DNA from: Caulobacteraceae bacterium
Lineage (GTDB): Bacteria; Pseudomonadota; Alphaproteobacteria; Caulobacterales; Caulobacteraceae
Direction of reading: 5' to 3'
Assembly: GCA_947475845.1 (NCBI GenBank)
Contig: CANJMO010000013.1
Coordinates: forward strand, 1-46,642
DNA: 46,642 nucleotides
In this document: positions 1 through 46,642 of the stretch, piece by piece
How positions within the stretch are numbered: position 1 is the first letter of the stretch
Layout of the letters: each line of letters opens with the position of its first letter
Position numbers and translations under genes: made by a program
The notes under the pieces: model-generated
The model's input: the letters and a program-made list of their open reading frames with translations, nothing else
The model's database searches: none
Told to the model about the DNA's origin: nothing

Positions 1-244
1 CCAGCGCCATGCCCGCCGCCGCGCGGTCGGTATCTTCATCGCAAAGCTCAAATCGAGCCGCGTAGAGCTGCGCCAGATCGACCTGGGCGATCGCCCAACC
101 CACCGGATCGCGGTCCGGCGACAGCCGCGCCAGGTCCCGGCGCAGGTCCTCGATGGCCTCGTCCAGCATCCCCGGATCGGCCGCCAGCTCAGCCCGGCGG
201 GCCAGGCAGTTGGCGCGGTTCTGGGCCAGGGCGGCGCGCAGCAT
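1..244 (-). CDS. TPR-like protein, C-terminal segment (runs off left edge)
   Basis: This open frame begins with an ATG whose A is the last base of the upstream TGA (TGATG) and stays open to the window edge, giving 81 visible residues. They are alanine/leucine/arginine-rich helices ending in a repeat-like WAIAQVDLAQLY segment, the periodicity expected of tetratricopeptide helices. The text reads as a direct continuation of the neighbouring 337-residue protein, which has the same helical repeats. I see no separate Shine-Dalgarno site. The simplest view is that it is the distal part of one TPR protein separated by a one-base deletion; translational coupling of two genes is the alternative. No specific function can be given. 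Confidence 0.5.
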   Translation of the reverse strand, partial: MLRAALAQNRANCLARRAELAADPGMLDEAIEDLRRDLARLSPDRDPVGWAIAQVDLAQLYAARFELCDEDTDRAAAGMAL

Positions 245-1257
245 CAGGCCGGCTGGCGGCGCGTGGCCCACAGCGCCCGCTCATAGCAGGACAGCGCGTG
301 GTCGAAGGCGCGGTCGGTCTCGCTGGCCTCGCCCAGCGCCTGCAGGGCGACGGCCAGGGCCTGCTGCATGCGCGCCCAGTCCAGCGGACTGTGATCCGGC
401 GTCAGGCCGTCCAGTTCCCGCACCAGGATCTCGACACCCTCGGCGATCTCCTCGATGCGCCCCGAGACCTCGCCAAAGCCGACGCGGGCGCCGGCGCGCA
501 GCACCTGCACCCGTGCCGCGGCCAGGGGCTCGTAGGCCGCGTCCAGCCGCTCGGCCAGGGCGTCGAGCTCGACGATGGCCTGTTCGTGCAGGCGCGCGTC
601 GCCCAATCGTCCGCCGCAGCCGATCAGTAGTTCTGCGCGCTCGCAGCGCAGTTCGGCCACCTGGCTCTTGTTGACTGCCCGGCTGCGCAGATGCGCGCCG
701 AGCGCGGCGATGGGGGCGTCGAAGGCAGCGGCGGCGCGGCGCGCGTCGTCATAGTCGCCGCGCATCAGGGCCTGCTGAACTTGCAGACGGACCAGCTGAC
801 CCGAAGCCAGGGCTGCGGCGGCGCTCGCGGGCGCCGCGGCGATCACATCCTTCAGCGCGACCTCGGCGGCAGCGTTCAGCCCGTCGTCGCCATAGAGCTC
901 CGCGCCCAGCATGGCGCTCATCGCCTGCTCGCAGCGGGCTGCGGCCCAAGTCTTGGATTTGTTGGCGGTCTTGAAGCCCTTGACCGCGCGCTCGGCGCCC
1001 AGCGCGGCGTTGCGCAGGGCGACCGCGTCGCCGGTGCGGCGGGCCAGTTCGCGCCAGACGCGGGCGGCTTCCAGGCGGCGCTGATGCGGTTCCTTGGCGC
1101 TGATCCGGCCGGCGGCGATATCGGCGGCCCGGCACTCGCCGCGCAGCAGGTCTATGTCGAGCACTTCGAGCAGGGCGGAATCGCCGCCGGTCAGGCCGTC
1201 ACGCGGCGCCGCATCGGTCTCGAACAGGCGTTTGAGCTCCCGGCCCAACTCGAACAT
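244..1257 (-). CDS. TPR-like repeat protein, N-terminal segment
   Basis: A protein of 337 residues without signal peptide or membrane segment, built almost wholly of short amphipathic helices rich in Ala, Leu, Arg and Glu, as in tetratricopeptide solenoids. The ATG at 1257 (MFELGRELKRLF) is preferred over one ten codons upstream because GGAG lies about 7 bases before it. The frame ends after ALWATRRQPA at a TGA overlapping the ATG of the next frame. A single added base near 245-255 would fuse both into one longer solenoid, so this is probably a frameshifted gene. Such proteins are protein-protein interaction scaffolds; the partner is unknown. Confidence 0.6.
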   Translation of the reverse strand: MFELGRELKRLFETDAAPRDGLTGGDSALLEVLDIDLLRGECRAADIAAGRISAKEPHQRRLEAARVWRELARRTGDAVALRNAALGAERAVKGFKTANKSKTWAAARCEQAMSAMLGAELYGDDGLNAAAEVALKDVIAAAPASAAAALASGQLVRLQVQQALMRGDYDDARRAAAAFDAPIAALGAHLRSRAVNKSQVAELRCERAELLIGCGGRLGDARLHEQAIVELDALAERLDAAYEPLAAARVQVLRAGARVGFGEVSGRIEEIAEGVEILVRELDGLTPDHSPLDWARMQQALAVALQALGEASETDRAFDHALSCYERALWATRRQPA

Positions 1258-1379
1258 CTGACCGCTCCATGTCGCGGCGCGGCCCATCCCGGGACGCTGG
1301 CTGCGACTCTAACGCCCGACATGCAAAGGCGAAGCCGCAGACCAGCGTAAAAACTCAGGGGGTGTCAAATTGTGGCGGG

Positions 1380-2609
1380 TCAGAAGGCGCGGCCCTTGAC
1401 CATGCACTTGCTGCACACGGTCAGCGTTTGGCTCAGCCGCAGCCCGGCATAGACTCCGCTGCGGCCGGCGACGGTCTCGCTGCCAATGCTGAACGCGGCG
1501 AGCGTGGCCGACGGCAAGGTGTAGCCGAGGGTTGTGGTGTAGAGCGCGTCGGTCTGCGGGCCGCCCGGACCGCCCCGGGTCCAGCGCTGGGTTGTGGTCA
1601 AATCCATGACCCAGGGCCCCTTCACATATTCCGCCGCCACGGTGAGATAGTCGCGTGCTTGGCCCCGCACGCCGTTGAAATTGTCCCGCCGCGCGCCCTC
1701 GGCGAACAGGTGCAACTGGCTGTAGCGGCCGCGCAGGGTGTCGGCGACCGACCCGGTCAAGGGAATGCTGATGTCGGCGCCCAGAGTCGACCACCACTCG
1801 CTCGCTTGCGATCCGTAAGTCCTTCCCCAGCGGATCACGCTGGCCTGGTAGTTCATATGCGCCCAATGGCCGATCGGCTGCTCCAGCACGTCGTAGGTAG
1901 CCATGATGTTCTCGGGCAGGCGGGTGTTGCCCACGCCGCCGTCCTGCAGACGGATCATGCCCTCGTTGTAGGGGAAGCTCTGGTGCAGGAAGGTGCGGTC
2001 GACCATGAAGGCCGACAGCGAGATCTGCCGCCAGCCCGTTGTCTCGTTGCCGAACACATGGATACGCTCGGCCCCGATCATGTCGGCGGGCTCGTAGCCT
2101 TCTTCCGGTTCTTCGATGAAGTCGGCGGCGAACGGGCCGGGGATGATGGCGTAACCCCGTCCGAAGTCCTGCACGAACTTGCCGAAGCGGTAGTCGCCGT
2201 AGCGAATATACAGCTCCTTCATCTTGCCGCCCTCGGCCCGTCCGGCGCCCTGGTTGATGAACAGGTCGCGATTGGGGTCGCTGGCGGGTTGCGGCTCGCG
2301 CGGCTTGAACTGAAACAGGCCGTCCAACGACAGGGTGTCGTTGAATTCGATCAGGGCGGTTGAATCGAACCTCAGGCTCAGGCCCTGTCCCCGGCTGGTC
2401 CCGCTCGCCGCCCGCATGCCGGAATACTCCAGCATCGCCAGCGTGTCGAAACTCACCTTGGGCCAAGAACCGACCGCGGGGTCCTCAGCCGCCGCGGAGG
2501 CCGGTTGCGCCTTGGGCGCGTCCTGAGCCCGCGCCGGCGGCGCACCTGCCATCAGCGCCAGGCCCGCCGCGCACGCGGCGGCGCGCCATCCCGGCTTGAG
2601 ATCAATCAT
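1380..2609 (-). CDS. Outer-membrane beta-barrel protein paired with multicopper oxidase
   Basis: 409 residues. An N-terminal signal peptide (hydrophobic AAACAAGLALMAGAPPARA, cleavage after AQ) is followed by a long aromatic, alternating polar/hydrophobic sequence. It ends in phenylalanine (GRAF), the usual C-terminal signal for outer-membrane barrel insertion. Its ATG lies inside the end of the oxidase gene (8-base overlap, ATGATTGA), so the two are translationally coupled. I do not recognise a named porin family. It may be the outer-membrane partner of the periplasmic oxidase, by analogy with the PcoA/PcoB arrangement, but it does not look like PcoB (no Met/His-rich N-terminus). An unusual CSKC motif lies ten residues from the C-terminus. 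Confidence 0.7.
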   Translation of the reverse strand: MIDLKPGWRAAACAAGLALMAGAPPARAQDAPKAQPASAAAEDPAVGSWPKVSFDTLAMLEYSGMRAASGTSRGQGLSLRFDSTALIEFNDTLSLDGLFQFKPREPQPASDPNRDLFINQGAGRAEGGKMKELYIRYGDYRFGKFVQDFGRGYAIIPGPFAADFIEEPEEGYEPADMIGAERIHVFGNETTGWRQISLSAFMVDRTFLHQSFPYNEGMIRLQDGGVGNTRLPENIMATYDVLEQPIGHWAHMNYQASVIRWGRTYGSQASEWWSTLGADISIPLTGSVADTLRGRYSQLHLFAEGARRDNFNGVRGQARDYLTVAAEYVKGPWVMDLTTTQRWTRGGPGGPQTDALYTTTLGYTLPSATLAAFSIGSETVAGRSGVYAGLRLSQTLTVCSKCMVKGRAF

Positions 2610-4131
2610 GCTTGCCGTGATCCATGCCGGCCATGTCCATCGGTCCGTCGGGCATCGGCCCGGTCTTGGGGTCGTAGACCTCGATCTGCTGCATCATGCC
2701 TTTGTCCTCGTGCTCGAGGATGTGGCAGTGGAACATGAACCGCCCGACGATCGCCGGGTCGGTGAAGGCCATGCGGATCTTCACCTCGCCGTGGATCGGC
2801 ACGTTGACGGTATCCAGCAGGCCGTCGAACGGCACGGGCTTGCCGTTGATGCTGAGCACCTGGAAGCCGAGCTGGTGGATATGGAAGACGTGCAATTCCT
2901 CTGAGGAATTGCGGATGGTCCACTCCTCTGTCGACCCCAGCGGCACCTTCACATCCACGCGTTCATGGTCGAAGGTCACGTGGTTGATGAAGAACAGCCC
3001 CGTCACCGGGTCTTCGGAAAAGATGATCGTCCGCTGGGCGTCGATTTGATCGCCGGGGATCGGCTGCGCAGCGCCCTGGACCAGGGTCAGCGGCGCCAAC
3101 GGCGCCGGCGGCGGTCCCGACGGGTTGGGCGCCGACACCATCAAGGCCATGTTCTGCGCCGCGAACATATCGCCCGCCGGCCCGGTGGCGGTGCGTTCGG
3201 CGATCAGGGGATAAGAGCCGCCCGGCCCGCCGGTCACAAGCACATCCGCCCGCTCGCTGGGGCCGAACATGAGCTCCGACACGGTTTCGGGATGCAGCAC
3301 CGGGCGGGAGTCGCGGCCGACGACAGTGAAGGCGTGTCCCTCCAGATTCAGGCGGAAATAGGTGTTGGCGGTCTGATCGCTGAACCGCCACAGCTGGGTT
3401 TCCCCAGGCTGGATGTCGATGCGCGGCGCCAGCTGGCCGTTGATGGTCTTGACCACCCGGTTGTAGGGCTTGGGCACGGCGTTGAGGTCGCCCTTGCCGT
3501 CCGGCGAGAACTCCTTCAGCGCGAACAGGCGCTCCTTGAGCGGTTTGGTGGCCGGGACCTGATCCTGGAAGCCCTCGATCACCAGCGTGCCGCTGAGGCC
3601 GCCCATCAGCTGGCGTTCCGCGAAGCTGTGGGCGTGGGTGTGATACCAGTAGACGCCCGGTGGATGATCCTTGGGGATCTGGATTTCGTAGTCCCAGCTG
3701 TCACCCGGCGCGACCATATGCATGGAGTTGTCGCCATGGCCCTGAGGCGACACCGCCAGGCCGTGGAAGTGCATGTTCGTGGCCTGAGGCAGACGGTTGA
3801 CCAGTCGCAGGTGCAGAACGTCGCCCGGTTTCAGCCGCAGCACCGGCCCGGCGTAGATACCGTCGTAGGCTGCGCCGTTGATCGTGTAGCCCCCCACCTG
3901 AACCTTGGTCGGACGCGCCTCCAGGGTGACGTCGAGCCTGCCGTTCTCGCTGCGGTGCTCGGGCAGGTCGGTCAGCGGCTCGGCGGAGACGGAAGGCGAC
4001 GGGTTCACAGCCGGGCCGAACAGGTTGTCGAACGGTCCGGCGGCAGCCTTCTGGGACGCAAGGGCCAGGAGGGTCAGCGCCAGCGCGGCGCAGCGCAGCC
4101 GGCGGAGCCCTTGCAAACCGTCTGGTGTCAC
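2602..4131 (-). CDS. Periplasmic multicopper oxidase
   Basis: 509 residues from a GTG at 4131 preceded by GGGGA; an in-frame start 84 bases upstream would add a poor leader. A signal peptide (arginine pair then ALALTLLALAS) directs export. All four copper motifs are present: HFHG (121-124), HTHAH (164-168), HIHQLGF near 425, and HCHILEHEDKGM (468-479) with the type-1 Cys469 and axial Met479. The C-terminal tail is Met/His-rich (PMDMAGMDHGKHD) and may bind copper. Multicopper oxidases of the CopA/CueO/laccase type oxidise Cu(I), Fe(II), Mn(II) or phenols with O2. The substrate cannot be read here. It is first in an operon with an outer-membrane barrel and lies opposite cytochrome genes across a region holding Fur-box-like sites. 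Confidence 0.9.
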   Translation of the reverse strand: MTPDGLQGLRRLRCAALALTLLALASQKAAAGPFDNLFGPAVNPSPSVSAEPLTDLPEHRSENGRLDVTLEARPTKVQVGGYTINGAAYDGIYAGPVLRLKPGDVLHLRLVNRLPQATNMHFHGLAVSPQGHGDNSMHMVAPGDSWDYEIQIPKDHPPGVYWYHTHAHSFAERQLMGGLSGTLVIEGFQDQVPATKPLKERLFALKEFSPDGKGDLNAVPKPYNRVVKTINGQLAPRIDIQPGETQLWRFSDQTANTYFRLNLEGHAFTVVGRDSRPVLHPETVSELMFGPSERADVLVTGGPGGSYPLIAERTATGPAGDMFAAQNMALMVSAPNPSGPPPAPLAPLTLVQGAAQPIPGDQIDAQRTIIFSEDPVTGLFFINHVTFDHERVDVKVPLGSTEEWTIRNSSEELHVFHIHQLGFQVLSINGKPVPFDGLLDTVNVPIHGEVKIRMAFTDPAIVGRFMFHCHILEHEDKGMMQQIEVYDPKTGPMPDGPMDMAGMDHGKHD

Positions 4132-4235
4132 GAAGTCCCCCGCTTTGCGAACCCGTCTGCCGCGGGCGCAAACTAGGGCGACCACACGCGCCCGGGCAAG
4201 CACATAATAGGACAATTCTATATTTATTCAGTCAA

Positions 4236-4254
4236 ATTGAGATCGATTCTCAAT
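4236..4254. promoter_or_regulatory. Perfect 7-5-7 palindrome, possible Fur-type operator
   Basis: ATTGAGATCGATTCTCAAT is a perfect inverted repeat (ATTGAGA / TCTCAAT, 5-base spacer). The reverse strand contains TGAGAATCGATCTCA, which matches 10 of 14 positions of the 7-1-7 Fur consensus TGATAATNATTATCA. It lies about 105 bases upstream of the oxidase start. The dyad is directly seen; assignment to Fur is inferred, and another dimeric regulator could bind it. Confidence 0.45.
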
Positions 4255-4289
4255 AACTATTGGCTTTATGTTGTTATATACTCATATAA

Positions 4290-4313
4290 TTGATGTTGAT
4301 GTTGATGTTGATA
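4290..4313. repeat. TTGATG hexanucleotide tandem repeat (three full copies plus a variant)
   Basis: Three exact TTGATG units are followed by TTGATA, which merges into the Fur-like site. The array sits between the two divergent promoters. It may be an extended operator of hexameric half-sites or simple slippage. Confidence 0.7.
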
Positions 4314-4324
4314 ATGATTTGCAA
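4308..4324. promoter_or_regulatory. Fur-box-like operator
   Basis: TTGATAATGATTTGCAA contains TGATAATGATTTGCA, which matches 12 of 14 defined positions of the 7-1-7 Fur consensus TGATAATNATTATCA. A closely similar 15-mer (13/15 identical) stands before the gene at 28577. The site is about 120 bases upstream of the cytochrome start and 180 upstream of the oxidase start, so it could serve either operon. Confidence 0.5.
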
Positions 4325-4440
4325 ATTCCGGCAGAATTCCTGTTCTATCATTGACCATTCCCAATATTGCTCGTTTTTCATGGACGCCAACACCGCCCGC
4401 GGCAATGGTGTGGATAGATAAACAAAAAAAGGAGGGGACC

Positions 4441-4938
4441 ATGCCCAAGAGGCCCAAGGCCGCCGTTCTGATCGCCGGCGCAATCGTGCTGGCCGCCTCG
4501 TCAGGTTTCGCAGTGGCTCAGCCCCCTGCACCGGCTGCGCCCGCGCCGCAGCCGGACTACCACCCCAGTTTCGGCGACCTGATGACCATGGCGGTGCAGC
4601 CGCGTCACATCAAAGTCGGCGTCGCCGGCAAGGCGCGCAACTGGACTTACCTGACCTATGAATCCAGCGAGTTACGCAACGCCTTCGGTCGGATCGCCCG
4701 CACCATTCCCGTTTATCGCAATCAGAAGCTGGCGGATCTGTTCGCCTCGGGCATCCTGCCGTCGATGGACGACCTCGACGCCGCCATCAAGGCCAAGGAC
4801 GGGGCCAAGTTCGACGCGGCCTACGCTGGCGTTACCCAGTCCTGCAACACCTGCCACGCCGCCCTTGAACACGCCTATGTGGTCATCCAGGCCCCGCAGG
4901 CCTCGTCCTACACCGACCAGGTCTTGAACGCCCGATGA
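4441..4938 (+). CDS. Periplasmic cytochrome c (cytochrome c'-like, single haem)
   Basis: 165 residues. The ATG at 4441 follows a strong AGGAGGGG site; an in-frame ATG 90 bases upstream lacks one. A signal peptide (AAVLIAGAIVLAASSGFAVAQ) exports the protein. The only haem motif, CNTCH (135-139), lies near the C-terminus after about 75 residues of predicted helices, the layout of cytochrome c'-type four-helix proteins rather than class I cytochromes. The gene overlaps the next by ATGA, so it is co-translated with cytochrome b561, a plausible membrane electron donor or acceptor. It lies opposite the oxidase operon. The physiological partner is inferred from context only. Confidence 0.8.
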   Translation: MPKRPKAAVLIAGAIVLAASSGFAVAQPPAPAAPAPQPDYHPSFGDLMTMAVQPRHIKVGVAGKARNWTYLTYESSELRNAFGRIARTIPVYRNQKLADLFASGILPSMDDLDAAIKAKDGAKFDAAYAGVTQSCNTCHAALEHAYVVIQAPQASSYTDQVLNAR

Positions 4939-5486
4939 CTCCGGCGCGGCTCCCGGCGGGGCGATACGGTTTGGGGGCGATCGGGCTCCACTGGATCATG
5001 GCCGTCCTGCTTGTGGTTGTGAGCGTCCTGGGCCTGCTGCACGACACCTGGCCAAGGCCCATCCAGGCGTTCTGGATCAACATCCACGCCATGGTCGGCC
5101 TGGCCGTCCTGGTTCTAGTGATCGCGCGCATCTGGTGGCGGACTCGGCATAGCCCACCGGAAATGCCCGCGGACGTTGGCGAACTCTCCCGCAGGCTGTC
5201 CCACCCCGTCCATCTGCTGCTCTACGCCCTGATGATCGTGATCCCTCTGATCGGCATCGTCACCTTCATCTGGCACGGGCGGGTGTTCGATTTCGGCCTG
5301 TTCCGACTGGACCCGGGCGTGAAGTCCGATCGAGCCATCTTCCATCCCACTGAGGAGTGGCACGGCTACGCGGCCTATGTCCTGTTCGGGCTGGCCGGTC
5401 TGCACGTGCTGGCCGCGCTGTGGCGCCATTTTGTGCGGCGCGACGGGGTTCTCCTGCGGATGTGGCCGGTCTCGCCTCGCGGATAG
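4935..5486 (+). CDS. Cytochrome b561 family membrane protein
   Basis: 183 residues with four hydrophobic segments (about 13-35, 46-66, 91-113, 145-165). Histidines H19, H51, H143 and H157 lie in these helices and fit the four ligands of the two b haems in bacterial cytochrome b561 (CybB-like). Such proteins move electrons between quinol and periplasmic acceptors or act on superoxide. The start overlaps the stop of the cytochrome c gene by four bases, which supports a two-gene operon in which b561 exchanges electrons with that cytochrome. It is followed by a long terminator hairpin. Confidence 0.85.
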   Translation: MTPARLPAGRYGLGAIGLHWIMAVLLVVVSVLGLLHDTWPRPIQAFWINIHAMVGLAVLVLVIARIWWRTRHSPPEMPADVGELSRRLSHPVHLLLYALMIVIPLIGIVTFIWHGRVFDFGLFRLDPGVKSDRAIFHPTEEWHGYAAYVLFGLAGLHVLAALWRHFVRRDGVLLRMWPVSPRG

Positions 5487-5487
5487 C

Positions 5488-5523
5488 AAAGCGGGCGCGC
5501 AGCCGAGGCCGCGCGCCCGCTTT
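5488..5523. terminator. Bidirectional terminator hairpin
   Basis: A perfect 13-base-pair stem (AAAGCGGGCGCGC / GCGCGCCCGCTTT, loop of 10) lies between the convergent cytochrome b561 and hydrolase genes. The A/T ends of the stem give a short U run in both directions. Confidence 0.75.
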
Positions 5524-5556
5524 CAACTTCGATCCAAGCGGCGTCAGCCGCCCGGA

Positions 5557-6447
5557 CTACTTGGCGCCGGGAACGCCCGGAGCCCACTTGTAACCGGCGC
5601 CGTCAGCCACGATGTGGCCCACGCCCGGGTAGGGGAAGTGCGGGGCGAACACCAGTTCCTTGGTGGCGGCCAGCTGCTTGACCTCGGCGGTGCGCTTGGC
5701 GATGCCCACCGGCTTGTCGCCGTCGAAATTGTCGATCCAGCCCGGCTCGTTCAGGCCCAGCACATAGCTGTGCACCGTGTCGCCGATGTCGATCAGCTTC
5801 TGGCCCTGGGACGAGATCTCATAGGCGACGTGGCCGGGGGTGTGGCCGTAGAGCGCGATCGGCGTAATTCCAGGCAGGATCGAGACGCCGGGGGTGAAGG
5901 CCTTCACCTGGGCCGAGATGGCGTCGACGGTGGCCTTGCTGCCCGCGTCCTTCTGCATCGCCGCCCACTCGTTGGCCGACATGCGCACGGTCGCCTTGGG
6001 GAACGCCGACTTGCCGTCCGCGCCCTTCATGCCGCCGGTGTGGTCGCCGTGATAGTGGGTGATCAGGATGTCGGTGACGTCTTCCGGCTTCACCCCGGCC
6101 TTGGCCAGGCTGCCGATCATGGCGCTCTTGGCCCCGGCGCCGAGGCCGGTGTCAATCAGGATCACGTGGCCCGGCGTCTTCACCAGCAGGCCGTCGACAC
6201 CCAGGGTGATCTTGTCGTTCGGCTGGCCGGCGGCGGCCAAAAGCTTGGAGGCGGCGGCGGGGTCGGTGCCGAAGGTCTTGCCGTCGTTGGGCAGGACGAA
6301 CAGGGCGTCGGCCACCGGGATCACCTCGAAGGCGCCCAGCTTGAACGGGGTGGCGGCGGGGGCCACGGCAACCTGGGCCAAGGCGGACGAAGCGCCGGCG
6401 ACGAGGGCCAGGGCGGCGGCGGTAGCGATCAGGCGTTTCATGGACAT
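5557..6447 (-). CDS. Periplasmic metallo-beta-lactamase fold hydrolase (methyl parathion hydrolase-like)
   Basis: 296 residues from the ATG at 6447, chosen because GGGAGAG stands about 8 bases before it. A signal peptide (MSMKRLIATAAALALVAGASSALAQ) is followed by an MBL-fold domain. HYHGDH (131-136) gives the two-metal site, with further ligands in GHTPGH, in the IDIGD loop and in APHFPYPGVGHI. The spacing and the VPGI..GHTPGH and GHI..GxGY segments resemble methyl parathion hydrolase-type enzymes, which hydrolyse esters or lactones. The natural substrate is unknown. An FNR/FixK-type site is centred 82 bases upstream of the start, suggesting oxygen-responsive control. Confidence 0.8.
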   Translation of the reverse strand: MSMKRLIATAAALALVAGASSALAQVAVAPAATPFKLGAFEVIPVADALFVLPNDGKTFGTDPAAASKLLAAAGQPNDKITLGVDGLLVKTPGHVILIDTGLGAGAKSAMIGSLAKAGVKPEDVTDILITHYHGDHTGGMKGADGKSAFPKATVRMSANEWAAMQKDAGSKATVDAISAQVKAFTPGVSILPGITPIALYGHTPGHVAYEISSQGQKLIDIGDTVHSYVLGLNEPGWIDNFDGDKPVGIAKRTAEVKQLAATKELVFAPHFPYPGVGHIVADGAGYKWAPGVPGAK

Positions 6448-6476
6448 TGGCGCTCTCCCTTGAGTCGGCGCGCAGA

Positions 6477-6507
6477 CTAGCCGCGTTCCCTGGCCCGATG
6501 GAAGGCC
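6477..6507 (-). repeat. Displaced copy of prfC 3' end (direct repeat, distal copy)
   Basis: These 31 bases match 7306-7336 at 29 positions and on the minus strand read AAFHRARERG-stop, the last codons of prfC including its TAG. Similarity stops abruptly on both sides. No other prfC sequence is present here, so it is a detached tail. Confidence 0.8.
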
Positions 6508-6522
6508 GCAGCTACCGGCGGG

Positions 6523-6536
6523 TTGATGCAGGTCAA
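6523..6536. promoter_or_regulatory. FNR/FixK-type anaerobox
   Basis: TTGATGCAGGTCAA fits TTGAT-N4-(A/G)TCAA, the FNR/FixK/CRP-family half-site pair. It is centred 82 bases upstream of the hydrolase ATG and about 190 upstream of the haem lipoprotein TTG. Class II placement (-41.5) would fit a hydrolase transcript with a leader near 40 bases. Confidence 0.55.
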
Positions 6537-6720
6537 GGCGACTGCAACTGGATGCTGAATTCTGATCTCGCCAGGACTCGCCGCGACTCCGCGACGATGA
6601 CCGCCGAAGCGCCATGTCCGTCCATGGCTTGGCAATGAGCGCGTTGATCTCTGTACAGCGTCAGTTGCCTGAATTCGCTCTCGTTTCGGCGAAAGCAACA
6701 TCAAAACAAGGGAGGCCCGA

Positions 6721-7266
6721 TTGAGTTCTCGCCATAGATTTATCTCCGCCCTCGGCATGCTTGCCGTCGGCGCATTCGCCCTGGCCGCGTGCGAGCAGAA
6801 AAAGCCCGCGGCTCCGGAAGCGGCATCCACCGCCCCAGTCGCCGCAACCCCAGCGCTGACCCTGCCGGTCAGCATCAACGCCGTGATGGTCTCGCTGGTC
6901 GATCATTCGTCCGACCCCATCTTCGACGTGGCCACCAAGCCGCCCAGGACCGACGACGCGTGGCGGGACGTGGAGTACCACTCCTACCAGATGGCGGTGG
7001 CGGGCAAGCTGATCCAGCTGGCCGGCACTGGGCCCGGCGACGCCGCCTGGGTCGCGACGCCTGAATGGAAGGCCTTCTCCGAGCAACTCAGCGCCCACGG
7101 CATGGAGGCTCTCAAGCTGGCCCAGGCCAAGGACGCCAAGGGCTTCGAGGCGGTCGGCAACAAGATCATCGACGACTGCGAGGCCTGCCACATGAAGTTC
7201 AAGCCCGACATCCCGTCGATGAAGATCATGCACAAGCCGGACTTCCCGCATAAGCCGGGAACCTGA
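6721..7266 (+). CDS. Cytochrome c-type haem lipoprotein
   Basis: 181 residues from a TTG at 6721 with GGGAGG six bases upstream. The N-terminus is a lipoprotein signal (LAVGAFALAAC, acylated Cys near residue 24) followed by a Pro/Ala linker. The haem motif CEACH (153-157) is close to the C-terminus, as in the cytochrome at 4441, so the protein is probably a membrane-anchored relative of the cytochrome c' fold. Electron transfer in the periplasm is inferred. The gene is monocistronic and lies between two copies of the prfC 3' end (6477-6507 and 7306-7336), suggesting that it arrived as a small insertion. Confidence 0.75.
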   Translation: MSSRHRFISALGMLAVGAFALAACEQKKPAAPEAASTAPVAATPALTLPVSINAVMVSLVDHSSDPIFDVATKPPRTDDAWRDVEYHSYQMAVAGKLIQLAGTGPGDAAWVATPEWKAFSEQLSAHGMEALKLAQAKDAKGFEAVGNKIIDDCEACHMKFKPDIPSMKIMHKPDFPHKPGT

Positions 7267-7305
7267 CGATCAGGGGGTCGTCGAAGAGGGCGGCCCCCGC
7301 CTCCG

Positions 7306-7336
7306 CTAACCGCGTTCCTTGGCCCGATGGAAGGCC
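7306..7336 (-). repeat. prfC 3' end, proximal copy of the 31-base direct repeat
   Basis: These are the authentic last ten codons and stop of prfC (VAFHRAKERG). They are repeated with two differences at 6477-6507. The arrangement of an intact gene end, cargo and displaced gene end is what site-specific integration at a gene 3' end leaves behind. Confidence 0.8.
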
Positions 7337-8907
7337 ACCTTGGGATAGCGCTCCATGGCGTAGTTGATGTCCCAGGACGACTTGGCCAGGTAGACCGGCT
7401 GGGCGTCGATATCGTCGGCGATGCCCGAGCGGTGCTTGGAGATGAAGTCCTCCACATCGGCCTTGGCCCCGGTGATCCAGCGCGCCTCGCCGTAGGGGCT
7501 CTGCTCGAAGATCACGTCCAGCGCATATTCGCCGCCCAGGCGGTCCTGCATCACCTCGAACTGCAACTGGCCGACGGCGCCGACGATGAAGTCCGCCCCC
7601 ATCTGCGGCCGGAACAGCTGGGTCACCCCCTCCTCCGCCAGACCCTCCAGCGCCTTCTTCAGGTGCTTGGCCTTGAGCGGATCCTTGACCCGCACGCGGC
7701 GCAGGATTTCCGGGGCGAAGTTGGGCAGACCGGCGAAGCGCAGGGTCCCGGTTTCCGACAGGCTGTCACCCACCCGCAGCACGCCGTGGTTGGGGATGCC
7801 GATGACGTCGCCCGCGAAGGCCTCCTCGGCCAGTTCGCGCTCGGCGGCCATGAACATAATCGGTGAATTGACCGACAGCTGACGGGCGGTGTTCTGCACC
7901 TTCAGCTTCATGCCGCGCTGGAACTTGCCCGAGGTCAGCCGCAGCATGGCGATACGGTCGCGGTGGTTGGGGTCCATGTTGGCCTGGACCTTGAACACGA
8001 AGCCCGACACTTCGTTGTCGCCCGGCTTCACCTCGGTCTTCTCGCCGCCCTTCTCGACGGAGGCGGGGCGCGGCGGGGGAGCATAGGCTCCGATGGTCGC
8101 CAGCAATTCCTCGACCCCGAAGTGGCGCAGCGCCGTGCCGAACAGAACCGGCGTCAGATGACCTTCCAGGAAGGACTGTAGGTCGAAGGTCTTGTAGCCC
8201 TCGCCCGCCAGTTCGGCGCCCTCGGTGGCCTCGGCCAGTTCGGCGGCGTCGAGGTACTGGGCAATGGAATTGGAGTTGATCGCCACCGGCTCGGGATGGC
8301 CCTCGGGCCCATCCTGGGTCTTCTTGGCGTAGGGCAGGAAGCGCCCGCCCTGCACGTCGATCATGCCCTTGAAGCGGTTGCCCGACCCGGCCGGCCAGTA
8401 GAGCGGCGCGGGATCAAGCTGCAACTTGGAAGCGATTTCGTCCAAGAGCTCGATCGGGTCCTGCGCCTCGCGGTCCATCTTGTTGATGAAGGTGATGATC
8501 GGAATGTCGCGCAGGCGGCAGACTTCGAACAGCTTCAGGGTCTGCGGCTCGATGCCCTTGGCCGCGTCCAGCACCATGATGGCGGCGTCGGCGGCGGTCA
8601 GGGTGCGGTAGGTGTCTTCGGAGAAATCCTCATGGCCCGGGGTGTCCAGCAGGTTGAACATCAGCCCGTCGTGCTCGAACGACATCACCGACGCCGAAAC
8701 CGAGATGCCGCGCTCCTTCTCGATCTTCATCCAGTCGGATCGCGTGCGCCGGTTCTCGCCGCGCGCCCGCACCGCGCCCGCCGCGCGGATGGCGCCGCCG
8801 GCCAGCAGCAGGTGCTCGGTCAGCGTCGTCTTGCCGGCGTCGGGGTGCGAAATGATCGCGAAGGTGCGCCGGCGGGCGGCCTCGGCTGCGGGGGACAGAC
8901 TGCTCAT
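7306..8907 (-). CDS. prfC: Peptide chain release factor 3 (RF3)
   Basis: 533 residues from the ATG at 8907 (MSSLSPAAEAARRRTFAIISHPDAG); a TTG 36 bases upstream adds a non-conserved leader. It is a translational GTPase with P-loop SHPDAGKTT, switch-I RGISVSASV, DTPGHEDF (G3) and NKMD (G4), then the RF3-specific C-terminal domains. RF3 releases RF1/RF2 from the ribosome after peptide hydrolysis in the cytoplasm. Its length is typical and the gene is intact. Its 3' end is duplicated 0.8 kb downstream. The gene is divergent from the peptidase gene with about 100 bases between. Confidence 0.95.
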   Translation of the reverse strand: MSSLSPAAEAARRRTFAIISHPDAGKTTLTEHLLLAGGAIRAAGAVRARGENRRTRSDWMKIEKERGISVSASVMSFEHDGLMFNLLDTPGHEDFSEDTYRTLTAADAAIMVLDAAKGIEPQTLKLFEVCRLRDIPIITFINKMDREAQDPIELLDEIASKLQLDPAPLYWPAGSGNRFKGMIDVQGGRFLPYAKKTQDGPEGHPEPVAINSNSIAQYLDAAELAEATEGAELAGEGYKTFDLQSFLEGHLTPVLFGTALRHFGVEELLATIGAYAPPPRPASVEKGGEKTEVKPGDNEVSGFVFKVQANMDPNHRDRIAMLRLTSGKFQRGMKLKVQNTARQLSVNSPIMFMAAERELAEEAFAGDVIGIPNHGVLRVGDSLSETGTLRFAGLPNFAPEILRRVRVKDPLKAKHLKKALEGLAEEGVTQLFRPQMGADFIVGAVGQLQFEVMQDRLGGEYALDVIFEQSPYGEARWITGAKADVEDFISKHRSGIADDIDAQPVYLAKSSWDINYAMERYPKVAFHRAKERG

Positions 8908-9008
8908 AGGCCGGGCGATAGCGCGCGCTGATGGCGCTGGCAAATGCCGCGCGGTTGGCGGAGCCGCGCGCCGGGTCTAGCGTGAGCCCGATCCTCCCGG
9001 AGTTTGCC

Positions 9009-10859
9009 ATGACCGACGCGTCCCGCCGAGACATCCTCACCCTCGCCGCCGCCCTGGCGCTAACCACCACGACCGGCGTCGCCTGGGCGCAGTCGGGACC
9101 GCCGGAAACCTGGAACCTCGGCGAACTCTACGCCTCCTCCGAAGCCTGGGCGGCCGAGCGCGCCGCGGTCCTGGCCGCCCTTCCCGCTCTGGCCGGCTTC
9201 AAAGGCAAGCTCGGGACCGACGCCGCCACCCTGCACGCGGCGCTGCACTCCATGTACGACCTGCAGCGCAAGGTCTCGCGCCTGGGTGTCTACGCCAACC
9301 TGATCGCCGACTCCGACACCGCCGTCGCCTCGGCCCAGGAGCGACGCCAACTGGCCACCGCCCTCTATGGCGCATTCAGCGAGGCCACCTCCTATGTGCA
9401 GCCCGAGATCCTGACCGTCGGCGCGGCCAGGATCGCCGGCTTCCAGCAGGCCGAACGGGGTCTCGACGTCTACCGCTTCACCCTGGCCGACATCCTGCGC
9501 CGCGCGCCCCACACCCTGAGCGCTGAGGCCGAGGGAGTTCTGGCCGCCGCCGGCACGCCCCTGGCCGGCGTGCAGCAGATCCGCACCCAGCTGGTCGCCT
9601 CCGACCTGCCCTGGCCCGAGGTGACGCTATCGACCGGCAAGGTGCGCCTCGATCAAGCCGCCTACACCGCCTCCCGCGAGGCCCCTAGCCGCGAGGACCG
9701 CAAGCTGGTGTTCGAGGCCTTCTTCGGCGCCTTCGACAAATACAAGACCTCTCTGGCCGCCTCGCTCTCGACCCAGGTGCAGAGCGACATCTTCACCGCC
9801 AAGGCGCGCCGCTACGGCAGCGCGGTCGAGGCGGCGCTGGACGCCGCGGGCGGGGTGCCGACCGGCGTCTACCGGACCCTGGTCGACGAGACCAACAAGG
9901 GCCTGCCCGCCCTGCACCGCTATTTCGAGATCCGCCGCCGCATGCTCGGCCTGCCGGACCTGCACTACTACGACATCTATCCGCCCCTGGTGCGCCTGGA
10001 CGAGACCTTCGACCTGGCTCGCACGCGCGCCCTGACCCTAGCCGCCGTGCAGCCGCTGGGGCCGGAATATGTGGACCTGCTGACCAAGGCCACCGCCTCG
10101 CCGTGGGCCGACTACAAGCCGCGCAAAGGCAAGGTCTCGGGCGCCTACATGAACGGCGACGCCTATGACGTGCACCCCTATCTGCTGCTCAACCTGACCG
10201 GCAACTACGAGAGCGTGACCACCTTCGCCCATGAGTGGGGCCACGCCATGCACAGCCTGCTGGCCAACAAGGCCCAGCCCTATCCGACCGCTGGCTACTC
10301 GATCTTCACCGCCGAGATCGCCTCGACCATGAACGAGCAGCTCCTGTCCGACCACATGCTGACCCAGGCCAAGACCAAGACGGAAAAGCTCTACTACCTC
10401 GGCCAACTGCTGGAGCTGATGCGCGGCACCTTCTTCCGCCAGTCGATGTTCGCCGAGTTCGAGCTGCAGATCCACGAAGCGGTGGAGAAGGGCGAGGCGC
10501 TATCGGGCGAGGGCATGCACGCCATGTATCTGGCGTTGCTCAAGAAATACCACGGCCCCAAGGTCGTGATCGACCCGGTCGTGGCATCGGAATGGGCCTA
10601 CGTCCCGCACTTCTATTACGACTTCTACGTCTACCAGTACGCCACCTCGATCGCCGCCTCGACCTACTTCTACGACCAGGTGAAGACCGGCGGAGCCAAG
10701 GCGCGCGACAACTACCTGAGCGTGCTCAAGGCCGGCGGTTCGGACTATCCGGTGGCTGTGCTGAAGAAGGCGGGCCTGGATATGACCAGCCCCGCGCCGT
10801 ACCGCGCATTGGTGGAACGCTTCTCAAAAACCTTGGATCAGGTCGAGGCGCTGCTCTAG
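9009..10859 (+). CDS. pepF: M3 family oligopeptidase (oligoendopeptidase F-like), exported
   Basis: 616 residues. The ATG at 9009 follows GGAG at 8 bases. The N-terminus (TDASRRDILTLAAALALTTTTGVAWAQ) is a Tat-like twin-arginine signal peptide, so this is a periplasmic variant of a usually cytosolic family. The zinc site HEWGH is at about 408-412, with the third ligand glutamate in FTAEIASTMNE some 28 residues later, as in M3 thimet/PepF peptidases. The function is degradation of short peptides. The gene stands alone and is divergent from prfC. The family call is firm; the symbol is by similarity. Confidence 0.88.
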   Translation: MTDASRRDILTLAAALALTTTTGVAWAQSGPPETWNLGELYASSEAWAAERAAVLAALPALAGFKGKLGTDAATLHAALHSMYDLQRKVSRLGVYANLIADSDTAVASAQERRQLATALYGAFSEATSYVQPEILTVGAARIAGFQQAERGLDVYRFTLADILRRAPHTLSAEAEGVLAAAGTPLAGVQQIRTQLVASDLPWPEVTLSTGKVRLDQAAYTASREAPSREDRKLVFEAFFGAFDKYKTSLAASLSTQVQSDIFTAKARRYGSAVEAALDAAGGVPTGVYRTLVDETNKGLPALHRYFEIRRRMLGLPDLHYYDIYPPLVRLDETFDLARTRALTLAAVQPLGPEYVDLLTKATASPWADYKPRKGKVSGAYMNGDAYDVHPYLLLNLTGNYESVTTFAHEWGHAMHSLLANKAQPYPTAGYSIFTAEIASTMNEQLLSDHMLTQAKTKTEKLYYLGQLLELMRGTFFRQSMFAEFELQIHEAVEKGEALSGEGMHAMYLALLKKYHGPKVVIDPVVASEWAYVPHFYYDFYVYQYATSIAASTYFYDQVKTGGAKARDNYLSVLKAGGSDYPVAVLKKAGLDMTSPAPYRALVERFSKTLDQVEALL

Positions 10860-10886
10860 GCGGCCAAATCTACGCGGCCAAATCTA
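10860..10886. repeat. 14-base tandem duplication after pepF
   Basis: GCGGCCAAATCTA occurs twice (10860-10872 and 10874-10886) one base apart, and a third partial GCGGC follows. It overlaps the stop codon of the next minus-strand gene and probably arose by slippage. Confidence 0.7.
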
Positions 10887-11264
10887 GGCGGCAAGCCGGC
10901 GCCAGACCTCCCGGTCGGCCGACAGGGCGTCCAGCATCCCCGCCGCGTCGGCGTTCTTCAGATTGGCCATCACCGCAACGTCCAGCGAGGCGAAACGCAC
11001 CGCCACCTGATTGTGATTGCAGCCCACGCCAAGCGCGACGAACAGGGCGGCGTTGATGTCGGGCGCCTTGATCACGATCAGCGAGGCCAGCTTGACCGCC
11101 TGGCCCGGACTGGTGCGATGGACCATCGGGGCCTTGGCGAACAGCTCCTGTCCCAGAAGCTGGACGTAATCGAACGAGACGCTGGCGAAGCGTGGGCCGA
11201 TCACATTGGGAGCGAGCTCCTCACCGTCCAGGTCGAGGACGGCGTCGTTGAGCAGGAAGAACAT
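10884..11264 (-). CDS. Conserved hypothetical protein
   Basis: 126 residues (MFFLLNDAVLDLDG...). The ATG at 11264 is chosen because residues upstream of it in the same frame are arginine-rich and non-coding in character. There is no signal peptide, membrane segment or recognised domain. The composition is that of an ordinary cytosolic alpha/beta protein, with conserved-looking segments RFASVSFDYVQLLGQELF and GVGCNHNQVAVRFASLD. It is convergent with the peptidase gene and 80 bases downstream of the DUF1491 gene on the same strand. Function unknown. Confidence 0.65.
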   Translation of the reverse strand: MFFLLNDAVLDLDGEELAPNVIGPRFASVSFDYVQLLGQELFAKAPMVHRTSPGQAVKLASLIVIKAPDINAALFVALGVGCNHNQVAVRFASLDVAVMANLKNADAAGMLDALSADREVWRRLAA

Positions 11265-11344
11265 AGGTCTGGGTCCGCATTCTACGGCGCATTGCAGCCT
11301 CGCATCATGCAGCCACAGCCTTTCGACCGCGTGTAGGAACAGGG

Positions 11345-11677
11345 TTAACGGGTTTCCACCGGCTCGGTCAGGAAGTGGCGGCCTTCCTTGTCGTCGATCT
11401 CCACGACCCACAGATCGGGGTCCACGCGCACTGCGCGCTCGATGTAGCGATCGAGGTCCGGCTCCTCGTGGCTGGCGGTGGGGTTCATCCACACCCGCTC
11501 GCCGTCGCCGCGAAAGGCCTCGGCATAGAGCAGCGAGGCGCCCTCTCGCCGGTTGACGGTCTTGACCAGCACCGCGCCTGCCCGCAGGTCGCCCTTGCGC
11601 ACGACCGTGGCGTAGGCCCCGCCCAGTTCGGCGCGGCGGATCAGGGCCCCGACCCAGAAGTCTGTCGATAGCAACAT
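11345..11677 (-). CDS. DUF1491 family protein
   Basis: 110 residues beginning LLSTDFWVGALIRRAELGGAYATVVRKGD, with the central AGAVLVKTV and C-terminal DLWVVEIDD..GRHFL segments that mark the alphaproteobacterial DUF1491 family. It has no signal or membrane segment, so it is a cytosolic protein of unknown role. The length is typical. It is divergent from the secreted hypothetical gene at 11819. Confidence 0.8.
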   Translation of the reverse strand: MLLSTDFWVGALIRRAELGGAYATVVRKGDLRAGAVLVKTVNRREGASLLYAEAFRGDGERVWMNPTASHEEPDLDRYIERAVRVDPDLWVVEIDDKEGRHFLTEPVETR

Positions 11678-11818
11678 GGCACCATTCTAACCGGGTCGGC
11701 CCCGCCTGGCGATAAACCCTGCGGAAACCTTGAGCCTGTAGGCTGCGCCCCTCGCTGGCCTCTGGGCCGGCGCGCGGCCCCAGAACGGGATCGCAGTCGC
11801 GACCTCGAAACGGGGACT

Positions 11819-12490
11819 ATGATGATTCATTGGATGCGCCCGCATCGCCACCGGCCCCGGGTCTTGTGGCTGGCCGCGACCGGCGCCCTGGCCCTGCTGG
11901 CGGACGTACATCCGGCCGGCGCCCAGACCCCCTACGAGCTCTATCGCGAACGCACCGCCATGCTGAGCGTGGGCGGCCGCTGCCGCCTGTTCGACGCCGA
12001 CACCATCGCCGCCCTGGCCGCCGGCCAGGCCCAGGCCCACACCGCCGCCCTGCGCGCCGGAACCGCTGAAGACAAGCTGGCCCGCGGCGCCGCCGAGGCT
12101 CGGGCTCAGGTCGCCAACCTTTCCTGCGCCGCCCCGATCGTTCTGCGCGAGGCCAAGCGCGTGAGGAGCGCCTTCGCCCTCTATAGCGGCATGCACCGGA
12201 TGTCGTTTCCGGGCGACGTGGGCGCCTGGCGCGCCGACCGCACCCTGGCGGTTCACAACGCCTCGTGGCTGCTGGCCCAGGATGCTTTCGCCGGGCAGGA
12301 CAAGGTCGTGTTCGGCCTGGCCGGGCGCGAGGGCGAGCGGGCGATCACAGTCGCCGTCAGCGCGCCGGACGGGGCCGAGCCCTACGCCGCCCGCATCATC
12401 CTGCGCGACCCGGCCCGCGCCGCCCGTCCCTATCTGGGGGCAATCCGCCTCTGCAGGCCCGCACCCCAGTCCGCGGCGCCTCACGGGTGA
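11819..12490 (+). CDS. Secreted hypothetical protein, N-terminal part (probable frameshift)
   Basis: 223 residues with a signal peptide (RVLWLAATGALALLADVHPAGAQ) and a soluble Cys-containing domain (GGRCRLFD...NLSCAAP). The last dozen codons after 12440 (IRLCRPAPQSAAPHG) have low-complexity character, while another frame continues sensibly into 12729. The switch point is a run of five G at 12436-12440. Adding one G gives PYLGGNPPLQARTPVRG and joins both parts into a protein of about 303 residues. It is therefore probably one gene with a one-base deletion or a sequencing error. Function unknown. Confidence 0.6.
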   Translation: MMIHWMRPHRHRPRVLWLAATGALALLADVHPAGAQTPYELYRERTAMLSVGGRCRLFDADTIAALAAGQAQAHTAALRAGTAEDKLARGAAEARAQVANLSCAAPIVLREAKRVRSAFALYSGMHRMSFPGDVGAWRADRTLAVHNASWLLAQDAFAGQDKVVFGLAGREGERAITVAVSAPDGAEPYAARIILRDPARAARPYLGAIRLCRPAPQSAAPHG

Positions 12491-12492
12491 TC

Positions 12493-12729
12493 ATGGCCGA
12501 GGCCAAGGCTCCCGCCGACCGCGCCCTGCTGCCCACGGGGGTCCGCAACGCCTCGGCCTTCCGCTTCCCCGCCGAGACCATGGGCGCCCTGCAGGGCCTG
12601 GACCCCCGCGAGGCGATCAGCGTGGAGTTCCTTTATCCCTCAACCCGCGGCGACCTGATCCGCACGGCGTTCCTGGAGGTCGGGGATTTCAATGCCGGGA
12701 TGGCGTTCCTGAAGATGGGCCCCCGCTAG
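12493..12729 (+). CDS. Distal part of the secreted hypothetical protein (or separate small protein)
   Basis: 78 residues from ATG 12493 (MAEAKAPADRALLPTG...), but the frame is open upstream to before the G run at 12436. There is no good ribosome site before the ATG. The sequence (FRFPAETMGALQGLDPREAISVEFLYP..IRTAFLEVGDFNAGMAFL) looks like a compact C-terminal domain. I take it as the end of the protein starting at 11819, separated by a frameshift. No function recognised. Confidence 0.5.
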   Translation: MAEAKAPADRALLPTGVRNASAFRFPAETMGALQGLDPREAISVEFLYPSTRGDLIRTAFLEVGDFNAGMAFLKMGPR

Positions 12730-12739
12730 ACCGGCGGCT

Positions 12740-13381
12740 CTAGCCCGCCCGGCCCCACAGCTCGATCAGCCGCGCATCGCGGCCGCAGCCGATACGATAC
12801 ATCTCGTAGCCGTCCTTGTTCCGCTGGGCGAAATTACGGTGATAGGGCTCGGCCGGATAAAACGGCTTCGCCGGCAGGATTACAGCGGTCATCTTGCCGG
12901 TCTTCAGATGCTTGGCGGCTTCCGTCCGAGAGTCCTCCGCCGCCTTCTGTTGATTGGATCCGTCGACGAACACCGCCGGGCGATAGGATGAGCCCCGGTC
13001 ACAGAACTGGCCGGCGGTGTCGGTCGGGTCCACCAGCTTCCAGTAGCGATCGAGCAACTGGCGATAGGTGATCTGGGCCGGATTGAAGCGCACCCGCACG
13101 GCCTCGTAGTGGCCGGTCTTTTCGGTTAGCACGTCCTGGTAGGTCGGGTTGGCCAGCCGTCCGCCGGTGTATCCGGAATCCACCGAGATCACCCCGCGCA
13201 CAGCTTTCAGATCGCTTTCCATGCACCAGAAACAGCCTCCGGCAAGGATCGCCGTCTGAGTCGCTATGGGGGCGGGCGGATGAGCTTTAGACGCGGTCGC
13301 CGCCATGGCTCCGCCGGCCAGGGCGAGGCAGGCCCACAGCACGGTCGCAACAGCCAAAACTCGGACGAGGGCGGGCCTCAT
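12740..13381 (-). CDS. msrA: Peptide methionine sulfoxide reductase MsrA, exported
   Basis: 213 residues from ATG 13381 (GGAGA five bases upstream). A signal peptide (VLAVATVLWACLALAGGAMA) is followed by the MsrA catalytic motif GGCFWC (48-53, nucleophile Cys50). The family core follows: SGYTGG, NPTYQDV, GHYEAVRVRFNP and CDRGSSYRPAVF. MsrA reduces methionine-S-sulfoxide in proteins using recycling cysteines. Export means that it repairs periplasmic proteins and needs a periplasmic reductant. It is single-domain, without a fused MsrB. Confidence 0.93.
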   Translation of the reverse strand: MRPALVRVLAVATVLWACLALAGGAMAATASKAHPPAPIATQTAILAGGCFWCMESDLKAVRGVISVDSGYTGGRLANPTYQDVLTEKTGHYEAVRVRFNPAQITYRQLLDRYWKLVDPTDTAGQFCDRGSSYRPAVFVDGSNQQKAAEDSRTEAAKHLKTGKMTAVILPAKPFYPAEPYHRNFAQRNKDGYEMYRIGCGRDARLIELWGRAG

Positions 13382-13480
13382 GGCGTCTCCGGCAGCGCGA
13401 CGGGCGCTGGCGGTCCCCCTCTGGATCACGCGGCGGGAGTAATCAAGTCTCGGCGCGAAGCATTATGTCGCGCTCACGGC

Positions 13481-13852
13481 CTATTGCTTGGGGCTGCCGG
13501 CCGCCTGACCCGCCGCCTTGGCGGCGCCGACCTTGGCCCTAAGTTCCGGCGAGGCCTCGTCGCCGGCCGCCTCGGCTTGTTCCCGAACCGTAGCCGTGGG
13601 CTTGGGGACCTTTTGGTTCGTGCCCGCATCGTTGGACACCGTGCCGGCGGCGGGAACGGCGGCGCTGCTGATGGCGGCGGCGGCGGCATCGCTCGATGCG
13701 GCGGCGTCGGACGCGGCGTCGGAAGCGGGCGCGACATCGGACGCCGGCGCCGGTTCGGGCGGCGTCTTGGGGCTGCAGGCGCCCATGGCCAGCAGGCCGC
13801 CGCTGGCGAAGACGGCCGCGATCAGCCGGATCAGCTTGCCTAGATCAATCAC
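13481..13852 (-). CDS. Ala/Ser/Asp-rich putative lipoprotein
   Basis: 123 residues. The GTG at 13852 is chosen because GGAGA lies 9-10 bases before it and it places the hydrophobic stretch (LIRLIAAVFASGGLLAMGAC) at the N-terminus. The Cys in MGAC is a plausible though not ideal lipobox. The remainder is low-complexity (Ala, Ser, Asp, Pro), ending in a basic helix. It is probably a small envelope protein of unknown role. It is divergent from the aldo/keto reductase. Confidence 0.55.
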   Translation of the reverse strand: MIDLGKLIRLIAAVFASGGLLAMGACSPKTPPEPAPASDVAPASDAASDAAASSDAAAAAISSAAVPAAGTVSNDAGTNQKVPKPTATVREQAEAAGDEASPELRAKVGAAKAAGQAAGSPKQ

Positions 13853-13976
13853 GCGCACATTCTCCACATCGATTTGCAGACCAACGCCACGCGGCAAGGG
13901 TGCGTTCCTCAGCCGATTGGGCTTTGCCGCCACGCCGGGGCGTCCCATATGTGCAACGCCATCGCAGGGGATCGCA

Positions 13977-15020
13977 ATGAAGTACAATCAACTAGGTCGC
14001 ACCGGCCTCTATGTGTCCGAAATCTGCCTCGGGACCATGACCTTCGGCGGCTACGAAGGTTCCGGCTTCTGGCACGCCATCGGCGACCTGCAGCAGGCGC
14101 AGGTCGATCCCATTGTCGAGCGGGCCCTGGCCGCCGGCGTCAACTTCATCGACACCGCCGACGTCTATTCCTTCGGCGCCTCCGAAACCCTGCTTGGCCA
14201 GTCGCTCAAGAATCTGGGCGTGGCGCGCAAGGATGTGGTCATCGCCACCAAGGCTTACGGCGAGATGGGGCCGGGTCCCAACGATCGCGGCGCCTCGCGC
14301 GGGCACCTGATGGATTCCATAAGCGCCAGCCTCGACCGGCTGCAGACCGACCACATCGACCTCTACCAGATCCACGGCAACGACCCGGTCACCCCGATCG
14401 ACGAGACGTTGCGGGCGCTCGACGACCTGACCAGACAGGGCATGGTCCGCTACTTCGGCGTTTCCAACTGGACGGCGTGGAAGATCGCCAAGGCGCTCGG
14501 CATCAGCGAAGCCAAGGGCTACGGCCGCTTCGAGACCTTGCAGGCCTACTACTCCATCGCCGGCCGCGATCTGGAACGCGAGCTGGTCCCCCTGATCGAC
14601 GAGGAAAAACTCGGCCTGATGGTCTGGTCGCCTCTGGCCGGGGGCCTGCTGTCCGGCAAATACGGCCCGCACACCACGCCCAACGACGCACGCCGCGCCG
14701 CCTTCGACTTCCCCCCGGTCAACCGCGACAGGGCCTGGGCCTGCATCGAAGTCATGCGCAGGATCGGCGACGCCCATGGCGTGTCGGTGGCCCGCGTCGC
14801 CCTGGCCTGGCTGCTGCACAAGCGGCATGTGATGAGCGTGATCATCGGCGCCAAGACGGTCGAGCAGCTCGACGACAACCTGGCGGCGGTCGATCTCAGC
14901 CTCACGCTGGGGGAAATGAACGAGCTCGACGCGGTCAGCGTCCTGCCGTCAGAATACCCCGGATGGATGCTGGAACGGCAGGGCGGCCACCGCCGTCCCA
15001 AGCCCTTCACCGTCAAATAA
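13977..15020 (+). CDS. Aldo/keto reductase
   Basis: 347 residues from ATG 13977 with AGGGGA upstream. It has the typical (beta/alpha)8 barrel, and the catalytic tetrad is seen as D59 and Y64 (FIDTADVYSFG), K92 (ATKAYG) and H133 (YQIHGND). GVSNW and the C-terminal IIGAKTVEQLDDNL are the NADPH-binding segments of the family. It reduces aldehydes or ketones with NADPH; the substrate is not predictable. Monocistronic, cytosolic, normal length. Confidence 0.9.
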   Translation: MKYNQLGRTGLYVSEICLGTMTFGGYEGSGFWHAIGDLQQAQVDPIVERALAAGVNFIDTADVYSFGASETLLGQSLKNLGVARKDVVIATKAYGEMGPGPNDRGASRGHLMDSISASLDRLQTDHIDLYQIHGNDPVTPIDETLRALDDLTRQGMVRYFGVSNWTAWKIAKALGISEAKGYGRFETLQAYYSIAGRDLERELVPLIDEEKLGLMVWSPLAGGLLSGKYGPHTTPNDARRAAFDFPPVNRDRAWACIEVMRRIGDAHGVSVARVALAWLLHKRHVMSVIIGAKTVEQLDDNLAAVDLSLTLGEMNELDAVSVLPSEYPGWMLERQGGHRRPKPFTVK

Positions 15021-15063
15021 CGCGGGTCTGGCAGGGCCCGGGATTCCGTGGCACGGTCCGCCG

Positions 15064-15297
15064 ATGGGCCGCGCCAAGACCTCGTTGGACTGGATCGTAC
15101 TGGCGGCGGGCGTGACCGCCGCGATGGTGCTGCTGTTCGTCGGCATCAACGCCCTTGAAGAGACCGAGTGGATGAGGTTCTCCTCGGATAATTCCACCCT
15201 GGGGGTCCTCGTCATCATCGCGGTCATGGCCGTGGTCAACTGCGGGGTGCTGCTCGGTATCGCCTATTGCTGCGCCCGGAGTCGTCTACGCGGATGA
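15064..15297 (+). CDS. Small two-helix membrane protein
   Basis: 77 residues with hydrophobic segments at about 10-30 and 46-70 separated by an acidic loop (EETEWMRFSSDNS), so a short integral membrane protein. Its TGA overlaps the ATG of the next small membrane protein (ATGA), indicating a coupled pair. No recognised family. Confidence 0.6.
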   Translation: MGRAKTSLDWIVLAAGVTAAMVLLFVGINALEETEWMRFSSDNSTLGVLVIIAVMAVVNCGVLLGIAYCCARSRLRG

Positions 15298-15473
15298 AGA
15301 TTCTATCGACCTGGACCGGCGTCGTGATCGTGCTGATGCTGGCGTTGGCCATGGCCGCCCTGGCCGTCTATCAGCACGTCGAGGGCATGAAGCCCACCGG
15401 CGCGATCAGCGCCGCCGTGCTGGTGGTGGTGTCCATCATCCTGGCTCGCCGGATCATGCGCCGCCGAGGCTAA
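15294..15473 (+). CDS. Small membrane protein coupled to upstream gene
   Basis: 59 residues from ATG 15294, which overlaps the preceding stop by four bases. It has two hydrophobic helices (VVIVLMLALAMAALAVY and AISAAVLVVVSIILA) and a strongly basic C-terminus (RRIMRRRG), which predicts the tail on the cytoplasmic side. It probably forms a unit with the 77-residue partner. Function unknown. Confidence 0.6.
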   Translation: MKILSTWTGVVIVLMLALAMAALAVYQHVEGMKPTGAISAAVLVVVSIILARRIMRRRG

Positions 15474-15477
15474 AGGC

Positions 15478-16017
15478 CTATTCGTAATTGATGTTGAGGA
15501 CGATGCGCCGGGGCGTTTTGGCCGGGGTTGTGCCCGTGTGGTACTGCAGCCCGTCGAAGATCACCATGCGGTTGGCCACGGCCTCGATCTCATGGTCGAC
15601 GGTGAACGGCCCCTCGTAACCCTGCCGCCAGCGTTCCTTGTAGATCACCGTCGGACCGTCGGAATCGTTGATGTAGATCAGCGCGGTCTTGTGCGGACTG
15701 GCCAGGTCGCAGTGCGCCCCGTTCAGATAGGGCTGGTCGGTGATCACGTTCAGCACGATGCGGACCCGGTGCAGCATGGTCACATGCTCGCCCGCCAGAC
15801 CCATCACCGGCGCCAGCCAGTTGAAGATCTTCTCAGCATGCTCGGAGTAGACGATGCCGTTGTCGAACACCATGTGCACCCAGCCGTGCAGGAACGGGTT
15901 GCTCTCCCCGTCGGCGCTCGGTTTGGTCTGACGCGCGTAATACCAAGGGAAACCGACATCCAGGATCTGCTGCTGGAAGGCCGCGAATTCAGGGACGGCG
16001 TCGTCGATGATCTTCAT
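15478..16017 (-). CDS. 2OG-Fe(II) oxygenase-like protein
   Basis: 179 residues, ATG 16017 with GGGGGAA upstream. The double-stranded beta-helix iron site is visible as H102-x-D104 (GAHCD) and H160 (LQYHTG), and R170 (TPRRIVLNI) is positioned to bind 2-oxoglutarate. The overall pattern, with NPFLHGWVH early and a C-terminal VLNINYE strand, resembles small prolyl-hydroxylase/PKHD-like oxygenases. It would hydroxylate a peptide or small molecule; the substrate is unknown. It follows the secreted lectin-like gene on the same strand, but a strong hairpin lies between, so it is probably transcribed separately. Confidence 0.75.
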   Translation of the reverse strand: MKIIDDAVPEFAAFQQQILDVGFPWYYARQTKPSADGESNPFLHGWVHMVFDNGIVYSEHAEKIFNWLAPVMGLAGEHVTMLHRVRIVLNVITDQPYLNGAHCDLASPHKTALIYINDSDGPTVIYKERWRQGYEGPFTVDHEIEAVANRMVIFDGLQYHTGTTPAKTPRRIVLNINYE

Positions 16018-16037
16018 GCACTTCCCCCATAACGCAC

Positions 16038-16071
16038 GGACGCCGCCAAGGCATCAGCCCTGGCGGCGTCC
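16038..16071 (-). terminator. Hairpin downstream of the DUF1554-like gene
   Basis: A perfect 11-base-pair stem (GGACGCCGCCA / TGGCGGCGTCC) with a 12-base loop lies between the stop of the gene at 16096 and the start of the oxygenase. There is no U run, so termination or mRNA-end protection are both possible. Confidence 0.5.
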
Positions 16072-16095
16072 GGTAGTCAGGTTTTGCTCGGGCGC

Positions 16096-16767
16096 CTAGA
16101 GGCCGAAGCAGTAGATCTTACCGGCGCCGCCCGTGGCGATCAGGGCTGCGGCCGAGCAGCCGCGGCTCATGTGGGTAGAGTTCCACGAGGTGTTGGCCCC
16201 GCCCTGACGATCGGCGTGGCCGAGCATGGCCTTGTGCGCGTCGGTGCCGTCGGTCCAGCCCATGCAGCTGGCGTCGGCGCTGGCCGGCAGGGCCCGGCCG
16301 GAGGGGTCGGATCCCGTCAGGATGTCGTGCTGGTTGGGGGTGTCGCCGACGCCTTTGTTCAGCTCGCCCTTCTCCGAGATCGCGGTCTGCTTCTGGATGT
16401 TGCTGCGGTCGGGCGTCGCGTCGCCGTGCAGTTCGGCGACAGTGTTGGCGATCAGCACGTTCTTGGCGTTGTACCAGGGGCCCGATCCGATGCGGTCGCG
16501 GGCGTTGACCGCCGGCTTACCGTCCATCGCCGGGACCGAGAGATAGGCATGCCAGGTGCGCCCGGCGGTGCCGACTGCGGCGGCGAGGTCCTGGCAGACC
16601 TTGTCGGCGCCGGGCAGGCCGCCGAGGTCGCCCGATTGGCTCGGGGTAGACGAAGTGACGAAAAAGCCCAGCGGATGCGGCGGCGCGGGCGGGGTCTGCG
16701 CCTGGGCCGGCGCGGCTGTGATCAGGCCGAGGCCGAGGGCTGAACCGACGAGGAGGCTTTTGATCAT
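16096..16767 (-). CDS. Secreted DUF1554/endostatin-like (C-type-lectin fold) protein
   Basis: 223 residues with a clear signal peptide (MIKSLLVGSALGLGLITAAPAQA). The mature part shows FFVTSSTPSQSGDLGGLPGADKVCQ, TWHAYLS, a GPWYNAKNVLIANTVAELHG segment and a cysteine-containing C-terminus. This is the signature seen in DUF1554 proteins such as leptospiral endostatin-like LenA, a C-type-lectin-like fold. It is secreted to the periplasm or outside and may bind a ligand or surface. The family call rests on motif resemblance. Confidence 0.65.
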   Translation of the reverse strand: MIKSLLVGSALGLGLITAAPAQAQTPPAPPHPLGFFVTSSTPSQSGDLGGLPGADKVCQDLAAAVGTAGRTWHAYLSVPAMDGKPAVNARDRIGSGPWYNAKNVLIANTVAELHGDATPDRSNIQKQTAISEKGELNKGVGDTPNQHDILTGSDPSGRALPASADASCMGWTDGTDAHKAMLGHADRQGGANTSWNSTHMSRGCSAAALIATGGAGKIYCFGL

Positions 16768-16860
16768 GGGTCACGGGCTCCGCTGAGGATCGATTACGGC
16801 CACGATAGCACCGGCTTATGCGGTGGGCAGAGTGGTCGAGTCACCCGCCTCCGGGGTCGC

Positions 16861-18144
16861 CTAGGGCATCAGCCGCGCGGCGTCGGCGAAGAAGTCAGGC
16901 CCGCCGAAATTGCCCGACTTCAGCGCCAGCACCATCTGCGGCCCCTCCTGCCCGACCGTGCGCAGGACCGGAACGCCCGGCGCGATCTCGGGCCCGATGG
17001 CGAAGGCCGGCAGGCCGAGCTTGTCCACCACAGCGCCGGAGGTCTCACCTCCGGCCACGATCAGGCGGCGCACGCCCAGATCCACCAACCCTTGCGCGAT
17101 CACGGCCATGGCGTCCTCGATGGCCCGTCCGCCCTCCTCGCGGCCGAAGCGGGCCTGCAAAGCCTGAACCTGCTCGGGCGGGGCGCTGGAGGCGATCAGC
17201 ACGGGGCCGTCCTTGATCCGCTCGGCAGCCCAGGCGATGGCGCGCTGCGCTTCCTGCGGACCGGAGACCAGGGCGGCGGTGTCGAGCCTCAGCACCTGGC
17301 CCCAGCCTTCGGCCTGGGCGACTTGATTGAGCGTGGCGGCGGAACAGCTTCCCGACAGGGCCGCGATCGGTCCGCCGATGGCCGCGCCGCCAAGATCCGA
17401 AGCGTCGGCGGGCTTGACCGCGCCCTCTTCGATCAGGGCCCGCGCCAGGCCGATGCCGAGGCCCGAGGCGCCGACGCTCAGCGGCGTCTTGGCGGCGACC
17501 CGGCCCATCGGAGCCAGATCACGGTCGAGCACGGAATCGACGATGGCCGCGCCATAGCCTTCGGCGGCCAGGGCCTGCACCCGGGCGGCGATGGCGGCTT
17601 CGCCCTTGTCGACGTCGGCCAGGGCGACGAGCCCGATCTTGGTCTTGCTCTGGCGGCCCAGGACCCGCACCAGATTGGCGTCGTGCATCGGGTTGAGCGG
17701 GTGGTCCTTCAGCGGGCTCTCGTTCAACGGAACGTCGCCGACGAACAGATTGCCGAAATAGATGCTGCGCTTGTTCTCGGGGAAGGCGCAGTTGACCAGC
17801 ACGACGCTGTCCGCGCCCTCATCCGCCTTCAGCGCGTCCATCACCGGGCCAATGTTGCCCTTGTCGGTGGAGTCGAAGGTCGAGCAGATCTTGAACAGGA
17901 TGTGGCGCGCGCCTCGCGCCTTTAGCCATTTCGCCGCCGGGCGCGACATAGCCACGGCGTCGTCAGCCGGGATCGAGCGGCTCTTCAGCGCCACCACCAC
18001 CGCGTCGGCGGGCGGCAACTTCAGATCGTCGGAAGGCACGCCGATGGTCTGGATCGTACGCAAGCCCTGGCGCGTCAAGGCATTGGCGAGGTCTGACGAG
18101 CCTGTGTAGTCGTCGCCGATGCAGCCGAGGACGATGCCGCTCAC
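16861..18144 (-). CDS. otnK: 3-oxo-tetronate kinase
   Basis: 427 residues of the DUF1537 four-carbon acid sugar kinase family. GCIGDDYTGSSDLANAL at the N-terminus holds the DD(F/Y)TG substrate motif, FKICSTFDSTDKGNIGP follows, and the C-terminal nucleotide part carries VAGGETSGAVVDKLG. It phosphorylates 3-oxo-tetronate at O4 with ATP. The GTG start overlaps the otnI stop by four bases (GTGA). It is last in the operon transporter-ltnD-otnI-otnK and next in the pathway before OtnC. Cytosolic, normal length. Confidence 0.92.
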   Translation of the reverse strand: MSGIVLGCIGDDYTGSSDLANALTRQGLRTIQTIGVPSDDLKLPPADAVVVALKSRSIPADDAVAMSRPAAKWLKARGARHILFKICSTFDSTDKGNIGPVMDALKADEGADSVVLVNCAFPENKRSIYFGNLFVGDVPLNESPLKDHPLNPMHDANLVRVLGRQSKTKIGLVALADVDKGEAAIAARVQALAAEGYGAAIVDSVLDRDLAPMGRVAAKTPLSVGASGLGIGLARALIEEGAVKPADASDLGGAAIGGPIAALSGSCSAATLNQVAQAEGWGQVLRLDTAALVSGPQEAQRAIAWAAERIKDGPVLIASSAPPEQVQALQARFGREEGGRAIEDAMAVIAQGLVDLGVRRLIVAGGETSGAVVDKLGLPAFAIGPEIAPGVPVLRTVGQEGPQMVLALKSGNFGGPDFFADAARLMP

Positions 18145-18923
18145 GACGCCCGCCCGCCGGCATCGGTGAACCAGTCGAGCCCGTCGGTGGTCTTGCCCCG
18201 CGGCCGGTACTCGCAGCCGACGAAGCCGCCGTAGCCCAGTAGGTCCAGCTCGCGGAACAGATAGGGGTAGTTGAGCTCCTCGGAATCAGGCTCGTTGCGC
18301 GACGGCACGCTGGCGATCTGCACATGGCCGATGATCGGCATGTAACGGCGCAGGCGGGTGGTCACGTCGCCGTGGATGATCTGGGTATGGTAGATGTCGA
18401 ACTGCAGCTTGACGTTGGGCAAGGCCAGCTCCCCGATCAGGGCGGCGGCCACATCGACGTCGTTTAGGAAATAGCCGGGCATGTCGCGCCCGTTGATCGG
18501 CTCCAGCATCAACTCGGCGCCCACATCCGCCAGCTTTCCCGCCACATAGGCCACCGACTTGCGATAGGCGGCCTGCGCCTTGGGGTCGTTGGCGCCCGCG
18601 ATGCCGGCCATTATGTGTACGCGTTGGACCTCTGTCGCCTTGATGTAGGGCAGCGCCTTGTCCACCGACGCCTGCACCTCGTCGAACCGCTCCGGCAGCG
18701 CTCCCAGCCCGCGCTCGCCCGCCGCCCAGTCACCCGGCGGCAGGTTGAACAGCGCCTGATCCACGCCCGCCTTCTCCAGGGTCGCGGCGATCACCTCCGG
18801 CGGATGCTCATAGGGGAACAGGTATTCCACCGCAGTGAAGCCGGCCTCGGCGGCCGCGGAGAAGCGGTCGAGGAAGTCCCATTCCTGGAACATGAAGCTG
18901 AGGTTGGCGGCGAAGGTCGGCAT
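18141..18923 (-). CDS. otnI: 2-oxo-tetronate isomerase (hydroxypyruvate isomerase family)
   Basis: 260 residues forming a TIM barrel of the hydroxypyruvate isomerase family. Markers are NLSFMFQEWDFLDRF, VEYLFPYEHPPE, LMLEPINGRDMPGYFL and KLQFDIYHTQIIHGD, whose Glu, Asp and His provide the metal site, plus a late GHVQIASVPSRNEPD. It interconverts 2-oxo- and 3-oxo-tetronate and lies between ltnD and otnK, which fixes its role more tightly than sequence alone. The neighbouring gene overlap implies coupled translation. Confidence 0.92.
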   Translation of the reverse strand: MPTFAANLSFMFQEWDFLDRFSAAAEAGFTAVEYLFPYEHPPEVIAATLEKAGVDQALFNLPPGDWAAGERGLGALPERFDEVQASVDKALPYIKATEVQRVHIMAGIAGANDPKAQAAYRKSVAYVAGKLADVGAELMLEPINGRDMPGYFLNDVDVAAALIGELALPNVKLQFDIYHTQIIHGDVTTRLRRYMPIIGHVQIASVPSRNEPDSEELNYPYLFRELDLLGYGGFVGCEYRPRGKTTDGLDWFTDAGGRAS

Positions 18924-18929
18924 CGGACT

Positions 18930-19856
18930 CTACTTCTTCTTCCGGGTCGCGTTGGTGAACGGCAGGGTGACCCCCGCCATATTGGCGTAGACGCGGGCGA
19001 CGGAAGCGTCGGCGTCCTTGCCCATCCCGGCACCGGCGGCGGCCAGGTACATCTGCAAAGCGGCGCCCGCCAGGGGCGTCGGGAATCGTGCGGCGCGCGA
19101 CATGTCCTGCACGATGCCCAGATCCTTGACGAAGATCTCGATCGCGGACAGCGGATGGTAGTCGCCCGAGACGACGTGCGGCATGCGGTTCTCGAACATC
19201 CAGCTGTTGCCGGCCGAGCCGGTGATCACCTCGTAGACCTTGGCCAGATCGAGCCCCTGCTGGGCGGCGAAAGCCATGGCCTCGGATGCCACCGCGATAT
19301 GCACCCCGGCCAGCAGCTGGTTGATCATCTTGAACGCCGAGGCCGGGCCGGCGGCGTCACCCAGTCGGTAGATCGTTCCGGCCATGGCGTTCAGCGCCGC
19401 GTCGGAAGCCTTGAACGCCTGGGGCGTACCTGAGGCCATGATCGTCATCTGGCCGCTCGCCGCCTTGGCTGGGCCGCCGCTGATCGGCGCGTCCAGATAA
19501 TAACGGCCCGTCGCTTCCAGCCGTGCGGCCAGGGACCGGGACGATTCAGGGTCCATGGTGGCCGCGGACATGAACACCGCGCCCGGACGCATGGTCACGG
19601 CCGCGCCCCCGGGGCCGAACAGCACATGCTCGGTCTGCTCGGCGTTGACCACCACGCAGACCACGACGTCGGCGCCCTCGGCCGCCTCCGCCGGAGAGGC
19701 CGCGCCGAGCCCGCCCTCCTCCTTGAGCCGCTCCACCGCTTCCGGCGAGATATTGCAGCCGACCACCTCGAACTGCCCGCGCATCAGCGACTGGGCCATG
19801 CCGTAGCCCATCGAGCCCAGGCCGATCACGGCCGCGCGTTGCCTACCCGAAGACAT
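18930..19856 (-). CDS. ltnD: L-threonate dehydrogenase (3-hydroxyisobutyrate dehydrogenase family)
   Basis: 308 residues. The Rossmann motif GLGSMGYGMA is at 12-21, followed by the substrate-binding DAPISGGPAKAASG loop and the catalytic lysine in SAFKMINQLL (about 178). This is a beta-hydroxyacid dehydrogenase. Its position beside otnI and otnK points to LtnD, which oxidises L-threonate to 2-oxo-tetronate with NAD+. Six bases separate it from otnI. Other hydroxyacid substrates are possible if the context is ignored. Confidence 0.88.
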   Translation of the reverse strand: MSSGRQRAAVIGLGSMGYGMAQSLMRGQFEVVGCNISPEAVERLKEEGGLGAASPAEAAEGADVVVCVVVNAEQTEHVLFGPGGAAVTMRPGAVFMSAATMDPESSRSLAARLEATGRYYLDAPISGGPAKAASGQMTIMASGTPQAFKASDAALNAMAGTIYRLGDAAGPASAFKMINQLLAGVHIAVASEAMAFAAQQGLDLAKVYEVITGSAGNSWMFENRMPHVVSGDYHPLSAIEIFVKDLGIVQDMSRAARFPTPLAGAALQMYLAAAGAGMGKDADASVARVYANMAGVTLPFTNATRKKK

Positions 19857-19875
19857 GGATGACTGTTCCCGAAAG

Positions 19876-21195
19876 CTACCGATTGACCATCTTGGCCGGT
19901 GTCGCCAGCACCAGCCCGGCCCCGACTACAATGCAACCGGCGATGATGTACATGCCCAGCGCCGCGCTGCCGGTGGTGTCCTTGACGTAGCCGATCAGGT
20001 AGGGCGCGACGAAGCCGGACAGGTTGCCCACCGAATTGATCACCGCGATGCCCGCCGCCGCCCCGGCGCCGGCCAGGAATGAGGTCGGCAGGGCCCAGAA
20101 CAACGGGGCGCAGCTGATCGCCCCGGCCGCCGCCAGCGACAGGGCGCAGACCGCCAGGGTCACGTTGGGCGCATTGGGCGCCAGGATGAAGCCAAGCGCG
20201 CCGATCAGGCCCGGTATCGCCAGGTGCCAGCGTCGTTCGCGATGGCGGTCGGCGCTGCGCCCCAGCAGATTCATGGCGATCACGCAGGCGATGTACGGAA
20301 TCGCGCTGATCACCCCGATACGGGTGTTGCCGACGACGCCGGCGGTCTTGATCAGGGTCGGCAGCCAGAACGTCAGGCCGTACTGGCCCATGATGAAGCA
20401 GAAATAGATCAGGCTCATCAGCCACACCCGCTTGTCGGTGAACGCCGCCTTTGTGTTGTGGGTCCCGCCGACCTGGGTCTTGGTATCGTGGTCGATGGCC
20501 TCGGCCAGCACCCGCTTCTCATCGGCGCTCAGCCACTTGGCCGCGACGATGGAGTTGTCGAGATAGAATAGGCAGGCGATGCCGATCAGCACGGCGGGCG
20601 CCGCCTCGATCAGGAACATCCATTTCCAGCCGGACACGCCGCCGACGTTGTTCATGGCGTCCATGATCCAGCCCGACAGCGGGTTGCCGATGATCGACGA
20701 GATCGGGATCGCCGACATCAGGACGGCGATGACCTGGCCGCGCAGGCGAGCGGGGAACCAGTAGGTCAGATAGAGGATCACACCCGGATAGAAGCCGGCC
20801 TCGGCCAGCCCGAGCACGAAGCGCAGGCCATAGAAGGCCGGCACGCTCTTGACGAAGATGAAGGCCCCCGACAGCAGGCCCCAGGTGATCATGATCCGCG
20901 CGATCCAGGCGCGGGCCCCGACCCTGTGCATGAAGATGTTGCTAGGCACCTCGAACAGGAAATAGCCGAGGAAGAAGATGCCCGAGCCAAGGCCGAACAC
21001 GGTCTCGGAGAACTTCAGCTCATCCGACATCTGCAGCTTTGCGAAGCCGATGTTCACCCGGTCCAGATATGAAGCGATGTAGCACAGGCCCAAAAACGGC
21101 ATCAGCCGCCAGAACACCTTGGAATAGGCCCGGGCGGCGAGGGCCTGGTCTTCAGGCGCGACGCCCGGCGTGAAGGCGTGATCCGACGTGGCCAT
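19876..21195 (-). CDS. MFS transporter, anion:cation symporter type, likely threonate/erythronate uptake
   Basis: 439 residues with about twelve membrane helices. YIASYLDRVNIGFA in helix 1 and the PSNIFMHRVGARAWIARIMITWG loop are hallmarks of the ACS family (tartrate, glucarate, phthalate permeases). It is the promoter-proximal gene of the ltnD-otnI-otnK operon, 19 bases before ltnD, so uptake of C4 sugar acids is the natural inference. It is divergent from otnC, with a shared 151-base control region. No regulator gene is adjacent. Confidence 0.88.
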   Translation of the reverse strand: MATSDHAFTPGVAPEDQALAARAYSKVFWRLMPFLGLCYIASYLDRVNIGFAKLQMSDELKFSETVFGLGSGIFFLGYFLFEVPSNIFMHRVGARAWIARIMITWGLLSGAFIFVKSVPAFYGLRFVLGLAEAGFYPGVILYLTYWFPARLRGQVIAVLMSAIPISSIIGNPLSGWIMDAMNNVGGVSGWKWMFLIEAAPAVLIGIACLFYLDNSIVAAKWLSADEKRVLAEAIDHDTKTQVGGTHNTKAAFTDKRVWLMSLIYFCFIMGQYGLTFWLPTLIKTAGVVGNTRIGVISAIPYIACVIAMNLLGRSADRHRERRWHLAIPGLIGALGFILAPNAPNVTLAVCALSLAAAGAISCAPLFWALPTSFLAGAGAAAGIAVINSVGNLSGFVAPYLIGYVKDTTGSAALGMYIIAGCIVVGAGLVLATPAKMVNR

Positions 21196-21346
21196 TGGCC
21201 CTCCCTGTCCCGCCGCCGATCGATCCGCCGACGCTGGCTGTTCTTGTTAGGCTGGCCCGAGGCCGCCGCCAATGGCGCAATCGCCGCCGGCGGCTCATTC
21301 CATGCTAGGACGAATCCCAGACGCCTTTCCTCAAGGGACCGCCCGC

Positions 21347-22009
21347 GTGACCGATTCCCGCCTGCGTGAAGACATCTGCCGTTTCGCCCGCTCGTTGTTC
21401 GAGCGCGGCCTGACCCCCGGCTCGTCCGGCAACATCTCGGTGCGCACCGACGACGGCGGCTGGCTCGTAACCCCGACCAACGCCTCGCTCGGCTTCCTCG
21501 ACCCGGCCCGCCTGTCGCGGCTGGACGCCCAGGGACGCCTGCTGGATGGCGACAAGCCGACCAAGGAAATCCCCCTGCACGCGGCGCTCTACGATAGCCG
21601 GTCCTCGGCCAAGGCGATCGTCCACCTGCATTCCACCCACGCCGTGGCGGTGACCATGCTGCCGGAGATCGACCCGGCTTCGGCCCTGCCCCCGATGACG
21701 CCCTATTTCCTGATGAAATGCGGCTCGACCGCGATGCTGCCCTACTACCGGCCCGGCGATCCGGCGGTGGCAGACGCCATCCGCGGCCTGGCGGGCAAGC
21801 ACTCAAGCGTGCTGCTGGCGAACCACGGTCCGGTGGTGGCGGGCGAGAGCCTGGAAGCGGCGGTGTTCGCCACCGAGGAACTCGAAGAGACGGCCAAGCT
21901 CTATCTGCTGCTGCGCGGTCTGAACCCCCGATATCTGTCGCCGGCCCAGGTGCAGGACCTGATCAAGACCTTCGGCTTGACGGATATCCACCCCGCGAGT
22001 CTGCAATAA
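21347..22009 (+). CDS. otnC: 3-oxo-tetronate 4-phosphate decarboxylase (class II aldolase family)
   Basis: 220 residues from the GTG at 21347, preceded by AAGGGA about 8 bases away; an ATG 75 bases upstream lacks a site and adds non-family residues. It is a class II aldolase/adducin fold protein with GSSGNISVR (substrate phosphate), zinc ligands H93 and H95 (VHLHSTH) and LANHGPVV. OtnC converts 3-oxo-tetronate 4-phosphate to dihydroxyacetone phosphate and CO2, completing the pathway of the divergent operon. It is the only otn gene on the plus strand. Confidence 0.9.
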   Translation: MTDSRLREDICRFARSLFERGLTPGSSGNISVRTDDGGWLVTPTNASLGFLDPARLSRLDAQGRLLDGDKPTKEIPLHAALYDSRSSAKAIVHLHSTHAVAVTMLPEIDPASALPPMTPYFLMKCGSTAMLPYYRPGDPAVADAIRGLAGKHSSVLLANHGPVVAGESLEAAVFATEELEETAKLYLLLRGLNPRYLSPAQVQDLIKTFGLTDIHPASLQ

Positions 22010-22185
22010 CCTTGCCGATGGCGCCTAACCGTGCGATTTAGGGGCATCGATTGTCGTTTTGGCTCGGTTGCTCTCCACGCTTGATCCCAGGATCGAGCTC
22101 CGGGTCCACACTAGATCCTCTCCGAAAATCCGATCCCCGCTGGCCACCCTGGCCGGCGAATATTTACACCCGAAAGGTGATTTTC

Positions 22186-22395
22186 ATGACTGTTGGCACC
22201 GTGAAGTGGTTCAACGCGACCAAGGGCTTCGGCTTCATCCAACCCGATGACGGCGGCGCGGACGTGTTCGTGCACATTTCGGCCGTTGAGCGTTCGTCGC
22301 TCGGCTCGATCAACGAAGGCCAGAAGCTCAGCTTCGACCTGGAAAAAGATCAGCGCAGCGGCAAGATGTCTGCCGGCAACCTGCAAGCCGTCTAA
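22186..22395 (+). CDS. Cold shock protein (CspA family)
   Basis: 69 residues forming a single OB-fold cold-shock domain. It starts MTVGTVKWFNATKGFGFI (RNP1 KGFGFI) with RNP2 VFVHISAV. The ATG at 22186 follows AAAGGTGA at six bases. These proteins bind single-stranded RNA/DNA and melt mRNA structure. The 176-base upstream leader has no gene and may carry the long 5' UTR usual for csp genes. A strong TTCG-loop hairpin follows the stop. Confidence 0.93.
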   Translation: MTVGTVKWFNATKGFGFIQPDDGGADVFVHISAVERSSLGSINEGQKLSFDLEKDQRSGKMSAGNLQAV

Positions 22396-22403
22396 AATCT
22401 ATC

Positions 22404-22425
22404 CCGCCGGGCTTCGGCCCGGCGG
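22404..22425 (+). terminator. TTCG-tetraloop hairpin after csp
   Basis: CCGCCGGGC-TTCG-GCCCGGCGG is a perfect 9-base-pair stem with a UUCG loop, starting 8 bases after the csp stop. Only a weak pyrimidine tract follows, so it may be an imperfect intrinsic terminator or a 3'-end stabiliser. Confidence 0.65.
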
Positions 22426-22466
22426 ATCTACCTCTGTCTTTATCGCGCCCACGGGGGACCAAAATC

Positions 22467-22655
22467 ATGTCGACCGTTTTGCGCGCCTACGCTCTGGCCC
22501 GGTCTGGAAAGTTCTCCAACCTGGCGTCGGTCAAGGATCACCTGACCGCTGACGGCCACCGGGCCGTCGATGTGCTTCTGGCGTCACGCACTATCCGCGA
22601 CCATCTGGAAGCGATCTGCGCCGCGGCCTTCCGTCCCGAACAGACCAAGCCCTAA
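22467..22655 (+). CDS. Small hypothetical protein
   Basis: 62 residues starting MSTVLRAYALARSG, with GGGGGA eight bases before the ATG. It is predicted mostly helical and basic, with no signal peptide or membrane segment. I do not recognise a family. It stands between csp and two further small genes, all on the plus strand. The ribosome site and codon character support it as real. Confidence 0.55.
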   Translation: MSTVLRAYALARSGKFSNLASVKDHLTADGHRAVDVLLASRTIRDHLEAICAAAFRPEQTKP

Positions 22656-22680
22656 GCGCCTGCCCAATCCTAAGCGCCTG
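22651..22680. repeat. 18-base partial tandem repeat
   Basis: CCTAAGCGCCTG occurs at 22651-22662 and 22669-22680. The first copy contains the stop codon of the 62-residue protein. It is probably a slippage product. Confidence 0.6.
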
Positions 22681-22728
22681 TAAGAGCGCCCAGAACCTTC
22701 AACGCGCCGCCTGGCGCGGAGCACACCT

Positions 22729-22989
22729 ATGCAGACAGCGACCCTCTTCAACCACGAAACCGTCGCCCTGGACGGCGAGCACTTCGCCGACTGCGAATTC
22801 CAGGACTGCCGTCTGGTCTACACCGGCGGTCCGGTCCCGAGCTTTTCCAACTGCCGCTTCGTCAATTGCGAATGGCGGCTCGACGACGCCGCCTCGCGCA
22901 CCCTGGAGCAGCTCAAGCTGATCTGGGCGAAGGGCGGCAAGGCCACGGTCCAGGCCCTGATCAAGGACATCACCGGCGCGGCGCGCTGA
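22729..22989 (+). CDS. Small hypothetical protein with pentapeptide-like N-terminus
   Basis: 86 residues. The segment HFADCEFQDCRLVYTGG...FSNCRFVNCEWRL shows the alternating hydrophobic/Cys-Arg spacing of short pentapeptide-repeat-like strands. It is followed by a helical tail (RTLEQLKLIWAKGGKATVQALIKDI). It has no signal peptide, and a GGAGC site precedes the ATG. No defined function; it may be a compact beta-helix adaptor domain. Confidence 0.6.
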   Translation: MQTATLFNHETVALDGEHFADCEFQDCRLVYTGGPVPSFSNCRFVNCEWRLDDAASRTLEQLKLIWAKGGKATVQALIKDITGAAR

Positions 22990-23011
22990 CCCCTGTAACC
23001 CGGAGCATTCG

Positions 23012-23167
23012 ATGGCGCGGCCCCCAAACTACAATTTCGAGCGCCAGGAACGCGACCGCCTGAAGGCGATCAAGGCCGCCGACAAGGCTGACGCCAAGCG
23101 CCGCAACAAGGAACGCGCTCAGTACGAAGCGCAGATCGCCGCCGGAAACCCGCCTCGAGAAGACTAG
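23012..23167 (+). CDS. 51-residue highly charged small protein
   Basis: The ATG at 23012 follows GGAG at seven bases, and the frame ends at TAG 23165-23167. The protein begins MARPPNYNFERQERDRLK and continues as an Arg/Lys/Glu/Ala single helix (repeated KAA, DAKRRNKERAQYEA), with no hydrophobic segment. The upstream gene stops 23 bases before. Composition, ribosome site and spacing make it a convincing small gene. Nucleic-acid or ribosome association would suit its charge, but that is inference. Confidence 0.6.
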   Translation: MARPPNYNFERQERDRLKAIKAADKADAKRRNKERAQYEAQIAAGNPPRED

Positions 23168-23172
23168 GCTAA

Positions 23173-24159
23173 TTAAGCTCGGGCTTTTGGCAGGTCGTCC
23201 TCGACGTAGGCGCGCACGATAGCGTCGAAGTCGGGGTCAGCCTTGAGACCCAACCCCTCGGCCCGGCTGATATCCCAGGCGCCCGGCCAGCTGCCGACGA
23301 TGGCCTCGATCGCCGGGTCGCGCTGATAGGCGATGCGATCCGTCGCCGCCTTGCCTGCGACCCGCTCCAGCGCCGCGATCATCTCCGCCACGCTGACCGA
23401 CAGCCCCGGCAGGTTCAGCGCCCGCTTATCCCCCAACGCCGACGACGGCAGCTCCGCCCCCGCGATGATGCTGTCGATGGCCCCGCGCGGCGACAGCAGC
23501 CACAGCTTCAGATCGGTGGCCACCGGACAGACCGTGGGCTGGCCATTCAACGGCTCGCGGATGATGCCGCTGGCGAACGACGACGCCGCCTTGTTCGGCG
23601 CCCCCGGCCGCACGCTGATGGTCGGCAGGCGCAGGATCCGCCCGTCGATGAAGCCCTTGCGCGTGTAGTCGGTCAGCAACAGTTCGCCGATCGCCTTCTG
23701 CACCCCGTAGGACGAGCGTGGATTGAGCTGGGTGTCGTCGGTAACCACCGGCGGCACCACGCCGCCGTAGACCGCCACCGACGAGGTGAACACCACCCGC
23801 GGCCTGCGCCCAGCGGCGCGGGCCAGGTCGAGCAGCTGGCGCGAGGCGTCCAGGTTGATGCCCATCCCGAGGTCGAAATCGGCCTCCGCCGCCCCGCTGA
23901 CGATCGCCGCCAGGTGAAAGATCAGATCGACGTCCGGCCCGATCAGGCCTTTCATGACGCCCGCATCGGTGATGTCGGCGGCGACGTTGCGGATGCGCTT
24001 GTCGCCAAGGTCCGGCCCCGCCACGCGGTCGATCAGGACGATCTCGCCTATGGACCGGCGCACGCCGTCGTCGGCGGCGGCGATCTGGCCCAGCTGCAAC
24101 AGACGGCGGGCCAGCTTCTGGCCGAGGAAGCCGGCGCCGCCGGTAATGACGATCTTCAC
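23173..24159 (-). CDS. denD: D-erythronate dehydrogenase-like NAD-dependent epimerase/dehydratase family protein
   Basis: 328 residues from a GTG. The extended short-chain dehydrogenase fold shows GGAGFLG (7-13), HLAAIVSGAAE, TSSVAVYGG and the catalytic SSYGVQKAIGE (Tyr and Lys). The C-terminal part ending in a Rossmann-type DISRAEGLGLKAD segment matches the DenD subgroup. DenD oxidises D-erythronate to 2-oxo-tetronate, which feeds OtnI/OtnK/OtnC. The otn genes lie only 1.2 kb away, which supports the call. It is six bases downstream of a HbpS/GlcG-like gene, so co-transcribed with it. Confidence 0.78.
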   Translation of the reverse strand: MKIVITGGAGFLGQKLARRLLQLGQIAAADDGVRRSIGEIVLIDRVAGPDLGDKRIRNVAADITDAGVMKGLIGPDVDLIFHLAAIVSGAAEADFDLGMGINLDASRQLLDLARAAGRRPRVVFTSSVAVYGGVVPPVVTDDTQLNPRSSYGVQKAIGELLLTDYTRKGFIDGRILRLPTISVRPGAPNKAASSFASGIIREPLNGQPTVCPVATDLKLWLLSPRGAIDSIIAGAELPSSALGDKRALNLPGLSVSVAEMIAALERVAGKAATDRIAYQRDPAIEAIVGSWPGAWDISRAEGLGLKADPDFDAIVRAYVEDDLPKARA

Positions 24160-24165
24160 TGAAGC

Positions 24166-24657
24166 CTACTTCTTGAACGTAGCGTCGATGCCGGCCTGGG
24201 CGCAGATCTGATCGACCGACTTGCCGTTCTCCGGCCGTCCGCCGCCCCCGCCGACCGAGCCGATCACCTTGCCGTTCTTGATCAGGGGGATGCCGCCGTC
24301 GACCGGAAACAGGCCGATCTTGCCCGTGGTCAGCTGGCCGAGCGGCGTGGCCAGCGCCGCCTGGCGGTCCCCGCTGGGCGCCCCGGTGCGCAGGGCGGAT
24401 TCAGCCTTGAATTTGGCGGTGGTGATGCCGATCTCGCTCGATCCGAGCGAGGCGAAATAGACCGGCTGGCCGGTGATATCGAGCACCCACAGGGCGATCG
24501 GCCAATGCTTCTCGCGCGCCATGACCATGCAGGTGTCGACGATCTGCTTGGCGCCGTCGTAGCCGATGCTCTCGCGCGTCTCGGTGATCTGCGCGCCGGC
24601 CGGCACGCTCGAGGCGAGCAGCGCCAGGGTGGCCAGGATCGTGGCTTGAGTCTTCAT
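24166..24657 (-). CDS. Secreted GlcG/HbpS family protein
   Basis: 163 residues, with a signal peptide (ATILATLALLASSVPAGAQ) and GGGAGGA seven bases before the ATG. The mature domain (YDGAKQIVDTCMVMAREKHWPIALWVLDITGQPVYF, KAESALRTG, GGIPLIKNGKVIGSVGGGGG) is the GlcG/HbpS fold. Streptomyces HbpS binds haem; in other bacteria the family occurs beside glycolate and sugar-acid catabolism genes. Here it precedes denD in a two-gene operon, so a periplasmic role linked to sugar acids is a reasonable guess. Ligand unknown. Confidence 0.75.
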   Translation of the reverse strand: MKTQATILATLALLASSVPAGAQITETRESIGYDGAKQIVDTCMVMAREKHWPIALWVLDITGQPVYFASLGSSEIGITTAKFKAESALRTGAPSGDRQAALATPLGQLTTGKIGLFPVDGGIPLIKNGKVIGSVGGGGGRPENGKSVDQICAQAGIDATFKK

Positions 24658-24710
24658 GGACTTGTCCTCCCGTTGTTTGGCCGGGAAGCTAGCACGAAGG
24701 CGCGGTCAGG

Positions 24711-25277
24711 CTAGTCCTTGGCGCGCTCGTAATAGGCACCGTCTTCGGTCTGCACGACGATGCGGGTGCCGGGCGTAATGTAGGTCGGCACCATGGTGCG
24801 CAGGCCGTTGGACAGGATCGCCGGCTTGTAGGAGCCCGAGGCCGTCTGGCCCTTGACCACCGGCTCGGTCTCCATGACCTCGAGCGTCACCCTGGATGGC
24901 AGTTCCAGCGCGATCGGCACGCCGTCGTGGGTCGACAGGGTCACGGTCATGCCGTCGGCCAGATAGACGCCCAGCTCGCCGATGATGTCGTCGCGGGCGG
25001 TGACCTGGTCGAAGTTCTCCGGGTTCATGAAGTGGTACTCGTCGGCGTCCTTGTACAGGAAGGTGAAGTTGCGCTGGTCGACGATGGCGCGCTCGACCAC
25101 TTCGGTGGTGCGATAGCGTTCGGAGACCTTCACCCCGTCGGAGATGCGGCGCATGTTCAGCTGGGTCACCGGGGTGCCCTTGCCGGGGTGGATGTTCTCG
25201 GCGCTGAGAACGACATAGAGCTTGTTGTCCATGTCGACGACGGCGCCTTTGCGCAGCGAACTGGCCTGAACTTTCAC
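24711..25277 (-). CDS. efp: Translation elongation factor P
   Basis: 188 residues, GTG start with GAGG eight bases upstream. It has the three OB/KOW-like domains of EF-P. The modification loop reads HPGKGTP with the acceptor lysine at residue 33, so it is a beta-lysylation type rather than the Arg-rhamnosylated type. EF-P binds between the P and E sites and relieves stalling on polyproline. The modifying enzymes EpmA and EpmB are encoded immediately divergent from it. Confidence 0.96.
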
Positions 25278-25398
25278 GTGTCCGTCCTCGAAACTCGGCA
25301 GGCTGCTTGGGCCCGCGCTTCATTCTGCTAAAGCAACAGCTTACCGCGCACCTATACGATCCGCGCCGATACCACCAGCCCATCCAGGTTTCCGCCCC

Positions 25399-26460
25399 TT
25401 GCCCGACGCTCCCTCATCGCCCTGGTGGCGGCCGCAGAACCATCAGGACCGGCGGCCCTTCCTTGTGGCCCGGGGCCGTATCCGCGCCGCCGTGCGCGGC
25501 TGGTTCGAGGGCCACGGTTTCATCGAGGTGGAAACGGCCGCCCTGCAGGTGTCGCCAGGCAACGAAGCCCATCTGCACGCCTTCCAGACCCAGGCCATCG
25601 CGACCGATGGAACCAGCGCTCCGCTCTACCTGCACACCTCGCCCGAGTTCGCCTGCAAGACCCTGCTGGCCGCCGGCGAGACCCGCATCTTCACCCTGGA
25701 TAAAGCCTGGCGGAACCGCGAACGCGGCGCTCTGCACCATCCCGAATTCACCATGCTGGAGTGGTACCGGGCCTGGCAGTCCTACGACAGCCTGATGGAG
25801 GATTGCGCGGAGCTGCTGGCTATCGCTGCCGAGGCCGCGCAGACCAATGTCTTCAGATGGCGTGGCAAGGACAGCGACCCCTTCGCCCAGCCCTATCACC
25901 TGTCGGTGGCCGAGGCCTTCGAGCGCTATGCCAGCATGGACCTGCTCACCACCGTCCAGGCCGACGGGCAGAGTGATGGTGACGCCCTTGCCGCCCTGGC
26001 CAAGGCCGCCGGCGTCCGCACCGCCCCGGACGACACCTGGGCCGACGTGTTCAGCCGCATCATGGTCGAGAAGATCGAGCCGGAGCTTGGCGTCGGCCGC
26101 CCGACCATCCTCTACGAATACCCCGTCTCCGAAGCCACCCTGGCCCGGCCTAGCGCCCGCGACCCGCGGGTGGCCGAACGGTTCGAGCTCTATGCCTGCG
26201 GGGTCGAGCTGGCCAACGCCTTCGGCGAACTGACCGACGCGGCCGAGCAGCGCCGCCGCTTCGAAGCCGAGATGGCCGAGAAGGCGCGTGTCTACGGAGA
26301 CAGCTACCCCATCGACGAGGACTTCCTGACCGCTCTGTCACAGATGCCCGACGCCTCCGGCGCCGCGCTGGGCTTCGACCGCCTGGTCATGCTGGCGACC
26401 GGCGCGCGCCATATCGAACAGGTGCTATGGACCCCCGTCGCGGAGATCCCCGAGCCATGA
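25399..26460 (+). CDS. epmA: EF-P--(R)-beta-lysine ligase
   Basis: 353 residues from a TTG at 25399. It is a class II lysyl-tRNA synthetase-like catalytic core without the anticodon-binding domain. Motif 2 is RIFTLDKAWRNRERGALHHPEFTMLEWY and motif 3 is GAALGFDRLVML. EpmA activates (R)-beta-lysine with ATP and attaches it to the loop lysine of EF-P. It is divergent from efp by 121 bases and overlaps epmB by ATGA, which makes the assignment strong. Confidence 0.93.
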   Translation: MPDAPSSPWWRPQNHQDRRPFLVARGRIRAAVRGWFEGHGFIEVETAALQVSPGNEAHLHAFQTQAIATDGTSAPLYLHTSPEFACKTLLAAGETRIFTLDKAWRNRERGALHHPEFTMLEWYRAWQSYDSLMEDCAELLAIAAEAAQTNVFRWRGKDSDPFAQPYHLSVAEAFERYASMDLLTTVQADGQSDGDALAALAKAAGVRTAPDDTWADVFSRIMVEKIEPELGVGRPTILYEYPVSEATLARPSARDPRVAERFELYACGVELANAFGELTDAAEQRRRFEAEMAEKARVYGDSYPIDEDFLTALSQMPDASGAALGFDRLVMLATGARHIEQVLWTPVAEIPEP

Positions 26461-27482
26461 AGACCTTGCGCTCCATCGACGCCCTGGCCGGCGCCGGCCT
26501 GATCGACGCCGCCAGCATCCCGGCTCTGGAGCGGGTGGCCGCGCAATACGCGGTGGCCATCACGCCTGCTCTGGCCAAACTGATCGACCCGGCCGACCCG
26601 CACGATCCTATCGCCCGCCAGTTCCTGCCGCAGGAAGCCGAGCTCGACGTCATGCCCGGCGAAGAGGCGGACCCGGTCGGTGACTACGCTCACAGCCCGG
26701 TCGAAGGCATCGTCCACCGCTACCGCGACCGGGTCCTGCTCAAGATCACCCACACCTGCGCCACCTACTGCCGCTTCTGCTTCCGCCGCGAGATGGTTGG
26801 ACCGGAGGGGATCAAGCCCCTGGCCGGCGAAGCCCTCGACGCCGCCCTCGCCTACATCGCCGGCCATGACGAAATCTGGGAAGTGATCCTGACCGGCGGC
26901 GATCCCCTGGTGCTGTCCCCACGCCGCCTGGCCGAGGTCATGCAGCGCCTGGCCGCCATCGATCATGTGAAGGTCGTGCGCCTGCACACCCGCGTCCCCG
27001 CCGTCGATCCCGCCGCCGTCACCCCTGATCTGGTCGCGGCCCTCAAATGCGAGGGCAAGGCGGTCTATGTCGCCCTGCACGCCAACCACGCCCGCGAGCT
27101 GACCTCCGCCGCCCGCGCCGCATGCGCCCTGATCGTCGACGCCGGCATCCCCATGCTGGCCCAAACCGTCCTGCTGGCCGGGGTCAACGACGACCCCGAA
27201 GTGCTCGGCGCCCTGATGCGCGCCTTCGTCGAGACGCGGATCAAGCCCTACTATCTGCATCACGGCGACCTCGCGCCGGGGACCAGCCACCTGCGCACCT
27301 CCATCGCCGACGGTCAGGCGGTCATGCGGGCCATGCGCGGACGCTTCTCGGGCCTGTGCCAGCCGACCTATGTGCTCGACATTCCCGGCGGCCACGGAAA
27401 GGTCCCGGTCGGCCCCCACTATCTGGGCGAAGGCGACGTCGAGGACCCCGGCGGCTCACGCCACACCTACCCGCCGCGCTGA
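26457..27482 (+). CDS. epmB: EF-P-specific L-lysine 2,3-aminomutase
   Basis: 341 residues. The ATG overlaps the epmA stop by four bases. It is a radical-SAM enzyme of the KamA family with the Fe-S cluster cysteines C101, C105 and C108 (CATYCRFC). A ILTGGDPL SAM motif, HTRVP and PYYLHHGDLAPGTSHLRT follow, the last being typical of the PLP-containing lysine aminomutase core. It makes (R)-beta-lysine for EpmA. No EpmC hydroxylase gene is seen, which is common outside enterics. Confidence 0.92.
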   Translation: MKTLRSIDALAGAGLIDAASIPALERVAAQYAVAITPALAKLIDPADPHDPIARQFLPQEAELDVMPGEEADPVGDYAHSPVEGIVHRYRDRVLLKITHTCATYCRFCFRREMVGPEGIKPLAGEALDAALAYIAGHDEIWEVILTGGDPLVLSPRRLAEVMQRLAAIDHVKVVRLHTRVPAVDPAAVTPDLVAALKCEGKAVYVALHANHARELTSAARAACALIVDAGIPMLAQTVLLAGVNDDPEVLGALMRAFVETRIKPYYLHHGDLAPGTSHLRTSIADGQAVMRAMRGRFSGLCQPTYVLDIPGGHGKVPVGPHYLGEGDVEDPGGSRHTYPPR

Positions 27483-27549
27483 TCCCTTGCGCCCCGGCGC
27501 AGGGGGCGTAGAGTTGAGAGCCGTTCGCAAGATTGCGAGGATGACGCCG

Positions 27550-28503
27550 ATGCCTTTCCGCAAAGCCCTGATTGCCCTGGCCCTACTGTTGCTGGCCCCC
27601 GGCTCCGCGCTTGCTCAGACCCAGGCCGAGCGCGACCGGCAGGCGATCCTGGGCATGACCGGAACCTTCGAAGTCACCTTCGACATGCGCGAGTTCATGG
27701 CCCTGCAGCCCGACTACAAGCTGCTCAAGCCCAAAATCACCGCCGGCGAGGAGGTGGTCCGCGCCATCGAAGACAAACCCGGCAAGATCGTGCTGCAGCA
27801 CATCCTGGTCGGCGTGGTCGGCAAGAAGCCGATGGTCATCAAGCACTGGCGCCAGGACTGGGTCTATGAGCCCAAGACCGTGCTGGTCTACGCCTCCTCC
27901 GGCAAATGGGTGCTGCAGCCGGTGGCCGAAGCCGACCGCAAGGGCGCCTGGTCGCAGACCGTGTGGCAGACCGACGACTCTCCCCGCTACGGCGCGGTCG
28001 GCCGATGGACCTATACCGACGGCGTCACCCAGTGGCTGAGCTCGGAAACCCGCCGGCCCCTGGCTCGCCGCGACGCCACCCGCCATCCGCCCTACGACCA
28101 CTACCTCGGCACCAACCGCCACATCCTCACGCCCAAGGGCTGGGTGCAGCAGGAGGACAACGCCAAGGTCGGAACGAAGGACGGCAAGAGCATCACCTAT
28201 GCCCGCGAGAGCGTGATCAACAGCTACGACCGCTTCACCGACTTCCCCTTTGCCGCCGCGGACGCCTACTGGGCCAAGACCTCGAGCTATTGGACCAAGG
28301 TCCGCGCCGCCTGGGATAAGGCCATCGCCCGCCGAAGCGGCGTCGCCGTCGCCGAGGAGCCGGAGCTTGGCTCTGTCACCGGCGAGCGCCTGATGGACTG
28401 GGCCGACGAGATCATCGACGGCAAGGCCCAAACCAACGAGGCCGTGGACAAAGCCGAGGCCCTGATCGACCACACCGCCGCGACCGTGGTCGCCGCCAAA
28501 TAG
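27550..28503 (+). CDS. DUF6607 family secreted protein
   Basis: 317 residues. The second of two close ATGs (27550) is preferred because GAGG stands nine bases before it but directly abuts the first. A signal peptide (ALIALALLLLAPGSALAQ) is followed by DRQAILGMTGTFEVTFDM, GKIVLQHILV, VIKHWRQDWVYEP, and a tryptophan-rich RWTYTDGVTQW..RRDATRHPPYDHYLGTNRHI. These segments mark the DUF6607 family. The protein is periplasmic or surface-exposed; its function is undefined. The gene after it is preceded by a Fur-box-like site. Confidence 0.75.
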   Translation: MPFRKALIALALLLLAPGSALAQTQAERDRQAILGMTGTFEVTFDMREFMALQPDYKLLKPKITAGEEVVRAIEDKPGKIVLQHILVGVVGKKPMVIKHWRQDWVYEPKTVLVYASSGKWVLQPVAEADRKGAWSQTVWQTDDSPRYGAVGRWTYTDGVTQWLSSETRRPLARRDATRHPPYDHYLGTNRHILTPKGWVQQEDNAKVGTKDGKSITYARESVINSYDRFTDFPFAAADAYWAKTSSYWTKVRAAWDKAIARRSGVAVAEEPELGSVTGERLMDWADEIIDGKAQTNEAVDKAEALIDHTAATVVAAK

Positions 28504-28531
28504 GCCAACAGCCCACTTTCTATATTGCTAT

Positions 28532-28546
28532 TAATAATCATTTGCA
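28532..28546. promoter_or_regulatory. Fur-box-like operator
   Basis: TAATAATCATTTGCA matches 11 of 14 positions of the 7-1-7 Fur consensus and 13 of 15 bases of the site at 4309-4323. It lies in an AT-rich pocket (28515-28555) 31 bases before the ATG at 28577, overlapping the expected promoter, a position suited to repression. Confidence 0.5.
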
Positions 28547-28576
28547 TAATGTCATGGGGTATCGCAGGAGCCCCCC

Positions 28577-29080
28577 ATGCTGGACATCGCACTGGAAACC
28601 CCAGTCAACCAACAAGCCACCCTTCATGACCTCGACCCGGCAGAACACCTGCTGGTCTGGGGCCTGCGCACCATCGCTGTCGGTCACAGCGACTGTCCCC
28701 TGCTGACCAAGACCTTCGTCAGCCGCTGCGGCCCGATGGGCGCCCCGGCCCTGCAGGCCTACTTCACCCTCGTCCAGTTGATCGGCATGTCCAGCCGCCG
28801 ACGCTTGCAGGTACATGTGCCCGGCTGCGCCTGCGTCAGCGTCGATGAGACCGCCGTGCTCGGCATCGTCTCGGCCGCCCAGGACGCGGTGCTGAAGGGC
28901 GACGACTCCCTGCTACGCATGCGCATCGGCTTCCTGACCCGTAGCGACTTCGCCGACACCCTGCGCTTCACCGCCCAGGCCCTGGCCAGGGCCCTGTCGG
29001 CGGGCGGACAAGCCCTGCCGGTGCGTATGGAAGCGGTCCCAGCGGCCTCAGCCGGCCTGCGCCTGGCGTCGGTGCATTAG
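28577..29080 (+). CDS. Hypothetical protein behind a Fur-like operator
   Basis: 167 residues; AGGAG lies six bases before the ATG. It has no signal peptide or membrane span. Notable are an early DLDPAEHLLVWGLRTIAVGHSDCPLL, the basic SRRRLQVHVPGCACVSVDE and a helical C-terminal half ending in an Ala-rich stretch. Five cysteines/histidines in PGCACV and HSDCP could bind metal. I recognise no family. The operator immediately upstream suggests iron-responsive expression. It is convergent with the aminotransferase; the stops overlap. Confidence 0.7.
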   Translation: MLDIALETPVNQQATLHDLDPAEHLLVWGLRTIAVGHSDCPLLTKTFVSRCGPMGAPALQAYFTLVQLIGMSSRRRLQVHVPGCACVSVDETAVLGIVSAAQDAVLKGDDSLLRMRIGFLTRSDFADTLRFTAQALARALSAGGQALPVRMEAVPAASAGLRLASVH

Positions 29081-30213
29081 AGCCTCGCCTGCGCCGCGAA
29101 CCACGGGATCATCCGCTCCAGCGCCTCGCGCACCTCCGCCGTCGACACCGCGAAGCTGAAGCGGATGAAATGGCCGCCTTCCACCGGATCGAAGTCCACG
29201 CCGGGCGCCGTGGCCACGCCGGTGGCGCGCAGCAGGCGCTCGCAGAAGGCCATGCTGTCCTGGGTCAGGTGGCCGATGTCGGCCCAGATGTAGAAGGCGC
29301 CGTCCGGCGGGGCGATCGAGCTCAGGCCCAGCGCCGGCAGGGCCTCCAGCATCAGGGCGCGATTGGCGCGGTAGACCTCGACATTCCCCTCCAGCTCCTC
29401 TCGGCAGTCCATCGCCGCCAGCCCGGCGTGCTGGCTCAGCGACGGCGCGGTCAGGAACATATTGGCTTTGTAGGCCCAGGCGTGGTTGACCTGATCGGCC
29501 GGCGTCACCAGCCAGCCCAAGCGCCAGCCGACCATGCTGTAGTATTTGGAGAAGCTGTTGACGATCAGGGCTGCGGGCTCGAACTGCAGCATGGTCGCCG
29601 CCGGCTCGACGTAGCTGAGGCCGTGGTAAATCTCGTCCGAGACGATGCGGATGCCGCGCGCGCGGCAGACCTTTGCGATCGCCTCCAGTTCGGCCGGGGC
29701 GATGATCGTGCCGGTGGGATTGGCCGGGCTGGCCAGGATCACGCCCTTGGGCGCCGGCTCGATGGCGGCCAGGGCGGCGGCGGTCATCTGAAAGCGCTCG
29801 GCGGGGCCGCACTCGATCTCCACCGGGATCATGCGTAGGGCCTTCAGCGCGTTGCGATAGGCGACGTAACCCGGCCGCGCGGTGGCAATGAGGTCGCCCG
29901 GCTCGAAGCTCGACGACAGGGCCAGGACCAGCGCCGGCGAAGCGCCGCAGGTCAGGGTCACGCGCTCGGGCTCCACCTGCACCTGATAGCGGTCGTGATA
30001 GTCGCGGGCGATGCGGGCTTTTAGCGCCGGACTTTCCCAATAGCCCAGGCCGTCGGTGTCCAGCACATGGTGGGCGCGGGCGATGGCGGCCTTAGGCGCC
30101 CCGGTGGAGGGCTGGCCGAACTCCATGTGGATGATCGAGCAGCCTTGCGTTTTCAGCTCATGAGCCAGGTGGCTGATGGCGATGGCGCGGAACGGATCGA
30201 TGGATTGCGACAT
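29077..30213 (-). CDS. Class I/II PLP-dependent aminotransferase
   Basis: 378 residues. It is a fold-type I aminotransferase: ASPANPTGTIIAP, SDEIYHGLSY and the PLP-Schiff base lysine in NSFSKYYSMVGWRLGW, then the C-terminal RFSFA arginine that binds the substrate carboxylate. The amino-acid substrate cannot be read; aspartate/alanine/aromatic-type enzymes share these motifs. Cytosolic, normal length. Upstream lies the 532-base gene-free region, so its promoter or leader may be in 30214-30400. Confidence 0.88.
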   Translation of the reverse strand: MSQSIDPFRAIAISHLAHELKTQGCSIIHMEFGQPSTGAPKAAIARAHHVLDTDGLGYWESPALKARIARDYHDRYQVQVEPERVTLTCGASPALVLALSSSFEPGDLIATARPGYVAYRNALKALRMIPVEIECGPAERFQMTAAALAAIEPAPKGVILASPANPTGTIIAPAELEAIAKVCRARGIRIVSDEIYHGLSYVEPAATMLQFEPAALIVNSFSKYYSMVGWRLGWLVTPADQVNHAWAYKANMFLTAPSLSQHAGLAAMDCREELEGNVEVYRANRALMLEALPALGLSSIAPPDGAFYIWADIGHLTQDSMAFCERLLRATGVATAPGVDFDPVEGGHFIRFSFAVSTAEVREALERMIPWFAAQARL

Positions 30214-30396
30214 CGCCGGAACGCTCCTTGGACTACCGCTGCACCCTCGTGGTTAGCCACTAAAGCGGACGCGCGCCATCCCCGAACACGGACTGATTTC
30301 GATACTGAAATTTTTTTATCCGATCCTTTGGGGGGGAGGCGAAATCGGCGGCGTCACCTGTATGAAAGCGCGTCATCCCCGTCGCGTTTTCGGTTC

Positions 30397-30510
30397 GTAA
30401 GGAGGACTCGCCGGTTTCCGGGGGGATTTCGGTGAGGCAATTCTACGAATGCAGCTCAGCCGGCTGCGAGGCGGTCCGCGCCGCGCCAGTGCGCGGACCG
30501 CCCTCCTTAC
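30397..30510. ncRNA. Candidate structured RNA (closed multi-helix element)
   Basis: GTAAGGAGG (30397-30405) is exactly complementary to CCTCCTTAC (30502-30510), so the ends pair. Inside, GGCGGTCCGCGC (30470-30481) pairs with GCGCGGACCGCC (30491-30502). Smaller hairpins CCGG-TTT-CCGG and CAGC...GCTG lie between. Closing helices of this kind are usual for structured ncRNAs or leader elements. The outer helix would hide an AGGAGG ribosome-site-like sequence. The strand is uncertain and no known family matches. Confidence 0.3.
30470..30502. repeat. Perfect 12-base-pair inverted repeat
   Basis: GGCGGTCCGCGC and GCGCGGACCGCC are separated by a 9-base loop. It is a very stable hairpin in either transcript direction, with no adjoining U run in either orientation. 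Confidence 0.75.
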
Positions 30511-30579
30511 TTCCAAAAAATTCCATAGATCTGTCAGCACCTTAGGCGCGCGCGTCCGCGCGCTCTCGCCGCGCGCAAG

Positions 30580-30611
30580 AAAAAACCCCCGGCCAAGGTG
30601 GCGGCCGGGGG
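30580..30611 (-). terminator. Orphan intrinsic terminator on the minus strand
   Basis: CCCCCGGCC (30586-30594) pairs with GGCCGGGGG (30603-30611), and A6 at 30580-30585 becomes U6 on a minus-strand transcript: a textbook rho-independent terminator. There is no minus-strand gene upstream of it; the next genes to the right are on the plus strand. It therefore implies an unannotated leftward transcript starting between 30612 and the ABC gene. Confidence 0.7.
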
Positions 30612-30745
30612 CTTGAGTGGAATAAAGGGAAGGATAAGAGAAGCGATGCTTCTGAGAGGAGATACGCGCCCCGATCTCCCACCCATCAGTTCTTCGTGAA
30701 AATATCGCAGGGCGGTACGGCCCACACTCCGCTATTCAGGATCCC
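30586..30745 (-). ncRNA. Candidate small RNA ending at the orphan terminator
   Basis: On the minus strand the segment contains a small hairpin (AGAAGC-ATC-GCTTCT, 30639-30653). Pyrimidine-rich, otherwise unpaired stretches (TCTCCTCTC and ATCCTTCCC) complementary to Shine-Dalgarno sequences flank it, and then comes the terminator. This layout resembles alphaproteobacterial trans-acting sRNAs with anti-SD loops. The 5' end is not determinable from sequence, so the right boundary is only a limit. Confidence 0.3.
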
Positions 30746-31668
<923 letters not shown>

Positions 31669-31669
<1 letters not shown>

Positions 31670-32430
31670 TGAACTGGCGGGCCATTCGCGCGATCTACAT
31701 GTTCGAGATGCATCGGACCTGGCGCACCCTGATGCAGAGCGTGCTGGCGCCGGTCGTCTCTACCTCGCTCTATTTCGTGGTGTTCGGCTCGGCCATCGGC
31801 TCGCGCATGACGTCGGTGGAAGGCATCGGCTACGGCTCGTTCATCGTGCCCGGCCTGATCATGATGTCGGTGCTGACCAATAGCGTGTCCAACGCCTCGT
31901 TCGGCATCTACTTCCCCAAGTTCGTCGGCACCATCTACGAGATCCTTTCGGCGCCGGTCTCCTATCTGGAGATCGTGCTGGGCTATGTCGGGGCGGCGGC
32001 CAGCAAGGCCATCATCCTCGGCCTGATCATCCTGGCCACGGCCGCCCTGCTGGTGCCGGTGCACATCGACCACCCGATCCTGATGATCCTGTTCCTGCTG
32101 CTCACGGCCCTGACCTTCAGCCTGTTCGGCTTCCTGATCGGCATCTGGGCGGACGGTTTCGAGAAACTGCAGATGATCCCGCTGCTGGTGATCACCCCGC
32201 TGTCGTTCCTCGGCGGCAGCTTCTATTCGCTGAGCGCCCTGCCCCCGTTCTGGCGGGCGCTGACCCTGTTCAATCCGCTGGTCTATCTGATCAGCGCGTT
32301 TCGCTGGAGCTTCTACGGCATCGCCGATGTGCCGGTCGGGATCAGTCTGGCGGCGACCGCGGTGTTCCTGGGGATCTGCCTGCTGGTGGTGCGCTGGATC
32401 TTCAAGACCGGCTACCAGCTGAAGACCTGA
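31669..32430 (+). CDS. ABC-2 type exporter, permease (YadH-like)
   Basis: 253 residues with six predicted membrane helices and the ABC-2 signature region ([36 protein letters not shown]...[17 protein letters not shown]). Its ATG shares one base with the ATPase stop (TGATG), so the two are co-translated. It forms a homodimeric channel energised by the upstream ATPase. The neighbouring convergent MarR gene is a possible regulator. Confidence 0.92.
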
Positions 32431-32436
32431 GTCTCC

Positions 32437-32928
32437 TCAGGACTCCGACTTCGCCTGACTGACGACCTGCGGCACCTGTTCGGCCAGCAGGGCCACTTCG
32501 CCCATGTTGTCCAGCATGCGGTTGAGCAGGTCGAGCATCTGCTCGGCCTCGTGGTCGGTGAAGCCGCGCAGCAGGCGCACTTCGCGTTCGTCGGAAATCT
32601 TCTCGGTCAGGTGACACAGCGCCCAGCCGTCGTCGGTCAGGGACAGCGAGCGCAGCGGACCGCGCGCTTCGGCGATCAGCTTGCGCGCCTTCAGCGACTT
32701 GACCGCCCGGCTGACGGCGGCGGCGTCCACGCCGATGATCTCGGCGATGCGGGCGGCGGTGATGTCGGGACGGCGGCCCAGCAGATAGAGCAGGCGGGCA
32801 TCTAGGAAGCCCAGGCCGATCTGGCCGTAGGTGGCCGAAGCGGTCGTCACCAGCCGGTTGCCCAGCCAGTTGACGCGCGTGGCGATGATCGTGCTGCTGC
32901 GGCCGCTGTTGGCGGAGTTTTCGCTCAT
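32437..32928 (-). CDS. MarR family transcriptional regulator
   Basis: 163 residues. A winged helix-turn-helix lies in the middle (RPDITAARIAEIIGVDAAAVSRAVKSLKARKLIAEARG, then wing LRSLSLTDDGWAL), flanked by dimerisation helices as in MarR. It would bind a palindromic operator as a dimer and respond to a small ligand. It ends six bases from the ABC permease stop on the opposite strand; its own promoter lies in 32929-33075. Target unknown; the exporter or itself are candidates. Confidence 0.88.
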   Translation of the reverse strand: MSENSANSGRSSTIIATRVNWLGNRLVTTASATYGQIGLGFLDARLLYLLGRRPDITAARIAEIIGVDAAAVSRAVKSLKARKLIAEARGPLRSLSLTDDGWALCHLTEKISDEREVRLLRGFTDHEAEQMLDLLNRMLDNMGEVALLAEQVPQVVSQAKSES

Positions 32929-33075
32929 CTCGCTATCGCCCTACGTCGGCGTCCCGATTCTTGCAGGACGTCCATCACCCTTGTTAGCCCGAGTTGAGCC
33001 GTCATCCCAGTAAATATTGCGGGGGTGCAACACGGTTTTTGATCATCCGAGGTTAGACCATCGCGCATGTCGGCC

Positions 33076-34311
33076 TCAGGCGCCGATACGCAGGCTGGCG
33101 CGGACCCCAGGTCCGGCCTCGTCGTAGTTGACCGCGCTCTTAAGGCTGGCGGCCATGGCCCCGATGATCTTGCCGCCCAGGCCTGTGCCGCGCGCGGAGG
33201 TTGCGCCCTTCATGCCGACGCCGTCGTCTTCCACCCGTAGCAACAGGTGCGCCGGCCCATCCTGGTTCAGCGACACGCGCACCTCGCCGCCCCCCTCGGA
33301 GCCGTAGGCGTATTTGCAAGCGTTGGTGACCAGCTCGTTGACGATCACCCCGACCGAAACCGCCTTGTCGGTGTGCAGGCGCAGGAGCTCGGACGACAGC
33401 ACCAGCCGCCGGGGCGCATCCGGGGTCGACCAGGTGTCCTCCAGCTCGTGCAGAAGGGTCGACAGATAGCCGCTCATCTCCACCGCCTCGACGATCGGAG
33501 GTGTAGAGCTTGCGGTGCACCTGCATGATCGCCTCGATCCGGCGCTGGGTGTCCTGCAGCGCGTTGCGCGCGCCCTGATCCGACAGCACCACGCTCTGCA
33601 TCTGCACGAAGGCGGACACCAGTTGCAGGCTGTTGGCGTTCAGCCCGCGCAGCTCGCCGCGCGAGGCCGCCAGATCCTTGGTGTAGCGCAGGATCACCAC
33701 CAGCGATGCGATGGCCAGGAACAGCAGAATCGCCCCGGAAACCGCCAATACGATCAACAGCAGCCGTCCCGTGCCCACCTGCACATCGTTTCGCTGGCGC
33801 AGAAGAGTGGCCTCTTCAGCCGCCATGGCCGTGGTCAGGGCGCGCAGGGCGCGGAGGGCTTTGACGCTCGGGTCGGTCTGGAATTCGATATGCGCCCTGG
33901 CCACCTCGCCCGCCCGCACCAGGGCATGGAATCGTTCATCAGAGCGATCGTCTGCCGGATCAAGGGCTTGGCTTCGGCGACACGTTTCTGCTGACGCGGG
34001 TTGTCCGCGGTCAGCGTCCCGATCCGGTCCATCAGCCCCGGCATCCGGCCCGAGGCGGTCTGATAGGCGGTGTAGAAGGTCAGATCCTGATCCAGCAGGA
34101 AGCCCCGGCGCGCGGTCTCCGACCGCTCCAGCGATATCTGCAGGTCCGACAGGCTCTGCTCGACGTCGTAGGTGTGGTTGACCAGGGCGGTGAATTCCTG
34201 GTTGCGCGCTACCATCCAGCCGGCCGTGCCCCCGGCGGCCAGAAGCACCAGGAAGCCAAGCACGACCACGCCCACCATCAGGCGGTTGAATAGCCGTTCA
34301 GTGATATTCAT
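33076..34311 (-). pseudogene. CHASE3 sensor histidine kinase (HWE/HisKA_2 type), frameshifted and lacking its H-box
   Basis: Three successive frames together make one kinase. The N-terminal part (34311 to about 33930) has a membrane helix and CHASE3-like helices (TYDVEQSLSDLQISLERSETARRGFLLDQD). The middle (to about 33496) has the second membrane helix and dimerisation region. The last part (to 33076) has the N box (VNELVTNACKYAYG) and G boxes (VEDDGVGM, GTGLGGKII). A one-base loss near 33925-33931 and a one-base gain near 33494-33498 break the frame. At the expected phosphoacceptor the text runs RGLNANSLQLV, where related kinases have a coiled coil and NHRV(K/A)NSL, so the catalytic His is deleted. 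Probably a decaying gene. Confidence 0.75.
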
Positions 34312-34398
34312 CCGGTCAGCAAGCCCCACCCCTCGGCGCTACAACGCGCGACCGCGCTTATCGATCAATCGGGCTCTCTTCCAAGCCTGCCGCACCAT

Positions 34399-35901
34399 TT
34401 AGCGCAAGGGCAGGGAGAAGATGAAGCGGGCGCCCGACACAGCCTGCGGATCCAGCGTGATGTCGCCGCCATGGCCACGGGCCAGGTTGCGGGCGATGGC
34501 CAGGCCGAGGCCGACGCCGCCTGTCTCCAGGTTGCGCGACGGCTCCAGCCGGCGGAACGGCTCGAACACCGCCTCGTGCATGTCCGGTGGGATGCCCGGC
34601 CCGCTGTCCTCGACGATGACCAGGACCATGTCGTCGTCCGCCTGCTGCAGCGTCAGCCGCGCATGGCCGGCGAATTTCAGGGCGTTGTCCAGCAGGTTGC
34701 TGATGATCCGGCGCACCGCCGCCAGATTGGCCTCGACGGTCAACCGCTCCGGTCCGTCGAAGGTCACCTCGGCGCCGGAGTCCTGCAGGTCGTCCACCAG
34801 GGTGTTGGCCAGGGCCGACAGATCGAACCGCCGCCGTTCGGCGTTGGGCAGGGCGTCGCGGGTGAAGCTCAGCATCTGGCCGATCAGTTCGTCCATCTGC
34901 GAGATATCGGCGGCGATCGCCTCGCGCTGGCCGGGCTCCAGGTCGGCGATGTGGAAGCGGACCCGAGCCAGGGGCGTGCGCAGATCGTGGGAGACCGCCG
35001 CCATCATCATGGTGCGGTCGGTGACCAGCCGCTGGATGCGGGCTTGCATGCGGTTGAAGGCGGCGGTGGCCTGACGCAGCTCGTGCGGGCCTTCTTCGGG
35101 CAGTAGGGGCGCGTCGGGATTGCGGCCGAAGCGGTCTGCTCCTTCCGCGAAAGCGCGGATGCGCTTGGCCGTGCGGTTGGCCAGCCACAAAGCCGGGGCC
35201 AGCAGAGCGGCCAGGGTCAGGGCGAAGGTCAGCGCCACCTGACGCAGCCACAGGGCGTCGGCCGAGGACACCGGACTGCGCACCACCAGCCAGCGCTGAC
35301 CCACCTGGATCGCCAGGCCGCGCCGTCCTCGCGGGAAATTGAACTCGCCCCAGCGGAAGCCCCGGTCGCGGTCGCGGTCCATGCGGCGCAGCACCATGGC
35401 CGGCGCGGCCGGGCCGGGAATCCCGCCCAATCGGCCGCGCGGCCCGAATTCGCGGTCGCCCTCGGGGCCTGGACCACCCGGGCCGCCGGGTCCGCCCGGG
35501 CCATCGGGCCCGCGATCGCGGCGCGGGCCTCGCGGAGGACCCTGGCTGATCACGCGAACCGCGTCCTGCGGCAAGCTCAGACGGTCGGCGGCCAGCATCG
35601 CCAGACGCAGAGAAAACGGATCGTCCGACGCCTGCGGGGCCTGATCCACCAGAGAGAAATTCAACCGCCGGTCGCTGGCCGCCCGGGCTTCGCGGGCCGC
35701 ATCCGCGCCGGGATGGCTCTGGACCTGGCGGATGGCGTCGCGGATGCGCTCGAACGCTTGGTCCATCGGCACCGGGGCCGGCGGACGCGGCGGCAAGGTC
35801 AGCAGGACCACCAGCCCCGCCAGCTGGGAAGTCAGCACCGCCACCACCGCCAGAGTCAGAATTTGGTGGCTGAGCGTCCAACGCCATTTCGGCATACGCA
35901 T
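34399..35901 (-). CDS. Sensor histidine kinase (EnvZ-like) with Gly-Pro-rich sensor insert
   Basis: 500 residues. Membrane helices at about 14-36 and 219-241 bound a periplasmic domain, followed by HAMP, the H-box AAVSHDLRTPLARV (His305) and an HATPase domain (NLLDNALKFAG, VEDSGPGIPP, GVGLGLAIARNLARGHGG). The periplasmic domain has an unusual collagen-like Gly-Pro-Arg segment at 121-156. It autophosphorylates on His305 and passes phosphate to the OmpR-type regulator 11 bases upstream in the same operon. The signal is unknown; the autotransporter next door is a plausible target. Confidence 0.9.
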   Translation of the reverse strand: MRMPKWRWTLSHQILTLAVVAVLTSQLAGLVVLLTLPPRPPAPVPMDQAFERIRDAIRQVQSHPGADAAREARAASDRRLNFSLVDQAPQASDDPFSLRLAMLAADRLSLPQDAVRVISQGPPRGPRRDRGPDGPGGPGGPGGPGPEGDREFGPRGRLGGIPGPAAPAMVLRRMDRDRDRGFRWGEFNFPRGRRGLAIQVGQRWLVVRSPVSSADALWLRQVALTFALTLAALLAPALWLANRTAKRIRAFAEGADRFGRNPDAPLLPEEGPHELRQATAAFNRMQARIQRLVTDRTMMMAAVSHDLRTPLARVRFHIADLEPGQREAIAADISQMDELIGQMLSFTRDALPNAERRRFDLSALANTLVDDLQDSGAEVTFDGPERLTVEANLAAVRRIISNLLDNALKFAGHARLTLQQADDDMVLVIVEDSGPGIPPDMHEAVFEPFRRLEPSRNLETGGVGLGLAIARNLARGHGGDITLDPQAVSGARFIFSLPLR

Positions 35902-35912
35902 GGGCAGCCGAG

Positions 35913-36677
35913 TCAGAAGCGGCGGACGGCGGAAACGAAGATATAGCCTTCGTTGCGCACGGTGCGGAACAGGTTGCCGGCCTCGCCATAGGCCGCGGTC
36001 AGCTTGCGGCGCAGGCGGCTGAGCTGCAGATCCACCGCCCGGTCGAAGGCGAAGCTGGATTTTCCGCGCACCAGGCTAAGCACCCGGTCGCGGTCGAGCA
36101 CCTCGCGCGGATGTTCGGCGAAGGTGCGCAGCAGGGCGAACTCACTGCCGGTCAGGGGCACCACCACCCCGTCCGGGGTCTGCAGCTCGCGCGCCCAGAT
36201 CGACAGGGTCCAGCCCGAGAACTCGTAGCCCACATAGGGCTGGGCCGGTTCGGACGGGGGCGCCGAGCGCCGCATCAGGGCGCGGATGCGGGCCAGTAGC
36301 TCACGCGGATTGGCGGGCTTGGGCAGGTAGTCATCCGCCCCCAGCTCCAGGCCGACGATACGGTCGGCGTCCTCGCCCGCCGCCGACAGCATGATGATCG
36401 CCGGCCGCGCCTCGCGGGCTGTCAGTCTGCGGCAGATGCTGAGACCGTCCTCGCCGGGCAGCATCACATCCAGCACGACGACGTCGATGGTCTGGCGCGC
36501 CATGGCCGCATCGACCTCCTTACCGTCGGGTATGGCGATCACTTCCATGCCATGACGCTGCAAGAACTCGGCGACGAGCTGTCGTAGCTTCTCATCGTCG
36601 TCCACAAGCAGTACGGTGAGTTTGCGCTTGGGCTCGACCGAAACGCTTTCCTTGGCGAGTATCACATCAAAATCCAC
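35913..36677 (-). CDS. OmpR family response regulator
   Basis: 254 residues from a GTG. The receiver domain has the acidic pair DDD (26-28), phosphoacceptor Asp70 (VVVLDVMLPG), Ser/Thr in MLSA and Lys in DDYLPKPANP. The C-terminal winged helix of the OmpR/PhoB type (LTGSEFALLRTFAEHPREVLDRDRVL, LQLSRLRRKL, RTVRNEGYIF) is complete. It is first in the operon with the sensor kinase. It is divergent from the autotransporter across 204 bases that contain two dyads, its possible operators. Confidence 0.93.
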   Translation of the reverse strand: MDFDVILAKESVSVEPKRKLTVLLVDDDEKLRQLVAEFLQRHGMEVIAIPDGKEVDAAMARQTIDVVVLDVMLPGEDGLSICRRLTAREARPAIIMLSAAGEDADRIVGLELGADDYLPKPANPRELLARIRALMRRSAPPSEPAQPYVGYEFSGWTLSIWARELQTPDGVVVPLTGSEFALLRTFAEHPREVLDRDRVLSLVRGKSSFAFDRAVDLQLSRLRRKLTAAYGEAGNLFRTVRNEGYIFVSAVRRF

Positions 36678-36721
36678 GGCTGAGCCCCCCGCCTATCCAA
36701 GACGACATTGTCGGGGTAAAT

Positions 36722-36740
36722 GCCGCAACGTGATTGCGGC
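36722..36740. promoter_or_regulatory. Perfect 7-5-7 dyad upstream of the response regulator
   Basis: GCCGCAACGTGATTGCGGC consists of GCCGCAA and TTGCGGC around CGTGA. It is centred 54 bases upstream of the regulator GTG, consistent with an operator or a short hairpin. The binder is unknown. Confidence 0.45.
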
Positions 36741-36760
36741 TGATGTCGCCTAGTCACCCA

Positions 36761-36811
36761 AGTGTGTCCCGCTCCCGGGTACATTTCAGGATGGAAGCAA
36801 TTGGACACACT
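36761..36811. promoter_or_regulatory. Widely spaced 9-base inverted repeat before the autotransporter
   Basis: AGTGTGTCC (36761-36769) and GGACACACT (36803-36811) are exact inverted copies with centres 42 bases apart, about four helical turns. They would place two protein dimers or monomers on the same DNA face. The right copy is 71 bases before the autotransporter ATG. Confidence 0.5.
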
Positions 36812-36881
36812 CGGTATTAAAGTGGCAAGCCAGCAGACACCGCTCGCCCCTAGAACCCTCGCACCTTCGAGAGGCGAACGC

Positions 36882-39800
36882 ATGCGTAAACGATTGATGG
36901 CTGCTGTGGCGATTGCGCCCCTGGCCTTGCTATGCGCGCAGCCGGCGTTTGCCCAGACAACCATTTCCAGTTCGCAATCCACCCCGCTTTCGACCTCGAG
37001 CTCGGGCGATGTCACCATCACCTCGGCCGGCACCCAGCAGCTGAACGGGGCCGGCGCGGCCGTCACCATCAACAGCAATAATTCGGTCGCCAACGGCGGC
37101 ATCATCCAATCCAAGGATATCGACAACGCCGTCGGCATCCTGGTCCAGTCGGGCGCCTTTACAGGCCAGATCGCCAATACTGGCACCATCAACCTGACCG
37201 AAAGCTATACCGCGATCGACAGCGTCAACGCCGACGGCATCCCGGAGGCTCCGTTCGCCCAGGGCAACAACCGCGTCGGCATCCAGACCACCGGCCTGCT
37301 CACCGGCAATATTAGCAACGGCGGCTCGATCACCGTCCAGGGTAACAATTCGCGCGGCATCTCCATTGGCAACGGCCTCAACGGCAGTCTGGCGAGCACC
37401 GGCGGCATCACCGCCAACGGCGACCAGACCGTGGCTATCCGCACCGCCGGCGAGATCACCGGCGCGGTTCAAATCAGCGGCCCCATCACCGTGCAGGGCG
37501 TCAACGCCGTCGGCGTGCAGACCACCGGCAAGATCGACGGGGCCCTGACCTTCTATTCTTCGGTCACCTCCACCGGCTACGCCATCTCGTCGCGCATCAC
37601 CGGCACCACCGCCCTGCAGAAGATCGAGGCGACGCCCACCGACGTCCAGCAAGGCGGCTCGGCCGCCCTGGTGCAGAACAGCGTCGCCGGCGGCATCTTC
37701 GTCGCCGCGCCGCCCTCCACCACCGTCGCCACCGACACCACCACCGACGCCGACGGCGACGGCATCGTCGATAGCGTCGAAGGGACCGCCTCGCTGAGCA
37801 GCGCGGGCTCGGCGCCCGGCCTGCAGATCGGGTCCAGCACGCCGATCACCATCGGCAACTTTGGCTCCAGCGGCTACGGCCTGGTCATCGGCGGCTCGGT
37901 TTCGGGCCAGGGCGTGTTCGACGGCGTCACCTCCACCGCCCTCGACATCGGCGTGGGCGGCGGCGGGGTCAATCTGAACGGCGGCATCTATGTCCGCGGC
38001 CAGGTCGGCGCGGCCTCCTACCAGGCCGACGCCACGGCGATCCACCTGGAGAACGGCGTCACCGGCGCGGCCTTCCTCAACGCCGGCGCGATCACCTCGA
38101 CGGTGACCTCGGCCGGCGCCCAGACCTCCACCGCCCTGCTGATCGACGCCGGGGCCAACATTCCCAGCCTGACCAACTTCGGCAATATCGTCGCCTCCGG
38201 CGCCGGCAATACGGTCAACGCCTCGGTCATCGTCGACCGCAGCGGCAAGCTGGCCACCATCATCAACAGCGGCAACATCGTCGCCAGCCTGACCGCCGCC
38301 CAGACCGGCGAACAGGTCCTCGGCAAGGGCATCGCGCTCGACCTGCGGGCCAACACCACCGGCATCACCCTGACGCAGCAGCTCAGCGGCGCGAACAAGC
38401 CGAGCATCGTCGGCGACATCATGCTCGGCAACGGCCCCAACAAGGTCAACCTGCTGTCGGGCGGCATCTCGGGATCGCTGAGCTTCGGCACGGGCGCCAG
38501 CAGCTTCACCATCGACAACGCCGCGATCTACATCGGCGCCATGACCTACGGCGGCAACGCCCTGGCCATCAACGTCACCAACGGCATCCTGCAGAACAAC
38601 GCCGCGACCACCATCAACGCCTCGAGCCTGACCGTCGGCGGCTCCTCTTCGCTGATCGTGGCCCTGGACCCGCAGAACAAGACCAGCACCGTCTACAACG
38701 TCTCCGGCGCCGCCAACTTCGCGTCGGGCTCCAAGATCGGCGCGACCCTGCTGTCGACCCCGTCGACCGCCCAGACCTTCACCATCGTCAAGGCCAACTC
38801 CCTGGTCGTCGGCTCCAGCGGCGCGGCCCTGTTGACCTCCCTGCCGTTCCTGTTCAGCGGCTCGGTCAACACCAATGTCGCGGCCGGAACCATCAGCCTG
38901 ACAGTCGCCACCAAGAGCGCGTCAGAGCTGCTGATGAACAAGGCGGAAGCCGCCGCCTTCCCGGCGATCCTGGCGGCCCTGCCCCAGGACTCCAACATCC
39001 AGACCGCGATCGTATCGTCGCAGTCTCGCGCCAACTTCATCGCGTCCTATGACCAACTGCTGCCCAACAGCGGCGGCGACGTGTTCCAGACCGCGCTCAA
39101 CATGTCCAAGGCGATTTCTCGCGCCACCGCCGACCGCTTCGACCTGTCTACCGAGGAAGACGAAGAGGACTTCTCCACCACCGGCATGTGGATCAGCGAG
39201 TTCTATACCGGCGTCGAACAGTCCAAGGCCGACAACAACGCCTTCCACTCCGCCGGCCTCGGCTTCGTCGGCGGCATCGATTTCGGCGGCTATGGCGGCA
39301 CCTTCTCCCTGGCCAGCGCCAACGTCACCCGTCCTGGCGGCGGCGGCAGCGACAGCCTGAACTCCGTGTCGCGGATCGAGGGCGGCGTCTATCTGGCGCC
39401 CCGCTTCGGCCTGCTCAGCATCGATGCGCGCCTCGGCGGCGGCTTCCTGGTGGTCAAGGACCGCCGTCAGTTCATCGCCTCGATCCTGTCCGGCGACCTG
39501 TCGACCGTGACCAGCGTGTCGCGCACGGCCACCGGCAGCTGGAGCGGCTACGACCTGACCGGCCACCTCGGCGCCGGCATGCAGTTCGACCTGACCAGCC
39601 GGCTGTTCGTCCAGCCCAAGGTCTATGCCGACTTCTTCCACACCCACGAAGACGCCTACACCGAAAGCGGCGGCGGCTCGGGCTACAACCTGGCGGTCAG
39701 CGGCCGCGACGGCACCCAGACCAACGCCACCGCCTCGCTGGTCACCGGCATGAAGTTCGGCAAGACCTTCATCTTCACGCCGCAGCTGGAAGTCGGCTAC

Positions 39801-40025
39801 AACTCGGTGGTCCAGGGCGGCGCGCCCAACACCACGGCCCGCTTCGCCTATGCCGGCTCGCCCAGCTTCACCGTCTCGCCCAACGCCATGGGCGGCGCGG
39901 CCATGGCCCGCCTCTCGCTCAAGGGCGACGGCAACTACGTCCACTTCTCGTTCCAGGGCGGCGGCGAATTCCGCAACGGCTATCACGCGATGGACCTGCG
40001 GGCCGTCTTCCGGATGACCTATTGA
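36882..40025 (+). CDS. Autotransporter (type V secretion) with beta-helical passenger
   Basis: 1047 residues from ATG 36882 (GAGG eight bases upstream). A signal peptide (RLMAAVAIAPLALLCAQPAFAQ) precedes a Gly/Thr/Ser/Asn-rich passenger without cysteines. Repeated units such as VGIQTTGLLTGNISNGGSIT and VAIRTAGEITGAVQISGPIT imply a right-handed beta-helix. At about 286-300 a DADGDGIVDS motif resembles a calcium-binding thrombospondin-3/EF-hand loop. From about residue 765 (GMWISEFYTGVEQS) the sequence becomes the C-terminal barrel, ending in aromatic MTY for BAM insertion. It is likely an adhesin or other surface protein. It is divergent from a two-component system. Confidence 0.88.
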   Translation: MRKRLMAAVAIAPLALLCAQPAFAQTTISSSQSTPLSTSSSGDVTITSAGTQQLNGAGAAVTINSNNSVANGGIIQSKDIDNAVGILVQSGAFTGQIANTGTINLTESYTAIDSVNADGIPEAPFAQGNNRVGIQTTGLLTGNISNGGSITVQGNNSRGISIGNGLNGSLASTGGITANGDQTVAIRTAGEITGAVQISGPITVQGVNAVGVQTTGKIDGALTFYSSVTSTGYAISSRITGTTALQKIEATPTDVQQGGSAALVQNSVAGGIFVAAPPSTTVATDTTTDADGDGIVDSVEGTASLSSAGSAPGLQIGSSTPITIGNFGSSGYGLVIGGSVSGQGVFDGVTSTALDIGVGGGGVNLNGGIYVRGQVGAASYQADATAIHLENGVTGAAFLNAGAITSTVTSAGAQTSTALLIDAGANIPSLTNFGNIVASGAGNTVNASVIVDRSGKLATIINSGNIVASLTAAQTGEQVLGKGIALDLRANTTGITLTQQLSGANKPSIVGDIMLGNGPNKVNLLSGGISGSLSFGTGASSFTIDNAAIYIGAMTYGGNALAINVTNGILQNNAATTINASSLTVGGSSSLIVALDPQNKTSTVYNVSGAANFASGSKIGATLLSTPSTAQTFTIVKANSLVVGSSGAALLTSLPFLFSGSVNTNVAAGTISLTVATKSASELLMNKAEAAAFPAILAALPQDSNIQTAIVSSQSRANFIASYDQLLPNSGGDVFQTALNMSKAISRATADRFDLSTEEDEEDFSTTGMWISEFYTGVEQSKADNNAFHSAGLGFVGGIDFGGYGGTFSLASANVTRPGGGGSDSLNSVSRIEGGVYLAPRFGLLSIDARLGGGFLVVKDRRQFIASILSGDLSTVTSVSRTATGSWSGYDLTGHLGAGMQFDLTSRLFVQPKVYADFFHTHEDAYTESGGGSGYNLAVSGRDGTQTNATASLVTGMKFGKTFIFTPQLEVGYNSVVQGGAPNTTARFAYAGSPSFTVSPNAMGGAAMARLSLKGDGNYVHFSFQGGGEFRNGYHAMDLRAVFRMTY

Positions 40026-40085
40026 TTTACTAGCCTTTGATCTGCCGGGGCCCTAGAAGTCTCGGCAGCTAAAGGAAATCCGCCT

Positions 40086-40562
40086 TTGACCCTGCCTTCC
40101 GCCGACACGGCCCTGCCTAAGCCGCGCCTGCTGAAAGGGGCGGATTCCCATGGTCGCTCCCTGGTCAAGGGCGTCACCTGGCGCGTCATCGGCACCGCCG
40201 ACACCTTCCTGTGGAGCTGGCTGATCACCCACGAGCCGGTGTCCGCGGCCTCCATCGCCACGCTGGAAACCTTCACCAAGATCTTCCTGTTCTATGGCCA
40301 CGAGCGGCTGTGGCGCATCTTCCCCTGGTCGCCCAACGCCCGCTTGCGCTCGCTCAGCAAGGCGGTCAGCTGGCGCGTGGTGGGCAGCCTCGACACCTTC
40401 CTCCTGACCATGCTGGTCACCGGCAAGCTGCACTACGCCATATCGATCGCCGGGGTCGAAGCCCTGACCAAGGTCGGCCTCTACTATGTGCACGAACGCA
40501 TCTGGCGCCGCGTCAAATGGGGCCGTCTCGAAGCGCCCGCGCCGACCCCCGCCGCAGCCTAG
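40086..40562 (+). CDS. Tandem DUF2061 membrane protein
   Basis: 158 residues from a TTG. It holds two similar halves of about 55 residues: [27 protein letters not shown]...[17 protein letters not shown] and [27 protein letters not shown]...[17 protein letters not shown]. Each half is one DUF2061 unit with a WR(V/I)(I/V)G start, two hydrophobic helices and a YxHER(L/I)W end. The whole is therefore an internally duplicated small inner-membrane protein of unknown function. It is convergent with the 5-oxoprolinase; the stops overlap by four bases. Confidence 0.85.
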
Positions 40563-43500
40563 GCCGCGCCGAAGCCGCCGCCGGTGGGGGTGACGATAGT
40601 CACCGCCTCGCCCGCCTCCAGCACCGCCTGATCGCACCCGCCGAGCGCCTCCTCGCGCCCGTCCAGTCGCCGCACGCTGTTGCGGCCCAGCTCGCCCGGC
40701 CGCCCGCCCTGCGAGCCGAACGGGTGCACCCGCCGGCATGACGACAGGATCGCGCAGTCCATCCGCTCGCGGAACCTCAGCGTGCGCGACACCCCGTCTC
40801 CGGCGCTCCAGCGCCCCTTGCCGCCGGAGCCCTCGCGCACATGGAAGTCCTCCACCACCACCGGGAAACGCGCCTCCAGCACCTCCGGATCGGTCAGGCG
40901 GGAATTGGTCATGTGCACCTGAACCGCCTCGGGCCCATCGAAGCCCGGCCCGGCCGGCGCGCCCGAGGCGATGGTCTCGTAGTACTGGTAGCGGCCGTTG
41001 CCGAAGGTCAGGTTGTTCATCCCGCCCTGACTGGAGCCCAAGGCCCCAAAGGCGCCGAACAGGGCGTCGGTCACCGCCTGGCTGACCTCGACATTGCCGG
41101 CCACCACCGCCGCCGGATAGCGCGGGCTGAGCATCGAGCCTTCCGGGCACACGATCCGCACCGGTCGCAGGCAACCCGCGTTCATCGGGATCTCGTCCTG
41201 CACCATCACCCGCAGCACATAGAGCACCGCCGCCCGCGTCACCGGCAGGGGCGCGTTGAAGTTGTCTGGTCGCTGAGGCGAGGTCCCGGTGAAGTCCACC
41301 ACCGCCTCGCCCGCCTGGCGGTCTACCGTTACCTTGACCTGGATCGTCGAGCCCTGGTCGATCTCGTATGAAAATTCGCTGTCCGGCAGGCTCTTCAGCA
41401 TCGCCCGCACGCTGGCGGCCGCGTTGTCCTGCACATGGCCCATATAGGCCTGCACCACACCCAGCCCGAACTGGCGAACGGCAGAAGCCAGCTCCGCCGC
41501 GCCCTTGCGATTGGCTGCGACCTGCGCCTTCAGGTCGTTGATATTGGCGGCGGGATTGCGCGCCGGCCACGGCCCGGCGGTCAGTAGGGCCAGCATCTTC
41601 GCCTCGCGGAAACGGCCGCCCTCCACCAGCTTGAAATTGTCGATATAGACGCCCTCGGCCTGGATCGTATCGGCGAAAGGCGACATCGAGCCCGGCGACT
41701 GGCCACCGACATCGGCATGGTGGCCGCGGCTGGCCGCCCAAAACAGGAGCGCCTCCCCCGCCTCGTCGAACACCGGCGTGACCACGGTGATATCCGGCAG
41801 GTGGGTGCCGCCGTTATAGGGCGCGTTGAGCACGAAGGCGTCGCCGGGTCGGGGATCGGGGTTGGCGCGGATCACCGTCTCCACCGAGGCGTCCATCGAA
41901 CCCAGGTGCACCGGCATGTGCGGGGCATTGGCCACCAGGGCGCCCCGGGCGTCGAAGATGGCGCAGGAAAAGTCGAGCCGCTCCTTGATGTTGATCGAAT
42001 AGGCCGTGTTCTGCAGGGCGAAGCCCATCTGCTCGGCGATCGACATGAACAGGTTGTTGAAGATTTCCAGCATCACCGGATCTGCTTCTGTCCCCACCTC
42101 GCGGCGGGCGGGCAGCGCTTCGGTCCGGGTCAGGATCAGGTGGTCGGCGGCGGTCAGGACTGCCGACCAGCCGGGCTCCACCACCACGGTCTGATTGGGC
42201 TCCACGACGATGGCCGGGCCCGCCAGCACCTGCCCCGGCGTCAGGGCTCCGCGCGCCAGCACCCTCGCCTGATGCCAGAGGCCGTCACTGAAAAAGCGGT
42301 CGCCGTCAGACTCGCCGCCCGTCGAAGCCGTCGCCGAGCCCTCCTCGATCCGCGCGCCCTCCACGATCGCCTCGGCCGAGACCAGCTCGACCACCAGCGG
42401 CTTGTCGGCATCCAGGAAACTGAACCTCTCGCGGTGGGCCGCCTCGAAGGCGGTTCGCAGGCCATCCATGCGGTCGTCGACCACCGCCCCGCCGCGCAGC
42501 CCATAGGCTGGGATTTCGAAGGTGGTGTCCGATCCGGCGTAGCGGATGTGCGCGCTGACCTGCACGCGCGCGGCGGCGGCGTCGAAGCCCTGCCCCGCCA
42601 GCTCGTCCAGGCACGCCGCCGCCAGCCGCGCCCCGACCGTCGGCAAGATCTCCATCGCCTCGCCCAGTTCCAGATCGAGCGCCGCCTGCCGCGCCGCGCG
42701 CACCTCGGCCAATCCCATGCCGTAGGCCGACAGCAGGCCCGACAGGGGATGGATCAACACCGTCGTCATGCCCAGGGCGTCGGCCACCATGCAGGCGTGT
42801 TGACCGCCCGCGCCGCCAAAGCAGCCCAGCGCATAGCGGGTCACGTCGTAACCGCGTCGCACCGACACCGTCTTGATCGCCTGAGCCATCCGCGTCACCG
42901 CGATCTGCAGGAAGCCGTCGGCGATCGCCTCCGGGCTGCGCCCGTCGCCGACCTCGGCCGCCAGGGCCTCGAACGCCGCCTTGGCCGCCTCAGCATCCAG
43001 GGTCTCGCCGCCGTCCGGTCCGAAGATGGCCGGGAACCGCTCCGGCTTCAGCTTGCCGGCCATGACATTGGCGTCGGTCACGGTCAGGGGACCACCCCGG
43101 CGATAGGCCTTGGGTCCGGGATTGGCGCCGGCCGAGTCCGGCCCCACGCGGAAGCGGGCGCCGTCGTAGTGCAGCACGCTGCCGCCCCCCGCCGCCACCG
43201 TATGGATCAACATCATCGGCACCCGCAGCCGGACCCCGGCGACCTCTGCTTCCAGGGTGCGCTCATAGTCTCCGGCGTAGTGGGCGACGTCGGTGGAGGT
43301 GCCGCCCATATCGAAGCCGATCAGCTTGTCGAACCCCGCCGCCGCCCCTGTCCGCGCCAGGCCGACCACTCCGCCCGCCGGCCCCGACAGCACCGCATCC
43401 TTGCCGCGGAAGGCGCCGGGCGAAGTCAAACCGCCGGACGACATCATGAACAGCAGACGGGCCCCGGTGCGCTCGACCTCCAGCGCCTTGGACACCTGAG

Positions 43501-44176
43501 CGACATAGCGGTCCAGCACCGGCGACAGATAGGCGTCGGCCACCGTGGTGCCGGCCCGGCCCACCAGCTTCATCAGCGGCGAAACCTCGTGGCTGACCGA
43601 AACCTGGGCGAAGCCGATCTCGCGCGCCAGTGCGGCCAGGGCCGCCTCGTGCGCGGTAAAGCGGTAGCCGTGGGTCAGGGCGATGGCCACGGCCTCGAAC
43701 CCCTCGGTCCGATACCTGATCAGCCCCGCGCGCGCCGCCTCGATATCCAGCGGCCGCTCGACCACGCCGTCGGCCAGCACCCGCTCATCGATCTCCAGCA
43801 CCGATTCATACAGCGGCGGCGGCTTGACGATGCGGCGAGCGAAGATGTCGGCCCGCGCCTGCACCCCGATCCGCAGCACGTCGCGGAAACCCCGCGTCAC
43901 CACCAGCAGGGTGGCCTCGCCCTTGCGTTCCAACAGCGCGTTGGTGGCCACCGTGGTGCCCATTCGCACCTCGCCGATCACCCCGGCGGGAATCGCCTCG
44001 GCGGCGGCCAGCCCAAGATGGTCGCGAATGCCCTGCACGGCGGCGTCGGCATAGGCCTCGGGGTTTTCCGACAGTAGCTTGCGCGCGTGCAGCCGCCCGT
44101 CCGGACCGCGCGCGATCACGTCGGTGAAGGTGCCGCCCCGGTCGATCCAGAAATCCCACAGGGCGGCCCCGGTCAT
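40559..44176 (-). CDS. ATP-dependent 5-oxoprolinase / HyuA-HyuB fusion
   Basis: 1205 residues, the full length of bacterial and eukaryotic 5-oxoprolinases. HyuA-type N-terminal domains come first ([34 protein letters not shown], then [11 protein letters not shown] as the nucleotide-binding motif). From about residue 690 the HyuB domain follows ([55 protein letters not shown]). It hydrolyses 5-oxo-L-proline to glutamate with ATP; hydantoin-type substrates are the alternative. It starts three bases after a 2-hydroxyacid dehydrogenase gene in the same operon. Confidence 0.9.
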
Positions 44177-44179
44177 CGA

Positions 44180-45151
44180 TCAGACCAGCTGGTTGTGCGG
44201 CGTCTCGCCCCGCTCGATGGCCTGCAGCCCGTCCAGCAGCACGAAGCCCATGGCGTCGCGCGTCTCCACCGTGCCGCTGCCCAGGTGTGGAACGGCGAAC
44301 AGATTATCCAGGGTGCGGTAGCGCGGGTCGATGTCCGGCTCGCCGCGGAACACGTCCAGCCCCGCCGCGAACAACCGCTTGCTTTGCAGCGCCTCGATCA
44401 GGGCGTCGTCATCGACCATGTCGCCCCTCGCCACATTGATCACGATGGCGTCCTTGGGCAGGCGCGCGATCCGCTCGGCATTGAGGAAGCTCTTCAGCTC
44501 CGGGGTCGAGGGCGCGGTGATGCAGAAGATGTCGCTGACCGCCAGCAGGCTGTCGCTGGTCTCGTGATAGGTCGTGCCCATCGCCTCCTCTGCCGGGAGC
44601 GGACGGCGGTTGTGGTAGTGCAGCTTCAGCCCGAACGGCGCGGCCCGCTTGGCCACCTCCTTGCCGATCCGTCCCAGGCCCAGGATGCCCAGCCGGCGCC
44701 CCGTCAGCTGCTGGCCCAGCATGCCGGTGGGGGTGAAGCCGTACCAGGTATCGTCGCGGATCATCCGACCGCCCTCCGCCGCCCGCCTCGCGGCGCCCAG
44801 GATCAGCATCATGGCGATCTCGGCGGTGGCTTCCGACAGCACATCGGGGGTGTTCAGCACCTTCACCCCAGCCTGCTTCGCCGCCGCCAGATCCAGGTGT
44901 TCGACGCCCACCGACAGGGTGCAGATCACTTTCAGCGTCGGCGCCAGGCGCGCGATCACCTCCGCCGTCACCTTTTCCGTCAGGCTGACCATCAGGTATT
45001 CGCAGCCCTGCGCCGCCTGAGCCAAGGCGTCCGAGGTCATCGCGGTATCCGCCCAATTGCGCGTGACCTGATAGCGCGCGTCCATTGCCTGCTCCACCGC
45101 CGGGGTGAAACGCCGCGTGGCGTAGAGACGGATGGCGCTAGCTTCAGGCAT
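44180..45151 (-). CDS. D-isomer-specific 2-hydroxyacid dehydrogenase (glyoxylate/hydroxypyruvate reductase-like)
   Basis: 323 residues, ATG with AAGGGGA upstream. The NAD-binding domain is seen as GILGLGRIGKEVAKRA, with NARRP-like HYHNRRPLP. Catalytic residues are the Arg in INVARGDMVDD, the Glu in FRGEPDI and the His in PHLGSGT. The sequence is closest in pattern to glycerate dehydrogenase/hydroxypyruvate reductase (GyaR). It is followed after three bases by the 5-oxoprolinase gene, so one transcript is expected, though no obvious metabolic link exists between the two reactions. Confidence 0.88.
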   Translation of the reverse strand: MPEASAIRLYATRRFTPAVEQAMDARYQVTRNWADTAMTSDALAQAAQGCEYLMVSLTEKVTAEVIARLAPTLKVICTLSVGVEHLDLAAAKQAGVKVLNTPDVLSEATAEIAMMLILGAARRAAEGGRMIRDDTWYGFTPTGMLGQQLTGRRLGILGLGRIGKEVAKRAAPFGLKLHYHNRRPLPAEEAMGTTYHETSDSLLAVSDIFCITAPSTPELKSFLNAERIARLPKDAIVINVARGDMVDDDALIEALQSKRLFAAGLDVFRGEPDIDPRYRTLDNLFAVPHLGSGTVETRDAMGFVLLDGLQAIERGETPHNQLV

Positions 45152-45298
45152 GGGCGGTGTTTCCCCTTATCGACGTCCAGGACTCGCCACGCGGTCCCCG
45201 GCAGGTCAAGCGCCCAGGCGAGGGTTTTGCCGATTGACTGTCACGGCGGGCGGGCCGCAAATCGACGCAAGATAAGAACAGTGCTGTAAGCCGGGGAC

Positions 45299-46498
45299 AT
45301 GGATACCGAGACGACGCTTCAGGAACTCCGCAAGGGGTGGCCAACGTTGGCCGGCGCGTTCTGGGGCCTCGGCTTCGGAGCCTTGACGCTGTTCTTCTAT
45401 ACCCAGGGTCTGTTCCTCGAGCCGCTCAAGCACGAGTTCGGTTGGACCCGGCAGCAACTGTCCCCGGTCAGCCTGATTGGCGGCTTCGAGATCGCCGGCG
45501 CCTCGGTGCTGGTGGGCTGGCTGGTGGACCGCTACGGCTCGCGCGGCCCGGCCTTTGTCGCCTACATCGTGGTCGCCGCCGCCTTCGCCGCCCTCGGGCT
45601 GATAGTGCGCTCCCTGCCCCTGTTCATGCTGTCCCAGCTGCTGATCATCGGCTTCGGCGCCGGCAACGGCCCAGCCAATTACACCAGCGCCGTCAACCAG
45701 AGCTTCAGCAAGGCGCGCGGCCTGGCCCTCGGGATCGCCTTGGCTGGTCCAGGGGCCCTGGCGATCCTGGCCCCGCCGGTGGTCGCCTGGGTGATCGAGA
45801 CCCGCGGTTGGCGCGCCGGCTACCTGGCCATGTCCCTTGCCACCATTGTCAGCATTCCCATCGTGCTCGGCCTGCTGTCCCTGGGAAATTGCCAGCGCAC
45901 AGCCGCGCCCGGTCCGGGGCCCACCCTGCCGGGCCTGTCTCTGCTGGGCGCCCTGCGCAAGCCGCTATACCTGCGCCTGCTGCTCTGCTTCTTCCTGATC
46001 GCCGCCGGCGTCGGCGGCCTGACCCTGCACATGGCGCCGATCCTCACCGATGGCGGCTACAGCCTGGTGCACGCCGCGGCGATCCAGGGGCTGATCGGTC
46101 TGTCGGTCCTGGTCGGACGGCTGGTGATGGGCTTCCTGGTCGACCGCATCTTCGCCCCCTGGGTCGCCGGGGTCGCCTCCGCCCTGGCCGCCATCGGCCT
46201 GTTTTTGCTGGCCAGCCTCGGCGCCGACGCCGCCCCGCTGACCGCCATCCTGATCGGCTTGTGCATGGGGGCCGAGGGCGACGTTATCGCCTACCTCACC
46301 GCCCGCTACTTCGGCCTGGCCTCCTACGGTCAGCTCTACGGCGCCTACACCGTGGGCCTCGGCTCGGGCGCCTTCGTCCCGGCCCTGCTCAACGGCGCCT
46401 TCCACAGCTACGGGCCGCCGCTGTGGATCGCCGGCGGCGTGCTGCTGGTGGGCGGGGCCCTGCTGGCCACCGCCCCCCGCTTCGAGACCGCCCGCTAG
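45299..46498 (+). CDS. MFS transporter (monocarboxylate/oxalate-type)
   Basis: 399 residues with twelve predicted helices. WGLGFGALTLFFYTQGLFLEPLKHEFGW at helix 1, the loop LVDRYGSRGPAF between helices 2 and 3, and GNGPANYTSAVNQSFSKARGLALGIALAG in helix 4-5 are typical of bacterial carriers related to the MCT/OFA group. It is divergent from the 2-hydroxyacid dehydrogenase-oxoprolinase operon (147 bases between), so uptake of that pathway's acid substrate is a fair inference. Its ATG has GGGGA only one base upstream, an awkward spacing. Confidence 0.85.
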   Translation: MDTETTLQELRKGWPTLAGAFWGLGFGALTLFFYTQGLFLEPLKHEFGWTRQQLSPVSLIGGFEIAGASVLVGWLVDRYGSRGPAFVAYIVVAAAFAALGLIVRSLPLFMLSQLLIIGFGAGNGPANYTSAVNQSFSKARGLALGIALAGPGALAILAPPVVAWVIETRGWRAGYLAMSLATIVSIPIVLGLLSLGNCQRTAAPGPGPTLPGLSLLGALRKPLYLRLLLCFFLIAAGVGGLTLHMAPILTDGGYSLVHAAAIQGLIGLSVLVGRLVMGFLVDRIFAPWVAGVASALAAIGLFLLASLGADAAPLTAILIGLCMGAEGDVIAYLTARYFGLASYGQLYGAYTVGLGSGAFVPALLNGAFHSYGPPLWIAGGVLLVGGALLATAPRFETAR

Positions 46499-46641
46499 TT
46501 GGCGGGGGTCATTTCCTTGGTCTCGACGGTTACATCCTTGGCGGTCAGGCCGGCGTAGACGATCATGTCCTTGCGGGCCGCCTTGACCTTGTCGACGGCG
46601 CCCGGCGTGACCGTGGTTCCCCAGAAGTACAGCCGGGTCAG
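46495..46641 (-). CDS. Hypothetical protein, C-terminal end (runs off right edge)
   Basis: The last 48 codons of a minus-strand gene, ending at a TAG that overlaps the MFS stop. The visible part (LYFWGTTVTPGAVDKVKAAR...MIVYAGLTAKDVTVETKEM) is a mixed alpha/beta end with no recognisable motif. The start and family lie outside the window. Confidence 0.5.
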   Translation of the reverse strand: MTRLYFWGTTVTPGAVDKVKAARKDMIVYAGLTAKDVTVETKEMTPAN

Positions 46642-46642
46642 C

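Follow-up and report, generated by a model that had tools for sequence, protein, structure and literature searches.

The window, by which we mean the whole stretch of 46,642 nucleotides analysed here, is contig C13 of the 2.65-Mb draft genome (G000) of a Caulobacteraceae bacterium. An aminotransferase gene, whose best relatives are found in Caulobacter and Phenylobacterium, and an ABC exporter gene flank an intergenic gap of 532 bases (30214-30745); this setting, described in an earlier note made from the letters alone, is borne out by the coordinates and by the Pfam matches of both neighbours. Within the gap lies a conserved element on the strand of the ABC gene, from whose start it is separated by 235 bases. 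The features of the locus are as follows, with pairs counted as kept when they are retained in the homologous sequence of a second genome of the same genus (G002).

29077-30213, minus strand: aminotransferase class I/II (Pfam PF00155)
30360-30511, plus strand: conserved structured RNA of about 150 nt, its extent approximate, defined by identity to G002, the drop in the flanks and the kept fold
30363-30392, plus strand: stem P1, whose loop is C-rich; all 11 pairs kept, one of them changed on both sides
30393-30402 with 30442-30450, plus strand: stem P2, all 9 pairs kept, one of them changed on both sides and two on one side
30405-30438, plus strand: stem P3, which P2 encloses and whose tip carries an invariant G-run; all 12 pairs kept, two of them changed on one side through G-U
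30451-30467, plus strand: stem P4, 6 pairs, invariant in both species
30468-30505, plus strand: stem P5, which holds the 12-bp hairpin; all 16 pairs kept, one of them changed on both sides
30397-30405 with 30502-30510, plus strand: the closing helix first reported, present in the window, with 7 of 9 pairs in register in G002
30577-30665, minus strand: candidate sRNA from a terminator scan, with a small hairpin, a pyrimidine stretch and an intrinsic terminator (stem 30614-30583)
30746-31669, plus strand: ABC exporter ATPase (Pfam PF00005)
31666-32430: ABC-2 permease gene, after the ABC ATPase (PF01061; NCBIfam PRK15066)

The earlier note had drawn a 114-base element closed by a 9-bp outer helix and containing a perfect 12-bp hairpin, and both inverted repeats are present without mismatch, at 30397-30405/30502-30510 and 30470-30481/30491-30502, respectively. 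Since the two helices share base 30502, they cannot both be complete simultaneously. Folded as RNA, the plus strand of 30397-30510 reaches −67 kcal/mol (z −5.26) and the minus strand −56.9 (z −3.73), values as low as which were found in none of 200 shuffles for either strand. For a background, overlapping stretches of 114 nt were taken from both strands of the window at a step of 15; among these 6204, and among the 2684 of them matched for GC content, the plus-strand fold is equalled by 21 and by none, and the minus-strand fold by 320 and 37, respectively. The stability of the plus-strand fold is therefore more than chance. The AGGAGG said to be sequestered in the outer helix is indeed paired in the ensemble of the window RNA. 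Inspection of the sequence revealed no ATG, GTG or TTG 5-10 nt on its 3' side, and the motif is thus not an evident ribosome-binding site.

Searches for relatives at the DNA level matched 11 of 60 relatives, with two real matches and nine short ones, and 15 of 199 family genomes, of which two were again real; the remaining matches, 13 in number (E 1.2e-5 to 8.4e-4), are confined to 24-43 bases in the GC-rich 3' part and were taken as chance. One homologue was thus found, in the same gap of G002 and between the same two flanking genes. The two sequences are 87% identical over 179 columns (30331-30508), and identity drops on both sides; at the 3' end, conservation stops with P5 and its pyrimidine tail, CUUACUU, which the terminator scan does not recognise as a terminator. 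A run of seven Gs (30331-30337; six in G002) lies 5' of P1 in a less conserved stretch and may be part of a promoter or of a longer 5' end. Further out, a perfect 12-nt inverted repeat (30265-30276/30548-30559, 271 nt apart) encloses the whole element, and it is probably a chance occurrence in GC-rich DNA, because the G002 alignment has different bases there. The third genome of the genus, G001, yielded no match to the element; as neither neighbouring gene was matched in it at the thresholds used and the genome is 79% complete, it is uninformative.

Comparison of the two sequences yields a consensus fold of five stems, whose 54 pairs are without exception standard in either species. P1, P2 and P5 each contain one pair changed on both sides, three in all. 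These double changes call for caution: the consensus structure comes from the very sequences in which covariation is counted, and 65 of 500 letter shuffles attain as much covariation. P4, being invariant, is uninformative in this respect. Five further pairs are changed on one side, all via G-U on the plus strand, which on the minus strand would be A-C mismatches. Strand preference is also seen when alignment columns are shuffled within conservation classes (60 shuffles each): the consensus-fold z is −7.1 on the plus strand versus −3.3 on the minus strand for 30394-30513, and −3.8 versus +0.6 for 30354-30473. Toward the 3' end, the two strands score alike (−4.6 and −4.9 for 30434-30542), and across 30434-30557 the minus strand is as significant as the plus because P4 and P5 are near-palindromic. 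In a further control, the 18 substitutions and the 1-nt gap of the other species were placed randomly on like bases, in both directions. On the plus strand, only 10 of 2000 such mutants are as stably folded as the G002 RNA itself, versus 523 of 2000 on the minus strand; in the other direction, 3 and 44 of 2000, respectively, fold as well as the real sequence. The plus-strand fold is thus kept between two species beyond chance. The P1 loop and the P3 G-run could also form a kissing contact, the duplex energy being −11.5 kcal/mol for the loops of both species.

This conserved fold is not the closed element as first drawn. The outer helix, in register, loses two of its nine pairs in G002 without compensation and shows no change on both sides. 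Moreover, the element begins about 35 nt further 5', with P1 at 30363, and P2 offers another conserved partner to the 5' strand of the outer helix, with which it overlaps. Of all pairings in the element, the outer helix that drew attention is the least conserved, an example of how a striking helix in one genome can mislead. G002 can nevertheless form the closing helix in a shifted register, which suggests that two folds compete. Over about 156 nt, the closed fold of the window is calculated at −83.2 and the fold with an unpaired tail at −79.1, while G002 folds best in the open form (−85.1) and, when the 5' strand of P2 is barred, reaches −83.2 with the tail paired in the shifted register. In these models either species can adopt the closed geometry or the fold that competes with it; what differs is the register of the closing helix and which of the two folds is the more stable. 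It is conceivable, although doubtful, that the RNA has two states, its pyrimidine tail being either locked by the purine strand or free while the 5' half of that strand closes P2. In that case the RNA would be a genus-specific switch outside any known class, its regulated output being the exposure of the CUCCUU-type tail. That a purine strand will easily find some register in which to pair with a pyrimidine tail weakens the argument for such a switch.

The part of the earlier proposal that does stand is a structured RNA of no named class, given the plus-strand fold kept in two species and the outcome of the Rfam comparison that the note had suggested. Rfam 15 at gathering threshold gave no match in the whole window, none of the 14 matches from a permissive scan of 30150-30800 came near its own threshold, and the G002 locus gave nothing for the element. 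A scan for tRNA and tmRNA found none. Protein coding is not supported: no reading frame is kept in register, as the 1-nt gap inside the element shifts any frame, stops differ, and certain frames stay open in just one of the two species. Nor is the element a repeat or mobile element, being present in a single copy in its genome; no match to it was found among plasmids or phages, and its 21-base core has no exact match in viral contigs. In the open literature, no paper was recognised as describing it, which does not establish its absence from print.

A covariance model built from the window and G002 sequences (R1) matched two of 199 and two of 390 family genomes, in each case the two known sequences only. 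These genome searches used the stricter filters of Infernal and scored at most 15 (199 set) or 7 (390 set) candidates per genome, so R1 can miss weak relatives. A second place in the window's genome (17.6 bits, E 0.85) was taken as chance. Across 84 loci, R1 gave nine matches to E 5, namely the window, G002, the G002 gap again but on its opposite strand (27.7 bits, E 0.0016), and six weaker ones.

Considering the extent, strand and distribution of the conserved fold, we assign a probability of roughly one half to the reading that 30360-30511, approximately, encodes a genus-restricted plus-strand ncRNA of about 150 nt, with five stems ending in a GC-rich stem and a pyrimidine tail. It would probably be regulatory, a small RNA found in this group alone, and it is most likely free-standing. 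Such an RNA would be transcribed on its own from the plus strand and could act by base-pairing through its exposed conserved stretches, the C-rich loop of P1, the G-run at the tip of P3 and the CUCCUU-type tail, which may resemble the SD-like and anti-SD-like seeds of alphaproteobacterial sRNAs. This reading draws on two sequences only, and a consensus scan of 30150-30800, outside whose scope the alphaproteobacterial promoter types fall, recognised no promoter-like or terminator-like site on the plus strand.

The likeliest of the alternatives, though itself unlikely, is that the element forms the 5' portion of the mRNA of the ABC exporter operon and controls it in cis, for instance by switching between P2, with the tail free, and the closing helix, with the tail locked. 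Its position on the same strand 235 bases 5' of the ABC start, the lack of a recognised plus-strand terminator in between and the two competing folds in both species are all consistent with a leader. The ABC gene, however, occurs in 166 of the 199 family genomes and the element in two of 390, and conservation is poor between the element and the ABC gene. When R1 was run with filters off on 24 of 28 ABC orthologue loci, it returned 58 matches to E 10, which fall on either strand and for the most part not in the upstream gap; the best (19.6 bits, E 0.011) lies downstream of the gene, and none is convincing. Together, the distribution of gene and element and the end of conservation at P5 and its tail favour, without proving, a free-standing sRNA over an ABC leader. 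In several of these orthologue loci, weak R1 matches cluster on either strand about 770-930 bases past the end of the ABC ATPase match (L119 3183-3300, L132 3201-3340, L114 3174-3299 and others), and they are probably GC-rich hairpins after the permease gene. As to the gene pair itself, no aminotransferase was found within the fetched stretch of the 28 ABC loci. Among 80 aminotransferase loci (the best 80 of 294 confirmed relatives, some short upstream), one, L089, has an ABC relative alongside (72%), across a gap of about 80 nt.

It is improbable that the element works at the level of DNA, as a palindromic protein-binding site or a replication or recombination site, with the RNA fold as a by-product. 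The perfect 12-bp inverted repeat in P5 fits such a site, the double changes in P1 and P5 would keep DNA palindromes too, and the minus strand beats shuffles as well (z −3.7), but each of the five pairs changed on one side remains a pair only through G-U on the plus strand, the column-shuffle and mutant controls are asymmetric between strands, and P2 is a long-range pairing around P3 rather than a simple palindrome. Quite improbable is the view that shared ancestry and a GC-rich, chance-stable fold account for a non-functional sequence: the element is seen in two species only, and one of the three genus genomes, though incomplete, is without a match, yet conservation stands above that of the flanks and the fold is preserved beyond that of equally diverged mutants.

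Highly improbable is a sponge RNA for alphaR8 (SisA/MmgR-type) sRNAs resembling CrfA of Caulobacter crescentus, which is a sponge for alphaR8 sRNAs by way of a G/A-rich stem loop (PMC12559287): nine alphaR8 genes above the Rfam cut-off occur in the three genus genomes, two of them in that of the window, and the GGAGGA stretch against the core of one of these two beats 987 of 1000 random stretches (13 as good), but against the other 101 of 1000 are as good, and G002 is ordinary against its own three cores (334, 374 and 405 of 1000 as good), so that the conserved complementarity to the alphaR8 10-mer core expected of a CrfA-type sponge is lost in G002. The two alphaR8/suhB genes of the window's genome are at G000:C20:36714-36786 (L146) and G000:C9:22821-22893 (L149).

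With a free-standing small RNA as the preferred reading, the element can be set beside named sRNAs. It shares with CrfA (PMC12559287) the host family and the character of a structured sRNA with a purine-rich stretch possibly pairing with alphaR8 RNAs; compared by description, it differs in that this pairing is not kept in G002. ChvR of Caulobacter crescentus (PMC6237742) is likewise a lineage-specific multi-stem sRNA of the same bacterial family, called specific to C. crescentus; its locus, upstream of recF/gyrB, is different, and the likeness is one of description only. The 6S RNA (RF00013) is a compact structured RNA of similar size, but the element does not match RF00013, the genome's only match being its 6S gene, elsewhere at G000:C62 (56.2 bits). 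About 140 sRNAs have been counted in Caulobacter, most of them uncharacterised (PMC6237742); to this bacterial family, the present analysis adds a strand-assigned candidate sRNA whose fold has been checked against a sister species.

The minus-strand candidate sRNA at 30577-30665 resembles alphaR8/suhB/MmgR (RF00519) in its small hairpin, pyrimidine stretch and terminator, but its scores, 13.9 bits for the window and 22.4 for G002, fall short of the cut-off of 41. A model of this neighbour (R2) matched five of 199 genomes, two matches being real and three weak (27.3-30.5 bits); with two of the three weak ones in the terminator part alone, a wider family was rejected. In the G002 alignment of 30577-30665 the terminator and its U-tract are kept, and the 3' ends of the candidate and of the element point towards each other across about 70 bases.
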